From: Tateyamaria omphalii
GTDB lineage: Bacteria; Pseudomonadota; Alphaproteobacteria; Rhodobacterales; Rhodobacteraceae
Assembly (NCBI RefSeq): GCF_019802125.1
Contig: NZ_JAHVHT010000004.1
Location: 1 to 64,000, forward strand
Direction of reading: 5' to 3'
DNA length: 64,000 nucleotides
Every line of letters starts with the position of its first letter. The stretch's first letter is position 1. A program made the translations under genes and the position numbers. The notes beneath the pieces are model-generated. The model had not been told where the DNA came from. It did not search any database and was given only the letters and a program-made list of their open reading frames with translations. Of this stretch, positions 1 through 64,000 are shown one piece after another.

Positions 1-179
<179 letters not shown>

Positions 180-331
180 TTATTGTCATTGGCGGGGAAA
201 ATCAAGCGGGCTTGAACACCTTCGGCACATGCGCAAGAGGCAAGGTGCAGCCCGAGCACGACCGGATTGCACGAGCGCAGCAATGACAAGTTGTCCACGG
301 TCGAAACAGCGTGCGCGCAGCGGCGACTGAA

Positions 332-940
332 TTAGATTTCCGGTGCGGTTGCCGCGGCTTCGTCCGTGACGTTTTCGGCGGGCGCAGCCACGGCATTCGG
401 ATCCGGTGTGAACCAACCCTCTTCCTTGCTTTGCCGGACGAGGAAACGCTCGACCGCCTTGGCCGCGTTCTGGCTGAGTTCCTTGAGCTGTTCTTCGGCG
501 GTCATGGTGTAGCCGGTGCCGATGATGGGTGCGGTTCCAAAGGTTTCGAGCACTGTGATCTGTTCGGGTTCGTCATTCAACTTGCCGCCCGCCGCGTCGT
601 CCCAGACCGTGACATTGAGGATGAGGGCCGATTTGGGCGCCAAGACCAGCGGGATACCGGGTTGCGCCAGAACGTACCCCTCGACCGAGATGCCAAAGTG
701 ATAGCGGCTGGCCCCGTTGTACCGCCCGAACCGTTCGGACATGGCGGATTTGACCGCAGTCGTCAGCTCAGCCTCGGTCGCCGGGCGGCTCAGTGGTCCG
801 CGCTGCGCGTTTTCGGCCACGACGATATTGTGCTCGAGCCGGAAGTCGCCGAGCGGCACGGGTGCATCGTTCAGATCGCGATTGCTGGCGCATGCCGATA
901 GAACGGCCATCATCACAAGGCCCAAAACCCAACGCATCAT
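332..940 (-). CDS. Putative outer-membrane lipoprotein, function unknown
   Basis: A 202-residue protein with a lipoprotein signal peptide: two N-terminal Met, a hydrophobic run and the lipobox LSAC with the lipidated Cys at residue 17. The mature part has no domain I recognise and ends in an Ala/Pro/Glu-rich tail. An upstream in-frame start exists (about 1021), but the Met-Met-Arg start is preferred because GGGGAGAG lies about 6 bases upstream and the signal peptide begins there. It is divergent from the P450 gene with about 110 bases between them, so both promoters should lie there. The lipoprotein call is firm; the role is unknown. Confidence 0.8.
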   Translation of the reverse strand: MMRWVLGLVMMAVLSACASNRDLNDAPVPLGDFRLEHNIVVAENAQRGPLSRPATEAELTTAVKSAMSERFGRYNGASRYHFGISVEGYVLAQPGIPLVLAPKSALILNVTVWDDAAGGKLNDEPEQITVLETFGTAPIIGTGYTMTAEEQLKELSQNAAKAVERFLVRQSKEEGWFTPDPNAVAAPAENVTDEAAATAPEI

Positions 941-1048
941 TCCGGCACTCTCCCCATTTTTCTTGATCCCCCGGATAGCGCAGGTGCGGCGTTGGCGCAA
1001 TTGTCCAGGGCCAGGGTGCACCTATATCGTAAGGTAACGGAGAGAGAC

Positions 1049-2413
1049 ATGCCCGATACCGCCCTGCCCCGCCCACTGCCCGTACGTGTGCTGCTGGTTA
1101 ACGAGGAGTGGGGGATCTGGAAGAGCTTGCAGATGGCGCGCAGCAACGTGTTGCGCATCATCCCGGAGCTGTCGACCCGGCAACCCATCGTGTCGGGCAA
1201 GACCGGCAAACGCTGGCACATGATCACCGATCCGGATGCCATCAAGCGGATGGTGCTGGACAACCTCGACACCTATCCCAAATCGGTGGTGACCAAGAAC
1301 CTGCTGAAACCGGCCATTGGCGAGTCGATCTTTATTGCCGAAGGCGCCGAGTGGCGCTGGCAGCGCCGCACCGCCGCACCCGTGTTCACCCATCGCAACA
1401 TGATGAACCTTGCGCCCATCATGACAGGCGCGGCCGAACGTTGCGCCGACCGTATCGCGGCAGCGGGGCCACGGGCGGTGAACCTGCTGGACGAGATGGT
1501 GAACACAACCTTTGACGTGATTGCCGATGTGACCTTTTCCGGCGGTGAAGCGTTTGATCGGGCGGGCGTGCACCGCGCGATCGAGGATTACATCGCCGAG
1601 GCTGGAAAAGTGTCGCTGTTCGACATCCTTGGCGCCCCGGACTGGGTGCCGCGCCCCGGGCGGCTCGTGTCGGGACAGGCCATGCGCGAGACGAAGGCGG
1701 TCGCTGACCGCGCGATTGAGGATCGTGCGGCCCGCGCCCATAATGGCGTGCCGGACCTGCTGGATTTGCTGATGGCGGGCGAGGATCCCAAGTCGGGGCG
1801 CAAGATGACGACAGCGGAGCTGCGGGACAACTTGCTGACCTTTATCGTCGCGGGGCATGAGACAACGGCACTGACGCTGGCATGGTCGATGTACCTGTTG
1901 GCCTTTGATCCCGAGGTGCAGGACCGGGCGCGGGAAGAGGCGCAGTCGGTGCTGCAGGGTCGTGCGGCGATGGGAGAGGATGTGGCCGCATTACCGTTCA
2001 TCCGCGCGATCATTGATGAGGCTCTGCGCCTGTATCCGCCTGCCGGGATGGTGTCGCGCACGGCGATGGCGGATGACGTGCTTTGCGGGCGCGAGATCAG
2101 GAAGGGCGATACCTGCATTATTCCAATCTATGCTCTGCATCGGTCAAAGCTGCTGTGGGACAACCCGGATGCCTTTGATCCCGACCGGTTCGCAGATCGC
2201 AAGTCGGTCGACCGCTATGCCTACATGCCATTTGGCGACGGGCCGCGCATTTGCATCGGCGCGTCCTTTGCCTTGCAGGAGGCGGTGATAATCCTTGCGA
2301 CTCTGATCAGCCGGTTCCGGTTCACGCCGGTGCCGGGGAAAGCGCCAGAGCCGGTCATGATCCTGACCTTGCGTCCCGAGGGTGGCGTTTGGTTGACGGC
2401 AGAGCCTGCCTAG
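1049..2413 (+). CDS. Cytochrome P450
   Basis: A 454-residue haem monooxygenase. It has the I-helix oxygen-activation motif AGHETT (about 268-273), the K-helix ExxR as EALR (324-327) and the haem-ligand loop FGDGPRICIG with the thiolate Cys at 402. The length and AGHETT motif resemble the CYP4/CYP102-like branch that hydroxylates fatty acids or alkanes, but the substrate cannot be read from sequence. There is no membrane anchor and no fused reductase, so it needs separate ferredoxin or flavodoxin partners, none of which are adjacent. The start at 1049 has GGAGAGA just upstream; an in-frame start at 992 lacks a good site. It converges on the M48 protease with a 4-base overlap of stop codons. 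Confidence 0.93.
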   Translation: MPDTALPRPLPVRVLLVNEEWGIWKSLQMARSNVLRIIPELSTRQPIVSGKTGKRWHMITDPDAIKRMVLDNLDTYPKSVVTKNLLKPAIGESIFIAEGAEWRWQRRTAAPVFTHRNMMNLAPIMTGAAERCADRIAAAGPRAVNLLDEMVNTTFDVIADVTFSGGEAFDRAGVHRAIEDYIAEAGKVSLFDILGAPDWVPRPGRLVSGQAMRETKAVADRAIEDRAARAHNGVPDLLDLLMAGEDPKSGRKMTTAELRDNLLTFIVAGHETTALTLAWSMYLLAFDPEVQDRAREEAQSVLQGRAAMGEDVAALPFIRAIIDEALRLYPPAGMVSRTAMADDVLCGREIRKGDTCIIPIYALHRSKLLWDNPDAFDPDRFADRKSVDRYAYMPFGDGPRICIGASFALQEAVIILATLISRFRFTPVPGKAPEPVMILTLRPEGGVWLTAEPA

Positions 2414-3498
2414 TCGTCCTCGCAAATTGCTTGCAGCGCAGTCCATTGGTCGTCCGACAGGACGGGAGACCATGTTTCACCCGCTGGCGCGGCGGCATGG
2501 GCGCGGTCGATCCGGTCAGAAAGTGACGGGTGAGACAAGAAATGCGAGAGGATTCCATCGTTGTCGCCGTATTCGTCGCGGAGCCGTTGGAACATGTCGC
2601 CCAGTGCGGCGGGTGATATATTTGCCTGCTCTAGCGCCTCATGCGCGAAGGCGTCAGCGGCCTCTTCCGCGCCTTGGGAATAGTTCGCGTCAATCAGACG
2701 TTCGGCCAGGAACAGGACGACCGCACCGCCCGCAAAGTCGCCAAAAAGCAGGCCCAGAACACCAATGCTGCCTGCGGACCGCAGCGCATGGCGCGTGGGG
2801 TCCCGGCTGACGACATGGCCCAGTTCGTGGGCGAAGACGGCCGCCACTTCCTCGGGCGTTTCGGCCGCGTCGATCAGGCCGCGGAAGAACACCACATAAC
2901 CGCCCGGCAGCGCAAAGGCGTTGATCATGGGGTGGTTGAGGACAAAGACCGAGACTTCGGTGCCTTCGGGCATGGCGGGTGCGAATGTGGCTGCCATCGC
3001 ATCAAGCGCGGCACGCCCTTCCGGCGCTTCGCAAACGCGCAGGGGACCGAGGGCGTTGTTGCCCAGTGCGTCGCGGATCTGGTTGAACGTCGCCTCGCCC
3101 AACGCGCGTTCGGCGCGGGGCGGGATGAAGTTGGCGAGTTGGTCGGCCATGAGCGGGATCAGGAGGCCGATCTGAAGTGCAACGGCAGCTACTGCACCAG
3201 CGGCCCAGAGTGCGAGGCGGCCGCGCCCTTTCGGTGGGGCAGCGCGATTGAGGTTGGGCAATGGCGGCAAGGTGCCCGCGTCCGGTACATAAAGGCGGGC
3301 CACCGGATCGGTGGTGAGCCGCAGAACCGTGTCAATCCCGGCAGGATGATCTTCGACTGCGCGGACATCTGCGACGGGCCAGACGATGTCTGCTGCATCT
3401 TCCCGCGCGAGCATCAGATGGACGCGATCTGAAGACGGCGTGATGTAGACCGGGACGGGCTTTGGCATGTCACCGTCGAAATACGTCGCATTGGTCAT
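2410..3498 (-). CDS. M48-family membrane metallopeptidase
   Basis: A 362-residue protein with a soluble N-terminal part, one membrane segment (about 95-118) and an M48 peptidase domain. The zinc site is HELGH at 224-228, and the third ligand is probably the Glu of EAAD at about 279. M48 enzymes (HtpX, BepA/LoiP, Oma1 type) degrade misfolded membrane or envelope proteins. One membrane segment and the position of the domain suggest an Oma1/BepA-like periplasm-facing protease. Its 5' end overlaps the upstream DUF898 gene by 4 bases, so the two are very likely translated together from one mRNA. Confidence 0.9.
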   Translation of the reverse strand: MTNATYFDGDMPKPVPVYITPSSDRVHLMLAREDAADIVWPVADVRAVEDHPAGIDTVLRLTTDPVARLYVPDAGTLPPLPNLNRAAPPKGRGRLALWAAGAVAAVALQIGLLIPLMADQLANFIPPRAERALGEATFNQIRDALGNNALGPLRVCEAPEGRAALDAMAATFAPAMPEGTEVSVFVLNHPMINAFALPGGYVVFFRGLIDAAETPEEVAAVFAHELGHVVSRDPTRHALRSAGSIGVLGLLFGDFAGGAVVLFLAERLIDANYSQGAEEAADAFAHEALEQANISPAALGDMFQRLRDEYGDNDGILSHFLSHPSLSDRIDRAHAAAPAGETWSPVLSDDQWTALQAICEDD

Positions 3499-4928
3499 AT
3501 TGCGGCCCCCAGATCGAGGGCTTCGGCAAAGCCTTCAGCCTCGGCAAACTCGTCACGAGCCACCTGGCTGATGTCCTGCAATCCGTCATGCGCTGGCAGC
3601 GACAGGGTCCCCGCCATATGGCGCATCAGCGGGAATGTGACGAATGTGTTGTAGACGACCGACCACATCAGGAAGACCCCGAAATAGAGGATCACTGACG
3701 CCGTGATGGTCAGCCAACGCGGTGCATCCCCAATGGCACCTGTGTCGATACCGCCCACATTGTTCAGCACGTTCAAACCGATGACAGGCACCAGAATGAC
3801 AAGCAGCAACAGCAGCCCTAGTAATAGAACAAGATAAGCAAGGATCGTTCCGCCAGCATAAATCCAGGCGACGCGCCCGGTGCGGAGTTTGGAGGCGAAG
3901 GCGATGCCAGGTGCCGACTTATGATTGGCCATCATACGCCGTGCGCCGAAGATGTAGTGGACGGCGCCCACGTAGAGGCCGAGGGCCAGCGGCAAAAGCA
4001 GCCAGAGCCGCCAGACAGCCTGCGAGGGGCCGTCCTCCAGCCCTTCGACATCGATCTCTGTCCCGAGGGCACCAGCCAGAAATCCGCGCACAAACAGGTC
4101 GAAGACCGGGCCAATGGGCTGCAGCACCATGACCCAAAGCGTCCAGAGGCCACATGCCAACACTGCCAGTACAAGCGGTCGCATGGGCTGGTAGAGCATC
4201 GTCCAGCGCCCGCCCTGCACCAGTTTGGCCGAGCCAAAGAACGTGCGGTCGGTGCGGTATTTTTCCAGATAGAAAGTCATGCGCGGCCAGAGGATGCCCA
4301 GAGTGCAGATCGTTACCAACCAATGCACGCAGGCCCGCCAGGCATAGCCCCACGCCCCGGGTTCCAGACCAAAGCGCACACCGCGCCAGCGGGTGCGGCC
4401 CAGCACGTAGCGCCGGGCGCGGTAGCGGGCATAGAACCACAATGGGATAACGCCAAGGAAGCTGAGGAAATAGCCCGCGACATTGCCGTCGAAGACCGAG
4501 AAGCTGATGAACATCAGGATCAGGTTCACGACGCCGATGTAGAAGGTCAGGATCACGACTGCGATGAAGAAGCCAAGCAGCTTCTCCCACGGGTCGCCCA
4601 CATACTCCATTGGATGCCCGCCGGGGCGGATCGAGGACCAGAAGTAGCGACGCAGGCGGGTTTTCATCCAGAAGCGGTAGAAACCCAGCGTCAGGATCGA
4701 CCAGAAGCCGGTTTTGAGCGCCAGCCAGAACACGGCCCCCCGGCGGCCGACAAAGCCGACCGGCAGCGCGCCGTCAGGTGAACTTGTTGTCCCTTGGGAA
4801 GCCGCGGGGGGCCATCCGCCCTGCCCCTGCGCGCTTTCCGCGCCACTCGGCGAGTTCGGTTTCTGTTCTTGTGCGTCCGGCTGGGTCGAGCCAGCTGAGC
4901 CCGTCTGCCAGGGTGAAGGTGGTTGCAT
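3495..4928 (-). CDS. DUF898 (YjgN-like) polytopic membrane protein
   Basis: A membrane protein of the DUF898/YjgN family. The first conserved block, FVGRRGAVFWLALKTGF, is followed by LTLGFYRFWMKTRLRRYFW, and about eight hydrophobic segments follow. The function of the family is unknown. The only ATG in frame is at 4926-4928, which puts the first ~50 codons over the 3' end of parC; that N-terminal part is Gln/Pro/Ser/Gly-rich and unlike family members. Translation might instead begin at a CTG near 4764, just before the conserved domain. It overlaps the M48 gene by 4 bases, suggesting the two act together at the inner membrane. The family call is good; the start is uncertain. Confidence 0.75.
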   Translation of the reverse strand: MQPPSPWQTGSAGSTQPDAQEQKPNSPSGAESAQGQGGWPPAASQGTTSSPDGALPVGFVGRRGAVFWLALKTGFWSILTLGFYRFWMKTRLRRYFWSSIRPGGHPMEYVGDPWEKLLGFFIAVVILTFYIGVVNLILMFISFSVFDGNVAGYFLSFLGVIPLWFYARYRARRYVLGRTRWRGVRFGLEPGAWGYAWRACVHWLVTICTLGILWPRMTFYLEKYRTDRTFFGSAKLVQGGRWTMLYQPMRPLVLAVLACGLWTLWVMVLQPIGPVFDLFVRGFLAGALGTEIDVEGLEDGPSQAVWRLWLLLPLALGLYVGAVHYIFGARRMMANHKSAPGIAFASKLRTGRVAWIYAGGTILAYLVLLLGLLLLLVILVPVIGLNVLNNVGGIDTGAIGDAPRWLTITASVILYFGVFLMWSVVYNTFVTFPLMRHMAGTLSLPAHDGLQDISQVARDEFAEAEGFAEALDLGAAI

Positions 4929-7068
4929 CGCTCAGGCCCCCGTCCTTGTACTTTTGCAGACGCACACCCTTGCCCCGCGCCATCTCGGGCAATTCCGCAA
5001 GTCCGAACACCAACACTTTGCGGTTCTCGCCGACCACCGCGATGCAGTCACCATCCGCCGGTTTGCACACCGCCACTTTCACGTCGCCGCGCACGTTCAG
5101 CACCTGTTTGCCTGTGCGGGTCTGCGCGATCACTTCGTCCTCAGGCACGATGAAGCCATCGCCCGCCGACGATGCGACCAAAAGCTTACGACCGGGTTTA
5201 TGGGTCAGAAGCGAGTGTATCTGCACCTCGTTCGGCAGGTCGATCATCAGCCGCAGCGGTTCGCCCATACCGCGTCCGCCCGGCAAGTTCGAGGCGGAGA
5301 CAGTGTAGAAGCGGCCATTCGAGCCCACCACGATCAGCCTGTCGGTGGTTTCCGCGTGGAAGATGAAGCGGGGGCCGTCGCCGTCCTTGAATTTCAACTC
5401 GCGGGTCAGGTCGATATGGCCCGTCATGGCGCGGATCCAGCCCATCTGACTGCACACGACGGTGATCGGTTCGCGGTCGATCATCGCCTCGAGCGGAACC
5501 TCCTCGACCTCGCCCGCCTCGGCGAATGTCGTGCGGCGCGCACCGCCTTCGTAGTCCTTGCCGAACTTCTTTTTCGTCTCGCGCATCTGGTCGGCGATGG
5601 CCTGCCATTGAAGGTCTTCGCTGTCGAGCAGGTCTTCGAGTGCGGCGCGTTCTTCCATCAGCTCGGATTGCTCGCGGAGCAGCTCCATCTCTTCGAGACG
5701 GCGCAGAGAGCGCAGGCGCATGTTCAGGATGGCTTCGACTTGGACGTCGCTCAATTCGCCCTCACCTGGCGCGGGCGACACGTAGTCGGCCTCGGTCATC
5801 GCACGCGGGTGATCCTTGCCCCAATCTTCGCGCATCAGCGCGGCCTTGGGGTCTTCATCGTAGCGGATGATGTCGATCACGCGGTCGAGGTTGAGGAAGG
5901 CGACGATCAGACCCTCAAGCACCTCAAGCCGGTGGTCGATCTTTTCCATGCGGTGCTGGCTGCGGCGGATCAGCACCTCGCGCCGGAAGTCGAGGAAGGC
6001 GCGGAGCACTTCCTTCATCGAGCAGACCTTGGGAGTGACCCCGTCGATCAGCACGTTCATGTTGAGCGAGAACCGCACTTCGAGATCGGAGTTGCGGTAG
6101 AGCATGCCCATCAGCACGTCCGGATCGACGTTCTTGGACCGGGGTTCGAGGATCAGGCGGATATCGTCGGCGCTCTCATCGCGCACATCGGCGAGGATTG
6201 GCACCTTTTTGGTCTGGATGACCTCGGCCAGCTTCTCGATCAGCTTGGACTTCTGGACCTGGTAGGGAATCTCGGTGACGACGATCTGCCACTGACCGCG
6301 GCCCAAATCCTCGACCTCGTACCGGCAGCGCAGGCGGAAGCCGCCCTTGCCCGTGCGATAGGCCTGGGCGATGGCCTCGGGCGGTTCGACGATGATGCCG
6401 CCAGTGGGAAAGTCGGGGCCCGGTACGTAGTTCAGGAGCGTGTCGTCGCGGGCATCCGGCGTCTTGATCAGGTGCAGGCAGGCGTCGCACAGCTCGGCAA
6501 TGTTATGCGGCGGGATATTGGTCGCCATGCCAACGGCGATGCCGGAGGCACCGTTGGCGAGCAGGTTCGGAAATTGCGCAGGCAGCACAACCGGCTCGGT
6601 CAGGGTGCCGTCATAGTTTTCGCGGTAATCGACCGCGTTTTCATTCAGCCCTTCCAGCAGCGCCTCGGCCACTGCCGTCATCCGCGCCTCGGTGTAGCGC
6701 GAGGCGGCAGGGTTGTCGCCGTCGATATTGCCGAAGTTGCCCTGCCCGTCGACCAGCGGGTAACGGACGTTAAAATCCTGCGCGAGCCGCGCCATTGCGT
6801 CATAGATCGCAGCGTCACCATGGGGGTGATAGTTGCCCATCACATCGCCCGAAATCTTGGCCGACTTGCGGAACCCCCCGCTGGAGGACAGACGCAATTC
6901 CCGCATAGCGAACAGAATACGACGATGTACCGGCTTAAGCCCGTCGCGCGCATCCGGCAGCGCCCGGTGCATAATCGTGGACAGCGCATATGTCAGATAC
7001 CGCTCACCCAATGCACGGCGCAGCGGTTCAGACAGGTCCATGTTGGGGGTGTCGGTCTGATCGGACAT
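4774..7068 (-). CDS. parC: DNA topoisomerase IV subunit A
   Basis: A 764-residue type II topoisomerase A subunit that decatenates daughter chromosomes with ParE. The DNA-gate domain begins with LRRALGERYLTYALSTIM. The catalytic Tyr is in ASRYTE (about residue 125). The quinolone-pocket region reads GNYHPHGDAAIYD, so the positions of E. coli ParC Ser80 and Glu84 are Ala and Asp here. The C-terminal part is short, as in alphaproteobacterial ParC, and ends PRGFPRDNKFT. MSDQTD at 7066-7068 is taken as the start by family resemblance; an in-frame start at 7089 would add seven residues. parE is not in the window. Confidence 0.95.
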   Translation of the reverse strand: MSDQTDTPNMDLSEPLRRALGERYLTYALSTIMHRALPDARDGLKPVHRRILFAMRELRLSSSGGFRKSAKISGDVMGNYHPHGDAAIYDAMARLAQDFNVRYPLVDGQGNFGNIDGDNPAASRYTEARMTAVAEALLEGLNENAVDYRENYDGTLTEPVVLPAQFPNLLANGASGIAVGMATNIPPHNIAELCDACLHLIKTPDARDDTLLNYVPGPDFPTGGIIVEPPEAIAQAYRTGKGGFRLRCRYEVEDLGRGQWQIVVTEIPYQVQKSKLIEKLAEVIQTKKVPILADVRDESADDIRLILEPRSKNVDPDVLMGMLYRNSDLEVRFSLNMNVLIDGVTPKVCSMKEVLRAFLDFRREVLIRRSQHRMEKIDHRLEVLEGLIVAFLNLDRVIDIIRYDEDPKAALMREDWGKDHPRAMTEADYVSPAPGEGELSDVQVEAILNMRLRSLRRLEEMELLREQSELMEERAALEDLLDSEDLQWQAIADQMRETKKKFGKDYEGGARRTTFAEAGEVEEVPLEAMIDREPITVVCSQMGWIRAMTGHIDLTRELKFKDGDGPRFIFHAETTDRLIVVGSNGRFYTVSASNLPGGRGMGEPLRLMIDLPNEVQIHSLLTHKPGRKLLVASSAGDGFIVPEDEVIAQTRTGKQVLNVRGDVKVAVCKPADGDCIAVVGENRKVLVFGLAELPEMARGKGVRLQKYKDGGLSDATTFTLADGLSWLDPAGRTRTETELAEWRGKRAGAGRMAPRGFPRDNKFT

Positions 7069-7296
7069 AGATGGTGTGTAGCCCCCCACTTGGCTGGGAA
7101 CAAGCGGTCAGGTGGTCATTCTGCCGTTGCGGAACACATGGCCACCTTTGCGCGTTGCCCTGACACCACAACGCAAGGCAGTGGGGAAAACTGACCGACA
7201 TTTACCCGTGTTTGGAATCGTTCGGTTTGTTATGGTGTTTTTGTGTCACCGAGCTGCTTTTGTGACGCATCAAGTTTGTTGGGGGGAACACAGGTT

Positions 7297-7911
7297 ATGT
7301 GGCGTTTCATTATTGTGACTTTCGGATTTCTGGCGTTCGCCTTCTACGAGATGAGCGGCGGCGCGGATTTCGACCCCGAGGCGACGCGCTTGGCCCGGAT
7401 CGACGTGCCGGTCACTGTCGAAGAGGAAAAACTCGAGCGAGTGGTCGACGCCGCACCCGCCGAACAAACGCTGGTGCCGGAAAATGTCACGCGCGTGTCC
7501 TTGAACCTGAACAGCGTGAACGATGTTCTGCGCCCACAGCGTAACGTACCCACGACCCCAGCGCGGCAGTTGCCCGCCGCTGAGGAGCCTGTTGCGACGG
7601 ATGTCGCCCTGTCTGAAGAGGAACCAACAGTCATCCTGCCAAGCCTGATCATGGACACGGCAGTGATCACGCCAGTGGACTTCAATGCGCCCGATACAGC
7701 CGAAGAAAGCGTACAGGAGGTGCGGCAGGTGTCTGCGCGCAGCGTGAATGTACGTGGTGGCCCCGGTACGAACTTTTCGGTTGTGAACCGGCTCACACGC
7801 GGCGATGCCGTCGAAATCCTGCAAGACCCCGGCAACGGTTGGGTCAAGTTGCGCCCGGTTGGCGGTGGCATCGTCGGCTGGATGGCAGACTTCCTTCTGA
7901 GCGAAGGCTGA
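7297..7911 (+). CDS. SH3-domain protein with N-terminal membrane anchor
   Basis: A 204-residue protein. Residues 1-20 (MWRFIIVTFGFLAFAFYEM) form a hydrophobic anchor or signal. A Pro/Glu-rich linker follows, then a bacterial SH3 domain from about residue 140: VSARSVNVRGGPGTNFSVVN, RGDAVEIL, NGWVKLRP, GWMADFLL. Such domains bind peptidoglycan stem peptides or metals in the periplasm. The start is set by the hydrophobic N-terminus and GGGGGG ten bases upstream. About 230 bases separate it from the divergent parC start. Its 3' end lies 66 bases from the SDR gene, which may be co-transcribed. Confidence 0.8.
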   Translation: MWRFIIVTFGFLAFAFYEMSGGADFDPEATRLARIDVPVTVEEEKLERVVDAAPAEQTLVPENVTRVSLNLNSVNDVLRPQRNVPTTPARQLPAAEEPVATDVALSEEEPTVILPSLIMDTAVITPVDFNAPDTAEESVQEVRQVSARSVNVRGGPGTNFSVVNRLTRGDAVEILQDPGNGWVKLRPVGGGIVGWMADFLLSEG

Positions 7912-7977
7912 TTGCAGAGGGCGCGCTGCGCGCTATTGTCCCGCTCGGAAACGAGCAGGACGGGCACAAGACGGGCC

Positions 7978-8808
7978 ATGACACAAAGATCGGTTTTGAT
8001 CACCGGGTGTTCCTCGGGGATCGGATATGCTGCTGCGCGCGGATTGCGCGATGCGGGCTGGCGCGTCTTTGCATCCTGCCGCAAGGCCGAGGACTGTAAA
8101 CGCCTGAAGGCCGAAGGTTTCGACAGTCCACTCATCGACTACGCAGACACTGATACGATCCACACGGGTTTGAGCGAAGTGCTGGACGCGACAGGCGGCA
8201 CGCTCGATGCGCTGTTCAACAATGGCGCTTTCGGAACGCCCGGCGCGGTCGAAGACCTGCCGACGGATGCGTTGCGGGCGATTTTTGAGAGCAACTTCTT
8301 TGGGTGGCACGAACTCACACGCGCGGTCATCCCGGTGATGCGGGCACAGGGCCACGGGCGGATCGTGCAATGCTCGTCCGTTCTGGGCTTCGTGACCATG
8401 CCGTGGCGCGGGGCCTACAACTCGACCAAGTATGCGCTTGAGGGACTGACCCAAACCTTGCGGGTTGAGATGCGCGACACACCGATCCGCGTGATCTCGA
8501 TCCAGCCGGGGCCGATCACAAGCAAGATCAGGGTCAATTCCATCCCGCATTTCGAACGGTGGATCGACTGGGAAGGTTCGGTGCGCGTGGATCAATACCG
8601 CAAGAAATTGCGCAAGCGTTTGTACGAAGACAGCGGACCGGATACGTTCGAACTGCCCGCCGATGCAGTCGTCAAGAAACTGCGCCACGCGCTCGAGGCG
8701 CAGAAGCCGCGCCCTGTTTACATGGTGACGACGCCGACCTACCTGATGGCGACGCTGCGGCGCACCCTGCCTGTCCGGGCGCTGGATTGGGTCCTTTCCC
8801 GCGGGTGA
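7978..8808 (+). CDS. Short-chain dehydrogenase/reductase (SDR) family oxidoreductase
   Basis: A 276-residue classical SDR. The NAD(P)-binding motif is TGCSSGIG near the N-terminus, the structural motif is NNGAFG (a variant of NNAG), the catalytic Ser is in CSSVLGF and the catalytic pair is YNSTK. The substrate is not predictable; long-tail SDRs with the PGPI motif are often ketone or steroid-like reductases. The start ATG (7978) directly precedes TQRSVLITG; a longer TTG frame upstream has no site. It lies downstream of the SH3 gene in the same direction. Confidence 0.88.
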   Translation: MTQRSVLITGCSSGIGYAAARGLRDAGWRVFASCRKAEDCKRLKAEGFDSPLIDYADTDTIHTGLSEVLDATGGTLDALFNNGAFGTPGAVEDLPTDALRAIFESNFFGWHELTRAVIPVMRAQGHGRIVQCSSVLGFVTMPWRGAYNSTKYALEGLTQTLRVEMRDTPIRVISIQPGPITSKIRVNSIPHFERWIDWEGSVRVDQYRKKLRKRLYEDSGPDTFELPADAVVKKLRHALEAQKPRPVYMVTTPTYLMATLRRTLPVRALDWVLSRG

Positions 8809-8880
8809 CCCAACGCCGCGTTCGCTTTTGGACGTGGGCCGACTACATCGTGCCGAGACAAGACAAAGGGACACAGGGAC

Positions 8881-9087
8881 ATGGGGTTTGACCCGCTATT
8901 CATACTGATCGTGCTGGCCTGTCTGGCCGTGGTCGTCGTGCTGATGCTGGGCCTTGGCGGCTTTGCCAAGGGGTCGGGCTGGGCCAAAACCAATTCGAAC
9001 AAACTGATGCGTTACCGGATCGGGGCGCAATTTGTGGCCGTCCTGCTGATCCTGGCCTATGTGGCACTGCGCGGAACGGGGAACTGA
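8881..9087 (+). CDS. Small twin-transmembrane (HIG1-like) protein
   Basis: A 68-residue protein with two hydrophobic segments (about 5-27 and 49-64) separated by a basic loop with the pattern GSGWAKTNSNKLMRYRIGAQ. This matches the small HIG1-like twin-transmembrane family common in Rhodobacteraceae; mitochondrial relatives associate with respiratory supercomplexes. It ends 2 bases before the adenosyltransferase ATG, so the two genes are translationally linked. Any link to respiration is inferred from the family and from etfBA lying just downstream. Confidence 0.75.
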   Translation: MGFDPLFILIVLACLAVVVVLMLGLGGFAKGSGWAKTNSNKLMRYRIGAQFVAVLLILAYVALRGTGN

Positions 9088-9089
9088 GC

Positions 9090-9665
9090 ATGGTTGTACT
9101 GAACAAGATCTATACGAAAACAGGTGATGCGGGCGAAACGGCCCTGGGCAACGGCGCGCGTGTGGCGAAACATGCGATGCGCGTGACGGCCTACGGTACA
9201 GCGGACGAGTTGAACGCCTTTCTGGGGGTCGCCCGGCTTGAGGCATCCGGCGACATCGATGTGTCGCTGAGCCGTATCCAGAACGACCTGTTCGACCTGG
9301 GTGCGGACCTGTGCCGTCCCGATATGGAAAAGGATGCCGAGGCAGAATATCCGCCCCTGCGCATGACCGACGCGCAGGTGTCGCGTCTCGAATCCGAAAT
9401 TGACGCAATGAACAGCGATCTCGAGCCCTTGCGCAGCTTTATTCTGCCCGGTGGGTCAGCGTTGTCCGCCCATCTGCACGTATGCCGCACCGTGGCACGC
9501 CGGGCCGAGCGACTGGCTGTGGAACTGGCGACCATGGAAGCGGTAAATCCTGCGGCCGTGAAGTACCTGAACCGATTGAGCGACTGGTTCTTTGTCGCGG
9601 CCCGTATCGCCAATAATGGCGGCAAGGATGATGTGCTCTGGATTCCAGGTGCGAACCGCGACTAG
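9090..9665 (+). CDS. Cob(I)yrinic acid a,c-diamide adenosyltransferase (PduO/MMAB type)
   Basis: A 191-residue enzyme that transfers adenosyl from ATP to cob(I)alamin, giving adenosylcobalamin. The PduO-type ATP loop is visible as KIYTKTGDAGETALGNG near the N-terminus, then TADELNAFLG, and in the C-terminal half FILPGGS and HVCRTVARRAER. Adenosylcobalamin is needed by mutases such as ethylmalonyl-CoA and methylmalonyl-CoA mutase, which fits the methylsuccinyl-CoA dehydrogenase elsewhere in the window. It follows the twin-TM gene by 2 bases and overlaps the convergent VOC gene by 4 bases. Confidence 0.93.
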   Translation: MVVLNKIYTKTGDAGETALGNGARVAKHAMRVTAYGTADELNAFLGVARLEASGDIDVSLSRIQNDLFDLGADLCRPDMEKDAEAEYPPLRMTDAQVSRLESEIDAMNSDLEPLRSFILPGGSALSAHLHVCRTVARRAERLAVELATMEAVNPAAVKYLNRLSDWFFVAARIANNGGKDDVLWIPGANRD

Positions 9666-10027
9666 CTCTGCTCAGGTTCCCACAACTCTATCGGCGTGCC
9701 TTCGGGGTCGGTCAGATGTGCAAATCGGCCAATCCCGGGCACATCGCCAACCATCTTGACGGAGACACCCGCTGTTTCGAGCTGCGCGGCCATTTTGTCG
9801 AGATTCTTGACCCGGAAATTCAGCATGAAAGCCTTGTCCGCCGCGAAATAGTCCGTGTCATCGGCAAAAGGTGCAAAGACGGTCGCGCCGCCTTCGGCCA
9901 TCCATGGGGTCTGGTCCGTGGCCGTCGGAACGAGGTTGATGCCAAGCATGTCGCTGTACCACGTGGCGAGGCCCTTGGGGTCTTTCGACCGAAAAAAGAA
10001 ACCTCCGAACCCTATCACCCGTTCCAT
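9662..10027 (-). CDS. VOC-family (glyoxalase/bleomycin-resistance fold) protein
   Basis: A 121-residue single-module vicinal-oxygen-chelate protein. The sequence runs GFGGFFFRSKDPKGLATWYSDMLG near the N-terminus and ends HLTDPEGTPIELWEP, the typical beta-alpha-beta-beta-beta pattern with a C-terminal Glu metal ligand. Family members include glyoxalase-like lyases, dioxygenase subunits and drug-binding proteins, so the substrate stays open. It is the only minus-strand gene between two plus-strand operons and converges on the adenosyltransferase with 4 bases of overlap. Confidence 0.85.
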   Translation of the reverse strand: MERVIGFGGFFFRSKDPKGLATWYSDMLGINLVPTATDQTPWMAEGGATVFAPFADDTDYFAADKAFMLNFRVKNLDKMAAQLETAGVSVKMVGDVPGIGRFAHLTDPEGTPIELWEPEQS

Positions 10028-10221
10028 CTTGGCCCCTCCGATCGACTTTCCAACAGTGTATCAAAGTTTCCGTTCAGCCGCATCGCCTTGAAAACGCGGC
10101 GTTCAAAGGCCGTGACGCGACGATTTTGTCCTGTTTCCGTTACGGCGTCTTGGGTAAACCGTGCGGGATACTCTAGTTCGGCTGTCAAAGCTGAGTCGTT
10201 AATTTGAGGAGAGGAACGCTC

Positions 10222-10980
10222 ATGAAGGTGCTTGTGCCCGTCAAACGCGTGATCGACTACAACGTGAAGGTGCGCGTGAAAGCGGACGGTTCCGGGGTTG
10301 ATCTCGCCAACGTGAAAATGTCGATGAACCCGTTTGACGAGATTGCCGTCGAACAGGCCATCCGCCTGAAAGAAGCAGGACAGGCCGAGGAAGTCGTGGC
10401 CGTGTCCATCGGCGTCAAGCAAAGTCAGGAAACGCTGCGTACGGCGCTGGCCATGGGTGCAGACCGCGCGATCCTCGTCATCGCTGCGGACGACGTACAC
10501 ACCGACATCGAGCCGCTGACCGTTGCCAAGATCCTCGCCAAAGTGGTCGAGGAAGAGCAGCCCGGCCTCGTGCTCTGCGGCAAGCAGGCCATCGACAACG
10601 ACATGAACGCGACAGGCCAGATGCTGTCGGCCCTGCTGGGCTGGAGCCAGGCCACGTTCGCCTCCGAAGTCGAAGTTGCAGGCGACAAGGCGAAAGTCAC
10701 CCGCGAAGTCGACGGTGGTCTTCAGACCATCGAGGTGAACATGCCGACCGTCATTTCGGTCGACCTGCGCCTGAACGAGCCGCGCTATGCGTCGCTGCCC
10801 AACATCATGAAAGCCAAGAAAAAGCCGCTGGACGAAAAAACAGCCGCTGATTACGGCGTCGAGACCGCACCGCGGCTTGAGATCGTAAAAACGGCAGAGC
10901 CCGAAGCACGTGCGGCGGGAATCAAGGTGGGCTCGGTCGAAGAGCTTGTGGAGAAACTCAAAGAAGCGGGGGCTGTGTAA
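10222..10980 (+). CDS. etfB: Electron transfer flavoprotein subunit beta
   Basis: A 252-residue subunit of the FAD/AMP heterodimer that takes electrons from acyl-CoA and related dehydrogenases and passes them to ETF-ubiquinone oxidoreductase. It begins [19 protein letters not shown] and has the beta-subunit signature around [17 protein letters not shown] and [25 protein letters not shown]. The start has GAGGAGAGGA upstream. The last base of the stop codon is the first base of the etfA ATG (TAATG), so translation is coupled. The 190 bases upstream should hold the promoter; I cannot fix its boxes. Confidence 0.97.
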
Positions 10981-11906
10981 TGGCTGTTCTTCTTCTCGCA
11001 GAAATCAATGACGGCGAACTGAGCATGGACGCCACGGCCAAGGCCGTGACCGCGGCCAAGGCACTGGGTGACGTGACTGTTCTCGCAACCGGTGCAACCT
11101 GCGCCGACGCCGCCGCAACCGCCGCCACCATCGACGGTGTCGCCAAGGTGCTGTGCGCCGAGGATGCGCTGTATGGCAAGCGTCTGGCAGAGCCAGTCGC
11201 CGACCTGATCGTATCGCTGGCTGGCGACTACGAGCATATCGTTGCCCCCGCCACCACCGACGCCAAGAACATCATGCCCCGCGTTGCAGCCCTGCTGGAC
11301 GCCATGGTGATCTCGGACGCAACAGCTGTTGTCGACGGCAACACGTTTGAGCGTCCGATCTACGCGGGCAACGCGATCCAAACCGTGAAAACCGGCGACG
11401 GCAAGAAGGTCATCACTTTCCGGACGTCGACCTTTGACGCGGCGGGCACGGGCGGCTCGGCTTCGGTCGAGACCATTGGCGCAGCGGCTGACCCTGCCCT
11501 GTCGAGCTGGGTCGAAGACAAGGTTGCCGAAAGCGACCGTCCCGAGCTGACCTCGGCTGGCGTGGTTGTGTCCGGTGGTCGCGGTGTCGGCTCCGAAGAC
11601 GACTTTGCGCTGATCGAGAAACTGGCCGACAAGCTGGGCGCCGCTGTTGGCGCGTCGCGTGCGGCGGTCGACTCGGGCTACGCCCCGAACGACTGGCAGG
11701 TGGGCCAAACCGGCAAAGTCGTGGCACCGGACCTCTATGTCGCTGTCGGCATCTCGGGCGCGATCCAGCACCTTGCGGGCATGAAAGACTCCAAGGTCAT
11801 CGTCGCGATCAACAAAGACGAAGAAGCGCCGATCTTCCAGGTTGCCGACTACGGACTGGTCGCCGACCTGTTCGACGCCGTGCCGGAGATGATCGAGAAG
11901 CTGTAA
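10980..11906 (+). CDS. etfA: Electron transfer flavoprotein subunit alpha
   Basis: A 308-residue FAD-binding subunit. The C-terminal FAD domain is clear: [12 protein letters not shown], then [28 protein letters not shown] and [17 protein letters not shown]. With EtfB it receives electrons from dehydrogenases such as the methylsuccinyl-CoA dehydrogenase encoded at 24.5 kb. It is coupled to etfB by a one-base overlap and followed 24 bases later by a strong hairpin terminator. Confidence 0.97.
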
Positions 11907-11930
11907 GCGCTGTTGATCTGCAGAGATTTG

Positions 11931-11960
11931 AAAGCCCGCCGATCATTCGGCGGGCTTTTT
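11931..11960 (+). terminator. Rho-independent terminator after etfBA
   Basis: AAGCCCGCCG, loop ATCATT, CGGCGGGCTT followed by a T run. The stem is a perfect 10 bp and the T tract follows directly on the plus strand, so it ends the etfBA transcript. Its right edge touches the stop of the convergent DUF6473 gene; that direction has a weaker T tract. Confidence 0.92.
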
Positions 11961-12772
11961 CAGTTCATGACCGGCACAAGGGATTGCGCAATCTCGTTGT
12001 GAGCCACCGGCCCCAGCATCAGTTTGGCCGCCGGCGCGTCCATCTCGTTGAACACCATCCCTTCGGTGCCCGCTTCAATTGCGCTGTCTGAAATGACCGT
12101 CTCGACGTATTCGGTGGCCAGTTCCGACACCTTGTCGATCATCTCGCGCGAGACAAACGCCAGATCCCCCTCCGGGTCCTGTGCCGACGCCTCTGGTGTC
12201 TGGCGAGACGCCCACAGTAAAACGGTGCGTCCCTTGATCTGGCTCAGCACCAATCGCATCCGCGCCACCCAGGCCGTTTGCAACTCTTCCACAACCGTTT
12301 CGAACCGCTCTGGAGAGATCAACTCCAACCGCGCCAGCATATGGTTGGTGAAGTTGAACTCGGCAAAATCCACCTCCCGGTAGATGGCACGCAGCAGCGA
12401 GGACGCCTCGACAAAACGATCATTGCGGCGGGGATGCACCCGGTAGAACCGGTTCGACATGTTACGCGGACTGGTGATCTGGATCACCGTGGTCTGCGCC
12501 ATGCCCGACACGTCCCGTAGATACGGATCGGTGGCAAAGACATCGACCCCGCCATTCAGCGAGCCGAAATTCACGCACGTGATGCCGGTGGCCTGTTCGA
12601 CCAGATCCGGAAATGGCGATGCAACAAACTTCCCGTAGGTGATCGACCCACCAAAAAACGCGACAAACGGTCCATCCAGGGACCGACGCGGCCCGCGAAA
12701 CAAGACTTTCGAATTGCCGTATCTGCACGGCAAGTAGTCAAGCCCCCCGGGACCCAACGATTCAATACTCAT
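11960..12772 (-). CDS. DUF6473-type hypothetical protein (SGNH-like N-terminus)
   Basis: A protein of about 270 residues resembling a Rhodobacteraceae-specific family (DUF6473, from memory). Conserved-looking blocks are GGLDYLPCRYGNSKVLFRGPRR near the N-terminus (start only: GGLDYLPCRYG), then FFGGSITYGKF and NFGSLNGGVD. The second and third recall blocks I and II of SGNH hydrolases, but I see no convincing catalytic Asp-His pair at the C-terminus. There is no signal peptide. The start at 12772 is chosen because GTGAGAGTGGG precedes it; ATGs at 12808 and 12805 would add about 12 residues. It stands alone between etfBA and the hbd gene. Confidence 0.65.
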   Translation of the reverse strand: MSIESLGPGGLDYLPCRYGNSKVLFRGPRRSLDGPFVAFFGGSITYGKFVASPFPDLVEQATGITCVNFGSLNGGVDVFATDPYLRDVSGMAQTTVIQITSPRNMSNRFYRVHPRRNDRFVEASSLLRAIYREVDFAEFNFTNHMLARLELISPERFETVVEELQTAWVARMRLVLSQIKGRTVLLWASRQTPEASAQDPEGDLAFVSREMIDKVSELATEYVETVISDSAIEAGTEGMVFNEMDAPAAKLMLGPVAHNEIAQSLVPVMN

Positions 12773-12831
12773 GAGACCCACTCTCACTAATTTACCCACG
12801 CTCATCATCGCAGCGGTGAGTTGACGAAGCC

Positions 12832-12851
12832 CTAACGAAATTGGGCGTTAG
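12832..12851 (+). promoter_or_regulatory. Inverted repeat upstream of 3-hydroxybutyryl-CoA dehydrogenase gene
   Basis: CTAACG and CGTTAG form a perfect 6-bp inverted repeat separated by 8 bases. It lies 11 bases after a TTGACG hexamer and about 70 bases before the hbd start, in the 150-base divergent intergenic region. This is a plausible operator; the regulator is unknown. Confidence 0.35.
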
Positions 12852-12923
12852 TAAGGCATTGCATCCCCTTGCCCCCGCCACACGGCTGACCATATTGTGC
12901 AGCGACTGGACATGAGGGCGACG

Positions 12924-13799
12924 ATGGACATCAAGACGGTCGGGATTGTGGGTGCTGGACAGATGGGCAATGGCATCGCGCATGTGATGTCGCTGGCGGG
13001 CTACGATGTCATGCTGAATGACATCTCGGGCGACGCGCTGGCCGGCGCCATGGCCACGATTGATCGCAACCTCGAACGTCAGGTCAGCCGCGACAAGATC
13101 AGTGCGGACGACAAATCCGGCGCACTTTCGCGCATCCGGACAACTCAAACACTGCCAGACCTGGGGCAAACCGATCTGGTGATCGAGGCCGCGACAGAAC
13201 GGGAAACCGTGAAACAGGCGATTTTCGAAGACCTGTTGCCGCATCTTCAGCCGCACACGATACTGACGTCGAACACGTCGTCCATCTCGATCACGCGGCT
13301 GGCGAGCCGCACGGACCGGCCAGAGAAGTTCATGGGCTTCCACTTCATGAACCCGGTGCCCGTCATGCAGCTCGTCGAACTGATCCGGGGCATCGCCACG
13401 GACGCAGAAACATTTGATGCATGCGCCGCCGTTGTCGAAAAGCTGGGCAAGACGGCCGCCACGGCAGAGGACTTTCCCGCCTTCATCGTCAATCGCATCC
13501 TGATGCCGATGATCAACGAGGCGGTCTATACGCTCTATGAAGGCGTCGGATCAGTCAAATCCATCGATTCGTCTATGCGGCTGGGCGCGAACCATCCGAT
13601 GGGCCCACTCGAGCTGGCAGACTTCATCGGGCTCGACACCTGTCTTGCGATCATGAACGTGCTGCATGACGGGCTGGCGGACACCAAGTACCGCCCCTGC
13701 CCGCTGCTCACGAAATATGTCGAGGCGGGATGGCTGGGGCGCAAGTCACAGCGCGGGTTCTACGACTATCGGGGCGAGACGCCTGTTCCGACGCGGTAA
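12924..13799 (+). CDS. 3-hydroxybutyryl-CoA dehydrogenase
   Basis: A 291-residue cytosolic enzyme interconverting acetoacetyl-CoA and 3-hydroxybutyryl-CoA with NAD(P). The Rossmann motif is GIVGAGQMGNGIA at the N-terminus, the ELSNTSSISI-type strand appears as LTSNTSSISIT, the catalytic His is in MGFHFMNPVPVM, and the C-terminal domain has FIVNRILMPMINEA and NHPMGPLELADFIGLD. It belongs with the crotonyl/ethylmalonyl-CoA route and polyhydroxybutyrate turnover. ATG 12924 follows GAGGGCG; an upstream in-frame start at 12897 looks spurious. The gene is monocistronic here, as the next gene is on the other strand. Confidence 0.94.
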   Translation: MDIKTVGIVGAGQMGNGIAHVMSLAGYDVMLNDISGDALAGAMATIDRNLERQVSRDKISADDKSGALSRIRTTQTLPDLGQTDLVIEAATERETVKQAIFEDLLPHLQPHTILTSNTSSISITRLASRTDRPEKFMGFHFMNPVPVMQLVELIRGIATDAETFDACAAVVEKLGKTAATAEDFPAFIVNRILMPMINEAVYTLYEGVGSVKSIDSSMRLGANHPMGPLELADFIGLDTCLAIMNVLHDGLADTKYRPCPLLTKYVEAGWLGRKSQRGFYDYRGETPVPTR

Positions 13800-13850
13800 C
13801 GTTTTCTGACACGGAAAACGGACTGGAGTTTTTGTAAAATTCCGGCGCGG

Positions 13851-14714
13851 TCAGTCCTTCAGCGCTATCGTGTGATCCCGCAACCACGCCATGAAACCAC
13901 GCGGATCGTCCTTGTATCCGGTCACAAGCTCTGGATCGAGCGGATAGCCGACGATAGGACCCTGAGGTTTGTTGCACGACCGCACGATCTCGTGCAGCAA
14001 CAGGCCCTGCCGCAACATCGGCGACACTTTGTCAGCGATGTGATATGCGCGGCTGTTCGATCCCGGAAAGCGCATGGGCACAACCGTCGCTCCAGACCGG
14101 CGGATCAGCTGCGCTGTAAACACGTTCCACTCGGCCTCTACCGCCGGTCCCCACCATGTCTCTGACGTGGCAACAACACCCGATGGAAACAGGGCAACCA
14201 CGCCACCCTCTTTCAGATGCGCCATCGCCTTGGCCCGCATCTCGACCCCTTTGCGTTGGGCATCGGCGTCGTGCGGAAAGGGCACGGGAATCATGTAGCT
14301 GCCTGCCACCTCATCAATGACCGTCAGCAATGAGCGGGTAAGGATGCGGTAGTCGGGGCGCACACGACCAATCAGATCCGCAAAGATCATCCCGTCGACC
14401 ATACCATGCGGGTGGTTCGCGACGACAATCACCGGACCCTCTTTGGGGATGCGGTTCAGCTGTTCCTGCGGCGTAGTCAGGTCGATGCCCATCACATCCA
14501 GGCAGGCCCGCCAAAAGGCCTGTCCGCTGGGCGCGCCCTGACGCTCGAATTTGCGGATCAGTCGCAGGATCGTCAGCTTGCCGGTAAAGGCCTCCATCAC
14601 ACGGATGAACGTCGCTTTCCAAGGGTCGTCGAACGTCGACGCATAAGACAGGCTGCGGCGGTCATAGGTGTTGAAGGACACCTGCTCCGGCTCGGGTTTT
14701 GCAACCTTTGTCAT
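13851..14714 (-). CDS. Lysophospholipid acyltransferase-family protein (PlsC-like)
   Basis: A 287-residue protein of the glycerophospholipid acyltransferase superfamily, hemolysin-like branch. The acceptor/catalytic block reads VVANHPHGMVDG, followed by GVVALFPSGVVA (substrate-binding block) and GATVVPMRFPG. These enzymes acylate lysophospholipids or ornithine lipids at the inner membrane. The first ~55 residues look like an amphipathic lead-in. The start at Met-Thr-Lys (14714) is preferred by family resemblance; a start at 14768 is possible, and neither has a strong ribosome site. It is 69 bases from the HPr gene, same strand, and may be the last gene of that operon. Confidence 0.82.
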   Translation of the reverse strand: MTKVAKPEPEQVSFNTYDRRSLSYASTFDDPWKATFIRVMEAFTGKLTILRLIRKFERQGAPSGQAFWRACLDVMGIDLTTPQEQLNRIPKEGPVIVVANHPHGMVDGMIFADLIGRVRPDYRILTRSLLTVIDEVAGSYMIPVPFPHDADAQRKGVEMRAKAMAHLKEGGVVALFPSGVVATSETWWGPAVEAEWNVFTAQLIRRSGATVVPMRFPGSNSRAYHIADKVSPMLRQGLLLHEIVRSCNKPQGPIVGYPLDPELVTGYKDDPRGFMAWLRDHTIALKD

Positions 14715-14783
14715 GTTGTGTGTGCTATCGACCAAGCGATCGTCACCTTCTATCGACGTGTGGACCATGCGGGTCCGATTGGC

Positions 14784-15053
14784 TCAGGCCTCTTCCCCGA
14801 ACTTGTCAGCCACAAGCGAACTGAGCGCATCTGCCAACGGCTCGGCGTCCGGACCCGAGGTTTCAACGTCAATAAAACTTCCCTTGGACGCTGCCAACAT
14901 CAAAAGGCCCATAATGCTGTCGCCTGATGCAGACATGCCATCCTGGCTGACGGTCGCACGGGCATCGAAAGCCTCCACCACCTCGACAAGTTTGGCGGAC
15001 GCACGCGCGTGCAATCCCTTGATGTTCACGATTTCCAGTCTGCGTTGGGACAT
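14784..15053 (-). CDS. Phosphocarrier protein HPr (PTS-Ntr type)
   Basis: An 89-residue HPr. The phosphorylated His is His15 in GLHARAS and the regulatory Ser is Ser46 in SGDSIMGLLML, the target of the HPr kinase encoded upstream. It relays phosphate from enzyme I (not in the window) to the EIIA encoded 3 bases upstream. Carrying both His15 and Ser46 with an hprK gene is typical of alphaproteobacterial regulatory PTS, which lacks sugar permeases. An ATG after a short gap behind the EIIA stop fixes the start. Confidence 0.95.
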   Translation of the reverse strand: MSQRRLEIVNIKGLHARASAKLVEVVEAFDARATVSQDGMSASGDSIMGLLMLAASKGSFIDVETSGPDAEPLADALSSLVADKFGEEA

Positions 15054-15055
15054 AG

Positions 15056-15451
15056 TCAGGTATCTGCGCCTATATTCTGGCTGTCGATATACTTCTTGCC
15101 TGCGCTCAAGGCGGCCTGCACCGCATCCGATACATGCAGCTTGCGGCTCTTGGCCAGCTTGATCAGCATCGGCAGGTTGGCACCGTAAAGTATCCGGCGG
15201 TTCTGCGGCTTGCAAGCCAAGAGGCTCAGGTTGGACGGGGAACCGCCGAACAGGTCAGTGACGACCACAACACCATCGCCCGTGTCGACATCATCAGCTG
15301 CGGCGCAGATCTCGGTCTCCTTGGCCTTGCGGTCATGGTCCGCTTCGATGGCGATGGCACGCACACCGGGTTGTGCCCCCACAACATGCTCGATCGCGCG
15401 AAGGTACTCCCCCGCGAGCCCGCCATGTGCGACAATCACGATCCCGATCAA
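15056..15451 (-). CDS. PTS EIIA component, mannose type (EIIA-Man-like)
   Basis: A 131-residue EIIA of the mannose family: the N-terminus IGIVIVAHGGLA carries the active His (about residue 9), followed by VVVTDLFGGSPSN. No EIIB or EIIC is encoded nearby, so it is probably a regulatory phosphate sink, not a transporter part. The start is a TTG that overlaps the rapZ stop as TTGA; no ATG would give a proper N-terminus. It lies between rapZ and HPr, the standard alphaproteobacterial order. Confidence 0.92.
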   Translation of the reverse strand: MIGIVIVAHGGLAGEYLRAIEHVVGAQPGVRAIAIEADHDRKAKETEICAAADDVDTGDGVVVVTDLFGGSPSNLSLLACKPQNRRILYGANLPMLIKLAKSRKLHVSDAVQAALSAGKKYIDSQNIGADT

Positions 15452-16329
15452 GCTGATGCCTCTTCGCGTTTGCGGCGATCCAGTTCCCGATGCCGAATAG
15501 ACACTTGCCAGCCAGCCTCCGCAAGGGCTGCCGCAACGGTTTCCGCCATGGCAACCGACCTGTGTTGGCCACCGGTACAACCGAATGCAACCGAGAGGTG
15601 AGACTTGCCTTCGTCGAGCACCGCAGGCAACTGCCAGAGCAGCAAATCACGCAAACGTGTTTCGAACGCATCCGCGCGCGGGTCGGAAAAGACATGGGTG
15701 CGGACCTCGATGTCCAGTCCGGTCTTCTGCCGCAGACCGGGCTCCCAATATGGATTTTTCAGAAACCTGCAGTCAAAAACCATATCAACGGATCGCGGCA
15801 GTCCACGCTTGTAACTGAAACTCTGGACCGATACCGCCAACTGGCTCTGCTCACCCGGCGAAAACCAGTGTTCAACCTCGGCACGCAACTGATGGACATT
15901 CAGGTCGGTGGTGTCGATCAGGACATCGGCGCGGGCCCGCACCGGAGCCAGCAAGTCCTTCTCCCGCAAAATGCCCGCCTCCACGCGGTCTGCCTCTGCC
16001 ATGGGGTGACGGCGGCGCGTTTCGGAAAACCGGTTGAGCAGCACATCGGTTCTGCAATCCAGGTACAGCAGCTCGGGCATCACCCCCGGCACGGCTGCTA
16101 TTTGACCCAGCGCATCCGTGATCGCCGTGGCGGAAAAGTCGCGATTACGGGGATCAAGGCCCAGTGCAACGGGCGCGTCCCGATGCGGCGTATCCAGCAG
16201 CGCACGGATCAGGCGCATCGGCATGTTGTCGATCGCCTCGTATCCCAAGTCCTCAAGCACCCGGATCGCGCTGGAGCGCCCTGCTCCCGATGGGCCAGTG
16301 ACAAGTACAAGGCGGCGGGCTGCAGTCAT
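15448..16329 (-). CDS. rapZ: RapZ/YvcJ-family RNase adapter / nucleotide-binding protein
   Basis: A 293-residue P-loop protein. In E. coli RapZ binds the sRNA GlmZ and steers its decay; in alphaproteobacteria the role is unclear. The N-terminal P-loop reads VTGPSGAGRSS, with Arg where Lys usually sits. Later blocks are LDPRNRDF, YLDCRTDVLLNRFSETRRRHP, and the C-terminal GCTGGQHRSVAMAE. It follows hprK by 8 bases and its stop overlaps the EIIA TTG start, so the four PTS-linked genes are tightly coupled. The start ATG 16329 has GGAG about 12 bases upstream. Confidence 0.93.
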   Translation of the reverse strand: MTAARRLVLVTGPSGAGRSSAIRVLEDLGYEAIDNMPMRLIRALLDTPHRDAPVALGLDPRNRDFSATAITDALGQIAAVPGVMPELLYLDCRTDVLLNRFSETRRRHPMAEADRVEAGILREKDLLAPVRARADVLIDTTDLNVHQLRAEVEHWFSPGEQSQLAVSVQSFSYKRGLPRSVDMVFDCRFLKNPYWEPGLRQKTGLDIEVRTHVFSDPRADAFETRLRDLLLWQLPAVLDEGKSHLSVAFGCTGGQHRSVAMAETVAAALAEAGWQVSIRHRELDRRKREEASA

Positions 16330-16337
16330 TGCAGGTC

Positions 16338-16763
16338 TTACTCCGTGTCGCTTCGTCCGCCTTTCACGTATTGCAACACGGCAAAGGGCCAAGCCGGGGT
16401 GTCCACTTTGTGAATACACGGAAATGCTGTGTTCAGGATGAGCGCTTGATGCCTGACCGGCAAGCGTTGCGTCTCAACCACATCAAGGTCGACGACAAGG
16501 TGCAGCGGCGCTGTCACACTGTCGGCGTTCAGAATGCCCAGACCGCGGGCTTCAACCTGCCCCTTGATTGTCGCGGGCGCACTCAGTCGAACGCCGCCGG
16601 CGTTCTCGGTCAGTTCGGTCTGATCATCCGAAATCAAGGTCGCCCCAAGACCCATAAGCTGTAACGCAAGGCTCGACTTGCCGCTCCCAGACGCGCCACG
16701 GATCAAAATGCCACGCCCATCAACAGCCACTGCACTGGCGTGCAGGCGCAGGCTCCCTGTCAT
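16338..16763 (-). CDS. hprK: HPr kinase/phosphorylase, short alphaproteobacterial form
   Basis: A 141-residue kinase domain. The P-loop is RGASGSGKSSLA and the HprK signature-like block is GQVEARGLGIL. The N-terminal domain found in Gram-positive HprK is absent, as usual in alphaproteobacteria. It phosphorylates HPr on Ser46, which is present in the partner encoded 1.3 kb downstream. It is 6 bases behind chvG and 8 bases before rapZ. Catalysis should take place in the cytosol in response to ATP and metabolites. Confidence 0.93.
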   Translation of the reverse strand: MTGSLRLHASAVAVDGRGILIRGASGSGKSSLALQLMGLGATLISDDQTELTENAGGVRLSAPATIKGQVEARGLGILNADSVTAPLHLVVDLDVVETQRLPVRHQALILNTAFPCIHKVDTPAWPFAVLQYVKGGRSDTE

Positions 16764-16769
16764 GACGAC

Positions 16770-18470
16770 TTAGACCGGCAGGCCAACAACAAAGCGCGCG
16801 CCCAGGGGTTCAGACGTGATGTCCGCGTCGGTTGGGCGAATGTTTTCGGCCCAGATCACGCCGCCATGCGCTTCGACAATCTGCTTGGATATGGCGAGAC
16901 CAAGACCCGAGTTGTTTCCGAAATGCTCTTCGGGTCGTTGCGAATAGAAGCGTTTGAAGATCTTCGTCAGCGCCTGATCCGGGATACCGGGGCCCGTGTC
17001 CTCGACCACGACCAGCACACGGTTTTCCCGCTTGCGCGCCCAGACCCGAATGGCATCGCCATCTTCGCAGAACGAAATCGCATTGGTGATCAGGTTGACA
17101 AAGACCTGCGCCAGCCGCGCCTCCAACCCCTGCACTTCAATGGGGTGCGCAGGCAGGTCGGTGATGAATTCGATCCCCTTGCTGCGGGCGTCTTCACCCA
17201 GGTATTGACCCAAATTACCCAACATTTGCAGCAGGTTGAACGGCTCTTCCTCTTCCTTGACCAGTTCGCTGTCCAAGCGGGATGCGTTGGAGATGTCGCT
17301 CACCAGACGGTCAAGCCGACGCACATCGTGGTCGATCACATCAAGCAGTTTTTCGCGCTGATCGTCACGCTTGACCATGCGCAGCGTCCCCACTGCCGAT
17401 CGCAGCGATGCGAGGGGGTTCTTGATTTCGTGCGCCACATCGGCGGCAAACTGTTCGTTTCCGTCGATCCGATTGTACAGCGCCGCGATCATGCCGCGCA
17501 GAGCGCCCGACAGGCGACCGATCTCGTCCGGGCGCGCCGTCAGATCGGGGATACGGATACGGCCAGGATTCACCTTTCGTGCATTCTTGTCGCGACCCAG
17601 CTCGGCGGCGGCCGCGAGGTCTGCGAGCGGGTTGGCAATGGTAGACGCCAGAACGAGGCTGAGCCCAATGGACACCAGCGTCGCGATGACAAACATCTGC
17701 AGGACCCGCTCACGTTCGCCGCGCACCAACGCGTCGATTTCACCCGATGCACTCGTCAACGCAATCACGCCCACTGCCGCACCATCATGTTCAATCGGGG
17801 TCACGACACTGAAGATTGCCCCACCGGCGACCGTCAGGTTCTCGCTGATCTGGGTGTTGCCTTCCAGACTGCGGGCCACCAGCGGGCGCAGCTGCTCTTC
17901 GATTGGTGCAGGCGGCGCGGTCTCTGCGCCCGAGAACGGACGTGATATCTGACGCCAAAGCCACCCAAGCCCATCCGTGAGAACGGCCACGTTCTCGGTC
18001 TCATTGGCTTGATGCGGCAACGGGGCAAGTGTTCCCTCGCTTTGCGCAACAAGCACCTCGGCAGGATCGAAAACATAAATCTCATGCCCCGCCCGCAGGT
18101 CGAGTGCAGCCAGCGTGTCCGGCACATTCGCGCCATCGCCGGTCGCAAGGCTGACCGGCGCGCCCGTTGGCAATTGCGCCTCAATCACATCAGCCACCAG
18201 CTCTGCCTGCGCCACCAGAGCGGACAGGCGCTGCACGGCCAGGCTTTCACGGGTGGAATTGAGGTAAAGAATGCCCGCAACCAGCACGTTCAACGCGATC
18301 AGGTTGAATGTGATGATCTTGCGGGCGAGCGGTGACGCGCGCAACGACATCAGGCCGCGCCGCGCGCGCCCATCGCGCAACTCGGATGCTCCGGATGTTT
18401 CCGGTGCGACCCAGTCTTCCCCAAGGACGATATCGCCGTCACGGGAAGGAGGTGTGCTTGTGTCTCGCAC
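16770..18470 (-). CDS. chvG: Sensor histidine kinase ChvG (ExoS family)
   Basis: A sensor kinase of about 566 residues. A cytosolic N-terminal tail is followed by one membrane helix (LARKIITFNLIALNVLVAGI), a periplasmic sensor of about 200 residues, a second helix (MFVIATLVSIGLSLVLA), HAMP, the H-box DVAHEIKNPLASLRSA, the N-box NLITNAISF and DTGPGIP, then NNSGLGLAISKQ. The GTG at 18470 is preferred because GAGAGGA sits 5-6 bases upstream; a GTG at 18509 lacks a site. ChvG responds to acid or envelope stress in Agrobacterium and Sinorhizobium. It lies directly downstream of chvI. Confidence 0.94.
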   Translation of the reverse strand: MRDTSTPPSRDGDIVLGEDWVAPETSGASELRDGRARRGLMSLRASPLARKIITFNLIALNVLVAGILYLNSTRESLAVQRLSALVAQAELVADVIEAQLPTGAPVSLATGDGANVPDTLAALDLRAGHEIYVFDPAEVLVAQSEGTLAPLPHQANETENVAVLTDGLGWLWRQISRPFSGAETAPPAPIEEQLRPLVARSLEGNTQISENLTVAGGAIFSVVTPIEHDGAAVGVIALTSASGEIDALVRGERERVLQMFVIATLVSIGLSLVLASTIANPLADLAAAAELGRDKNARKVNPGRIRIPDLTARPDEIGRLSGALRGMIAALYNRIDGNEQFAADVAHEIKNPLASLRSAVGTLRMVKRDDQREKLLDVIDHDVRRLDRLVSDISNASRLDSELVKEEEEPFNLLQMLGNLGQYLGEDARSKGIEFITDLPAHPIEVQGLEARLAQVFVNLITNAISFCEDGDAIRVWARKRENRVLVVVEDTGPGIPDQALTKIFKRFYSQRPEEHFGNNSGLGLAISKQIVEAHGGVIWAENIRPTDADITSEPLGARFVVGLPV

Positions 18471-18516
18471 TGCTGTCCTCTCGGCAGGCGCCCGTTCTGG
18501 GCGCGCCACGTCTCAA

Positions 18517-19218
18517 TTATTCTTCGTTGTAACGATACCCGATGCCGTACAGCGTCTCAATCGCCGAGAATTCGTCGTCGGCACTGCGCATCTTCTTGCG
18601 CAAACGCTTGATATGGCTGTCGATGGTGCGGTCGTCGACATAGACCTGATCGTCATAGGCGACGTCCATCAACTGGTCGCGCGATTTCACGAACCCGGGG
18701 CGTTGCGCCAAGGCTTGCAGCAGCAGGAACTCGGTCACCGTCAGCGAGACGTCCTTGCCCTTCCAGCTGACCGCATGGCGCAGTGGATCCATCCGCAGAT
18801 CGCCCCGCTCCATCACCTTGGTTTCTTCTGTGTCACCGACGACATCGCCCGCGACCGCGTCCTGCCGACGCAGCAGCGCGCGGATGCGCTCTACCAGAAG
18901 GCGCTGAGAGAATGGTTTCTTGACGTAATCGTCCGCGCCCATGCGCAGACCCAGAACCTCGTCAATCTCGTCATCCTTGGATGTCAGGAAGATGACCGGC
19001 ATCGTGGTCTTCTGCCGCAGACGTTGCAGCAGGTCCATGCCATCCATGCGCGGCATCTTGATGTCCAACACCGCCATGTCCGGCAGCCGCTTGTTGAACG
19101 CATCAAGTGCGGCCTGACCGTCGTTATATGTTTCGACCTCGAACCCTTCTGCCTCGAGCGTCATGGAGACGGACGTCAGAATATTCCGGTCGTCATCCAC
19201 CAATGCAATCTTGGACAT
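18517..19218 (-). CDS. chvI: Response regulator ChvI (OmpR/PhoB family)
   Basis: A 233-residue regulator: receiver with IALVDDDRN (acidic pair), phospho-acceptor Asp in [13 protein letters not shown] and Lys in DDYVKKPF, then an OmpR-type winged helix ([46 protein letters not shown]). It is the partner of ChvG. The ATG at 19218 follows AGGAAACAGGCA; upstream in-frame codons look non-coding. It is the first gene of the chvI-chvG-hprK-rapZ-EIIA-HPr run and is divergent from pckA, which in related bacteria is under ChvI influence. Confidence 0.95.
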
Positions 19219-19565
19219 TGCCTGTTTCCTTATACTGCTCGTACCATTTGTTTTTTCGGCCATTGTCTCGTTTTTGACCTTTCGAATCAATCCATAAGTG
19301 CGAATCAGCGGGTGAATCCGCCGTCAGATTGGCCAGAAAGTGGTTAGGAATGGCTAAATTGCCGCACATTCCCGCCGAGAGTGCACAGACCTGAAACACT
19401 GTTTGCGCAACCGGTCGCGATGATGGCGCTAACCTTGGCCGGAGCCCTATTCACCTTGTGAATCCGCGTGTTAAGACGCCGGAATACGGCGACGCGATGT
19501 CGCTTACTGGCCTTCGGGCCATCCTCTGACCAACAACGCCGCATGGCGGCTTCAGGAGAGTTCAC
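19219..19565. promoter_or_regulatory. Divergent promoter region between chvI and pckA
   Basis: A 347-base stretch with no gene on either strand. It holds three GAATC-type words near the chvI side (around 19279-19312) and a small palindrome CGCCGGAATACGGCG around 19476-19490 on the pckA side. AGGAGAG just before 19566 is the pckA ribosome site. I cannot assign -35/-10 boxes with confidence. Any ChvI binding site is expected here, by analogy with the conserved gene order. Confidence 0.45.
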
Positions 19566-21164
19566 ATGACATTTGGACGGGTAAACCCGCAGTTCCGCCT
19601 CGAAGATCAAGGGATCAATGGGCTGGGCGATGTCTATTACAACCTGATCGAACCCGCCCTGATCGAGCGCGCGCTCGAACGGAAAGAAGGCACGCTTGGC
19701 AAAGGCGGCGCGTTCCTTGTCACCACCGGCAAGTTCACGGGCCGCTCGCCCAAGGACAAGCATGTGGTCAAAACGGACAGTGTTGCCGACAGCATCTGGT
19801 GGGACAACAACGCCGCCATGTCGCCCGAGGGCTTCGACGCGCTCTACGAAGACATGCTGGAGCATATGAAGGGCCGCGAGTACTTCGTACAGGACCTGAC
19901 TGGCGGTGCAGACCCAAGCTACTCCATCAACGTGCGCATGGTCACGGAATTGGCGTGGCATGGCCTCTTCATCCGCCACATGTTGCGCCGCCCGGATGCC
20001 GAAGACCTTAAGGACTTCATTGCGGACTTCACGGTGATCAACTGCCCGTCGTTCCAGGCAAACCCCGAGCGCCACAACTGCCGCTCTGAAACCGTCATCG
20101 CCATGAACTTCGATCGCAAGATGATCCTGATCGGCGGCACGGAATACGCAGGCGAGAACAAGAAATCCGTCTTCACACTGCTCAACTACCTGCTGCCCGA
20201 ACGCGGCGTGATGCCGATGCACTGCTCGGCCAACCACGCACAGGGCAACCCGGTCGACACGGCCATCTTCTTTGGTCTGTCCGGCACAGGCAAAACGACC
20301 CTGTCCGCCGATCCTGGCCGCGTTCTGATCGGCGACGACGAACATGGCTGGTCCGACCGCGGCACCTTCAACTTCGAAGGGGGCTGCTATGCCAAGACCA
20401 TCAACCTGAGCGCCGAAGCCGAGCCGGAAATCTACGCCACGACCGAGAAATTCGGCACGGTGATCGAAAACATGGTGTTCGATCCCGACACCAAGGACCT
20501 CGACTTCGAAGATGACAGCCTGACGGCAAACATGCGCTGCGCCTACCCGTTGCACTACATCTCGAATGCGTCGTCGTCGGCGCTTGGCGGGCATCCCAAG
20601 AACATCATTATGCTGACCTGCGATGCCTTCGGCGTCCTGCCCCCCATCGCGCGGCTGACGCCAGCGCAGGCGATGTATCACTTCCTGTCGGGCTTCACGT
20701 CCAAGGTAGCGGGAACCGAACGCGGCGTGACTGAGCCCGAGCCCACATTCTCGACCTGCTTCGGCGCGCCTTTCATGCCACGTCGGCCTGAAAACTACGG
20801 CAAGCTGCTGCAGGAAAAGATCGCCAAGCATGGCGCGACCTGTTGGCTGGTGAACACCGGCTGGACCGGAGGGGCGTACGGCACGGGAAGCCGGATGCCG
20901 ATCCGCGCGACACGGGCACTTCTGACCGCGGCCCTCGACGGAACGCTGGCCAAAGGCGAATTCCGCAAGGATCCCAATTTCGGGTTTGACGTACCTGTGT
21001 CGGTACCTGGCGTGGCCGACATCCTGCTCGACCCGCGCCGCACTTGGGACGATGCCGCTGCCTACGATACGCAAGCAGCCAAGCTCGTCGACATGTTCTC
21101 GAACAATTTCGAGCAATACCTGCCCCACATCGATGACGACGTGAAAGCCGCCGCCATCAGCTAA
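19566..21164 (+). CDS. pckA: Phosphoenolpyruvate carboxykinase (ATP)
   Basis: A 532-residue enzyme converting oxaloacetate and ATP to PEP, CO2 and ADP, the first step of gluconeogenesis. It shows [13 protein letters not shown], the kinase-1a P-loop [13 protein letters not shown], the metal-binding kinase-2 motif LIGDDEHGW, and [15 protein letters not shown]. The length is normal for ATP-type PckA. The start ATG has AGGAGAG six bases upstream. Its position next to chvI and the PTS cluster matches the alphaproteobacterial arrangement in which carbon control genes border gluconeogenesis. Confidence 0.98.
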
Positions 21165-21181
21165 AGACTTGGCCCGGGGCC

Positions 21182-21898
21182 CTACGCGGCCTCGGGCACA
21201 ACATCCGCCAGCGGTATGTTCAACAGGTATTCCAGATCCTCGCGGCTGTTGTAAGCGAGGAAGGTGTCGATCGGGGCGTCACGCCCCTCTACCACCCATT
21301 TCAGAACGCTCGGCTCAAGGTGCAGGTATCCGATGCGCGCCGCGAACCCCTTGTACGCCACCACGTCCAGGATAAAGCCGTAGATCCAGTCCGGGTCCCA
21401 GCGTTGCATCATCTCCAGCATACCCGTACGCCCCAGTACAGGCGCAAGACCAACGCCACGATACCTGCCCCGTTCCGGCGCGACCCAGAATTCCCCGTGG
21501 TACGCCGCCATTCCATTGATCTTGTGGGTTCCCGGTGTCGCGCGAAACCGCGAGCGGGTCAGATCCACACCTTTCAGGGGTGGCGGAAAGGCGCGGAACT
21601 GCCGCAGCAGATAGCCGCTGAGCGGGCGAGCAGATAGGCGAACACGCTTTGCCGCCTGCGTATGGACCAATTCTCCATCTTCGCTTCGCGCGATCAACCA
21701 GAACGCATTTGCCTTGCCCAGCCCGTATCTTTCTGGATCAAAAGGCGCACCCAACTTCTGCACGAGGCGCTCTTCCTCCACAATGTCCCTGTACGCTTCA
21801 AAGTCGGTTCCAATGGTCAGGGTGATTCCCTGAGACAACAGAATTTTGCGGCTCGTCGCAATGAACGGGGCCGCATGATCGGAAAGCTGCACAGTCAC
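21182..21898 (-). CDS. GNAT/LuxI-like fold protein, paralogue A
   Basis: A 238-residue cytosolic protein of no firm family. It is clearly homologous, end to end, to the next gene (same length; shared FEAYR/FDEYR, HTQA, SRFRA/SRYRA, RYRGVGL/RYRGSGL, LGR, VAYKGF, LHLEP/MHAEP). The RYRGxGL plus downstream helix resembles the acetyl-CoA loop of GNAT enzymes. The segment NAFWLIARSEDGELVHTQA recalls the LuxI/FeeM branch of that fold, where acyl-homoserine lactones or N-acyl amino acids are made. That comparison is inference. A GTG at 21898 is chosen as start because AAAGGAG precedes it at normal spacing. It converges on pckA 17 bases away. Confidence 0.6.
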   Translation of the reverse strand: MTVQLSDHAAPFIATSRKILLSQGITLTIGTDFEAYRDIVEEERLVQKLGAPFDPERYGLGKANAFWLIARSEDGELVHTQAAKRVRLSARPLSGYLLRQFRAFPPPLKGVDLTRSRFRATPGTHKINGMAAYHGEFWVAPERGRYRGVGLAPVLGRTGMLEMMQRWDPDWIYGFILDVVAYKGFAARIGYLHLEPSVLKWVVEGRDAPIDTFLAYNSREDLEYLLNIPLADVVPEAA

Positions 21899-22042
21899 AA
21901 ATGTCACTCCTTTGACGCGTTACGCCAAAGGCATGGAAGATCATTACAACGGCCACGAAACACTCGCTAGATATGGTTAGGTCAGAACAGCGGGTCGCAG
22001 TTGCGGTTTCCGCGACCCGCGCTGGACACGAATTTTGGCGGA

Positions 22043-22759
22043 TCAAGCCGCCAAGGCTTCGACCTCAGAGGGGGGCAGATCAAGAAGGAAGCGGATGTCC
22101 TCATCGCTCATGTATACCATCACGGCCTCCATCGGATCCGGCTTGCCATGCACATACCAGCGAAGCGCCAGCGGTTCGGCGTGCATGAAGCCCATGCGCA
22201 GGCAAAATCCCTTGTAGGCCACCGGTTTAATCATGAAACCCACCACGTAATTTGCATCCAGTTCGCGGAGCGCAGTCAGCAGCGCGTAACGACCCAATAT
22301 ACTTGACAAGCCGGAGCCACGATAACGGCTTTTGTCACCGCCAATCCATGTTTCGCCGGAATAGACCACTCTGCCCTTGATTTTCTTGGCCCCGGGTCCA
22401 GCACGATAACGTGACCGCGCGTAGTCTATGTCCATTTCTGACGGCGAAAATCCGTGAAACCTCGCACGGAAATAATCCGCCACGGAACCTGACGCCGTAG
22501 GCAATACGCGCAGGGCTTGCGTGTGCATGATTTGCCCCGCCTCGTCCCGGCCGATCACCCAAACAGCGTTGCGGTTGTGCAAACGATGCAGGTCCGTACG
22601 GAATGGATCACCTACAGCATGGTCTGGTCTCGCCTCAGCGACATATTCTCGATATTCATCAAAGTCATGTCCCAGGGTCAGCCGTATACCAAATCGGTTG
22701 AAAATGTCCGAGCTCGCGGCCTCGAATTTGTCTGCCGCACCTAAACCGTGAAATGCCAT
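22043..22759 (-). CDS. GNAT/LuxI-like fold protein, paralogue B
   Basis: A 238-residue protein paralogous to the gene 145 bases downstream. Blocks in order: IRLTLGHDFDEYREYV, NAVWVIGRDEAGQIMHTQALRVLP, IDYARSRYRAGPG, KSRYRGSGLSSILGRYALL, FMIKPVAYKGFCLRMGFMHAEP, SDEDIRFLLDLPPSEVEALAA. The stretch VIGRDEAGQIMHTQALRVLPT is arranged like the LuxI core, and RGSGL like a GNAT acyl-CoA loop. The ATG at 22759 has AGGAGGGG directly upstream. The winged-helix gene upstream faces the same way 90 bases off, so the three genes may form one unit. Acyl transfer is a guess; no catalytic residue is proven. Confidence 0.6.
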   Translation of the reverse strand: MAFHGLGAADKFEAASSDIFNRFGIRLTLGHDFDEYREYVAEARPDHAVGDPFRTDLHRLHNRNAVWVIGRDEAGQIMHTQALRVLPTASGSVADYFRARFHGFSPSEMDIDYARSRYRAGPGAKKIKGRVVYSGETWIGGDKSRYRGSGLSSILGRYALLTALRELDANYVVGFMIKPVAYKGFCLRMGFMHAEPLALRWYVHGKPDPMEAVMVYMSDEDIRFLLDLPPSEVEALAA

Positions 22760-22849
22760 GAGCCCCTCCTGCATTCTGCATTCAAGGCTGAAGTTAACCT
22801 ATTTTAAGTTGCGTCGCCGAAATTTGTCGTATTTCGGGAATACGTACTT

Positions 22850-23725
22850 CTACATGAGCATGTCCTCCGGCATCAGACGCAACATGTCGTTGTTAACACC
22901 ATGTATTTCCACATCATACGTACGGCGCACGACGGTGATCATCGCATAACTGTGGTCCGGATATCGGGCACCCAGCAACAACCTCTCGTAGCAAATCGGC
23001 GAAAGCACGCCCTCATCTCCGCGGGGAAACAATGTGTAAACGTGGTCCAAACGCATCGACTGAGTCGCCTCGACCTCTTGGTATGCAGCGCCCACCAAAA
23101 GGCCGAACCCGCTCCCGCCCGGCATCTCGCCTAACGACGCCCCAATGCTGGACCGCGCACGTTTCCAGCCAAACCAACTCACATACGAGCTTAGGTCCCC
23201 CACCTCGGTGAAAAGCCAGCGACCGTTCACTGAGCGCGACACGGTGCAGTAGGGCCGCACATCCTTGAATGCGTCGTCCTCAATATATCCTCCGGCCATT
23301 GACCACGCACGAATGACCGAATGCAAAAGGTCCCCGCTCGACGTGAACGCACGCGCAATGGGGTGCTGCTGCTGATAATGGCACCACCCGCTCGTATCTT
23401 CGTGTCTGAGAAATTGCAGGCCATTGATCTGCCCGGACTGCCCGGTCAACCAGCCAGTGCCGCGCGCCAGGATATCCAATGCCTCGGGCAGAGCATTGCG
23501 CCCAGCGTCGGTCAGCAGATATCGCCTGTTTTCGACCGTGAACAACTTGGCCTGCTTGGCTTCTTCCAGTTGTGAAATATGACGCCGGACCGTCTGACGG
23601 GTGCTGTTCAACTCCGCAACCGCGTGCGACAGATTCAGCGTCTGCGCCAGCGTCGTGAACGAGCGGATCATCTCGAACAGAAGCGGTTGATTGACCTCGG
23701 TCAAATTTGGAGAAGGCGCATTCAC
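22850..23725 (-). CDS. Winged-helix transcriptional regulator with atypical C-terminal domain
   Basis: A protein of about 291 residues. Residues ~18-80 form a LysR-like winged helix (FTTLAQTLNLSHAVAELN, STRQTVRRHISQLEEA, LFTVENRRYLLTDAGR). The remaining ~210 residues do not look like a LysR effector domain; they are Trp/Gly-rich (AWSMAGGYIED, SYVSWFGWKRARS, PGGSGFGLLVG) with no family I recognise. No ATG gives a full N-terminus: a GTG at 23725 has AGG at good spacing, and a TTG at 23731 is the alternative. The region upstream carries strong palindromes, which suggests autoregulation. Likely partner of the two GNAT-like genes. Confidence 0.65.
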   Translation of the reverse strand: MNAPSPNLTEVNQPLLFEMIRSFTTLAQTLNLSHAVAELNSTRQTVRRHISQLEEAKQAKLFTVENRRYLLTDAGRNALPEALDILARGTGWLTGQSGQINGLQFLRHEDTSGWCHYQQQHPIARAFTSSGDLLHSVIRAWSMAGGYIEDDAFKDVRPYCTVSRSVNGRWLFTEVGDLSSYVSWFGWKRARSSIGASLGEMPGGSGFGLLVGAAYQEVEATQSMRLDHVYTLFPRGDEGVLSPICYERLLLGARYPDHSYAMITVVRRTYDVEIHGVNNDMLRLMPEDMLM

Positions 23726-23735
23726 TGACAAGCCT

Positions 23736-23778
23736 GATGTATGATTAACAATACATCTACGTTATACGAATCATACAT
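23736..23778. promoter_or_regulatory. Nested palindromes (ATGTATGATT / AATCATACAT), probable operator
   Basis: ATGTATGATT at 23737-23746 and AATCATACAT at 23769-23778 are a perfect 10-bp inverted repeat, 32 bp start to start, about three helical turns. Between them, ATACATC at 23751-23757 pairs with GATGTAT at 23736-23742. So one AT-rich word occurs three times. The site lies 11 bases upstream of the winged-helix start and about 100 bases before the divergent XRE gene, so a regulator bound here could control both. Confidence 0.6.
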
Positions 23779-23880
23779 TAATGCAACATTTACGTGTAGT
23801 CTGGGGTGTAAATCTACTCAATTGAACCTGTGCGTGTACTGGGCGATCACTTTGGTCAGATCAACCGGAGGTAATCAGTC

Positions 23881-24240
23881 ATGTCGCATCCTGTAGACAT
23901 TCACGTTGGTAAGCGCCTGAAGCAAATCCGTACACTGCGCCGGATGTCGCAAACCGATGTGGCAAAGCGCTTGAATCTGTCTTTTCAACAGATTCAGAAG
24001 TACGAAATCGGCTCTAACCGCATTGCAGCCAGTCGTTTGTTCGAACTGTCGCGAATCCTCGACGTCCCAACTTCATATTTCTTCGAAGGCTTGGCCGAAG
24101 CCGAGGCAACGCCCCGCAACGACCGCGGCCTCGACATCGTGAATGCGTTGGCCACGATCGAAGATGAACGAATCAAGTCGCGCATCGTGACGTTCATCGA
24201 GGATGTGTCCGGCCTCACGGTAGCGCGCAAAGCCTCCTGA
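23881..24240 (+). CDS. XRE-family transcriptional regulator (PraR-like)
   Basis: A 119-residue DNA-binding protein. The Cro/C1 helix-turn-helix is VGKRLKQIRTLRRMSQTDVAKRLNL (short form VGKRLKQIRTLRRMSQ), followed by SFQQIQKYEIGSNRIAASRLFELSRIL and SYFFEGL. This pattern matches the small alphaproteobacterial PraR-like group, known in rhizobia as a repressor of attachment and quorum-sensing genes. The ATG follows GGAGGT. It is divergent from the winged-helix gene and is closed by a strong terminator at 24342. A role in quorum-related control is inferred only from the family and neighbours. Confidence 0.85.
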   Translation: MSHPVDIHVGKRLKQIRTLRRMSQTDVAKRLNLSFQQIQKYEIGSNRIAASRLFELSRILDVPTSYFFEGLAEAEATPRNDRGLDIVNALATIEDERIKSRIVTFIEDVSGLTVARKAS

Positions 24241-24312
24241 CAGGTACGCTCGCCGGTCGCGCCTTCGTCAATATGACGTGGGCCGCGCGTCAAAGTGCAC
24301 CAAGACATGGTT

Positions 24313-24338
24313 GCAGTACGAGTTTGTAGTACGAGTGT
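24313..24338 (+). repeat. Tandem 13-bp direct repeat
   Basis: GCAGTACGAGTTT is followed at once by GTAGTACGAGTGT; 11 of 13 bases match. It sits in the 3' untranslated region of the XRE gene, just before the terminator. No function is known. Confidence 0.5.
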
Positions 24339-24341
24339 CTC

Positions 24342-24370
24342 CGCGCCCAACTTGGGCGCGGTTTTCTTTT
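24342..24370 (+). terminator. Rho-independent terminator after the XRE gene
   Basis: CGCGCCC, loop AACTT, GGGCGCG, then GTTTTCTTTT. The GC-rich 7-bp stem (extendable by A-T pairs into the loop) and T-rich tail fit an intrinsic terminator ending the XRE transcript about 100 bases after its stop. Confidence 0.85.
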
Positions 24371-24520
24371 GTGCAATACTCTGCCTCATCAGATATTTGC
24401 CGCAGCGCAGTATAATGCCACGCAAGAAACGAACAAATAGCCGCACCAAAATGAATATTTGTTGCGCTGCACCTGCGAACTAGATAAGCCGTGACGGAGC
24501 TAGAAATGAGGAGCCAAGCC

Positions 24521-26209
24521 ATGGCACATGACGGACAGGATATGGGGGCGGTCACGCCCATTTTGCTGGATGACCTGCTTGGTCTGACACGTGCGGCACT
24601 CAAACCGGTCGAAGAGATCACGGAACTCGCCCGCACCCGTCTGCGCGATCAACTCAGCGTCGATGGCCGCGTATCGGGCGCTTTGGTGGAAGAGCATCAG
24701 ACAGCCGCGCACGGCCTGGCGTGGCTTGCCACCTACACCGAATCGCTGCGCCAGATGCAGAAATGGGCCGAAGCGCTCGATGCACAATCCAAGTTCGGCG
24801 AAGTCGAAGCACTGATTCACCAGATCGCTTTCGGCGAATACCTCTGGCAGATCTATGGCGGCATTCAGATGAACCAGGGTGAGGTGCTGCGCCTGCAGGA
24901 CCTCGGCCTGTCGCAGGACGACATGCGCGGCATGATGGAACCGGCGGTGATGACGCTCACCCAAGGCGGCAACACCCAAGCCGCCCGCATCCGCCTCGTC
25001 GAACTGATGCAGGAACGCAGCGCAGAGATCACGGTGGGCGCCTCCGGCCTCGACGAAGAGCTGGAAATGATCCGCGAACAGTTCCGCCGCTACGCCATCG
25101 AAAAAGTCGAACCCTTCGCCCACGATTGGCACCTCAAGGATGAACTCATCCCGATGGAGGTGATCGAGGAGCTCGCCGAGATGGGCGTGTTCGGCCTGAC
25201 CATCCCCGAGGAATATGGCGGCTTTGGTCTCTCCAAGGCATCTATGTGCGTCGTCTCCGAAGAGCTGTCGCGCGGCTACATCGGCGTCGGCTCCCTCGGC
25301 ACCCGGTCCGAAATTGCAGCCGAGCTGATCATCGCGGGCGGCACCGAAGAGCAAAAGCAAAAGTGGCTGCCGCAATTGGCCTCCGCCGAAACGCTGCCCA
25401 CAGCCGTGTTCACCGAACCCAACACCGGCTCTGACCTCGGCTCGCTCCGCACCCGCGCAGTCAAGGATGACAACGGCGACTACAAGATCACCGGCAACAA
25501 GACCTGGATCACCCACGCCACGCGCACGCAAGTGATGACACTGCTGGCCCGCACCGACCCGAACACGACGGACTACAAGGGCCTGTCGATGTTCCTGGCC
25601 GAAAAGACGCCGGGCACCGACGAAAACCCCTTCCCCACCGACGGCATGACCGGCGGCGAGATCGAAGTCCTCGGCTATCGCGGCATGAAGGAATACGAGC
25701 TGGGCTTCGACAACTTCCACGTCAAAGGTGAGAACCTGCTCGGCGGCGAAGAAGGCAAAGGCTTCAAGCAATTGATGGAGACCTTTGAATCCGCCCGCAT
25801 CCAGACTGCTGCCCGTGCTATTGGCGTTGCTCAATCGGCCCTCGACATCTCCATGCAGTACGCCCTGGACCGCAAGCAATTCGGCAAGGCGCTGATCAAC
25901 TTCCCCCGCGTGGCCAACAAACTGGCGATGATGGCGGTCGAGATCATGGTGGCCCGACAGCTCACCTACTTCTCGGCCTTCGAGAAGGACGAAGGGCGCC
26001 GCTGCGACGTGGAGGCCGGCATGGCCAAGCTGCTCGGCGCCCGTGTGGCCTGGGCGGCTGCAGACAATGGTTTGCAAATCCATGGCGGCAACGGTTTCGC
26101 GCTGGAGTACAAAATCTCCCGCGTCCTCTGTGACGCCCGTATCCTCAACATCTTCGAAGGTGCCGCCGAGATCCAAGCGCAAGTCATCGCCCGCCGCATC
26201 CTCGGCTGA
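24521..26209 (+). CDS. mcd: Acyl-CoA dehydrogenase, methylsuccinyl-CoA dehydrogenase type
   Basis: A 562-residue flavoenzyme, far longer than ordinary acyl-CoA dehydrogenases (~380). The extra ~150 N-terminal residues include GRVSGALVEEHQTAAHGLAW and QIAFGEYLWQIYGGIQMNQGE, typical of methylsuccinyl-CoA dehydrogenase. That enzyme oxidises methylsuccinyl-CoA to mesaconyl-CoA in the ethylmalonyl-CoA pathway of acetate assimilation. The dehydrogenase core shows FTEPNTGSDLGSLRTRA, GNKTWITHA, ALDRKQFGK and the C-terminal IHGGNGFALEYKISRVLCDARI. Electrons should go to the EtfAB encoded at 10-12 kb. ATG 24521 is chosen because GAGGAG lies 9 bases upstream; a GTG frame begins at 24491. The other pathway genes are not adjacent. 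Confidence 0.85.
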   Translation: MAHDGQDMGAVTPILLDDLLGLTRAALKPVEEITELARTRLRDQLSVDGRVSGALVEEHQTAAHGLAWLATYTESLRQMQKWAEALDAQSKFGEVEALIHQIAFGEYLWQIYGGIQMNQGEVLRLQDLGLSQDDMRGMMEPAVMTLTQGGNTQAARIRLVELMQERSAEITVGASGLDEELEMIREQFRRYAIEKVEPFAHDWHLKDELIPMEVIEELAEMGVFGLTIPEEYGGFGLSKASMCVVSEELSRGYIGVGSLGTRSEIAAELIIAGGTEEQKQKWLPQLASAETLPTAVFTEPNTGSDLGSLRTRAVKDDNGDYKITGNKTWITHATRTQVMTLLARTDPNTTDYKGLSMFLAEKTPGTDENPFPTDGMTGGEIEVLGYRGMKEYELGFDNFHVKGENLLGGEEGKGFKQLMETFESARIQTAARAIGVAQSALDISMQYALDRKQFGKALINFPRVANKLAMMAVEIMVARQLTYFSAFEKDEGRRCDVEAGMAKLLGARVAWAAADNGLQIHGGNGFALEYKISRVLCDARILNIFEGAAEIQAQVIARRILG

Positions 26210-26221
26210 TCCAAAACGGTA

Positions 26222-26290
26222 GGGCGGGGTTTCACCCCGCCACGCCTGCCAAAGATCATCAAAACCATAGGCCGGGCTTCAGCCCGGCCT
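26222..26290 (+). repeat. Pair of REP-like palindromes, the second a possible terminator for mcd
   Basis: GGCGGGGT-TTC-ACCCCGCC (26223-26241) and AGGCCGGGCT-TC-AGCCCGGCCT (26269-26290) are perfect stem-loops spaced 27 bases apart. The second is followed by CTTTGCATTT and could terminate mcd. The first resembles short GTAGGGCGGGG palindromes that I recall as common between Rhodobacteraceae genes. Neither recurs elsewhere in this window as far as I can see. Confidence 0.6.
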
Positions 26291-26367
26291 CTTTGCATTT
26301 GCCCCATGAAAACCCCATTAACCCGCTCTTAACCTTCAGCACCGCACGCACCGTTAACCCGCGCTTT

Positions 26368-26418
26368 GGTGCACAACCGGTGTACGGGGGGTGCACAGGG
26401 GGTGTACTGGTGGTGCAT
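26368..26418 (+). repeat. Five-unit GGTGYAC array with exact 11-bp period (copy 1)
   Basis: The heptamers GGTGCAC, GGTGTAC, GGTGCAC, GGTGTAC and GGTGCAT start at 26368, 26379, 26390, 26401 and 26412, each exactly 11 bp after the last. The four-base spacers vary (AACC, GGGG, AGGG, TGGT). A GTTAACC word lies 9 bases to the left. A second array with the same unit and period is at 61578. The function is unknown; the spacing equals about one helical turn, so a protein could bind all units on one face. Confidence 0.85.
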
Positions 26419-26549
26419 CGCAGTTTTCCCAACAAACACAGGCGTTAACCCGCATATCCGCCCGTCCCACGCAAACCGCGCGTTAACTGTTGCGCGTACG
26501 GTGCCCGTTCCCGCATTGACCTGGACGCAGGCTCCGCCATTCTAACCCA

Positions 26550-27140
26550 ATGCTCACCTTCGCCGCCGCCGTCTTCTTACTCATCATCACCCCCGGCCCC
26601 GGCGTGCTGTCCGCCGCAGGTGTTGGCGCCGCCTTCGGCATGCAGTCGGGTCTGCGCTACGTGCTGGGCCTCTTCATCGGCAACAACCTCGTCATCCTCG
26701 CGGTGATCAGCGGCCTTGCCGCCCTGATCCTCGCCAGCCCGGCCTTGCGTACCTTCCTCTTCATTCTCTCGACAGCCTACCTGCTCTACATCGCCGCGCG
26801 CATCGCGTTTGCCGGGTCAAAACTGGCCTTCGCGCCCGCCGACACCGAACCCGGCGTGATCAACGGTATTCTGCTTCAGCCCATCAATCCAAAGGCTTAC
26901 GCCGTCAACACCGCCCTCTTTTCCGGCTTTGCGCTCATGCCCGACGCGCTCGTGGCCGAAGCGGCGTGGAAGCTGCTGATCGTCAACGCGATCTGGGTTC
27001 CGATCCATGTGCTGTGGGTCTGGTTCGGGGTGCAGCTCAAGGCGCTGGACCTTGCGCCACACCGCCAGCGGCGCATTAATTATGCCATGGCCGCATCCAT
27101 GCTTGTGGTGGTCGCACTCGCCGTCGCATCCGGGATCTAG
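26550..27140 (+). CDS. LysE/RhtB-family amino-acid exporter
   Basis: A 196-residue inner-membrane protein with about six hydrophobic segments. The family signature is ITPGPGVLSAAGVGAAFGMQSG near the N-terminus (core TPGPGVLSAAG), with the conserved NPKAYAV in the middle (QPINPKAYAVNTALF). LysE/RhtB proteins export amino acids such as homoserine, threonine or lysine by proton antiport. The substrate is unknown. The ATG is the first possible start and removes nothing from the family N-terminus, but no ribosome site is clear. Confidence 0.88.
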   Translation: MLTFAAAVFLLIITPGPGVLSAAGVGAAFGMQSGLRYVLGLFIGNNLVILAVISGLAALILASPALRTFLFILSTAYLLYIAARIAFAGSKLAFAPADTEPGVINGILLQPINPKAYAVNTALFSGFALMPDALVAEAAWKLLIVNAIWVPIHVLWVWFGVQLKALDLAPHRQRRINYAMAASMLVVVALAVASGI

Positions 27141-27273
27141 AACGGTCCACAAGGCGACCGAACTGCATGCAAGATAAGCAGATTTTTTCGCACCATGTGC
27201 GGCAACACGCTCATACCGGAAGTTGCAGCCGCTTTCGCTTGCGCCCCTGCATACCCAAGCGTATCGCACGAAT

Positions 27274-27798
27274 ATGGCCAAAGCACCTCTCTCCCCCGCC
27301 GCCTGGATTGACGCCGGGCTTGAACAGCTCACAGCCCAAGGGCCCCTTGCGCTCAGAGCAGAACCACTCTCAAGACACCTGAAAACGTCCAAAGGATCTT
27401 TTTACTGGCATTTCAAGGACGTACCGGCATTCCAAAAGGCCCTACTGGCCGAATGGAAAAGCCGCGCGCTGGCCACATTGGCCGAAGACAGCGCACAGGA
27501 TGGCACGCCAACGGACAAGATGATCCGCTTCGGACAAAGCGTGCAGGAAGACAGCCCCGGCCCCGCCCTGCGCGCCTGGGCGCAGCAGGACAAAGCGGTC
27601 GCCAAGGCGTTGACCGAAGTCGACAAGGCCCGCCTCAAGCGTCTGACCGATCTGATGTCCGGCATCGGCGTCACGAACGAGGATTTCGCACGCTCCGCCT
27701 ACGGGTCACTTGTCGGGCTCAAGCAGATGCACACCGACGATGGTGACGCGCTTGTTGCCTTCGCTGCACTGGTCGACCTGGTGATGGCTCTGAAATGA
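27274..27798 (+). CDS. TetR-family transcriptional regulator
   Basis: A 174-residue regulator. The TetR DNA-binding domain occupies residues ~8-55: AAWIDAGLEQLTAQG, ALRAEPLSRHLKTSKGSFYWHFKD. The C-terminal ligand domain is unspecific. The ATG at 27274 is set by the domain; an earlier TTG/ATG-like frame (27223) is non-coding in look. Its stop overlaps the next ATG (ATGA), so the META protein is co-translated. The upstream LysE gene faces the same way and could be its target, although exporter regulators are more often divergent. Confidence 0.87.
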   Translation: MAKAPLSPAAWIDAGLEQLTAQGPLALRAEPLSRHLKTSKGSFYWHFKDVPAFQKALLAEWKSRALATLAEDSAQDGTPTDKMIRFGQSVQEDSPGPALRAWAQQDKAVAKALTEVDKARLKRLTDLMSGIGVTNEDFARSAYGSLVGLKQMHTDDGDALVAFAALVDLVMALK

Positions 27799-28187
27799 TC
27801 CGCGCCGCCGCGCTGGCGCTGACGGCACTCCTTCCCGCCTGCCAGGCAGACGAGACGGTTGCACGCTACGGCGCCGCAGACCGGCTCTGGGAACTGCAAA
27901 CCCTGAACGGGGCCGCATTGTCCGGCCCTGCCACGCTCGAGTTCGAACCGGGCGGGCCGGTCTCGGGCCGGGCGCCCTGCAACACGTTCAGCGCAACCAA
28001 CACGGTGCCGTATCCCTGGTTTGAACTGACCCCGATCGTGTCCACCGATCTTGCCTGCGATGCGCTTGACGCAGAAACCCTGTACCTCGACGCACTCGCA
28101 CGTATGACCCAATCCGAAGTGCGCGAAGGCACTCTGTTCCTCCGCAATGACGACAACGAAGAGATGATTTTCACAACGTCCGACTGA
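27795..28187 (+). CDS. META (HslJ-like) domain lipoprotein
   Basis: A 130-residue envelope protein. The N-terminus [20 protein letters not shown] carries a plausible lipobox (LPAC, Cys16). The META domain shows [45 protein letters not shown] and [14 protein letters not shown]/HslJ proteins are linked to heat and novobiocin tolerance in E. coli, with unclear biochemistry. It starts inside the TetR stop (ATGA). Its 3' end overlaps the convergent recO 3' end by 17 bases. Confidence 0.78.
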
Positions 28188-28896
28188 ACGCATCGACAAA
28201 GCGCGCCCGCGCCTCCGGCAATGGCTTTGATCCCAAATCAGGGGCAAGGTGATGGGTCAGGAAATACCCGGTCGTCTCCAGCCCCTGCGCAATCTCTGCA
28301 TCCGGCGCGTCTCCTTCACGCCGCAACACCGGCGGCAAGGGCAAAAGCCGACTTGCCCACACACCGGCACCCGCTTTTGACACGGCACGCCCCGACTTGG
28401 GCGAGACATAGGCCAACCCCTCCGTCGCCCCCGTCACCGCACAGGCCGTGAGGTCCAGACCAAAGCCCATCTCTTCAAGCAGCGCCAATTCCCATTGCAG
28501 GTATGCCAGCGGCCACAGCTCATTCTGCCCCAGCAAATCCAAGAGCGTCTCGGTCCGCCGGTAGAGCGGGCCATGCGCCTCACGCTCCGGCAAGCAGAAC
28601 GCCAAAAGACCGGTGACAGCGTTCAACCCCGCCAGCGCCAGCCGGTTGCCCATGACCAGTGCCGCACGGCTGCGCACCGGCTCGACAGCGAATGTTCCGA
28701 TGTGATCTTCAAGCCGCGCGCGCCACGCGACATCCAATTGCGCGCCGGGTTGGAGAGAGGGTGCAATCTTGCGGCTGGTGCCGCCCCGCACCACTCCGGC
28801 ATGGCGGCCTTTTTCTTCAGTAAAGACATCGATGATGGCGCTGGTCTCTCCGTGGCGCCGCACGCTCAGCAATATGCCCGTGCCACGCCACTCCAT
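28171..28896 (-). CDS. recO: DNA repair protein RecO
   Basis: A 241-residue recombination mediator that helps load RecA at gaps with RecR. The N-terminal OB-fold reads [21 protein letters not shown], then [16 protein letters not shown]. Further blocks are [18 protein letters not shown] and [11 protein letters not shown]. The ATG at 28896 starts the OB-fold; upstream in-frame codons overlap the DUF1491 gene. It is the last gene of the minus-strand block rpoZ to recO and follows DUF1491 by a single base. The order rnc-era-(DUF1491)-recO is widely conserved in Rhodobacteraceae. Confidence 0.93.
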
Positions 28897-28897
28897 C

Positions 28898-29230
28898 TCA
28901 GGCCAGCCCCTCCTGATCCAGCAGGTGCCGCCCGGCCCGATCCTCAACCTCGATCACCCACAGATCCGGGTCAAACCCACGCTGCCGCGCAACCGCGGCA
29001 TCCACATCCGGCTCCGGTCCAGAAGCCAACTCGGCCCACACCCGCGTGTCCATCATCAGGTCAAAGGACCGCTGATACAGCACCGCTTGCCCATCCAGCG
29101 TGTTCAACTTCACAAGCACGGCACCGCCAGTATCATCCCCATGGGCCACCACAAATCCCGGAATGTCCGCAAAACGCAGCCTCGCCAAATAGGCATCCAC
29201 CCAAAACCGAGAAGTCAAACGAGGCGACAC
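28898..29230 (-). CDS. DUF1491 family protein
   Basis: A 110-residue protein of the small alphaproteobacterial family DUF1491. Recognised blocks are [32 protein letters not shown] and [17 protein letters not shown] (Trp- and Asp-rich end). The start is a GTG with AAGGGGA upstream. The function is unknown; constant placement between era and recO suggests a housekeeping role. No membrane segment or signal is seen. Confidence 0.82.
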
Positions 29231-29287
29231 GCAATCCCCTTCATTTCGCGAAATAAACCGCCCCCGGAGGGTCGATCAGCCAAAGGC

Positions 29288-30196
29288 TCAGGCGTTGCCA
29301 TCTTTGAAATCCAGACCCATCTGGTCATAGCGCTCGGCTTCTTCCAGCCACTTCTCGCGCACTTTCACCTGCAGGAACAGATGCACCTTGCGGCCCAGAA
29401 ACTCCGCCAATTCCTCGCGCGCGGCTTTGCTGACGGCTTTGATAGTCTCGCCCTTGTGACCCAGCACGATCCCCTTGTGCCCATCGCGCGACACATAGAT
29501 GATCTGGTCCACCTTGGCCGACCCATCCTTGCGCTCTTCCCAAGCCTCGGTCTCGACCGTCAACTGATAGGGCAACTCCTGATGCAGGCGCAGGGTCAGC
29601 TTTTCGCGCGTCATCTCGGCAGCGATCATGCGCATGGGCAGATCGGCGATTTGGTCCTCGGGGTACAGCCACGGACCTTCGGGCACCTGTGCCGCCAGCC
29701 ATTGGCGCAGGGTCTCAACCCCATGCCCTTTCTCGGCAGAGATCATAAAGGTCTCGACGAAATCAAAACGCTCGTTCAAATCCTTCGTCAGTCCAAGCAA
29801 TACTGGCGCCTCAACCCGATCAATCTTGTTGATGGCGAGCGCCACGGTCCGGCCCTGCCCGATCTCGGCCATGCCTTCCAGAATACGCTCAACGCCGGGC
29901 GTCACGCCGCGATGCGCCTCAACCATCAGCACGACCACATCTGCATCCGCAGCCCCACCCCAGGCCGCGGCCACCATGGCCCGATCCAGCCGACGGCGCG
30001 GCTGGAACAGGCCGGGCGTGTCGACGAACACGAGCTGACTGTCACCTTCCATCGCCACACCGCGAATGCGGGCGCGCGTGGTCTGTACCTTGTGGGTCAC
30101 GATGCTGACCTTGGCGCCGACCATGGTGTTCAAGAGCGTGGATTTGCCCGCGTTGGGCTCTCCGATCAGGGCGATGAAACCTGCGCGCGTGGTCAT
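29288..30196 (-). CDS. era: GTPase Era
   Basis: A 302-residue ribosome-assembly GTPase that binds the 3' end of 16S rRNA. GTPase motifs are G1 [13 protein letters not shown]2 region TTRARIRG, G3 DTPG and G4 NKID. The C-terminal KH domain has [21 protein letters not shown] (core [11 protein letters not shown]). Its start overlaps the rnc stop by 4 bases (ATGA), which fits the usual rnc-era coupling. Confidence 0.97.
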
Positions 30197-30879
30197 GCCG
30201 ACCCCTCCAGTTCGTTCAGCAACGCCTGCGCCGCTGCCTGCTGTGCCTCACGCTTCGACCCGGCGGTGGCGGTGGCCTCCTCCCCCGTGGACAGACGCGC
30301 GGCAATGGTGAACACGGGCTGATGATCAGGCCCCGACCGGTCGGTCTCAACATATTGCGGCGGGGTCATACCACGGGCCTGCGCCCATTCCTGCAAGGCC
30401 GTCTTGGCGTCCCGCGCATCCGCATCGACACGCGCGATCCGCTCGCCCCACAAGCGCAGGATCAGCGCCTTGGCCGCATCGAAACCAGCATCAAGATAGA
30501 CGGCCGCGATCACCGCCTCCATCGCATCACCCAGCAAGGCCTGCTTGCGCCGCCCCCCGGACAGCATCTCGGACCGCCCCAAGCGCAGCACGTCGCCGAG
30601 CGCGACGTCGCGGGCCACATCGGCACAGGTCTCTTTCCGCACCAAAGCATTGAAACGCGGCGCCAATGCGCCCTCCGAGGCATCAGTATCTGCCTCCAAA
30701 AGCGCCTGCGCCATCACCAGACCCAAGACCCGGTCGCCCAGAAACTCCAGCCGCTGGTTGTCGGACCGCGTGGGCGACGACATCGACGCATGGGTCACCG
30801 CCTCGACCAGCAATTCGGGCGCGGCAAAGCTGTGCCCGATCCGGCCCTCGAAGGCGGAAAGCTCCGCGCCCAGCTTCAC
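30193..30879 (-). CDS. rnc: Ribonuclease III
   Basis: A 228-residue double-strand-specific endonuclease for rRNA and mRNA processing. The catalytic signature is [14 protein letters not shown], with the second acidic pair in [17 protein letters not shown] double-stranded RNA binding domain follows ([33 protein letters not shown]). The GTG start overlaps the lepB stop (GTGA). Confidence 0.97.
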
Positions 30880-31700
30880 TCGATCCTCTTGAAGTAGCGG
30901 TCGCTGCGCCAGGTCCAGAAGAACAGCATGGACCGGCCAGCCGAGGAAAACATGATCCGGTCCGCACGGCCAATCAGGTTCTCGAACGGAACATAGCCGA
31001 CGCCACCTGCGACCTGCGCCAGACGGCTGTCGGAGGAGTTGTCCCGGTTGTCACCCATGAAAAAGAAATGCCCCTCGGGCACGCGGTAGACGGGCGTGTT
31101 GTCCGATTGCTGGACCGCCACGTTCAGCACCACATGCTCTTCCCCGTTCGGGAATGTCTCGATGAAGCGCGACTTGGTGCAGGCCGCACCCTGGCCCACA
31201 GCACCGCTTTCACAGCGCGGTAGCAGACCTTGCGGCCCTTGCCGGTCGAACACTTCGGTAAAGGTGCCCGCTGGCTCTTGCGGTACAGGCTCGCCATTCA
31301 GAATGATCTGGCCGTCACGCACCTGCACGGTGTCGCCGGGCAGACCAATCACCCGCTTGATGAAGTCCGCGCCCGACACCGGATGCCGGAACACAACCAC
31401 GTCGCCCCGCTCGGGCTGCCCCGCCCAGATGCGCGTGTTGTCACCGTCGATGAACCCGCACATGCCCTGCGCGTCCAGCCCGATGGCCGGGATCGACGGG
31501 CAGGACGCATAGGAATAGCCATAGGCCATCTTGTTCACGAACAGGAAATCCCCGATCAGCAGCGTCTCTTTCATCGACCCCGACGGGATCCAGAATGGCT
31601 GAAAGAACAGGGTCCGAAACACACCCGCAATCAGCAGCGCATAGACGATGGTCTTGATCGTCTCGATCACGCCATTCTGGGACTTTTCCTTGGCGGCCAT
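30876..31700 (-). CDS. lepB: Signal peptidase I
   Basis: A 274-residue leader peptidase. One N-terminal membrane helix ([17 protein letters not shown]) is followed by the catalytic Ser in [16 protein letters not shown] and the general base Lys in [12 protein letters not shown]. The box [17 protein letters not shown] is also complete. It cleaves Sec and Tat signal peptides at the periplasmic face. ATG 31700 has AGGAG upstream; an upstream frame from 31745 is discarded. Overlaps rnc by 4 bases. Confidence 0.97.
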
Positions 31701-31754
31701 TGCGCGCTCCTTCGGGGTGGGTTCCGCGCTACATGCGGTCGACATGCGGGGGTG

Positions 31755-32171
31755 TCAAGCCACCGGTGGCGATTGAATAGGGCGCGCTTCGATCACGACA
31801 AAGGCCTGCGCCCAGGGGTGATCGTCGGTCAGGGTGACATGGATGATCGCCTCGTGCCCTTCGGGCGTCATTTCAGCCAGCCGTTCGGCGGCCCACCCCG
31901 TCACTTTCATCACGGGCTGGCCCGTGCGCAGATTGGACACAGCCATGTCTTTCCATGCAATTCCCATGCGCAGGCCCGTGCCCAACGCCTTGGAACAGGC
32001 CTCCTTGGCCGCCCAGCGCTTTGCATAGGTGCCCGCGGTATCCGCCCGCCGCTCGGCCTTGCCCTGTTCGATGTCGGTAAACACCCGGTTACGAAACCGG
32101 TCGCCAAAGCGATCCAGCGTGCCCTGGATGCGCTCGATATTCGCCAAATCGGTGCCGACACCCAGGATCAT
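31755..32171 (-). CDS. acpS: Holo-[acyl-carrier-protein] synthase
   Basis: A 138-residue phosphopantetheinyl transferase that activates ACP for fatty-acid synthesis. Motifs: [14 protein letters not shown] at the N-terminus with the metal-binding Asp, [16 protein letters not shown] (here [16 protein letters not shown]) and a C-terminal ending [15 protein letters not shown]. It stands 8 bases behind the hydrolase gene and 54 before lepB on the same strand. pdxJ-acpS-lepB is a familiar order in this group. Confidence 0.95.
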
Positions 32172-32179
32172 CTACAACC

Positions 32180-33652
32180 TCACGCGGAAAAGAGCGGAAA
32201 GGATACGCCCAACGCCCAAGCCAGCACAAGGCCCAAGGCCAGCCCCGACGTGGCGGGCCCGGTCCGTCTGGCAAAGGCGCGGCCCATCACGCCAAAGGTC
32301 AGGAAAAACAGAAGGATAACGGGGGCAATCATGATCAGGAAAAACAGCCCTTCAAAATCCAGCGCAACGGCAATGCCCAGCGACACCAACAGGGCAACGC
32401 GCAACACGATCCGCTGCCACACAGGGGCTCCAAAGGCCGCGCGCGCGTCGGCCAACATGAACGGCACGGCGCCCACGGCCAGCGCCAGAATGATCAACAC
32501 CCTGTCACCGCTCGGCACGAAATTCGCGCCGTAGCGGTCCAGCGCCAATCCAAATGCACCCAACGCCCAAACGACCAGCACACAAGCCGCCAAAAGCGAT
32601 GGGCGCGGCACACCCCGCCCCAACCAGACAAGCATCGCCATCTGCAGAACCCCATAGATGGCAAGGTGCAGCGCAAGATAATCCGCCACCAGAACCGGCA
32701 AGACACGGGTATCGATCGGGGCCGCCAGAAGCGGCGCCAGAACGGCGGGGGCAAGCGCGACAAGCGCAAAGTGGCGCGCAGACAGCGGTGCGTCGGAGAC
32801 CGCAGATACAGGCACGACATGCGCCAAGGGCCGCGCCAGCAGCGTCACCGCGAAGAGCAACGCGATGAGCGCCCACCCCGTGACCGGCACGGGGGCAGAG
32901 GTCGTCCGGTCGTAATACAGGTTCAACCACGCAAGGGCCTCCGCCCGTCCCGCGCGCGACTGCAAGATGGCAACATGCTCGGCATAGGGGGCAAGCACGG
33001 CGCGGCGGGCAATACCATCTGCCGTCACCGTCTGACCCACGGCCGCCGCAGGGTCCACCATCTGCGCCGCCTCCACCGCAAAATCGGTCAAGCCCGGCTC
33101 CCAAGCACCGGTCACAAGCAGCAGATGCGCCGGGTGGTCAGCATCAATCGCAAGCGAAAAGGCAGACAGCAGCACAAGCGGACCCACACGCGGATCATCC
33201 TGCGCCACGCGCACCAGGACATCGGTCGCCATGGAATGGCCCAGCAGCGAGACCGGCACATCACCAGCCACGGCGTCGATCACCGCACGGGTCTGATCCA
33301 CCAAACGCTGCGTGGTGCCCTCAATCGCATTCACATCCCCGCCCATCGGCGTCGGATGCATCCCATGCCCTTCAAAATCAAAGGCGTAGACAGTGTAACC
33401 GGCCTGCGCCAGCACGAGGGAATAGCCCTGCATCATCTGCCGCGACCCGGCAAAGCCGTGGGCCACGATCACCGGTGGGCCATCTTCCGCACCCGAATAT
33501 GCGGTTACAGGCGTGTCGCCAATGCGGCGCTCCTCGATGGTCAGCCCGCCGCGCGCACCTTCTAGAACGACCAGCGCCCATGCAGCAACCAGCACCGCGC
33601 CAATCGCAACGATCCGAGCCCGCAAGGGCAAGCTAGACCGCGTCAATGTCAA
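32180..33652 (-). CDS. Alpha/beta hydrolase fused to a polytopic membrane domain
   Basis: About 490 residues. An N-terminal membrane helix (IVAIGAVLVAAWALVVLEGA) is followed by an alpha/beta hydrolase fold: oxyanion region VIVAHGFAGS, nucleophile elbow SLLGHSMAT and the preceding DFEGHG. The C-terminal ~230 residues hold about seven hydrophobic segments. The substrate is unknown. No ATG gives a full-length product; a TTG at 33652, 11 bases after GGAGGG, is preferred, with another TTG at 33631. That start overlaps the 3' end of the Dabb gene by 20 bases, so translation is probably coupled. It interrupts the otherwise housekeeping pdxJ-acpS order. Confidence 0.78.
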   Translation of the reverse strand: MTLTRSSLPLRARIVAIGAVLVAAWALVVLEGARGGLTIEERRIGDTPVTAYSGAEDGPPVIVAHGFAGSRQMMQGYSLVLAQAGYTVYAFDFEGHGMHPTPMGGDVNAIEGTTQRLVDQTRAVIDAVAGDVPVSLLGHSMATDVLVRVAQDDPRVGPLVLLSAFSLAIDADHPAHLLLVTGAWEPGLTDFAVEAAQMVDPAAAVGQTVTADGIARRAVLAPYAEHVAILQSRAGRAEALAWLNLYYDRTTSAPVPVTGWALIALLFAVTLLARPLAHVVPVSAVSDAPLSARHFALVALAPAVLAPLLAAPIDTRVLPVLVADYLALHLAIYGVLQMAMLVWLGRGVPRPSLLAACVLVVWALGAFGLALDRYGANFVPSGDRVLIILALAVGAVPFMLADARAAFGAPVWQRIVLRVALLVSLGIAVALDFEGLFFLIMIAPVILLFFLTFGVMGRAFARRTGPATSGLALGLVLAWALGVSFPLFSA

Positions 33653-33944
33653 AAACGGTGATGCCCTCCGCACCGCCTTCGCACAGGGCCACAAGCCGCG
33701 CGCCGAGCTCCTGGTGCTCGGGGTCCACTGCATAGGTCGCAAGCGCTTCGGCATCTATCGCATCCAGCGTGAAGCCATAGGGGTAGTCGGGTGTCTTGCC
33801 CTCGTAGTCGCGGTTGGGTCCGGCACGAAAGCCTGAACACCCGGGAAGCCGCTGCACCACATCCGCCAGTCCCAGCATCACCTTGTCCAATTCGGCGCTG
33901 TCCGCCTTGGGGGCGAGTCGCAGAAAAACGCAATGGCGGATCAT
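33633..33944 (-). CDS. Dabb (stress-responsive A/B barrel) domain protein
   Basis: A 103-residue ferredoxin-like dimeric barrel protein. It begins MIRHCVFLRLAPKADSAEL and has FRAGPNRDYEGKTPDYPYGFT and YAVDPEHQELG, as in Dabb proteins. Members range from plant stress proteins to polyketide cyclases, so no reaction is assigned. It overlaps the start of the hydrolase gene and lies 117 bases behind pdxJ. Confidence 0.85.
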   Translation of the reverse strand: MIRHCVFLRLAPKADSAELDKVMLGLADVVQRLPGCSGFRAGPNRDYEGKTPDYPYGFTLDAIDAEALATYAVDPEHQELGARLVALCEGGAEGITVFDIDAV

Positions 33945-34061
33945 TCTTGGCTCCCTTCTTCCGCACGCGGCATGGCAGCCGCGCCCTCAACATTCACCCC
34001 AGAATGGACGGTTCCGCCAAAAGCACAAGCCGCACCGACAAGATCGACAGGATCATGCCGA

Positions 34062-34814
34062 TCAGGCGCGCGCCTCGTCCATCAGACGGCGCATCTCGCG
34101 GATGGCAGGATCAAGACCGAGGAAAATCGCCTCTCCAATCAGGAAGTGACCGATGTTCAGCTCCATCACCTCCGGAAAGGCCGCAACCGGGGACACGGTT
34201 TCATAGGTCAGCCCATGTCCCACATGCACCTCCAGTCCCAGCTCATGGGCAAAGGCGGACATCTCGCGCATCGCTTCCAACTCACGATCGCGATCGTTGA
34301 GACGCCCCTCGTGATGGGCGTCGCAATAAGCCCCCGAATGAAGCTCGATCACCTGCGCGCCGATGCGGTGAGCAGCTTCGATCTGGCGCTTGTCGGCAGC
34401 GATGAAGATCGACACACGGCAGCCCGCATCGCGCAGGGGCGCAATGAAATGGGCCAGGCGGTTTTCCTCGCGCGCCACTTCAAGCCCACCCTCGGTCGTG
34501 CGCTCTTCTCGCTTCTCGGGCACGATGCAGACGGCGTGCGGCTTGTGACGCAACGCGATGCTCTGCATCTCATCGGTGGCGGCCATCTCGAAATTCAGCG
34601 GGACCGACAGGACGTCCATCAACCCTTCGATATCGGCGTCCGATATGTGACGGCGATCTTCGCGCAAATGCGCCGTGATGCCATCGGCCCCCGCCGCCTC
34701 TGCCAGCTTAGCCGCACGCAACGGATCGGGCGTGTCGCCACCCCGCGCATTCCGCACGGTCGCCACGTGGTCGATGTTCACGCCAAGCCGCAATTTACCC
34801 AAGGGAGATGTCAT
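34062..34814 (-). CDS. pdxJ: Pyridoxine 5'-phosphate synthase
   Basis: A 250-residue TIM-barrel enzyme that condenses 1-deoxyxylulose 5-phosphate with 3-amino-2-oxopropyl phosphate, the last ring-forming step of the DXP-dependent vitamin B6 pathway. Motifs: [44 protein letters not shown] and [21 protein letters not shown]. The length is normal for the family. The PLP made serves, among others, the MalY/PatB and CobC enzymes in this window. Confidence 0.97.
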
Positions 34815-34910
34815 CGCTCTCGTCCTTCCAAGCCATGTCGCTCAGCCGCAACCTAGTGCGGAAGCAACCCTCTGGAAATGCAGACAAAGCGGCAAAATTG
34901 TACCAAGATA

Positions 34911-35570
34911 TCAGTCGGCTTTCTGCTTGGCGCTGGCAGCCTTGCTGGCGGCCTTGGCCTTCAACGCCTCGAACTTTGCCTTGATCGCACCCTTGCGACG
35001 CTTCTGGTACGCGCGGATCACGGGAACGGACAGGTAATAGCAAACGGTGGCCGACACGATGCCCGGGATGATGCCGCCGATGAGATAGGGAAAGAACACC
35101 TCATCATAAAAGATGCTCAGCCTGGTCCAGTCCCGCGGCGCGCCCGTCAGCACATGCTTGAAGTTCAGCCAAAGATCCGACCCGGCATCGACGAACTTCC
35201 CACCAAAGGACCGTTCCGTCTCCTCCTTCATCTCCGTGCCCAAGAGCCAGTGACCGGTCTGAAGCGAAACAAGACCGATGGGCACATAAGTCAGCGGATT
35301 GCCAAAGAAGGTCGCCATGAGCGAGGCCACGATATTGCCACGCATCGCTGTCGCGATGGCCGCCGCGACAAAGAAGTGCAGGCCGTAGAAGGGCGTAAAC
35401 GTGGTGAAGACACCGGCCCAGATGCCCCGCGCGATCTTTTCAGGACGGTCCGGAAGCCGGCGTACCCTGTGTTTGACGTATTGAAACGCGCGCGCCCATC
35501 CTCCGCGCGGCCAGAGAAACTCGAGCACCGCGCGCAGAAACGGTTTGGGGTCGCGGCGCTTGAACACCAA
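34911..35570 (-). CDS. DUF2062 membrane protein
   Basis: A 219-residue inner-membrane protein. The DUF2062 core has RRLPDRPEKIARGIWAGVFTTFTPFYGLHF (core GVFTTFTPFYGLHF) and ATFFGNPLTYVP. About three hydrophobic segments follow, and the tail is Lys/Ala-rich (KAKAASKAASAKQKAD), probably a disordered cytosolic end. The function is unknown. The likely start is TTG at 35570 (or the next codon GTG), with AGAAGGGG ten bases upstream. It lies 23 bases behind rsh. Confidence 0.85.
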   Translation of the reverse strand: MVFKRRDPKPFLRAVLEFLWPRGGWARAFQYVKHRVRRLPDRPEKIARGIWAGVFTTFTPFYGLHFFVAAAIATAMRGNIVASLMATFFGNPLTYVPIGLVSLQTGHWLLGTEMKEETERSFGGKFVDAGSDLWLNFKHVLTGAPRDWTRLSIFYDEVFFPYLIGGIIPGIVSATVCYYLSVPVIRAYQKRRKGAIKAKFEALKAKAASKAASAKQKAD

Positions 35571-35593
35571 TGTCTTGTCGCCCCTTCTTGCGC

Positions 35594-37735
35594 CTAACCC
35601 GCCACAACCGCCTGGCCTGCGGACGGTGCAGGGCGGCGAAAGCGGTCGATAGCGGCCACATCACTCTCAGCTTCGAGCGCCCCCATCAACGTGTGCAAAT
35701 GCGGCGCGTCCCGAAGCTCTACGTAGACCAGCAACCGGTAAAAGTCAGGTTTCCGATCCACAAACTCAAGGTTCGAGATATTCGCCTTGCTTTCGCCGAT
35801 CAATGTGCAAATCCGCCCCAACACGCCCGCGTCGTTTCCAATAGTCACATCGAGGGTCACACCGTAGACGGCCGGATGGGTGCCGTCATGCCAATGCAGG
35901 TCCAGCCAACGGTCCGGCTGGTTCTCGTACTCGGCCAACCGTCCACAGTCGATGGCATGAACAACCACACCTTCCCCGCGAAACGTGATGCCGACGATGC
36001 GCTCACCTGGCAGCGGTTCGCAACAGGTGGCACGCTGAAAGGACTGGCCGGGCAAAAGGCCAATCACGGCACGCTTCGCGTCGACCTCCTTGCCGGGCTT
36101 GGGCGTCAGATCGGGATAGATGGCCTGCACCACCGCGCGCCCGGTGAGCTCGGCGGATCCCAGACGGGCCAGCACCTCATCCGCATCCTTCAGGCGCAAA
36201 TGCTTGGCCGCAGCCTCCAGCGCCTTGTCCGTCGCCTTCTTCTGCACATGAGCAAAGGCGGAACGGGCCAACTCACGACCCAGGGTGATGAAACGATCCC
36301 GGTCCGCCTCGCGCAAGCTGCGGCGGATCGCGGTCTTGGCCTTGCCGGTCGTCGCGATTTCAAGCCAGGTCGCTTGCGGCGTCTGCCCCTCGGCGGTGAT
36401 GATCTCGACCGACTGGCCGTTCTTCACGCGGGTCCACAAGGGCACGCGCATCCCGTCGACCTTGGCGCCCACACAGGCATTCCCGATCCGCGTGTGGATA
36501 GCATAGGCAAAATCGATAGGCGTGGCGCCTTTCGGCAATTTCACCACCTCGCCCTTGGGGGTAAAGCAGAACACCTGGTCCGAATACATCTCGAGCTTCA
36601 CAGCCTCGAGGAAGTCTTCGTGATCCTCCTCGCTGTCGAACTGCTCGGTCAGCTGGCTGATCCACTTGGCCGGATCGACGGCAAAGGGGTTCTGCGACCG
36701 GACCCCGTCGCGATAAGACCAGTGGGCCGCCACGCCGGTTTCGGCCACATCATGCATCTGGCGGGTGCGGATCTGCACTTCGACCCGCTTGCCGTCACGG
36801 CCGGACACCGTGGTGTGGATGGACCGATACCCGTTCGTCTTGGGCTGGCTGATATAGTCCTTGAAGCGGCCGGGAACGGCACGCCAGCGCTGGTGAATGG
36901 CACCGAGCGCGCGATAGCAGTCCTCTTCAGTGCCGGTGATGACGCGAAAGCCGTAGATATCGGACAACCGGCTGAAGGACTGATCCTTCTCCTGCATCTT
37001 GCGCCATATGGAGTAAGGTTTCTTGGCACGGCCAAACACCTCGGCCTCGATATCCACCTTCTCCAACTCGTGGCGCATATCTCCGGTGATGCGCTGGATC
37101 ACGTCACCCGTTTCGCGCTGCATGGTGATGAACCGGCGAATGATCGACGACCGCGCATCGGGATTCAGGGTCTTGAAGGCCAGATCCTCCAATTCCTCGC
37201 GCATCCACTGCATCCCCATGCGGCCCGCAAGGGGGGCAAAGATGTCCATGGTCTCGCGCGCCTTCTGCACCTGCTTTTCGGGGCGCATGGACTTGATGGT
37301 GCGCATGTTGTGCAGACGGTCGCTCAGCTTGACCAGGATGACGCGCATGTCCTTCGACATCGCCATGAACAGCTTGCGGAAGTTCTCGGCCTGCTTGGTT
37401 TCGACCGAAGACAGCTGCAGATTGGTCAGTTTGGTGACTCCGTCGACCAGCTTGGCAATCTCGTCCCCGAACTCTTCGGCGACCATGGCATAGCTCGCCT
37501 TGGTGTCCTCGATCGTGTCGTGCAGCAGAGCGGTGACGATGGTGGCATCATCCAGCTGTTGCTCGGTCAGAATGGCGGCGACAGCAACGGGATGCGTGAA
37601 ATAGGGCTCACCCGAATGGCGGAACTGCCCCTCATGCATTTCCCCGCCGAACACATAGGCACGGCGGATCAAATCTTCGTTGGTTTTCGGGTTGTAGTTG
37701 CGGACCAGCGCGATCAGGTCGTCGGCAGATATCAT
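35594..37735 (-). CDS. rsh: Bifunctional (p)ppGpp synthetase/hydrolase (RelA/SpoT homologue, Rsh)
   Basis: A 713-residue stringent-response enzyme. The HD hydrolase domain has FTHPVAVAAIL, LLHDTIEDT and LVKLSDRLHNMRT, so hydrolysis should work. The synthetase domain has GRAKKPYSIWRKMQ, RVITGTEEDCYRALGAIH and RFKDYISQPKTNGYRSIHTTV (core KDYISQPKTNGYRSIHT). TGS (VFCFTPKGEVVKLPKGATPIDFAYAIH, core FTPKGEVVKLPKGATPIDFA) and C-terminal ACT domains follow. Most alphaproteobacteria carry one such enzyme. The gene follows rpoZ by 22 bases, the usual rpoZ-spoT pairing. Confidence 0.97.
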   Translation of the reverse strand: MISADDLIALVRNYNPKTNEDLIRRAYVFGGEMHEGQFRHSGEPYFTHPVAVAAILTEQQLDDATIVTALLHDTIEDTKASYAMVAEEFGDEIAKLVDGVTKLTNLQLSSVETKQAENFRKLFMAMSKDMRVILVKLSDRLHNMRTIKSMRPEKQVQKARETMDIFAPLAGRMGMQWMREELEDLAFKTLNPDARSSIIRRFITMQRETGDVIQRITGDMRHELEKVDIEAEVFGRAKKPYSIWRKMQEKDQSFSRLSDIYGFRVITGTEEDCYRALGAIHQRWRAVPGRFKDYISQPKTNGYRSIHTTVSGRDGKRVEVQIRTRQMHDVAETGVAAHWSYRDGVRSQNPFAVDPAKWISQLTEQFDSEEDHEDFLEAVKLEMYSDQVFCFTPKGEVVKLPKGATPIDFAYAIHTRIGNACVGAKVDGMRVPLWTRVKNGQSVEIITAEGQTPQATWLEIATTGKAKTAIRRSLREADRDRFITLGRELARSAFAHVQKKATDKALEAAAKHLRLKDADEVLARLGSAELTGRAVVQAIYPDLTPKPGKEVDAKRAVIGLLPGQSFQRATCCEPLPGERIVGITFRGEGVVVHAIDCGRLAEYENQPDRWLDLHWHDGTHPAVYGVTLDVTIGNDAGVLGRICTLIGESKANISNLEFVDRKPDFYRLLVYVELRDAPHLHTLMGALEAESDVAAIDRFRRPAPSAGQAVVAG

Positions 37736-37757
37736 GCGGTCCGCACCCCGGGTGGTG

Positions 37758-38111
37758 TCAGCCCTGGCCTTGGGCGGCCATCAGCTGACGCAGAAGCATC
37801 TCTTCGGACATGCTGTCTTCTTCGGGCTTGTCCTGCTCGGCACCCATAAGAAGCGCCATCGCGTCCTCTTCGGCCTCGTCCACTTCGATCTGGCTTTGGT
37901 TCGATTCGATCAGACGCTCGCGCAGCTCTTCGGAAGATTGTGTTTCTTCCGCAATCTCGCGCAAGGACACGACGGGGTTCTTGTCGTTGTCGCGGTCCAC
38001 AGTGATCGGCGCGCCCGACGAAATCTCGCGTGCGCGGTGTGCGGCGAGCATCACCAGTTCGAAACGGTTCGGAACCTTGTCAACGCAGTCTTCAACGGTC
38101 ACGCGGGCCAT
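37758..38111 (-). CDS. rpoZ: DNA-directed RNA polymerase subunit omega
   Basis: A 117-residue omega subunit. It begins [20 protein letters not shown], then LAAHRAREI, which is the beta'-binding region, and continues with the long acidic tail usual in Rhodobacteraceae ([20 protein letters not shown]). Omega stabilises beta' and forms part of a (p)ppGpp site in proteobacteria, which fits the neighbouring rsh gene. ATG 38111 is set by the family N-terminus. Confidence 0.96.
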
Positions 38112-38184
38112 GGGAATGCTCCAGCTCAAGCAAGAAAGGATAGAAGGCCGTTATCTAGGCCCGATTTATGTGAATGACAAGTCG

Positions 38185-38796
38185 CTATTCGAGCGGTGTG
38201 ATGGTGGCCAAGTCTTCGGCTGGCAGCGCGTCCCGCATCTCGACAACGGTTCGGCGGGTGATCGGATGCACCCAATCCGGCGCAACCTCCGCCATCGGAA
38301 CGAGTACGAAAGCACGCTCATGCAACCGTGGGTGAGGCAACAGCAACTGCCCGGGGGCTGATTTCCGCTGCTGATCGAGGGACAAGTCCATCCATTGACG
38401 CAACGTCGCAACATCAGGCCGGACCGCATCGCCATGGGTGAGCAGATCAAGGTCCACAACGCGCTGCTCCCATCTGACCTTGCGTCGCCGACCCAGCTCC
38501 GCCTCAATCTCGTGCAGGCGCGTGATGGTTTCGGGCGCAGACCACGCAGCAGACAGTAAAATAACGGCATTTACAAAATCTGGACCACTTCCGGCAGGGA
38601 AGGCGGGGGTTCGGAAAAAGCGGCTGCGCGAACGAATCACGGCGCCGGATTCCTCCATCCGAGAGATCGCTTTTTCCAGAATTTCCGTAGGTGACCCTAC
38701 GTCAGAGGACTTGTTAGACCCCAGGGCAATGACCATGTTTAGTTGGTTTTGCGGCAGGGTTTCGCTCGCTTTGACCCCATCCGTGACTTGCGACAT
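38185..38796 (-). CDS. folK: 2-amino-4-hydroxy-6-hydroxymethyldihydropteridine pyrophosphokinase
   Basis: A 203-residue folate-pathway kinase that transfers pyrophosphate from ATP to 6-hydroxymethyl-dihydropterin. Motifs: VIALGSNKSSD, FFRTPAF, PDFVNAVILL, RWEQRVVDLDLL (Mg-binding Asp pair) and LLLPHPRLHERAFVLVP. The N-terminus is about 20 residues longer than the core; ATG 38796 has AGGTGA eight bases upstream and is preferred. It ends 73 bases before rpoZ on the same strand and is divergent from the NYN gene, with 100 bases between. Confidence 0.94.
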   Translation of the reverse strand: MSQVTDGVKASETLPQNQLNMVIALGSNKSSDVGSPTEILEKAISRMEESGAVIRSRSRFFRTPAFPAGSGPDFVNAVILLSAAWSAPETITRLHEIEAELGRRRKVRWEQRVVDLDLLTHGDAVRPDVATLRQWMDLSLDQQRKSAPGQLLLPHPRLHERAFVLVPMAEVAPDWVHPITRRTVVEMRDALPAEDLATITPLE

Positions 38797-38896
38797 AATT
38801 AAAATCACCTATTTTTCACTCACCGCCGCTTCGCGTTTTAACGCACTCACTCACGGAAATCACAGGCGGTATCCCGAATTTTCGGAAGGACATTTT

Positions 38897-39469
38897 ATGT
38901 TTTACAAAGACGAACGGTTAGCGCTGTTCATCGATGGATCGAACCTCTACGCCGCAGCCAAAGCGCTTGGGTTTGACATCGACTACAAACTCTTGCGGCA
39001 AGAGTTCATGCGCAGAGGCAAGTTGCTGCGCGCATTCTACTACACGGCCCTGCTTGAGAATGACGAGTATTCACCGATCCGCCCACTCGTGGATTGGCTG
39101 AACTACAACGGGTTCACCATGGTGACCAAACCGGCCAAGGAATACACGGATTCCATGGGACGGCGTAAGGTCAAGGGGAACATGGACATCGAACTCGCCG
39201 TCGACGCGATGGAACTTGCGCCGCGCGTGGATCACATCGTGCTGTTTTCCGGCGACGGGGATTTCCGTCCCCTCGTGGAAAGCCTGCAACGCCAGGGTGT
39301 GCGCGTCTCCGTCGTCTCGACGATTCGCAGCCAGCCGCCGATGATTTCAGACGACCTGCGTCGCCAGGCTGACAACTTCATCGAGCTTGACGAACTGAAA
39401 GACGTCATCGGTCGCCCCCCACGGGAACCGATGCCCGAGCGTGAACAAAAGGTTCAGGCCCAGGGCTGA
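38897..39469 (+). CDS. NYN-domain (LabA/DUF88) protein
   Basis: A 190-residue protein with a PIN-like NYN fold: LALFIDGSNLYAAAKALG at the N-terminus with the first metal-binding Asp, GNMDIELAVDAMELA in the centre and VLFSGDGDFRPLVESLQRQG towards the end, carrying the other acidic residues. NYN proteins are predicted RNA endonucleases. The acidic residues look intact, so activity is plausible. The ATG follows CGGAAGGA. It is monocistronic, with a hairpin 15 bases after its stop. Confidence 0.9.
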   Translation: MFYKDERLALFIDGSNLYAAAKALGFDIDYKLLRQEFMRRGKLLRAFYYTALLENDEYSPIRPLVDWLNYNGFTMVTKPAKEYTDSMGRRKVKGNMDIELAVDAMELAPRVDHIVLFSGDGDFRPLVESLQRQGVRVSVVSTIRSQPPMISDDLRRQADNFIELDELKDVIGRPPREPMPEREQKVQAQG

Positions 39470-39483
39470 TATCGTACCCATGA

Positions 39484-39515
39484 ACGGGCAGTGACACTGC
39501 AATGTCCCTGCCCGT
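39484..39515 (+). terminator. Hairpin after the NYN gene (T-poor)
   Basis: ACGGGCAG and CTGCCCGT (8 bp) enclose a second stem GACA/TGTC with loop CTGCAA, giving 12 pairs with a single 1x1 mismatch. No T run follows, so intrinsic termination would be weak; it may instead protect the NYN mRNA 3' end or belong to a small RNA. Confidence 0.55.
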
Positions 39516-39601
39516 CATATGAAAATGGGTTCGTGCTCAAATATGGCATGCCGCTTCTCTGGCACACCTCGCTGTTTTAAAACAAAAACAACTGTGTAAA
39601 T

Positions 39602-39621
39602 ATCCCCCTGATTGGGGGGAT
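39602..39621 (+). promoter_or_regulatory. Hairpin sequestering the luxR-type Shine-Dalgarno
   Basis: ATCCCCC (39602-39608) and GGGGGAT (39615-39621) are a perfect 7-bp inverted repeat with loop TGATTG. The right arm contains the ribosome binding site GGGGGGA of the LuxR-type gene whose ATG is at 39628. Folding would hide it, giving translational control; as DNA it could also be an operator. Confidence 0.65.
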
Positions 39622-39627
39622 CACCGT

Positions 39628-40365
39628 ATGTTTCGTGATGCTGAGGAGCTGGAACACCTCACATGCGTCAACGCATTGTGGGAGGGTGTGGTACAGACGT
39701 TGCGCACGCGGGGCATTCGGCATGTAATCTATATCACGGCGACCGGGACACCAGCGCAGGGCAGCGTCCTCATGACAACCTGCCCGGGGCTCTACACGCA
39801 GGCCAATCCGGATAAAGATCCGTTTCTCAGCCACTGCTGCAACAGCTACGACATCACGCCCACCGGCCCCGAATTCCTGCCGGATCACGACTACCTGCCA
39901 AACGACGCCAAGGCGTTTATCAAGACCGCAAGGGCCGAAGGGTTTCTGACAGGCTTCGGCATCCCAACCCGCCTGCGCGGCGCCGACCGCTATGGCGGCT
40001 TCAACCTCGGCACCACACTCGACCGGGAGACATTCCTCGAACAGATGTGGCCGCAAGCCGAACAGTTCCGGCTGTTCTGCCTTCTGATCCACCGCAGGCT
40101 CGAAGAGTTGGCAGGCACGCAGACCGATCACGCCCCGGCCCTCATTGCACCCGACATGCCCGCCTCCCTCAACGCGCTCAGCCCGCGCGAAGCGGAGGTG
40201 ATCTACATGCTCGCCCGTGGCCTCAGCCGCAAAGAGGCCGCGCACGTTTGCGGCATCAGCCTGAACACGGTCAGCGAATATGCCAAGACGGCCTACCGCA
40301 AACTGGGCATCCACAACCGGGCCGAAGCGGCGCGGTTGGTCTTCGGCCAGACCGCCCCGGAGTAG
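39628..40365 (+). CDS. LuxR-family regulator with autoinducer-binding-like domain
   Basis: A 245-residue transcription regulator. The N-terminal ~165 residues look like an autoinducer-binding domain (TCPGLYTQANPDKDPFLSHC, YDITPTGPEFLPDHDYLPND region, GFGIPTRLRGADRYGGFNLG). The C-terminal LuxR helix-turn-helix is LNALSPREAEVIYMLARGLSRKEAAHV (core LSPREAEVIYMLARGLS), CGISLNTVSEYAKTAYRKLGIHNRAEA. No luxI gene adjoins it, so it would be a solo receptor, unless the GNAT/LuxI-like pair at 21-23 kb makes its ligand (speculation). The ribosome site is inside a hairpin. Confidence 0.85.
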   Translation: MFRDAEELEHLTCVNALWEGVVQTLRTRGIRHVIYITATGTPAQGSVLMTTCPGLYTQANPDKDPFLSHCCNSYDITPTGPEFLPDHDYLPNDAKAFIKTARAEGFLTGFGIPTRLRGADRYGGFNLGTTLDRETFLEQMWPQAEQFRLFCLLIHRRLEELAGTQTDHAPALIAPDMPASLNALSPREAEVIYMLARGLSRKEAAHVCGISLNTVSEYAKTAYRKLGIHNRAEAARLVFGQTAPE

Positions 40366-40424
40366 GCGCACCCTTTACCCGATGGGCCCAAGCGCTTAGG
40401 TCTTGATCAACAACAGGAGCACCC

Positions 40425-41375
40425 ATGAGCCAGCCCGCACTCACCCTCTATCTCGCCGCGCCACGCGGGTTCTGTGCCGGTGTCGATCGCGCGATCAAGA
40501 TCGTGGAAATGGCGCTCGACAAATGGGGCGCACCCGTCTTTGTCCGGCACGAGATCGTGCACAACAAATTCGTGGTCGACGGTCTGCGCGACAAGGGTGC
40601 CGTCTTTGTCGAGGAACTAGACGAATGCCCTGACGACCGTCCGGTTATCTTCTCGGCCCACGGCGTGCCCAAGTCCGTCCCCAACGCGGCCAAGGCACGC
40701 GAGATGATCTATGTGGACGCCACCTGCCCGCTGGTCTCCAAAGTCCATATCGAAGCCCAGCGCCACGCCGACAACGGCCTGCAGATGATCATGATCGGCC
40801 ATGCGGGCCACCCCGAAACAGTAGGCACCATGGGGCAACTGCCCGATGGCGAAGTGCTACTGGTCGAAACGGTCGAAGACGTGGCAACGGTCGATGTGCG
40901 CGATCCGGAAAAGCTCGCCTTCGTCACCCAGACCACCCTGTCGGTCGATGACACGGCCGACATCGTGGCGGCCCTCCAGTCCCGCTTCCCCTCCATCGTC
41001 GGCCCGCACAAGGAAGACATCTGCTACGCCACCACCAACCGTCAGGAAGCGGTCAAGGCGATGGCCCCCAAATGCGACGCCATGCTGGTGGTGGGCGCGC
41101 CCAACTCCTCCAACTCCAAACGTCTGGTCGAGGTCGGCGCACGGGCGGGCTGCAATTACGCCCAGCTTGTCCAGCGGGCCACAGACATCGACTGGCGCGC
41201 CCTCGACGGGATCACCTCTATGGGCATCACCGCAGGGGCGTCGGCCCCCGAAGTGCTGATCAACGAGGTGATCGACGCCTTCCGCGACCGCTATGATGTG
41301 ACGGTGGAAATGGTGGAAACAGCGGTCGAAAACGTGGAATTCAAAGTGCCCCGCGTCCTGCGTGAACCGGCCTGA
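40425..41375 (+). CDS. ispH: 4-hydroxy-3-methylbut-2-enyl diphosphate reductase
   Basis: A 316-residue iron-sulfur enzyme, last step of the MEP isoprenoid pathway (HMBPP to IPP and DMAPP). The three cluster Cys are in [26 protein letters not shown] and [13 protein letters not shown]. Other conserved blocks are [25 protein letters not shown] and [26 protein letters not shown]. The length is standard. It is transcribed alone, converging on the tandem hydrolase gene 4 bases away. Confidence 0.97.
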
Positions 41376-41379
41376 ACGC

Positions 41380-43119
41380 TCACAGCTTCGACAGACCCTT
41401 CACCACCAGAAACGCATAGATAACCAACAACAATTCGTTTGACCACGCCGCCGTAGGCGCCTGGTACAGCAGGTACCCGATCCCTACCGCAACGGCCACG
41501 AGGAAGAGCGGAACAGCAGGTGCCACAATCCCGATCCGCTCGATCCACCAGTTGCGCCGGGGCGCTTTCAGCCCAGCGGCAGGTTCAATCTGCTTGGGCT
41601 CAAAGATGAAGTCGGCAATGTCATCCCAATTGCCCTCCTGAATGGCCGCCCCGTGGTCGCCACGTACATATTCCACCTCGAACAATTCGGGCCCATCCTT
41701 CACCGCCTGATCAAACCCGTCATGCCCGGCGCTGCCCAGGTCCTGCCAGCCAACCGCCTGAAAGGCCTTGGGAAAAAAGGCGACAACCCAGTCCGCCGTT
41801 GCCACGTAGTTGATCATCTTGCCCACCTGCCCCCGCGCGATGAAATCGCGCCACGGGAACGCACGGCGCACCACACTGCCTGCAAAGACAACCGTATCAA
41901 AGCGACAGAATTCGTATTCGCGCAGCGACCGCGCCAGCAGGTAGGTGCCGTGGCTGTGCCCGACAAAGGACACCGACGCCTCCGGGTACCGCGCCCGCAC
42001 CTGCACATACTGGTCCATGAACCAATCCACCTTCTCCATCCGCTTGGCCGGGCGCAGGAAAGAGATGATCGGGAAAAAGCCATAGCTGGAGGTCTGCGAC
42101 CGCACCGTGACCACATCGCGCAGATCAGGTGCGTTGGCCCGGCGCAGGATGGCCCGCGCGATCTTGTGGGTCCAATACCCCACATCACGAATGCCATGCA
42201 CGACAAAGACGACATGCGTGACATCCGTATCCACGGCGGCAAACTTCTCATCCGCGGGATGCACACTGGTCTCGGTCAGATTGGCCACGCTTGCCTGCGC
42301 CACCTCCTGAAACACAGCCTTGCGCACGTCTCCCCTACGGCCCGTCTTGCCATCGGCACCCATCAGCGGCGCGGGGTCGTCAAAGTCGATCACGTCCCCA
42401 TGACCCGACTGCGGCACATCGCGATAGAAAAACGCGCTGCCTGCCACCGGGTCGATATTGTCCTCCGGCGCCACGGTGTCATCAATGGTGCCCAGCAGCT
42501 GTATGGTCGGCACATGGGCGGCCTGTTCGCCCGCCCCGGCCCGCCTGCGTACCTCGTTCGCCATGTTGACCCAGTCCATGCGCAACCGGGTCAGAAAGGG
42601 TGCGCCCTTGCGGATGTGCAGGATCAACGGCGTGCGCCCGTTCACGAACCCCCAAGGCATCAACGCGGCCATCCCCACCCGGTAACCAAAGGCCGTCTTG
42701 CGCGACAGGTGGTGATTGATCGTCCACCCCCGGCTCATGGCCGCGAACTGAATGATGCGGTCCACCCGGCCCACCCAAGGGGCCGCCTCCGACGACACAC
42801 CAAACGCCAGCAGGTAGACACGCCGACAGATCAGCGCACCAACGCTGTGACCCACCAGCACGATCCGCTCATACCCCTTCTCGGCAAAGAGCAGATCAAT
42901 CCTGTCCTTCACCTGCGCCGCAATCTCCTCGGGATCGGCCAGCGAAAAGAGGCCCGTCGGCATCTCTGGACACAAGACATCGGCGTCCGGCGCCATTTCC
43001 TCAATCGCCGCGCGGATGCCTTTCACATGACGCGGCCCGTTGCTGTAGGCGTGCAGCACAACATACAGAACGCGGGCATCCGGCTGCTGGGAAAAATTGG
43101 AAAAGAAAACACGTGTCAT
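41380..43119 (-). CDS. Two-module alpha/beta hydrolase with C-terminal membrane helices
   Basis: A 579-residue protein with two serine-hydrolase modules. Module 1 (about 1-250): VLYVVLHAYSNG, nucleophile elbow VLVGHSVGAL. Module 2 (about 290-500): VVFVVHGIRDVGYW and nucleophile elbow SFVGHSHGTYL. Two hydrophobic segments at the end (IVAPAVPLFLVAVAVGIGYLL and LLLVIYAFLVVKGL) should anchor it in the inner membrane. No signal peptide, so the hydrolases are probably cytosolic. The start MTRVFFSNF (43119) is set by the first hydrolase strand; longer in-frame starts read into non-coding sequence. The substrate is unknown; lipase or esterase is likely. Confidence 0.75.
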   Translation of the reverse strand: MTRVFFSNFSQQPDARVLYVVLHAYSNGPRHVKGIRAAIEEMAPDADVLCPEMPTGLFSLADPEEIAAQVKDRIDLLFAEKGYERIVLVGHSVGALICRRVYLLAFGVSSEAAPWVGRVDRIIQFAAMSRGWTINHHLSRKTAFGYRVGMAALMPWGFVNGRTPLILHIRKGAPFLTRLRMDWVNMANEVRRRAGAGEQAAHVPTIQLLGTIDDTVAPEDNIDPVAGSAFFYRDVPQSGHGDVIDFDDPAPLMGADGKTGRRGDVRKAVFQEVAQASVANLTETSVHPADEKFAAVDTDVTHVVFVVHGIRDVGYWTHKIARAILRRANAPDLRDVVTVRSQTSSYGFFPIISFLRPAKRMEKVDWFMDQYVQVRARYPEASVSFVGHSHGTYLLARSLREYEFCRFDTVVFAGSVVRRAFPWRDFIARGQVGKMINYVATADWVVAFFPKAFQAVGWQDLGSAGHDGFDQAVKDGPELFEVEYVRGDHGAAIQEGNWDDIADFIFEPKQIEPAAGLKAPRRNWWIERIGIVAPAVPLFLVAVAVGIGYLLYQAPTAAWSNELLLVIYAFLVVKGLSKL

Positions 43120-43264
43120 CGAAAAACCGTCGGTAAAAGGGTCGAATGCCCAGACGCTACCGCAGGTAGGCAATATGACAAAGCAACAAACACACCGCGG
43201 CATCACACGCTTTACGCAGCGCGGGACAGCGCATAGCCTCACGCGGTAGATACCGGGGGCACTC

Positions 43265-43879
43265 ATGCTGACAGTCCAATTCTTCCTGACCGCACTGGTC
43301 GTCGTCATCGCACCAGGCACGGGTGTCATCTACACCCTCGCCCTTGGCTTGGGCCAGGGACGGCGCGCAGCGCTCTGGGCGGCGCTTGGCTGTACCTTCG
43401 GCATCGTCCCCCACCTCGCAGCAGCAACGCTGGGGCTCGCGGCCATCCTCCACACCTCCGCGCTGCTCTTCAACATCGTGAAATTTGCTGGTGTCGCCTA
43501 CCTCCTCTGGCTCGCGTGGGGCAGCCTCCGTTCGGGTGGCGCGCTCAACATCTCGTCCCAGCGCAGCGCCGACGCGGGCTGGCGCATCGCGCGGCGGGGG
43601 GCCTTGATCAACATCCTGAACCCCAAACTGTCGATCTTCTTCCTCGCACTCCTGCCGCCCTTCCTGTCCGGCAACACCGCGACCGCGACCCTCGAAATGA
43701 CAACCCTCGGCCTCGTCTTCATGGCCATGACTTTCGCCGTCTTCGTCCTCTACGGCACCTTCGCCGCAGCCGCCCGCCAATGGATCCTCGGCTCCGAAGT
43801 GGTCATGCGCTGGCTCTCCCGCAGCTTCGCCGCGATCTTTGCCGCCCTCGCCGGACGCCTCGCCCTAGAACGTGCATGA
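43265..43879 (+). CDS. LysE/RhtB-family transporter (second copy in window)
   Basis: A 204-residue membrane exporter. The family motif is IAPGTGVIYTLALGLGQGRRAALWAA near the N-terminus (core APGTGVIYTLALGLG), then FVKFAGVAYLLWLAWGSLRSG-like (here NIVKFAGVAYLLWLAW) and NPKLSIFFLALLPPF. About six hydrophobic segments. It differs from the LysE protein at 26.5 kb. It begins a plus-strand run of five genes with overlaps; its stop overlaps the next ATG as ATGA. Confidence 0.88.
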   Translation: MLTVQFFLTALVVVIAPGTGVIYTLALGLGQGRRAALWAALGCTFGIVPHLAAATLGLAAILHTSALLFNIVKFAGVAYLLWLAWGSLRSGGALNISSQRSADAGWRIARRGALINILNPKLSIFFLALLPPFLSGNTATATLEMTTLGLVFMAMTFAVFVLYGTFAAAARQWILGSEVVMRWLSRSFAAIFAALAGRLALERA

Positions 43880-44328
43880 ACGACGACTGGATCTGGTTCG
43901 AAGGGGTCATCGAACCCCTCGAATGGGGCAAGAACACCTACACCATCCTGCGCCTGCCGGATGACGTGACTGCCGCCCTGCCCCCCAAAACCAAACGGAT
44001 CGAAGGCGAGTTCGGCGATTTCCCGATCAACCTCGCCCTGACCAAAGCGCCCGTCCTCGACGGCACCTTCGTCTACACGGGCAAGACCTTCCTGCGCGAC
44101 AGCGGGCTTGAGGTCGGCCAACCGTTCGAGGCGCGCATCAGACCGGTCGATCCCAATCTCGTCGACGTGCCCGAGGATGTCATGGCCGCGATCCGAAGCG
44201 CGGGACGCAGCGCCGACTGGTCCGGTTTGACCCCGGGCCAACAGCGCGCCAAATTGCACCTTGTCAACACCGCCAAAAGGGCCGACACCCGGGCCAAACG
44301 TATCGCCAAACTGATCTCCGAGCTATGA
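43876..44328 (+). CDS. DUF1905/YdeI-type protein
   Basis: A 150-residue cytosolic protein. The N-terminal half fits DUF1905 (IWFEGVIEPLEWGKNTYTILRLP, core VIEPLEWGKN). The C-terminal half is the YdeI/OmpD-associated type helical region (DVPEDVMAAIRSAG, GQQRAKLHLVNTAKRADTRAKRI, core HLVNTAKRADTRAKRI). These proteins have no established biochemical role. The ATG overlaps the LysE stop and the stop overlaps the DUF3429 ATG, so it is translated as part of the chain. Confidence 0.78.
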   Translation: MNDDWIWFEGVIEPLEWGKNTYTILRLPDDVTAALPPKTKRIEGEFGDFPINLALTKAPVLDGTFVYTGKTFLRDSGLEVGQPFEARIRPVDPNLVDVPEDVMAAIRSAGRSADWSGLTPGQQRAKLHLVNTAKRADTRAKRIAKLISEL

Positions 44329-44774
44329 CAGCCATCCCCCGCGCGCCCCTGATCCTCGGCCTTGCTGGCCTGATCCCCTTCATCTGGGGGGCACTCACCG
44401 TGCTCAGTCCGGCACTCGCCGCCTGGGGCCTCGACAATATCGGCCCGCGCTTTGTCGGGCCCTACGTCCAACTGTTCTACGGCTCGGTCATCCTGTCCTT
44501 CATGTCGGGCGTACTCTGGGGCTTCGCAACCAAGGCCAGCGGATCGCAAGCGGCCACCGGCTACACCCTGTCGGTCATCCCTGCGCTCTGGGCGTTCTTC
44601 ATGACGGGCGGGGGCCCCACAAGTGCCGCGACCAACCTCATCTTCGGTTTCATCGGTCTCCTGATGCTCGACTTCGCCTTTTCCCGCTGGGGCCTGACCC
44701 CGCGCTGGTGGATGCAACTGCGCGTGCTGCTCACGGCCATCGTGGTGGCCTGCCTCGCCGTGACGGTGATCTGA
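44325..44774 (+). CDS. DUF3429 membrane protein
   Basis: A 149-residue inner-membrane protein with about four to five hydrophobic segments: LILGLAGLIPFIWGALTVL at the N-terminus, QLFYGSVILSFMSGVLWGF, then LIFGFIGLLMLDFAFSRWGL and LRVLLTAIVVACLAVTVI. The block YGSVILSFMSGVLWG is characteristic of DUF3429. No function is known. ATGA overlaps join it to both neighbours. Confidence 0.83.
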   Translation: MTAIPRAPLILGLAGLIPFIWGALTVLSPALAAWGLDNIGPRFVGPYVQLFYGSVILSFMSGVLWGFATKASGSQAATGYTLSVIPALWAFFMTGGGPTSAATNLIFGFIGLLMLDFAFSRWGLTPRWWMQLRVLLTAIVVACLAVTVI

Positions 44775-45367
44775 TGAGCGACCGGGAAACGCTTCAGGTC
44801 TACGCCGCCAAAGCGGGCGAGTACGCGGACCTCGTCCAGAACGCGGGCGCCGACCCGATGGTGCAGAAGTTCATCGCGAATGTCCCCGAAGGCGGCACCG
44901 TCCTCGACATCGGCTGCGGCCCCGGCTTTGCCGCTGCAGCCATGGCACAGGCCGGTCTGAACGCCCAGGCCTGGGACCCGGTGCCCGAAATGCTGGCACT
45001 TGCCAAATCCCACCCCGGCGTCACAGCGCGCCAAGCCACCTACGCGGACCTAACCGAAACCGCCGACTACGACGGCATCTGGTCCAACTTCTCCATGCTG
45101 CACACGCCGCTCAGCGACTGGCCCGACCACTTCACCGCCATCCACCGCGCCCTCAAACCCGGCGGCCTGCTGCATTTCGGCACCAAGCTCGGGACGGGCG
45201 AGGCGCGCGACAGCATAGGGCGGCTTTATTCCTACATGACCGAAGACGCACTGACCGACCTGCTCACGCAAACCGGCTTCGCCCTCACGTACACCCGCAA
45301 GGGCGAGGAAGCGGGCCTCTCAGGCGACATCGCCCCCTTCATCGTGCTGCAGGCCCACCGTGGCTGA
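44774..45367 (+). CDS. Class I SAM-dependent methyltransferase
   Basis: A 197-residue methyltransferase. Motif I is [17 protein letters not shown], motif II region is [22 protein letters not shown] (core WSNFSMLH) and motif III is [13 protein letters not shown]. The acceptor substrate is unknown. Its ATG shares one base with the DUF3429 stop (TGATG) and its end overlaps the rnhA GTG start by 8 bases. Confidence 0.88.
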
Positions 45368-45815
45368 GCTTTTCGCCTATACCGACGGCGCATGCTCCGG
45401 CAATCCCGGCCCCGGCGGCTGGGGTGCATTGCTGCGCGCGATGGACGGCGACACCATCGTCAAGGAACGCGAGCTGAAGGGCGGCGAGGCGCAGACGACA
45501 AACAACAAGATGGAATTGATGGCCGCCATTTCGGCCCTCGAAGCGCTGGCCAAGCCATCGACCATCACCGTCGTGACCGACAGCAACTACGTCAAGAACG
45601 GGATCACAAGCTGGATCCACGGCTGGAAGCGCAACGGCTGGAAAAACGCCTCGAAAAAGCCGGTGGCCAATGCCGATCTCTGGCAACGGCTCGACGCCGC
45701 CCAAGCCCGGCACAAAGTGACATGGGAATGGGTAAAGGGGCACGCAGGCCACCCGGAAAACGAACGCGCGGACGAGCTTGCTCGGGCCGGGATGGCCCCG
45801 TTCAAGAGCAAATAA
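45360..45815 (+). CDS. rnhA: Ribonuclease HI
   Basis: A 151-residue enzyme that cleaves RNA in RNA-DNA hybrids such as Okazaki primers and R-loops. Catalytic acids: Asp in [18 protein letters not shown], Glu in [10 protein letters not shown], Asp in [12 protein letters not shown], and Asp/His around [18 protein letters not shown] is the start, overlapping the methyltransferase gene. It ends the overlapped plus-strand run from 43.3 kb. Confidence 0.97.
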
Positions 45816-46048
45816 CACCCGCAAGCCCCGCGCGCAGCGGCTTACATCACGCGAATTGTTACAGACTCGACCCCGTACAACTATATAATTTTGCTAATGA
45901 AACTGCGTTTATCGCCGCAATCTGATCACTCCCCACTACCATTTCCATGACAGTTTGTGACCGATTGGTCCCTTATTGTTACAGCCTCTTTGCGCTATCT
46001 CTCTCCCAAGACACACGGTCCCGACCGCCACCGCAAAGGAGAAGAGAC
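45816..46048 (+). promoter_or_regulatory. AT-rich upstream region of the basic secreted peptide gene
   Basis: The 10-mer ATTGTTACAG occurs at 45855-45864 and 45975-45984, exactly 120 bp apart. A TATAAT at 45884-45889 follows the first copy, giving TTACAG-N19-TATAAT as a candidate promoter with a long spacer. The stretch is visibly AT-richer than its flanks. AAGGAGAAGAG before 46049 is the ribosome site. Confidence 0.4.
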
Positions 46049-46321
46049 ATGAACCTGCAAGCCACCAAGACCCCGCTTCTGATCGCCGCCATCGCCACAG
46101 CGGTCACCGTCACCAGCCTGTCGCCTGTGAGCGCCCAACCCTACTGGGTCAGCGCCACCGCCGATGCCGACAGCGCGCAGGTCATCGACGCGAATTTCAA
46201 GGTGAAGCTGAAAAAGCACAAGCTGCATCACGGCTACAAATTCCACGGCGCCAAGAAGAAGAAATACGTTTCTCCCAAGACGACATTCAAAAAGAAGGTG
46301 CTGATCAAGAAATTCTTCTGA
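46049..46321 (+). CDS. Small secreted, strongly basic protein, unknown
   Basis: A 90-residue protein. Residues 1-30 form a Sec signal peptide with a likely cleavage after VSA (SLSPVSA-QPYW). The mature ~57 residues carry a short acidic lead (ATADADSAQVID) and then a very Lys-rich half (FKVKLKKHKLHHGYKF, KKKKYV, FKKKVLIKKFF). It matches nothing I know. A mature charge this high suggests binding to lipopolysaccharide, nucleic acid or membranes, or an antimicrobial action; this is inference. ATG has a strong AAGGAG site. Confidence 0.7.
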   Translation: MNLQATKTPLLIAAIATAVTVTSLSPVSAQPYWVSATADADSAQVIDANFKVKLKKHKLHHGYKFHGAKKKKYVSPKTTFKKKVLIKKFF

Positions 46322-46393
46322 TCACCTCCTCAAAATCGCACCGGCGGCCTGCCATATGATCATGGCGGGCACCGGCAATGGGAGCAGAAGAAA

Positions 46394-46651
46394 ATGGCAC
46401 AACACCTGCTCTGCACCGCGCTGATCGCAGGGGCACTCGCCTCAAGCCTCGCGGCTCAATCGCCTCAGATGCCACCGCTGGTCAATCAGACCGACCCGAC
46501 ACAGCGGCTTGTCCCCAAACCAACCCCGCTCACCAGCGGGGTACGTGAGGCCACACCCTCCACCCATCTCGGCCCCGGCTTTCGCGAGGCGAAACCCTCA
46601 AGCCACCTCAGCCCGAACGTACGGACACCACGGATAAAGGACCGCGACTGA
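46394..46651 (+). CDS. Small secreted Pro-rich protein, unknown
   Basis: An 85-residue protein with a signal peptide (MAQHLLCTALIAGALASSLAA) and a Pro/Ser/Thr-rich, probably disordered, mature part. Two related segments, SGVREATPSTHLGPGF and PGFREAKPSSHLSPNV, look like an internal duplication of a ~16-residue unit. Codon usage and the GGAGCAGAAG ribosome site favour a real gene. It lies 72 bases after the basic peptide gene and may share its transcript. Confidence 0.55.
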   Translation: MAQHLLCTALIAGALASSLAAQSPQMPPLVNQTDPTQRLVPKPTPLTSGVREATPSTHLGPGFREAKPSSHLSPNVRTPRIKDRD

Positions 46652-46656
46652 CGCCG

Positions 46657-46893
46657 CTATTTCCGCCAGTGCGTCGGCACGATGATCAGCGCCCCGATCG
46701 ACGACACGATGGCGTTCAGCCCCGGGCTCGAAAAGCCAAACCCGAACATCAGCCGCACGAAGTAGAACAGGAAGGCGCCCCCGATGCAGATGATGATCGA
46801 CTGCACGATCCCATTGTGGGTAAAGTTCGTCTTTTCCGACAGATAGCCAACGATGCCCGCAATCACGACGGTGCCGATCAGGGTGGGAAACAT
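46657..46893 (-). CDS. GlsB/YeaQ/YmgE-family small membrane protein
   Basis: A 78-residue protein with three hydrophobic segments: IGTVVIAGIVGYLSEK, GIVQSIIICIGGAFLFYFVRLMFG, then LNAIVSSIGALIIV. It resembles the transglycosylase-associated (YeaQ/GlsB) group of stress-induced inner-membrane proteins. The role is unclear. The ATG at 46893 is the natural family start; a longer frame to 46956 runs into the fmt 3' end. It is 10 bases behind fmt on the same strand. Confidence 0.75.
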   Translation of the reverse strand: MFPTLIGTVVIAGIVGYLSEKTNFTHNGIVQSIIICIGGAFLFYFVRLMFGFGFSSPGLNAIVSSIGALIIVPTHWRK

Positions 46894-46903
46894 GCCTGCT
46901 CTC

Positions 46904-47809
46904 CTACAATTGCGTGCCCTTGGACAGCGGCAGACCGCGCAGGAACACATCCGCATCCTGCGCGCCTTTGCCCGCCCGTTGCAAGCGGGTCAGGCGCACG
47001 GCACCGCTGCCACAGGCGACCGTTAGCGCATCATCCAGAACCATTCCGGGCGCTCCAGCGCCTTCAGCCAGCACCGATCCCAAAACCTTGATCCGCGTGC
47101 CCTCATGCTCGAACCAGGCACCGGGAAAGGGCGACAGCCCCCGGATCAGCCGATCCACCTCGACCGCATCGCGGGACCAGTCAATCGCCGCCTCCGCCTT
47201 GTCGATCTTTGCGGCATAGGTCACGCCCTCTTCGGGCTGCACCTCCGGCACCAGATCAGCCAACCCGGCCAACGCCTCGACAATGAGGCCAGCCCCCATC
47301 CCGGCCAAACGATCATGCAGGTCCGCAGTGGTCTCAGTCGCGCCAATGGGCGTACTGCCCCGCAGCAGCACGGGCCCGGTGTCCAGCCCCGCCTCCATCT
47401 GCATGATGCAAACGCCCGTCTCCGCATCACCGGCCATGATCGCGCGATGAATGGGCGCCGCCCCACGCCACCGCGGCAACAGGCTCGCATGAATATTCAG
47501 ACAGCCATGCACAGGCGCATCCAAGATCGGCTGCGGCAGGATCAGGCCATAAGCCACAACCACAGCCACATCCGCGTTCAACGCTGCAAACGCAGCCTGC
47601 GCATCATCATTGCGCAGCGACACCGGGTGGCGCACCTCCAGCCCCAACGCCTCTGCCCGCGCCTGCACGGGGCTGGGCCGATCCTTCTTGCCCCGCCCCG
47701 CAGGGCGCGGCGGCTGGGTGTAGACGCAGACAATCTCGTGACCAGCATCGTGCAGCGCATCCAGCGCCGAAACCGAAAACTCCGGGGTGCCCATGAAAAT
47801 CACACGCAT
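46904..47809 (-). CDS. fmt: Methionyl-tRNA formyltransferase
   Basis: A 301-residue enzyme that formylates initiator Met-tRNA. It begins [16 protein letters not shown], has the catalytic block [20 protein letters not shown] with the Asn-His pair, the downstream catalytic Asp in [10 protein letters not shown], and a C-terminal OB-like tRNA-binding domain ([14 protein letters not shown]). Three peptide deformylase genes lie immediately upstream on the same strand, so formylation and deformylation are co-expressed. Confidence 0.97.
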
Positions 47810-47810
47810 C

Positions 47811-48305
47811 TCACTTCCCCTTCTTCGCCTTGCGCAGCAGCATGTCGCGCTTCACCCGGCCCAGATTGTCGAAATACATCCGCCCCGCCAGATGGTCGAT
47901 CTGGTGCTGGACACTGCGCGCCTCCAGCCCTTCGAAATCGCGACGGTCGATCATGCCCTGGTCGTTCAGAAAGCGCACAGTGACCGCCTTCGGGCGCGCA
48001 ATCTCGGCAGACACACCGGGCAAGTTCGGGCTCGCCTCCGTCCCCTTCTCGATCTCCGACGATGCGTCCAGAACCTCCGGGTTCGCCAGCAAAATACGGC
48101 GCGACCGGTCGGGCGTCGCATCGACAACGGCCACGCGCAGCATCACACCAATCTGCGGTGCAGCCAAACCCACACCGGGCATCGCATCCATCGTCTCGAC
48201 CATATCAGCCCACAGCGCGCGGATCTCATCCGTGATCTCGGGCACGTCCTCGGCAGCGGTACGCAAGCGCCTGTCAGGCCACGGAACAAAGGGACGAACG
48301 GTCAT
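47811..48305 (-). CDS. Peptide deformylase paralogue with degenerate active site
   Basis: A 164-residue protein of the deformylase fold but with key residues changed. Motif I is intact (GVGLAAPQ, 44-51). Motif II, normally EGCLS, reads EASPNLPG at 90-97, so the metal-binding Cys is Ser92. Motif III, normally HEXDH, reads HQIDH at 134-138, so the catalytic Glu is Gln135. Deformylation is therefore very unlikely. It may regulate its active paralogues or bind formyl-peptides or ribosomes. It sits between fmt (1 base) and an intact def (4-base overlap), so it is co-translated with both. Confidence 0.88.
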
Positions 48306-48802
48306 GCCTCACCCGCATAGGCCGCAAGTATGGCGTCGCGCTGCGCGGCGTCCACACGATCCAGGGTAACGATGCCGTCCAGATGGTCCAACTCGTGCTG
48401 CGCGCAGATGGCGGCAAAGCCGGTAAGCCATTGATCATGAACCAGACCATCCAGATCGGTCCACACCATGCGCACCGATGTGGGACGCTCCACCGCCGCC
48501 ATGACACCGGGGATCGACAGACAGCCTTCGTCGGCACAGGCCATCTCTTCACTGCGCTCAATGACATCGGGGTTGATGCACACAACCGGGCTGCGTGTGC
48601 CTTCTTTCCAAGTGGTGTCCATCACGAACAACCGCACCAGCTCACCCACCTGCGGCGCGGCCAACCCGCGACCCGGTGCGGCATACATCGTCTCCAGCAT
48701 ATCTTCCGCCAGTTCGCGCACATCCGGCGTGATCGCCTCGACCGGCGCACAAACAGCTTCCAGCCGCGCATCCGGCCAGGTCAAAATCGGTCGCACGCTC
48801 AT
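48302..48802 (-). CDS. def: Peptide deformylase (paralogue 2, intact motifs)
   Basis: A 166-residue metalloenzyme removing N-formyl groups from new proteins. All motifs are present: GRGLAAPQ (44-51), EGCLS with Cys94, and HELDH at 136-140. It overlaps each flanking deformylase gene by 4 bases (ATGA). It is more diverged from canonical Def than the next copy and lacks a long basic C-terminus. Which copy is the housekeeping enzyme cannot be proved from sequence alone. Confidence 0.93.
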   Translation of the reverse strand: MSVRPILTWPDARLEAVCAPVEAITPDVRELAEDMLETMYAAPGRGLAAPQVGELVRLFVMDTTWKEGTRSPVVCINPDVIERSEEMACADEGCLSIPGVMAAVERPTSVRMVWTDLDGLVHDQWLTGFAAICAQHELDHLDGIVTLDRVDAAQRDAILAAYAGEA

Positions 48803-49317
48803 GCGCGCGCGCGTTCCCGTTTCAGCTTCTGCATCTTGCGGGTGATTAACTGACGCTTCAGAGGCTTGAGGTAATCGATGAACAACTTGCCATCGAGATG
48901 GTCGATCTCATGCTGCACACACGTGGCCCAAAGGCCATCCAAGGCCTCCGTCTGCTCCTTGCCATCGCGGTCAATCCACCGCACCTCAACCTCCGCCGGT
49001 CGGGTCACATCGGCAAACTGCTCGGGGATCGACAAGCACCCTTCCTCATACGTGTTCAGCTCGTCCGAAGAGGCCACAATCTCAGGATTGAACATGATCA
49101 ACGGACGGGGCGCTTCGCCCTCCTCCTTCACGCAATCCAGCACGATCAGCCGGGTCAACACGCCCACCTGAGGAGCCGCCAACCCAATACCCGGCGCATC
49201 ATACATGGTTTCCAGCATGTCATCCGCCAGCGCGCGCAGCTCGTCCGTCAGGTCGGGCACAGCATCAGCCGTCTTTTTCAGACGCGGATCAGGGTGCAGA
49301 AGAATGGGGCGTTTCAT
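48799..49317 (-). CDS. def: Peptide deformylase (paralogue 1, canonical)
   Basis: A 172-residue canonical type I deformylase. Motifs: GIGLAAPQ (43-50), EGCLS with Cys94 and HEIDH at 136-140. The basic C-terminal helix (KPLKRQLITRKMQKLKRERARA) matches the ribosome-binding tail of E. coli Def. The start MKRPILLHPDPRLKK is chosen by family resemblance; in-frame ATG at 49326 and further upstream are possible. First gene of the def-def-def-like-fmt run. The PatB gene is divergent, 95 bases away. Confidence 0.95.
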   Translation of the reverse strand: MKRPILLHPDPRLKKTADAVPDLTDELRALADDMLETMYDAPGIGLAAPQVGVLTRLIVLDCVKEEGEAPRPLIMFNPEIVASSDELNTYEEGCLSIPEQFADVTRPAEVEVRWIDRDGKEQTEALDGLWATCVQHEIDHLDGKLFIDYLKPLKRQLITRKMQKLKRERARA

Positions 49318-49412
49318 GGCGTTCATGTAAGCCAACGCCCCGCCCACCGCAATGTCCCCTTGCACCTGCTCCGATGCACGCTAGCCTGCGGCCAGATCAA
49401 CGGAGTATCCTC

Positions 49413-50582
49413 ATGAGTTTCGACACCATCATCGACCGCCGCGGCAGCCATTGCGTGAAATGGGACATGATGGAGGAGATCTATGGCGTCGACGGCGACA
49501 GGGGCCTCGCCATGTGGGTCGCAGACATGGACTTCCGCCCGCCGCAATGCGTTCTGGATGCAGTGCAGGCGCAGGTCGATCACGGGATCATGGGCTATTT
49601 CGGGGACGATACGAAATACCGCGAGGCGATCCAGTGGTGGATGAAGGAACGGCACAACTGGACGGTCCAGGCCGACCACATCTTCACGACCCACGGCCTC
49701 GTCAACGGCACCGCCATGTGCGTCGACACCTTCACCGAACCGGGCGACGGCGTCGTGCTGTTCACACCCGTCTACCACGCTTTCGCGAAGGTGATCAAAG
49801 CCAACAACCGGCGGGTGGTCGAATGCGAAATGCCCATGGCCGACGGGCGCTACGAAATGGACTTCGATGCATGGGACGAACAGCTCGACGGCTCGGAAAC
49901 CATGCTCATCCTCTGCTCACCCCACAATCCCGGCGGGCGGGTCTGGACGCGGGACGAACTGCTGGGTGTCGCAGCCTTCGCCAAACGGCACAAGCTGATC
50001 CTGGTCTCGGACGAGATTCACCATGACCTCGTCATGCCCGGCCACAAGCACATCCCCATGTCGCACATCCCCGGCGTCGAGGACCGGCTGATCATGATGA
50101 CGGCCACGACCAAGACCTTCAACATCGCGGGCAGCCACTCCGGCAACGTCATCATCGCCGACCCCGACCTGCGGGCCAAATTCGCGCAGCGGATGGCGGG
50201 CCTCGGCCTCTCACCCAACTCCTTCGGCCTTTTCATGGCCACCGCAGCCTACTCGCCCGAGGGTGCGGCATGGACGGACGAGCTTGTCACCTACCTCGAC
50301 GGCAATCGCAAACTCTTTGACGAGGCCGTGAACGCCATCCCCGGCCTCTACTCGATGCCTTTGGAAGCCACGTACCTCTCCTGGGTCGATTTCGACGGCA
50401 CCGGCATGACGCGCGAAGAGTTCACCAAACGGGTCGAACAGGACGCCTGCATCGCCGTCAACCACGGCCCAACCTTCGGCAAGGGCGGCGACAGCTGGCT
50501 ACGCTTTAACATCGCCACGCCCCGCGCGCGGGTGCAGGAAGCGGTGGAAAGGCTGGCCGAGGCGTTTGGCGACTTGCAGTAG
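49413..50582 (+). CDS. MalY/PatB-family PLP-dependent C-S lyase/aminotransferase
   Basis: A 389-residue fold-type I PLP enzyme. N-terminal MalY/PatB traits are RRGSHCVKWD and LAMWVADMDFRPP. The PLP region shows SPHNPGGRVWT, VSDEIHHDLV, and the Schiff-base Lys in TATTKTFNIAGSHSG. PatB-type enzymes cleave cystathionine or cysteine conjugates, giving thiols, pyruvate and ammonia. In Roseobacter relatives the family is discussed in sulfur metabolism, but this copy has no sulfur genes beside it. The ATG at 49413 has GGAG nine bases upstream. Confidence 0.9.
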   Translation: MSFDTIIDRRGSHCVKWDMMEEIYGVDGDRGLAMWVADMDFRPPQCVLDAVQAQVDHGIMGYFGDDTKYREAIQWWMKERHNWTVQADHIFTTHGLVNGTAMCVDTFTEPGDGVVLFTPVYHAFAKVIKANNRRVVECEMPMADGRYEMDFDAWDEQLDGSETMLILCSPHNPGGRVWTRDELLGVAAFAKRHKLILVSDEIHHDLVMPGHKHIPMSHIPGVEDRLIMMTATTKTFNIAGSHSGNVIIADPDLRAKFAQRMAGLGLSPNSFGLFMATAAYSPEGAAWTDELVTYLDGNRKLFDEAVNAIPGLYSMPLEATYLSWVDFDGTGMTREEFTKRVEQDACIAVNHGPTFGKGGDSWLRFNIATPRARVQEAVERLAEAFGDLQ

Positions 50583-50596
50583 AAACGCACTGCCTG

Positions 50597-51136
50597 TCAG
50601 AAAATGGCTTCATGCTCAGCGTAAAACGCATCCCACTGGACGTTGCCGCCCCCGACGCCGCCCCACGCACCACCGCTTTCCCACGTCGACTGTTCCGGCG
50701 CCCACCACCAATCGTCACCAACGGGCAGCACCTCGACAATCGGCGGCGCAGGCGGCGCCGGATCCGGTTCAGGCCAATTTGCTGCTTCCAGAAAAATATC
50801 GTCGTAGTAGCCCTGGTTGACGCTTTCCAGGAAATCCGCGGTGATTTCCAGGCGATCGAGATAGGTGATTTCATCCTGCTCCGACAGCCTGTCGATATCG
50901 TCCTGCAAGTTGGGATCTTCCAAAATCCGCTCGCCTAACCTGAGCATGAAATCCGCCTCCGCATCAGTGAGAATTGGCGCATTCAGGTCAAATGCAGGAG
51001 GAAAGCCATCGTTGGGCAACTGTGCCGGGTCAAGGAATGACGGACTGCCAAAACCGTTCTCTCGTACCGATCCGACATCCGCCGGGCCGGCAAAAACAAA
51101 ACTGTCGGAAATGTCTTCAAATGCGCTGAGTTCCAT
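50597..51136 (-). CDS. Acidic protein with Trp/Gly-rich C-terminus, unknown
   Basis: A 179-residue protein with strong acidic character (DAEADFMLRLGERILEDPNL, LSEQDEITYLDRLEI), a Pro-rich linker (PEPDPAPPAPP) and a Trp/Gly-rich end (DDWWWAPEQSTWESGGAWGG, VGGGNVQWDAFY). No signal peptide or membrane helix. The C-terminus recalls substrates of leaderless secretion or repeat-binding modules, but nothing firm. ATG 51136 has GGAG upstream. It lies downstream of a 550-base gene-free AT-richer region, which would be its promoter. Confidence 0.6.
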   Translation of the reverse strand: MELSAFEDISDSFVFAGPADVGSVRENGFGSPSFLDPAQLPNDGFPPAFDLNAPILTDAEADFMLRLGERILEDPNLQDDIDRLSEQDEITYLDRLEITADFLESVNQGYYDDIFLEAANWPEPDPAPPAPPIVEVLPVGDDWWWAPEQSTWESGGAWGGVGGGNVQWDAFYAEHEAIF

Positions 51137-51686
51137 TGGGCAATCTCCAAGTACATTTTAAAAAGCGAAAGCGGCACGCATCCAAAAACCGGATGGCATC
51201 CCGCACTCAGACGGTAGGCCACCGCTCAATTTCCGGTCAAACGAGCACCCGCAGAATAAGTGGAAAATGGCCTATACGTCAGCGGATGCTCGGGCGGAGA
51301 CCACGTTTAAACACCAGCCGCTAAAGAGCCCGGGCAGGCACATGGAACGAGAGCCTCCCGTGTCCTCCGTCGGAAATGGAATAGGGCAGCGCAGCAAAAA
51401 CAGGCGACACCAGAACAGCTGCGCCACGCCTGTAAACCCTCTCAAAACGCGACTTCCGAGATGCGCGTAAACCTTAATGCGAATGGTTAACGCTTAACTC
51501 TTGTGAACAAGACATTACCAAGCGTGCTGCCGCCAAAACGCGCGCTTTTCGCACCAAAATGTGCAGATTGCGGAAAAAGGGATGTTTTTGACCCAAATTC
51601 CCGATCTGAAAATACGCAGTTTCAGCGTCAAAACATGCAGTTTTGCGCGCCAACAGGCACCGCACGCCGCATTAACATGTTTGCTT
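51137..51686. other. 550-base gene-free AT-richer region with degenerate direct repeats
   Basis: No convincing gene on either strand. Three related words occur: AAAATGTGCAGATT (51556), AAAATACGCAGTTT (51609) and AAAACATGCAGTTT (51630), the last two 21 bp apart. GGTTAACGC and TTAAC words lie near 51483-51497. Base composition is visibly lower in GC than the flanking genes. It separates two minus-strand genes, so the repeats are upstream of the acidic-protein gene. Confidence 0.6.
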
Positions 51687-52043
51687 TCAGTCGATGTCCT
51701 GCGCCAGCAGCGCCACGGGCGCATCCTCGGCCCGCACGAAATCAAGCGCCGGTTTTTCGGCCACCGCCGTCAGCCGCTTGAACTCGTACCGCATCTCGCC
51801 CGCCTCTTCATCAGAGGCCACGATCAGGCACTGAAACAGGTGGATCGCACCATCGTAAAGATCGACATAACCGCGAAGATACGGCGCCGTATCGGCTTGC
51901 ATGGAAAAGCCAGTCTTCCACATGCGCAGCACGGGATAGGTCACGCCGTCCACGGCCAACCGCAGACGCGAGGCTTCTTTCAAGGATTGCAGCCGCGCGC
52001 TGTCCAGGCCCGCTTGCACTTCCTTTGGTACGAATGTCGACAT
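51687..52043 (-). CDS. Conserved-looking hypothetical protein
   Basis: A 118-residue soluble protein. It begins MSTFVPKEVQAGLDSARLQ and continues as a beta-rich sheet pattern (RLRLAVDGVTYPVLRMWKTGF, LYDGAIHLFQCLIVASDEEA) with an acidic end. I do not recognise the family. ATG 52043 is chosen because AGGAAAG lies upstream; an extended frame to 52145 looks non-coding. Divergent from the hydroquinone reductase gene, with 222 bases between in which I see no clear operator. Confidence 0.6.
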   Translation of the reverse strand: MSTFVPKEVQAGLDSARLQSLKEASRLRLAVDGVTYPVLRMWKTGFSMQADTAPYLRGYVDLYDGAIHLFQCLIVASDEEAGEMRYEFKRLTAVAEKPALDFVRAEDAPVALLAQDID

Positions 52044-52265
52044 GGCAGTCTTTCCTTTCGCTCCCCACAGCACAGGATGACTCTTAAAATGAGTCGTTTC
52101 AGTTAAATTCCAATGACATGGCGCAACTCTTCCAGGTTGTGGCATTCCTGTGACTCTCCCCTAACATGCTGATGTGCGCAGGCGCAGGCGTCATGCGCGC
52201 CAGCTTCGGTTTGCGCGCAATTCCGCCGCCTCTACATCTGCACCAACGCAGACAGGAGAGCGAAC

Positions 52266-53249
52266 ATGGGTCTTTTGGTGGACGGCGTCTGGCACGACCG
52301 GTGGTACGATACGAAATCACGCGGCGGAAAATTCCAGCGCAGCCAGGCCAAGTTCCGCAACTGGATCACGGCGGATGGTCGTGCGGGTCCGTCCGGTGAG
52401 GATGGCTTTCCGGCGGCCAGCGGGCGCTATCACCTCTACGTCTCCTACGCCTGCCCCTGGGCGCACCGCGCCCTGATTTTCCGCAAGCTCAAGGGGCTTA
52501 CGGATCACATCAGCATCTCCGCCGTTCACCCCGACATGCTGACCGAAGGCTGGACCTTTGAACCCGACGACAAGGGGGCGACAGGCGACACCTTATATGG
52601 TGTACCATATGCCCGCGACATCTATATCAAGGCTGATCCGATGTTCTCAGGCCGTGTGACCGTACCGATCCTGTGGGACAGGGACCGCGAAACCATTGTG
52701 AGCAACGAAAGCTCCGAGATCATTCGTATGTTCAATTCCGCGTTCAACGGGATCACCGGAAACACCGACGATTATTTGCCCGAGGAGTTGCGCGACGCCA
52801 TCGCGCCGGTGAATGACCGCATCTACGACACGCTCAACAACGGGGTCTACAAATCCGGCTTCGCGACAACACAGGAGGCGTATGACGACGCGGTTCATCC
52901 GCTCTTCGATACGCTCGACTGGCTGGAGGAGCGGCTCAACTCTTCACGCTACCTGATGGGCAACAAGATCACGGAAGCCGATTGGCGTCTCTGGACGACG
53001 CTGGTGCGGTTTGATGCCGTCTATCACTTGCATTTCAAGTGCAACCGCAAGCGGCTGGTCGACTACCCGAACCTCTGGGCCTACACCCGCGAGCTTTACC
53101 AGGTGCCCGGCGTGGCCGAGACGGTGAACATGGACCACATCGTGCGGCACTACCACTACAGCCACGAAAGCATCAATCCGCACCGAATCCTGCCGATCAA
53201 TCCCGATCTGGATTTCGATGCGCCCCACGGGCGAGACGGGGTCAGTTGA
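52266..53249 (+). CDS. yqjG: Glutathionyl-hydroquinone reductase (YqjG/Xi-class GST)
   Basis: A 327-residue Xi-class glutathione transferase that reduces glutathionyl-hydroquinones. The active Cys is in YACPWAHRALI. The N-terminal extension with GGKFQRSQAKFRNW and the C-terminal Tyr-rich region (RFDAVYHLHFKCN, IRHYHYSHESINPHRI as IVRHYHYSHESINP) are typical of the class. The ATG has AGGAGAG upstream. It overlaps the convergent receiver gene by 8 bases. Confidence 0.92.
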   Translation: MGLLVDGVWHDRWYDTKSRGGKFQRSQAKFRNWITADGRAGPSGEDGFPAASGRYHLYVSYACPWAHRALIFRKLKGLTDHISISAVHPDMLTEGWTFEPDDKGATGDTLYGVPYARDIYIKADPMFSGRVTVPILWDRDRETIVSNESSEIIRMFNSAFNGITGNTDDYLPEELRDAIAPVNDRIYDTLNNGVYKSGFATTQEAYDDAVHPLFDTLDWLEERLNSSRYLMGNKITEADWRLWTTLVRFDAVYHLHFKCNRKRLVDYPNLWAYTRELYQVPGVAETVNMDHIVRHYHYSHESINPHRILPINPDLDFDAPHGRDGVS

Positions 53250-53601
53250 CCCCGTAATGCTCCACCATCGCCGCCAGGTCTTCGGGCGGTGTGCCCGCCG
53301 GAACGAAGGCGCAGGCATTGCTCGAGTGGTTGAAGATCGACCCGTCCGAGAAAAATGTCGTGTCGGTGACAAAGATCACCCGCGCGTTCGGATGGCGATA
53401 GCTGGCAAAGTCGGCCACGGCGAGGGCGCTGCCCTCGTCCAGCACCAGATCCATGATGATGATATCGGCCGAATGTTCCGACAGATGCGCAACGGCTTCA
53501 TCCTGCCCGTGCACGAGGGCAACATCCGCCCCCTGCCGCGCCAGATGCCGTTGCCACAGCACCCCCAGCTCCCGCCGGCTCTCAACAATCAAAACGTCCA
53601 T
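53242..53601 (-). CDS. Stand-alone receiver-domain protein with degenerate pocket
   Basis: A 119-residue CheY-like fold. It begins MDVLIVESRRELGVLWQRHL; the acidic pair is reduced to Glu-Ser (VES). The phospho-acceptor Asp is kept in DIIIMDLVLDEGSA, as is the Thr in VIFVTDT, but the conserved Lys of the KPF motif is missing (ACAFVPAGTPPEDL). It may still accept phosphate weakly or act as a fixed switch. No output domain and no adjacent kinase. ATG 53601 is set by the first strand. Confidence 0.82.
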   Translation of the reverse strand: MDVLIVESRRELGVLWQRHLARQGADVALVHGQDEAVAHLSEHSADIIIMDLVLDEGSALAVADFASYRHPNARVIFVTDTTFFSDGSIFNHSSNACAFVPAGTPPEDLAAMVEHYGVN

Positions 53602-53784
53602 GCTCACTCCGAGCCGCCCCAACGCGGACCCACTTTTCTTCTGTTCAGCATACTCTTAACAAACAGTTAACAGATCGGGCGATTCATTAACGCGCCCACG
53701 CGGACTTGAAAATCGGGCAAGTTTCCGCTTTGTCCGGGCCGGAAGACGCCGAAACCGGCACGCCATGCACAGGAGTCTTGCATT

Positions 53785-54723
53785 TTGGCGCAAGAACGGG
53801 ATCACGGCGGCGGCCTTGACGCAGCTGTCGCGAAATATGGCGGGCTCCGATCCGAATGGATCGACCTGTCCACCGGCATCAATCCGACACCATACCCCAT
53901 ACCGGCACTGTCGCAGATGGATTGGACAGCGCTGCCCGACAGGGCGGCAGCCGACCGGCTGATTGCTGCGGCACGCATGGCCTGGAACGTGCCGGACGAT
54001 GCCGCGATCCTCGCCACACCCGGCGCCTCGGCGGCAATCGCGCAGATCCCGCGGCTTGCGCCGCAGGGCACCGTGCATATCCCCGCGCCCACCTACAACG
54101 AACATGCAGCCAGCTTCGCAAATGCAGGCTGGACCGTGAATGGTGACAACGCGGCAGACGCCCGGGTCCTCGTGCATCCAAACAATCCCGATGGACGGCA
54201 TTGGAACGCGCAGGACATGACCCCACCCCTGATGGTCATCGACGAAAGCTTTTGCGATGTCACGCCGGAGGCGAGCCTGATCGCACAAGCAAACCGGCCC
54301 GGCGCACTGATCCTCAAGAGCTTTGGAAAGTTCTGGGGGCTCGCAGGCGTGCGCCTCGGGTTCGTGATCGGCGATCCGGTCCTGATTGCACGGCTTACCG
54401 ACATGTTGGGGCCCTGGCCGGTTTCCGGTATCGCACTCAATGTCGGGGCAACGGCACTGGAGGACCGCGCTTGGGCGGATGCCACACGGACCACGCTTGC
54501 ACAGGATGCAAACAGGCTCGATACGCTGATGCAGAGCCGCGGGGCAGAACTCGTCGGCGGCACAACGCTGTTTCGGCTCTATGACGTGGGCGATGCCGCA
54601 GCGTGGCAAGCCCGGCTCGCGCAGTCCCATGTCTGGAGCCGCATCTTCCCCTACAGCAACCGCTGGCTGCGCCTTGGCCTGCCTCCGGCTCATGGCTGGT
54701 CGCAGCTTGAGAGCGCCCTGTGA
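53785..54723 (+). CDS. cobC: Threonine-phosphate decarboxylase (L-threonine O-3-phosphate to aminopropanol phosphate)
   Basis: A 312-residue PLP enzyme of the aminotransferase fold supplying the aminopropanol linker of cobalamin. Motifs: DLSTGINPTPYPIP, ATPGASAAIAQIPRL, VHPNNPDGRHW, VIDESFCDV and the PLP Lys in ILKSFGKFWGLAGVRLGF. The start is TTG (53785) with AGGAG ten bases upstream. The stop overlaps the cobD GTG (GTGA), so the two are coupled. I see no cobalamin riboswitch before it. Confidence 0.93.
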   Translation: MAQERDHGGGLDAAVAKYGGLRSEWIDLSTGINPTPYPIPALSQMDWTALPDRAAADRLIAAARMAWNVPDDAAILATPGASAAIAQIPRLAPQGTVHIPAPTYNEHAASFANAGWTVNGDNAADARVLVHPNNPDGRHWNAQDMTPPLMVIDESFCDVTPEASLIAQANRPGALILKSFGKFWGLAGVRLGFVIGDPVLIARLTDMLGPWPVSGIALNVGATALEDRAWADATRTTLAQDANRLDTLMQSRGAELVGGTTLFRLYDVGDAAAWQARLAQSHVWSRIFPYSNRWLRLGLPPAHGWSQLESAL

Positions 54724-55640
54724 CAACCGCGCTGACCCTTGCACTTGCCATGGTGCTGGATGCATTGGCCGGAGAGCCAAAGTGGCTCTGGTCGCGCCTG
54801 CCCCATCCTGCCGTGATGATGGGGCGCGCCGTGGGTGCGCTCGACACGCGGCTGAACACCGAACCGGGAGCACGCGCCAAGGGCGTCGCAGCAATCGCGA
54901 TCCTTGTGCTCGGGGCAGGCATCATCGGTCTTGCCCTAGCCCAGCTTGGTTGGGTGGTTGAGGTGGCGGTCGCGGCAATCCTGCTGGCGCACCGTTCTCT
55001 CATCAACCATGTCGCAGCGGTCGCGCATGGCTTGCGCCAATCCACTGGCGAAGGGCGGCGCGCGGTCGCAATGATCGTGGGGCGGGATGTCAGCGCTGCC
55101 ACCCCCGACCAGATCACCCGCGCCGGGATCGAAAGCTTGTCGGAAAACTTCAGCGACGGGGTCATCGCACCCGCCTTCTGGTTCCTGATCGGCGGCCTGC
55201 CGGGCATTTTGATCTACAAGGTGGTCAACACGGCTGACAGCATGATTGGCTATTTGACCCCCCGCCACGCTGAATTCGGATGGGCCGCGGCGCGGCTTGA
55301 CGACCTTTTGAACTGGCTGCCGGCGCGGCTCACCGGCGCACTGATCGCTTGGGCCGGCAAGGCAACGGGCTCATGGCCCGCCATCCGCACCGACGCCGCC
55401 CTCCACCGCTCCCCCAACGCAGGCTGGCCCGAAGCAGGGATGGCCCGCGCCATGGACATCGCGCTGGCCGGACCACGCAGCTATCAAGGCAAGATAGAGG
55501 ACCTCGCCTGGGTCAATCCAGACGGTCGGCGTTCCATAGGCCCGGCTGACATTGACGACGCGGTCGTGATCGTGTGGAAAAGCTGGGGCTTGGCCTTGGC
55601 AAGCCTTATTTTGATTGGAGTATTGATTTGGATTTTCTAA
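54720..55640 (+). CDS. cobD: Adenosylcobinamide-phosphate synthase (CbiB/CobD)
   Basis: A 306-residue inner-membrane enzyme that attaches aminopropanol (phosphate) to adenosylcobyric acid. Traits: LDALAGEPKWLWSRLPHPAV near the N-terminus, RDVSAATPDQITRAGIESLSENFSDGVIAP (core IESLSENFSDGVIAP) and the D-S-M-I-G-Y pattern NTADSMIGYLTPRHAEFGWAAARLDD (core NTADSMIGY). GTG start, coupled to cobC. The lytic transglycosylase TTG start lies within its last codons. Confidence 0.95.
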   Translation: MTTALTLALAMVLDALAGEPKWLWSRLPHPAVMMGRAVGALDTRLNTEPGARAKGVAAIAILVLGAGIIGLALAQLGWVVEVAVAAILLAHRSLINHVAAVAHGLRQSTGEGRRAVAMIVGRDVSAATPDQITRAGIESLSENFSDGVIAPAFWFLIGGLPGILIYKVVNTADSMIGYLTPRHAEFGWAAARLDDLLNWLPARLTGALIAWAGKATGSWPAIRTDAALHRSPNAGWPEAGMARAMDIALAGPRSYQGKIEDLAWVNPDGRRSIGPADIDDAVVIVWKSWGLALASLILIGVLIWIF

Positions 55641-56800
55641 AGAATTTCGCGTGCGCTCTCGCCGTCACCTGTGTACCAGCCCTAGCGCTCGCGCAATGCG
55701 GCGGCAGTTTTTCTGCGTTCAAGAACGGCCTGAAATCCGAAGCGGTGTCGCGCGGCATCGCACCCGCGACTGCCGACCGCTTCCTCGCCTCGGTTCGGCA
55801 AGATCCCAAAGTGTTGCGCGCCGACCGAGCCCAAGGCGTGTTCCAGCGCCCCTTCATCGACTTTTCCCGCCGCCTGATCTCGCAAAACCGCATCGACACC
55901 GGCCGGTCCAAAGCCCGGCAATGGGACAGCGTGTTTGACCGGGTCGAACGCGACTACGGCGTTGATCGCAACGTGCTTCTCGCCTTCTGGGCATTCGAGA
56001 CGGATTACGGATCATTTCAGGGCGACTTCAATACGGCCAACGCACTCGTAACGCTCGCCCATGATTGCCGCCGCCCCAACCTCTTCCGCCCACAGGTATT
56101 CGCCGCGATGGAACTCTTTGCAGCCGGTGACTTCGACCCCGCCCGCACCACAGGTGCATGGGCCGGGGAAATCGGCATGGTGCAGATGCTGCCCGGTGAC
56201 ATCATCGAAAACGGCGTGGACGGCGACGGCGACGGGGCGGTCCGGCTCAAGACCTCCGCTCCCGATGCGCTTTTGTCGGGCGGCAAGATGCTCCAGCATT
56301 TCGGCTGGCGCGCGGGCGAGCCGTGGCTGCAAGAAGTCACCGTGCCCGCCCAGATGGACTGGAGCCTCAGCGGCGTGGGCAAACCGCGCAATGCGGCCGA
56401 TTGGCAAGCCATGGGCGTCCGGGCACGCAACGGCCAGCTCGCCAACCTGCCCGCGTCTCTGATCCTGCCGCAGGGCCATAAGGGGCCAGCTTTCCTAGCC
56501 TATCCGAATTTCGACGTCTATTTCGAGTGGAACCAGTCATTCACCTATGTGCTCACGGCTGCCTACTTCGCGACCCGTCTGGGTGGCGCGCAGGTCTATG
56601 CCGCGGGCAACCCATACGCAGGGCTTGGCCCAGATCAGATGAAGCGCTTGCAGACCAAACTGCAGGCGCGCGGTTACAATGTCGGCGAAATTGACGGGAT
56701 TCTGGGGGCCGGGACACGCGCTGCTGTTCAGGCCGAACAAAAGCGGCTGGGCCTGCCCGCCGATGCCTGGCCCACGCCCGCGTTGCTTAACCAACTTTGA
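55628..56800 (+). CDS. Lytic murein transglycosylase (MltB-like) with peptidoglycan-binding domain
   Basis: A 390-residue envelope enzyme. Signal peptide (DFLKNFACALAVTCVPALALA-QCGGSF). The SLT_2/MltB domain shows RVERDYGVDRNVLLAFWAFETDYGSFQGDFN (catalytic Glu in FETDYG) and WAGEIGMVQMLPGDIIENGVDGDGDG. A C-terminal peptidoglycan-binding domain (LQARGYNVGEIDGILGAGTRAAVQ) closes it. The start is TTG at 55628 with GGAG seven bases upstream, overlapping cobD by 13 bases. A perfect terminator follows 82 bases after its stop. Confidence 0.92.
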   Translation: MDFLKNFACALAVTCVPALALAQCGGSFSAFKNGLKSEAVSRGIAPATADRFLASVRQDPKVLRADRAQGVFQRPFIDFSRRLISQNRIDTGRSKARQWDSVFDRVERDYGVDRNVLLAFWAFETDYGSFQGDFNTANALVTLAHDCRRPNLFRPQVFAAMELFAAGDFDPARTTGAWAGEIGMVQMLPGDIIENGVDGDGDGAVRLKTSAPDALLSGGKMLQHFGWRAGEPWLQEVTVPAQMDWSLSGVGKPRNAADWQAMGVRARNGQLANLPASLILPQGHKGPAFLAYPNFDVYFEWNQSFTYVLTAAYFATRLGGAQVYAAGNPYAGLGPDQMKRLQTKLQARGYNVGEIDGILGAGTRAAVQAEQKRLGLPADAWPTPALLNQL

Positions 56801-56881
56801 CAGCGCACGTTTGAACTTTGGTAAGGATTGGGCTATATTTTTCCATACGGAAGTTTTGTTCAGTTCAATCACCGAACAAAA

Positions 56882-56916
56882 GACCCGGCAGAGGTGCTAC
56901 TCTGCCGGGTCACTCT
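56882..56916 (+). terminator. Rho-independent terminator after the cobC-cobD-transglycosylase run
   Basis: GACCCGGCAGAG, loop GTGCTA, CTCTGCCGGGTC is a perfect 12-bp stem (56882-56911), followed by ACTCTTTTT. This is a textbook intrinsic terminator on the plus strand. Confidence 0.93.
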
Positions 56917-56924
56917 TTTTCAGG

Positions 56925-57023
56925 TCAGAGCCCGATCAAGAGGCGGATAACCCCGATCACAAGTGTCGCCACCGCGACCGCGACCATCCATCTTCGGAAG
57001 TTTCTCTCCGTCAGTTCAATCAC
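56925..57023 (-). CDS. Very small single-membrane-helix protein (candidate)
   Basis: A 32-codon frame from GTG 57023: MIELTERNFRRWMVAVAVAT then LVIGVIRLLIGL. A charged head is followed by one hydrophobic helix, a layout common for regulatory micro-proteins. AAGGGGG abuts the GTG, closer than usual. The 14 bases covering its start recur at 56860-56873. No homologue is known to me. Alternative: an untranslated part of the 57098 gene's 3' region. Confidence 0.35.
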   Translation of the reverse strand: MIELTERNFRRWMVAVAVATLVIGVIRLLIGL

Positions 57024-57097
57024 CCCCTTTCGCGACCCAGGATGGGTCGCTCAGGCAAGATGCTGAGAAAGTGTAGAAGATTTGGTTAAAATCGGCC

Positions 57098-57448
57098 TCA
57101 AGGCCGGATCGGAAAGCGCTCGCCCTTTTCCGTCAGCATGACCACACGGCCAGCACTCTCCACATACTTGTCACAGCGCCCGAATCCGTTGCGAAAGGCG
57201 ATGCAAACCGTGCCATCCACGCCAACTTCGTACCGGCCAAAGGCCGTCCCGCCTCCGTTGGCATAGGTGTAGGAATACGCCCCACCCGCCGAAAACTTGG
57301 ACTGCCCGTCATCGAAGAAGGTCAGAGTATTCCCTTCGACCAGCGCCATAACGGCTTGACGATCAAGAGGTGTGTCCGCGCTGCGCACCGCCCAATCTTG
57401 GGACAGGGCGGGACCGGCAAGCAGGAACAAGATCAAAAACAGTCGCAT
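57098..57448 (-). CDS. Secreted hypothetical protein
   Basis: A 116-residue periplasmic protein. Signal peptide MRLFLILFLLAGPALSQDW (cleavage after ALS). The mature part has a beta-rich pattern with LTFFDDGQSKFSAGGAYSY, GGGTAFGRYEVG and two Cys in VCIAFRNGFGRCDKYV that may form a disulfide. The pattern resembles small Rhodobacteraceae periplasmic proteins of unknown role. ATG 57448 begins the signal peptide. It is 56 bases downstream of smc on the same strand. Confidence 0.72.
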   Translation of the reverse strand: MRLFLILFLLAGPALSQDWAVRSADTPLDRQAVMALVEGNTLTFFDDGQSKFSAGGAYSYTYANGGGTAFGRYEVGVDGTVCIAFRNGFGRCDKYVESAGRVVMLTEKGERFPIRP

Positions 57449-57504
57449 GTTCCGACCATAGCACCCTTCGCACATACGGTCCCGTCACGTCGTGGTGACC
57501 AGCG

Positions 57505-60500
57505 TCACGCCACCATCGTTTCGGCCTTCTTCAGGTCAACTGACACCAACTGGCTCACACCCTGCTCGGCCATGGTCACCCCGAACAGCCGGTCCATCCG
57601 CGCCATCGTCACCGCATGGTGGGTGATGATTAGGAAACGGGTATCGGTCCGGCGGCACATCTCATCCAACAGATCGCAGAAGCGGGTGACGTTCGCGTCA
57701 TCGAGCGGTGCGTCCACCTCGTCCAGCACACAGATCGGCGCCGGATTGGCAAGGAATACCGCAAAGATCAACGCCATCGCGGTCAGCGTCTGCTCCCCGC
57801 CGGAGAGCAGACTCAAGGTCGACAGCTTCTTGCCGGGCGGCTGACACATGATCTCCAGCCCCGCCTCCAGCGGGTCCTCGCTTTCCACCATCACCAGGTT
57901 TGCCTCACCCCCACCAAAGAGATGGGTAAAGAGCAGCGAGAAGTTCGAATTCACCTGTTCAAAAGCGGTCAACAGCCGCTCACGCCCCTCGCGGTTCAGG
58001 CTGGCAATGCCGCTGCGCAGGGTCTTGATGGCCTCTTCAAGATCGGCCTTCTCGCCCACGAGGGTGTCATGCTCCTCCTGCACCTCCTTGGCGTCTTCCT
58101 CGGCGCGCAGGTTCACGGCACCCAAAGCGTCCCGCTGCCGCTTCAACCGACCCACCTCGGTCTCCAGCGCCTCCGCCCCCGGCATCTGATCCGGCACCAC
58201 GTCCAAAGCCGTCAGCAACTGGTTCGGCGTCATCTGCTGCTCTTCCGCAATGCGCTCGGCGGCATAGGTCACAGTCTCGCGCGCCGCCTCCGCCCGCGCC
58301 TCGGACCGGGCGCGCGCCTCTCGGGCCTCGGAGGCCAATCGCTCCGCTTCCCGCTCGGCCAGCGTCGCGTCGCGCAACTTGCCCTCGCCTTCGGACAATG
58401 CATTGGCCGCCTCCGCCTTGCGGCTCTCGGCCCGCGCAATCTCGTCACTCAACGCCTCGCGCTTGGCCGCCAACTCACCCGGCGCTGCCTGCGCCTCCTT
58501 CAACTCGGCCTCTGACGTCACCTTGCGGTCCACCAGCTCCGCCGTCCGCCGCTCGGCGGTCTCAAGCCGGTGCTTCCAGCCGCTCACCTCCTTGGTGATC
58601 TCCTGCGCCCGCTTCACCCGCGCCTCACCCGTGCGACGCAGATCATCATGGGCCGACCGGCGCGACATCATAGTGATGCGCGCCGCCTCAACGGTCATGC
58701 GCAGGTCTTCCACCTCCGCCCGCGCGGCCTCCAGATCGGGCAAATCGGCCAGGGCCGTCTCAGCTTCCGACACCCGAGCACGGGCCGCCATCGCATCCTC
58801 TTCGTGCCGGGTCACGGCGAGGCCCAGAGACTCCAACCGCCCCTCGGCGAGATTGCGATCCGCCTCCGCCCGGCTCAACGCCCGTGCAGCATCAGCCACC
58901 ATCCGGTCTGCCTCACGACGGGCATGGCGGGCCATCTTGTCGGCTTCGGTCAACTCGGCCATCCGCGCCGTCAAAGCCTCATGCGCCTGCCGCGCCCCAT
59001 CGGCGCGAGAGGTCGCCCGCTCCAACGACTGCTTCAACTCTTCCAAACGGTTCAACTGCTGCAAGCGCAAGGCCGCAGCACTCGGCGCGTCCTCGGCCCA
59101 GGCCCGGAACCCGTCCCAGCGCCACACATCACCTTCCTGTGACACCAACCGCTGACCGGGTTTCAACAACGGCTGCAACCGAGCCGCATCATCCGCGTCA
59201 ACGAGCCCAATCTGCGACATCCGGCGCTGCAACACCTCCGGCACCGACACGTGCTGGGTCAGCGCCGTCACACCCTCGGGTAAAGGCTGATCCACGTCAT
59301 AAGCAGGCAACACCGCCCAGCCAGACGGCCCATCCGCATCGACCTGCGGCGCGCGCAAATCATCGGCCAAAGCCGCGCCAAGCGCCTTCTCAAACCCCTG
59401 CTGCACCTGCAGCCGGTCGAGGATCTGACCACCCTCAGCCGTATCCCGCTCCACCAGCTTGGCGAGCGCACCGGCTTCGGCCCGCAGGGCATTCATCTCA
59501 CCCTCGGCCTCCGAACGTTCCGCACGGGCATCCGCCTCACGCGACTGTGTCTCGGCCCGCGCTTCCTCGGCAGCGATCAGCGCCGCATCGGCCCGCTTCG
59601 CCGTCGCCTCGGCCTCCGCCACCGCCGCCTCTGCGGCTTCAAAATCCACACCCGCCTTGTCCAAAGCCGCACGGCTGGTCGCCACAGCCCCGCGCGCCTT
59701 CTCGGCCTCAGCCTCCGACTTCGCCTCAACCTTCCGGCTGTCCTCCAGCAAACGCTGCGCCGACCCATGCCGCGCTGCCAACCGCGCCACATCCTCGGTC
59801 TTGTCCGACTGGTCGCCCTCGCGCGCCTGCAGGACCTGACCCGCCTCGCGCGCCGCCTCCGCGGCCTCCGCCAGCAGCGCCTCATGCCCCTCGCTCGCCT
59901 TGGCAATCTCGGCCGCTTCCCATTCCAGACGCTCGATGGTCTCGCCCGCGTCTTTGTTCAGCCCGCCCTCGCGCTCGATGTCACGCGCCAACTGCGCAAT
60001 CCGCCCAGTCAACCGCTCAATGGCCTGCTCCGCCTGCGCCTCCTGATCGGCCAACGTATCCCGCTGCACGGCCAGACGCTGCAACACGGCAGCCGCAATC
60101 GCATCCTCTTCCCGCAACGGCGGCAAGGCATCCTCGGCCTCAACCCGCGCCTTCGCCGACACCTGCACAGCACCCTCAGCCTGCGCCGCCGCCGTGGTCC
60201 GGGCGCGCAACTCTTCATCCGCCGCCGCCCGCGCATCATCCGCCTCGCGCCAACGCCGATACAGCAACTGCCCCTCGGCCTTGCGCAGACTGTCGCCAAT
60301 CTCGCGATACCGCGCCGCCTGCCGCGCCTGCCGCGCCAACTGGTTCAACTGCGCCGCCAATTGCTCGATCACATCATCCACACGCGCCAGGTTCTGCTCG
60401 GCCCCTTTCAGCTTCAACTCGGCCTCATGCCGCCGCTGATAGAGACCAGAAATCCCCGCCGCTTCCTCAAGAATGCGACGCCGGTTCTTCGGCTTGGCAT

Positions 60501-60960
60501 TGATCAGTTCCGCAATCTGCCCCTGCCGCACCAGCGCGGGCGAATGCGCGCCCGTGGACGCATCGGCAAACAGCATCTGTACATCGCGCGCTCGCACATC
60601 CTTGCCATTGGTCTTGTAGGCACTGCCGACATCCCGCGTGATCCGGCGCACGATCTCCAGCGCGTCCTGATCGTTGAACCCCGCAGGGGCCAGCCGCTCC
60701 GAGTTGTCGATATGCAGGCTGACCTCGGCAAAGTTGCGCGCCGGCCGGGTCGACGCGCCAGCAAAGATCACATCCTCCATGCCCCCGCCGCGCATCGCCG
60801 TAGGGCGGTTTTCCCCCATCACCCAGCGCAGCGCTTCCAGCAGGTTCGACTTGCCGCAGCCATTGGGGCCAACCACGCCGGTCAGCCCGTCCGCGATGAT
60901 CAGGTCGGTCGGATCGACAAAGGATTTGAAGCCGGTCAGTCGGAGTTTGGAAAAGCGCAC
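57505..60960 (-). CDS. smc: Chromosome segregation protein SMC
   Basis: A 1151-residue condensin ATPase. Head: FSKLRLTGFKSFVDPTDLII, Walker A GPNGCGKSNLLEALRWVMGE. Long Ala/Glu/Arg-rich coiled coils flank a central hinge (around GFEKALGAALADDLRAPQVD to SVPEVLQRR). The C-terminal head has signature LSLLSGGEQTLTAMALIFAV and Walker B ICVLDEVDAPLDDANV, then FLIITHHAVTMARMDRLFGV. It compacts and segregates the chromosome with ScpAB (not here). GTG 60960 is the start because the conserved head begins at once and GGGGG precedes it. Confidence 0.97.
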   Translation of the reverse strand: MRFSKLRLTGFKSFVDPTDLIIADGLTGVVGPNGCGKSNLLEALRWVMGENRPTAMRGGGMEDVIFAGASTRPARNFAEVSLHIDNSERLAPAGFNDQDALEIVRRITRDVGSAYKTNGKDVRARDVQMLFADASTGAHSPALVRQGQIAELINAKPKNRRRILEEAAGISGLYQRRHEAELKLKGAEQNLARVDDVIEQLAAQLNQLARQARQAARYREIGDSLRKAEGQLLYRRWREADDARAAADEELRARTTAAAQAEGAVQVSAKARVEAEDALPPLREEDAIAAAVLQRLAVQRDTLADQEAQAEQAIERLTGRIAQLARDIEREGGLNKDAGETIERLEWEAAEIAKASEGHEALLAEAAEAAREAGQVLQAREGDQSDKTEDVARLAARHGSAQRLLEDSRKVEAKSEAEAEKARGAVATSRAALDKAGVDFEAAEAAVAEAEATAKRADAALIAAEEARAETQSREADARAERSEAEGEMNALRAEAGALAKLVERDTAEGGQILDRLQVQQGFEKALGAALADDLRAPQVDADGPSGWAVLPAYDVDQPLPEGVTALTQHVSVPEVLQRRMSQIGLVDADDAARLQPLLKPGQRLVSQEGDVWRWDGFRAWAEDAPSAAALRLQQLNRLEELKQSLERATSRADGARQAHEALTARMAELTEADKMARHARREADRMVADAARALSRAEADRNLAEGRLESLGLAVTRHEEDAMAARARVSEAETALADLPDLEAARAEVEDLRMTVEAARITMMSRRSAHDDLRRTGEARVKRAQEITKEVSGWKHRLETAERRTAELVDRKVTSEAELKEAQAAPGELAAKREALSDEIARAESRKAEAANALSEGEGKLRDATLAEREAERLASEAREARARSEARAEAARETVTYAAERIAEEQQMTPNQLLTALDVVPDQMPGAEALETEVGRLKRQRDALGAVNLRAEEDAKEVQEEHDTLVGEKADLEEAIKTLRSGIASLNREGRERLLTAFEQVNSNFSLLFTHLFGGGEANLVMVESEDPLEAGLEIMCQPPGKKLSTLSLLSGGEQTLTAMALIFAVFLANPAPICVLDEVDAPLDDANVTRFCDLLDEMCRRTDTRFLIITHHAVTMARMDRLFGVTMAEQGVSQLVSVDLKKAETMVA

Positions 60961-61085
60961 GCGGCCCCCAAAGTGAGTCTGGTTGGGCTGGCATGGTGGA
61001 CGGCCATGGGCAAAGCTGTCAACGCCGGACCCCCACAAACTGCGATTTGGGCGGGTTTATCCACAAGATATTGCGGGCAGGCCGC

Positions 61086-61490
61086 TCAGATCACGTCACA
61101 ATCCACCGCCAGCACCAGCTCATCCGTGGCCGCGCTGACATAGCTGTCGAGCGTGTAGCAACTGTATTCCCCCTGCGGCACCTGCCGGTCGATGGGCGGA
61201 CCACCCTTGCCACAATCCAGAATGCCGGTGGCCAAGGCCTGATCCCCGCGCACCTCCTTCACCTTGCATCCACTGACGATCTCCATAGCTTTGGCCGCAC
61301 GCGCCTTGATCGGGCCGAAACGCGGCGCGTACTGCATGTTCGTCCGCAACGCCTCCGCCAGCCGCCCGTTGACGCGCACGTCGAAGGTAGAGCCGTCAAC
61401 CGTGACCGTCGTGGCAGGCAGGCCGCGAAAATGCGGACCTGCGGTGTTGCAGGCGGCAAGAGCAAGGCAGGCAAAGAGAACAAAGCGCAT
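61086..61490 (-). CDS. Putative lipoprotein, function unknown
   Basis: A 134-residue protein. MRFVLFACLALAAC carries a lipobox (LAAC, Cys14). The mature part contains TVTVDGSTFDVRVNGRLAEALR, a Cys-bearing segment SGCKVKEVRGDQ and further Cys (ILDCGKG, YSCYTLDSY, LAVDCDVI), so disulfides are likely in the periplasm. The family is unknown to me. ATG 61490 starts the signal peptide. It lies about 125 bases upstream of smc, same strand; the 11-bp array lies about 90 bases upstream of its start. Confidence 0.72.
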   Translation of the reverse strand: MRFVLFACLALAACNTAGPHFRGLPATTVTVDGSTFDVRVNGRLAEALRTNMQYAPRFGPIKARAAKAMEIVSGCKVKEVRGDQALATGILDCGKGGPPIDRQVPQGEYSCYTLDSYVSAATDELVLAVDCDVI

Positions 61491-61577
61491 GTCAGCAGCA
61501 AAGCCCACGCTTGGTTAACAACCAATGAACAGACCCCACCGCGCGTTGCGTTAACCTCCGCCTCGGCGTCCGTTGGG

Positions 61578-61617
61578 GGTGTACAGGGGGTGCACGCAGG
61601 GTGCACAGGGGGTGACA
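61578..61617 (+). repeat. Four-unit GGTG array with exact 11-bp period (copy 2)
   Basis: GGTGTAC, GGTGCAC, GGTGCAC and GGTGACA start at 61578, 61589, 61600 and 61611, each exactly 11 bp apart. Spacers are AGGG, GCAG and AGGG. A GTTAACC word lies 21 bases to the left (61550-61556). Unit and period are identical to copy 1 at 26368. It lies in the 250-base region between the lipoprotein start and the FadR-type gene. Confidence 0.85.
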
Positions 61618-61703
61618 CCCTGTTTTCAGCGTCAATCTCCGTAAAAACAAGGTAAACGCGCGCGCCGACTCACCCCACCCGCTCTCCGATTGCACCACCG
61701 CCC

Positions 61704-61727
61704 AACTGGTCATATGATTTTACCAAT
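61704..61727. promoter_or_regulatory. Imperfect palindrome before the FadR/GntR gene
   Basis: AACTGGT and ACCAATT flank CATATGATTT. The half-sites match the (A/T)TTGGT-type words bound by PdhR/LldR members of the FadR subfamily, but the spacing is wider than their usual three bases. It lies 16 bases before the gene's ATG, so it could serve autoregulation. Confidence 0.4.
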
Positions 61728-61742
61728 TCGACCGGAGTACCC

Positions 61743-62510
61743 ATGCCCTTTCGCCTCGTCCAGCCCGACAAACTTTCCGCAGCCGTGATCCGCCAGATCG
61801 AGCAACTCATCCTGCGCGGCATCCTGCGCCCCGGCGAACGGCTGCCCCCCGAACGCGACCTCGCCGAACGCATGGGCGTCTCCCGCCCCTCCCTCCGCGA
61901 CGCCATCGGCACCCTGCAAGAGACCGGCCTGCTGGTCGCCAAACCGGGCGCCGGGGTCTACGTGGCCGATGTCCTCGGTTCCGCCTTTGCCCCTGCTTTG
62001 ACTGAACTTTTCGCCCGCCATGACGAGGCTGTGTTCGACTATCTCAGCTTCCGCCGCGACATGGAGGGGCTCGCCGCCGAACGCGCCGCGCGCCTCGCCT
62101 CAGACACCGATCTGGCCGTCGTGCAAAAGGTCTTCGAAAAGATGGAAGCCGCCCACCCCAAGCGCAATGGCGAGGAAGAAGCCCAGCTCGACGCGCAATT
62201 CCACATGGCGATCATCGAGGCGAGCCACAACGTCATCATGCTCCACATGATGCGGTCGATGTACCAGCTTCTACGAGATGGTGTGTTCTATAACCGCCAA
62301 GTCATGTTCAAGCAGCGCACCACACGGCAGGCGCTTCTGGACCAGCACCGCCAGATCAACACTGCCTTGCAAGCCCGCGACCCGGGCGCCGCCCGCACCG
62401 CCGTGCACGCCCATCTCGACTATGTTGAACGGGCCCTGCGCGACCAGCAAAAGGCCGAGCATAACGAAGAGATCGCGCGCCAGCGGCTCGACCACGAAAC
62501 GAGCGGCTGA
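61743..62510 (+). CDS. FadR-subfamily GntR transcriptional regulator
   Basis: A 255-residue regulator. The GntR winged helix shows IRQIEQLILRGILRPGERLPPERDLAERMGVSRPSLRDAI (core LPPERDLAERMGVSRPSLRD), then LVAKPGAGVYV. The FCD ligand domain is LSFRRDMEGLAAERAA, AQFHMAIIEASHN (metal His), and RQALLDQHRQINTALQARD. FadR-type FCD proteins sense carboxylates such as lactate, pyruvate or glycolate. The target is unknown; its only neighbour, the pstB-like gene, is convergent and ends 1 base away. Confidence 0.92.
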   Translation: MPFRLVQPDKLSAAVIRQIEQLILRGILRPGERLPPERDLAERMGVSRPSLRDAIGTLQETGLLVAKPGAGVYVADVLGSAFAPALTELFARHDEAVFDYLSFRRDMEGLAAERAARLASDTDLAVVQKVFEKMEAAHPKRNGEEEAQLDAQFHMAIIEASHNVIMLHMMRSMYQLLRDGVFYNRQVMFKQRTTRQALLDQHRQINTALQARDPGAARTAVHAHLDYVERALRDQQKAEHNEEIARQRLDHETSG

Positions 62511-63326
62511 TCACCCCATCTTGCCCGCGATAAACGCCCGCGCCTCCGTCGTGCGGGGCGCCGTGAACATGGCTTCCGTCGGCTGTAGCTCCAGCAACTT
62601 GCCAAGGTGGAAGTAGGCAACCCGATCCGCGATCCGCCGGGCCTGCGCCATCGAATGGGTGATAATGACGATGGCCTGATCCCGCTTCAGTTCAAGCAGC
62701 AAATCCTCGATCCGTTGTGTCGCAATCGGGTCAATGGACCCGGTTGGCTCGTCCATCAACAGCACCTCGGGACTGGTCGACAGGGCACGCGCGACGCACA
62801 ACCGCTGCTGTTGACCGCCGGAGAGTTCAGTACCGGACTTGACGGTCAGGTGTTCCACTACCTCATCCCACAGCCCTGCGCGCCTAAGGCACTGTTCTAC
62901 ATGAATTTTCAACGCCTTCCGATTCCTTGTCAAACCATGCAGCCGCGCGGGGTAAGCCACGTTTTCAAAGATACTCGTCGGAAACGGGTTCGGCTTTTGA
63001 GCGACCCAGCCGAACCGTCGGCGGTGCAGCGGTGGGTCGATATCCGGCCCATGTATGTTGTCACCATTCATCAGGATCGTGCCCTCGATCAGCACGTCCT
63101 GGGCATCATCATGCATGCGGTTCAGACACTTCAGCGCCGTGGATTTCCCGCAGCCGGACGGACCTATAAAGGCCAGGATCTCGCCTGGGTACAGGTCAAA
63201 ACTGACATCATCCAGCGCCTGCTTTTCGCCATAGTGCAGCGACAGGTTGCGGACTGTCACAATGGGCGGGCTGTTGCGGCGCAGGGCGTGTATGGAGGGA
63301 AGGCCGGTCGTCTGTGTGTCAAACAT
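62511..63326 (-). CDS. Phosphate ABC transporter ATP-binding protein (PstB-like), solitary
   Basis: A 271-residue ABC ATPase. Walker A GPSGCGKSTALKCLNRMHD is the PstB form, the Q-loop is GWVAQKPNPFPTSIFENVAYP, the signature LSGGQQQRLCVARAL and Walker B VLLMDEPTGSIDP. These match PstB, the ATPase of the high-affinity phosphate importer. No pstS, pstC, pstA, phoU or phoB lies within the window, so it must work with a permease encoded elsewhere or be a tungstate/phosphate-like paralogue. ATG 63326 is chosen by the N-terminus MFDTQTTG; an upstream frame is non-coding in look. Confidence 0.88.
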   Translation of the reverse strand: MFDTQTTGLPSIHALRRNSPPIVTVRNLSLHYGEKQALDDVSFDLYPGEILAFIGPSGCGKSTALKCLNRMHDDAQDVLIEGTILMNGDNIHGPDIDPPLHRRRFGWVAQKPNPFPTSIFENVAYPARLHGLTRNRKALKIHVEQCLRRAGLWDEVVEHLTVKSGTELSGGQQQRLCVARALSTSPEVLLMDEPTGSIDPIATQRIEDLLLELKRDQAIVIITHSMAQARRIADRVAYFHLGKLLELQPTEAMFTAPRTTEARAFIAGKMG

Positions 63327-63426
63327 GAGAACCTCGCGGGTGCTGGAAACAGGGCCGTACCCAACGGGTAGTCCGCGCAACAGCACCCCGGCTTGATCCA
63401 TGCCAAACCCGCGCAAAACTTCACAA

Positions 63427-63466
63427 AACCTTCAAAAAGAAAAACCCCGGCGCGGTGGCCGGGGTT
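63427..63466 (-). terminator. Rho-independent terminator after the atpF operon
   Basis: On the minus strand AACCCCGGC, loop CACCGC, GCCGGGGTT is followed by TTTCTTTTTG. The 9-bp perfect stem and T-rich tail end the ATP synthase transcript 28 bases after the atpF stop. Confidence 0.9.
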
Positions 63467-63493
63467 CAATAGTTTCGGTGTGGTCGCAAGGGC

Positions 63494-64000
63494 TTAGTGC
63501 AGCCGCGCGTCCACTTCCGCAATGGCGTCGTCGATCAGCTTGTTGCTGTCGGTGGCCGTCATCTGCTTGGCGATCACGTCGCGCGCGGCCTGTACTGCAA
63601 CCACGGCAGCAGTGTCGCGCACCTCTTTGACGGCGCTTGCTTCGGCCGAAGCAATCTGGTCCGTCGCAGCGGCGAGGCGGCGTTCGATGGACGTCTTGAG
63701 GTCAGCGCGCGCCTGATCGGCAGCCGCTTCCGCGTCCTTTTTCGCCTGTTCGACGATCTTGTCGGCCTGCTCCTGCACCTCTTTCTGCTTGCGCTCATAC
63801 GACGCCAACAGAGTTTGCGCTTCTTCACGCAGCGCGCGGGCCTCGCTGATCTCGGACTGGATGCCGCTTGCGCGATCGTCCAGCATTTTCGAGATCATGC
63901 CGGGCACCTTGAAGTACACCAGCACGCCGATGAACAGGATGAACGCGATCAGAACGATCAGGTCCGTGTTGCTCAGCTTCCAGAACTCCGCCGAAAACGG
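63494..64000 (-). CDS. atpF: F0F1 ATP synthase subunit b (5' end cut by window edge)
   Basis: The visible 168 codons begin inside the N-terminal membrane helix (PFSAEFWKLSNTDLIVLIAF, ILFIGVLVYFKVPGMI) and continue as a long charged coiled coil (RALREEAQTLLASYERKQKE, ADKIVEQAKKDAEAAADQAR), ending AEVDARLH. Subunit b forms the peripheral stalk linking F1 to F0. The rest of the gene and the other atp genes should lie to the right. Confidence 0.95.
   Translation of the reverse strand, partial: PFSAEFWKLSNTDLIVLIAFILFIGVLVYFKVPGMISKMLDDRASGIQSEISEARALREEAQTLLASYERKQKEVQEQADKIVEQAKKDAEAAADQARADLKTSIERRLAAATDQIASAEASAVKEVRDTAAVVAVQAARDVIAKQMTATDSNKLIDDAIAEVDARLH

Follow-up and report, generated by a model that had tools for sequence, protein, structure and literature searches.

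An array of phased heptamers between two genes

The window analysed here is the whole 64-kb stretch of Tateyamaria omphalii DNA introduced above, which belongs to a genome of 4.49 Mb in 12 contigs (G000). A 340-bp intergenic gap in this window, between the end of an acyl-CoA dehydrogenase gene at 26209 and the start of a LysE-type gene at 26550, carries five heptamers in direct repeat (GGTGCAC, GGTGTAC, GGTGCAC, GGTGTAC and GGTGCAT), which start at 26368, 26379, 26390, 26401 and 26412. We call this array 1; a second array lies further along the window. The features are the following.

24491..26209, plus strand: acyl-CoA dehydrogenase gene, upstream neighbour of array 1 (named by eye)
26318..26505 (ends approximate), plus strand: type B composite repeat around array 1, recognised from copies elsewhere in the genus
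26368..26418, plus strand: array 1, five GGTGYAC/T heptamers at 11-bp steps, from direct reading, pair statistics and orthologous sites
26516..26521, plus strand: TTGACC, a possible -35 box of the LysE-type gene, 3' of the type B element (by eye)
26550..27140, plus strand: LysE-type gene, downstream neighbour of array 1 (named by eye)
61537..61662 (ends approximate), plus strand: type A composite repeat around array 2, CACCGCGCGTTGCGTTAACC ... AACAAGGTAAACGCG
61578..61617, plus strand: array 2, within the type A repeat, with GGTGTAC at 61578, GGTGCAC at 61589 and 61600, and GGTGACA at 61611

An earlier note on this DNA had described array 1 as five phased heptamers in noncoding DNA surrounded by GTTAAC words. 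The heptamers are borne out by direct reading and by the genome-wide pair counts given below, the gap between the two genes confirms the noncoding location, and the GTTAAC words are present at 26353, 26444 and 26482. On the minus strand, the unit of array 1 reads GTRCACC. Matches to two heptamers at an 11-bp step, with up to two mismatches, occur 7 times in the window, where 1.44 would be expected (the largest count in a shuffle was 6). Single heptamers are not enriched (14 versus 16), and the signal therefore lies in the phasing.

Many Tateyamaria arrays are embedded in composite repeats that also contain GTTAACC words, either of type A (about 120 bp), as for array 2, or of type B (about 170 bp), as for array 1. 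The type B layout around array 1 comprises TTAA-N7-TTAA (26318-26332), which we take to be CtrA-type spacing, the three GTTAAC words, the array and a GTTGCGCGTACGGTGC end. Several species have words resembling TTAA-N7-TTAA at the site orthologous to array 1 and also ahead of lepA. The closest three type A copies in the genome (C1:761819, C6:157407 and C6:179019) are 88-95% alike over 133-209 bp, and type B copies are 70-84% alike.

Dispersal and conservation of the arrays

Exact pairs of GGTGYAC at an 11-bp step occur 45 times in the T. omphalii genome, compared with one for a reversed-pattern control, and fall at 25 loci; one further locus with a variant step brings the total to 26 arrays. 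When heptamer pairs separated by any gap from 0 to 26 were counted, the gap was exactly 4 in 45 of 50, and 11 matches across all gaps came from the reversed pattern. These counts speak against an occurrence at chance frequency, which the earlier note had named as grounds for discarding its proposal. The same note had given absence from relatives as a second such ground. Of 20 genomes of the genus, 10 have exact triple arrays, 41 other sampled genomes have none, and arrays are also found at orthologous sites. Contigs C5 and C7-C12, which amount to about 0.6 Mb by subtraction and may be plasmids, hold no exact-pair arrays.

A scan of named genomes identified at least 118 stretches with an array, and 112 of the 118 listed belong by title to Rhodobacteraceae, with Leisingera, Nioella, Jannaschia, Roseovarius, Paracoccus and other genera represented among the matches listed. 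Array numbers range from about 10 in a Paracoccus chromosome to 41 in a Roseovarius chromosome and at least 45 in the genome G110. Each of six Leisingera plasmids (about 109 kb) has a single array by a search with one version of the motif. General even spacing of the arrays along the chromosome was considered and dropped, as it was seen in only one of six genomes (P 0.0046 in G110; P 0.08-0.94 in the five others). Our searches of an open-access library turned up no description of these arrays, and passages of PMC7901474 do not describe arrays of this kind.

The earlier note also regarded the 11-bp spacing as invariant and the four-base spacers as changing. The spacing is exact in array 1 of T. 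omphalii, and at the orthologous site in four other species the phase is mostly kept while the spacers drift, but a one-base insertion interrupts the arrays of two of these genomes (G007 and G015). The spacers do change between species, although not freely, with AGGG and GSAT being preferred. Six genomes show the same ahead of lepA, where the GTGYAC phase mostly persists despite drifting spacers.

Of 113 arrays that could be classified by gene context, 110 are intergenic. The set of 113 includes three chance hits outside the family (L084, L115 and L148), treats orthologues within the genus separately, uses gene starts from a simple purpose-made caller, and follows the removal of loci shorter than 2500 bases, duplicates, arrays 400 bases or less from a locus end and then five edge cases. 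The 110 are distributed among tandem gene pairs in both orientations (39 and 31), convergent pairs (22) and divergent pairs (18). Among 80 loci with arrays of other motifs (see below), hand-picked among the matches listed, 21 are convergent and 7 divergent. Four of 40 arrays in G110 lie inside predicted genes, and some arrays are located between closely spaced co-directional genes, such as before rpsP.

A BrnA-like RHH protein as the candidate binder

Clustering of the genes that neighbour the arrays revealed a BrnA-like ribbon-helix-helix (RHH) protein whose gene is preceded by an array, 79-186 bp before its start, at seven loci in Tateyamaria, Leisingera, Roseovarius and Nioella and in several gene contexts. 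The T. omphalii gene is outside the window (contig C1:915286-915657) and has its own array directly upstream. The protein matches the Pfam family BrnA_antitoxin (PF14384; 3.3e-12), as do all 11 aligned members. An AlphaFold model built from five sequences is poor (pLDDT 44), and the assignment of the RHH fold therefore rests on the Pfam match. Searches of NCBIfam with two of the proteins and of PADLOC with 11 returned no match, and no RHH match was found among PDB sequences at E values up to 1.

Within the genus, every one of the 10 genomes with exact triples has the RHH gene or a remnant of it, as do 2 of the 10 that lack such triples (Fisher test, 3.6e-4; like the co-occurrence and junction counts and Fisher tests that follow, this treats related genomes as independent, without correction for phylogeny). 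The two exceptions are G006, in which a variant-form array accompanies the RHH gene, and G009, in which the gene is broken. All eight copies judged intact from a reading of the translated loci have two to four phased units upstream, in two unrelated gene contexts. Among the copies judged in the same way to be broken or shortened, upstream units number none in G001 and G009, two in G004 and four in G002, and G001, G002 and G004 retain arrays despite the damage. Phased units are also found upstream of lepA in G013, G014 and G016, where the RHH hit is absent, and we read these as relics.

A search for the BrnT toxin (PF04365) gave no match in the 12 Tateyamaria genomes that have an RHH hit; within the genus the toxin occurs only in G008, G017 and G019, all of which are without such a hit. 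The neighbours of the RHH gene, named by eye, include prfC and a MocR-like regulator among others, and a motor gene was not noticed among them. The view that a solitary BrnA-like RHH protein would bind the arrays and autoregulate its own gene is well supported. The same holds for the suggestion in the earlier note of a multi-site binding array for an unknown protein, and the protein can be given a likely family.

Repeat motifs that differ among lineages

RHH homologues were detected by profile search in 60 of 159 genomes, each representing one genus. For the 29 best-scoring hits outside T. omphalii, among 59 genomes with a hit, we searched the 320 bp upstream for a triple repeat of period 11 that agreed in at least five of seven columns. 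This was found for 20 of the 29 and, among 171 control stretches taken from these loci, for 2, so that helically phased direct repeats, a feature of iterons bound by RHH proteins, commonly precede the gene. Other periods from 8 to 16 were found upstream of at most 2 of the 29, and the control stretches score at periods 9, 12 and 15 in 9, 8 and 7 of 171 cases, as coding DNA would. Nine of the 29 homologues have no period-11 array by this score, two of which (L238 and L240) show a 12-bp period.

The units upstream of these genes differ among lineages and include GTGCAC, ATGCAC, GTATGG, GTATGAC, TTCATGC, TCTTCCTTCC and others. GTGYAC triples occur in 10 of the 159 genomes, three of which (G093, G182 and G190) have no RHH hit, and the resulting co-occurrence (7 of 10 versus 53 of 149; Fisher test, 0.035) is weak alone, many genera using other motifs. 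The motif tends to go with the DNA-facing strand of the protein when the sequences are compared by eye. Strands of the form RVT.R or RIT.R are mostly accompanied by GTGCAC, a small residue 5 by ATGC, and KVTI by GTATGG, with L241 (RVTLRV with GTATGAC) as an exception.

Motifs resembling those beside the RHH gene are also dispersed elsewhere in several genomes. With overlapping triples counted apart, the RHH gene's own array included and the palindromic RTGCAY counted once, RTGCAY triples gave 34, 23, 15, 12, 4 and 1 matches and four zeros in ten genomes with an RHH gene, and GTATGR triples gave 125, 27 and 16 matches and two zeros in five. Reversed controls gave zero except for one match in G148. 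An RHH-linked version of the motif is thus dispersed in 8 of these 15 genomes, and a pattern that fitted better added a ninth; the genomes with zeros include some whose own upstream unit misfits the pattern searched. For G066, one of the genomes with zeros, a pattern predicted beforehand from its own upstream region yielded 11 matches; these fall at 10 places, of which one is the array at the RHH gene. In other genomes, this pattern found two matches in G020 (one beside its RHH gene), none in G000, G114, G075, G120 or G116, and four in G110 that look like the reverse complement of the GTATGG arrays of that genome.

Some positions are shared between lineages that use different motifs. We compared the gene junctions of 66 of the 80 other-motif arrays, from four genomes, after dropping gaps outside 60-900 bp and proteins shorter than 50 amino acids. 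Seven of the 66 match the junction of a GGTGYAC array in both neighbours and in arrangement, and none matches any of 406 non-array junctions. By comparison, 105 non-array junctions gave one match to an array junction and 11 to non-array junctions (Fisher test, 1.6e-4). Two of the seven represent one site in two genomes, ahead of chorismate mutase and rpsP, and other motif-switched sites are dnaJ-radC and leuC-leuD (gene names by eye). If GTRCACC corresponds to GTATGG and GTATGAC, five of the six motif-switched sites with an oriented motif keep the expected strand by eye, and the nitrate-transporter site (L294 versus L001 and L081) does not.

Orientation relative to replication

As a proxy for the direction of replication, we used the GC skew of the flanks with the array itself excluded. 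In T. omphalii, the strand that carries GGTGYAC has negative skew for 20 of 25 arrays when 3-kb loci are used, and for 23 of 24 in windows up to 20 kb, the latter set comprising 24 of the 26 arrays (left out are C4:78052, which lies outside the window, and a variant that has no exact pair). The direction of coding around these 24 arrays is balanced, with 13 below half. Across named loci of the family, skew is negative for 87 of 111 arrays versus 3 of 6 outside the family, with L074 (500 bases, not labelled) and L149 (fewer than 3000 bases) left out. Nioella (19 of 29) and a single MAG (1 of 4) show the weakest bias. In Roseovarius (G202), it is 20 of the 28 arrays counted out of 41 (p 0.036). 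Along a complete Paracoccus chromosome, the array strands run -----++++-, and 7 of 10 are negative by skew.

Arrays of the other motifs have the opposite sign, with positive skew on the array strand for 39 of 40 GTATGG arrays in G110 and 20 of 20 GTATGAC arrays in G114. On its other strand GGTGYAC reads GTRCACC, which aligns with GTATGG and GTATGAC. Base composition alone fails to explain the bias because the G-rich GGTGYAC sits on the C-rich strand. The earlier note had proposed mapping the arrays by strand and gene position, and this mapping places nearly all of them between genes. An orientation bias relative to replication, as in KOPS-like elements, is seen by the GC-skew proxy and is weaker in some genera.

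Proposed function and alternatives

Phasing, dispersal, conserved sites, association with the RHH gene, lineage-matched motifs and orientation relative to GC skew were computed directly. We infer that each array is a multi-dimer site for a chromosomal BrnA-family RHH protein without a BrnT partner, a reading that we hold with a probability of roughly 0.7. One RHH dimer would probably occupy each 11-bp unit, such that the dimers would align on one face of the helix and might build up a short polar filament. Such a filament would probably autoregulate the RHH gene when it forms at the promoter of that gene, and elsewhere it would mark sites that are mostly intergenic and preferentially oriented relative to replication. 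Polar nucleoprotein marks of this kind could organise the chromosome or be read by something that moves along it, such as the replication fork, SMC or FtsK. Because the arrays are dispersed and oriented with GC skew, a chromosome-organising or fork-following role, the former already listed in the earlier note, is our best guess for their function, though at odds slightly below even.

The main rival holds that the RHH protein is a global transcription regulator and that the arrays are operators at target promoters. The RHH gene carries its own upstream array, 88 of the 110 intergenic arrays adjoin at least one gene start, those at lepA and at the LysE-type gene precede a likely promoter by eye, and array sites are conserved across genera. 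However, convergent arrangements are at least as common as divergent ones in both sets counted above (22 versus 18 and 21 versus 7; pooled p 0.038 against equality), some arrays sit between closely spaced co-directional genes, and orientation tracks GC skew rather than genes. We consider such a regulon unlikely, while giving it more weight than any other alternative; a narrower version with promoter-only operators was set aside, as all four gene arrangements occur. Distinctly less probable is that the arrays are mobile or self-copying repeats, spread via single-stranded DNA at the fork in a manner similar to REP/RAYT or IS200/IS605-like elements, and that the RHH protein tames or exploits them. 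Insertion into single-stranded DNA is expected to give polarity, and a bias in orientation would hence arise without function; the near-identity of the closest type A copies and the looser likeness of type B copies would also fit, and copying would make it easier to see how many sites come to switch motif at once. Against this, the same gene pairs are occupied by different motifs, species largely agree in phase and sites, and a phased array of its own accompanies the RHH gene in most of the cases examined.

Two explanations at the level of nucleic acid structure fare worse. A Rho-independent terminator or other RNA element is suggested by the many GGTGYAC arrays that finish with CACCCCC and a T-run, the CACCCCCTTTT end of which can pair with an upstream GGGGGTG. 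We regard this as very improbable, given that tandem gene pairs show arrays in both orientations, that some arrays lie between closely spaced co-directional genes, that array 1 and the other-motif arrays inspected have no such pairing end, and that an Rfam search of the 64-kb window gave no match. The G-quadruplex or structured transcript raised in the earlier note draws on the G-runs in many Tateyamaria spacers, but spacers without G-runs occur, and arrays of GTATGAC, ATGCAC and TCTTCCTTCCG lack G-runs and yet keep the 11-bp phase. With the negative Rfam result for the window, this proposal is not supported, and a G-quadruplex-forming repeat is scarcely credible.

The arrays can be compared with several known systems. 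In ParR/parC of the plasmid R1 type, an RHH protein binds tandem direct repeats of about 11 bp beside its own gene and forms a polar filament. The likeness lies in the pairing of an RHH protein with phased direct repeats beside its gene, the binding here being proposed; parC serves as the centromere of a plasmid, forms one cluster and comes with a ParM motor gene, whereas here many short arrays are spread along the chromosome. BrnT-BrnA type II toxin-antitoxin systems (PF04365/PF14384) resemble the present case through the Pfam match of the protein, and their antitoxin typically controls its own expression. They differ in that BrnT is absent here from 12 of 12 Tateyamaria genomes with an RHH hit and that the arrays are dispersed.

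KOPS are single 8-bp sites read by FtsK. According to PMC2680272, the KOPS motif is oriented relative to replication on both arms of the chromosome. The present arrays are likewise oriented, but they are helically phased, vary in motif among lineages and occupy fewer sites. SlmA/SBS, Noc/NBS and MatP/matS each combine a dedicated DNA-binding protein with dispersed chromosomal sites that are single palindromes. Our arrays share with them the dispersed chromosomal sites and a candidate dedicated protein, and differ as oriented tandem arrays. REP/BIME and other intergenic repeats are similarly multi-copy and intergenic, with some near-identical copies, but REP/BIME are palindromic, in contrast to helically phased units with a matched protein gene. 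The features that we find unusual are the dispersal, the orientation and the turnover of motifs at shared positions.

Taken further, the proposal is that Rhodobacteraceae carry a previously undescribed chromosome-marking system, in which a toxin-free RHH protein of antitoxin type would form polar filaments on dozens of replication-oriented 11-bp arrays, and in which the marked positions would stay while specificity and arrays change together between genera. The arrays would then be chromosomal addresses for the replication or segregation machinery. We advance this tentatively, as having a little less than an even chance of being correct. A previously unexplained repeat is tied to a named protein family, and the DNA beside an RHH gene predicts the binding motif of a relative, as held in the one genome for which the prediction was made beforehand. 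The family also offers a natural series of changes in protein-DNA specificity, with many sites switching together and some doing so at conserved positions, and such joint switching is difficult to account for with present ideas of how binding sites evolve. Should the orientation linked to replication be functional, it would point to a new layer of chromosome organisation in an abundant group of marine bacteria.

Some minor observations accompany these results. Exact triple arrays are held by 28 viral-contig stretches (L410-L437), which could be proviral host flanks or chance matches. Loci with the prfC context (L216-L222) have a small gene, SnoaL-like by eye, after the RHH gene or remnant. In G114 (L310-L329), many GTATGAC arrays start 12-31 bp past a stop codon, and the unit recurs in inverted form after them.
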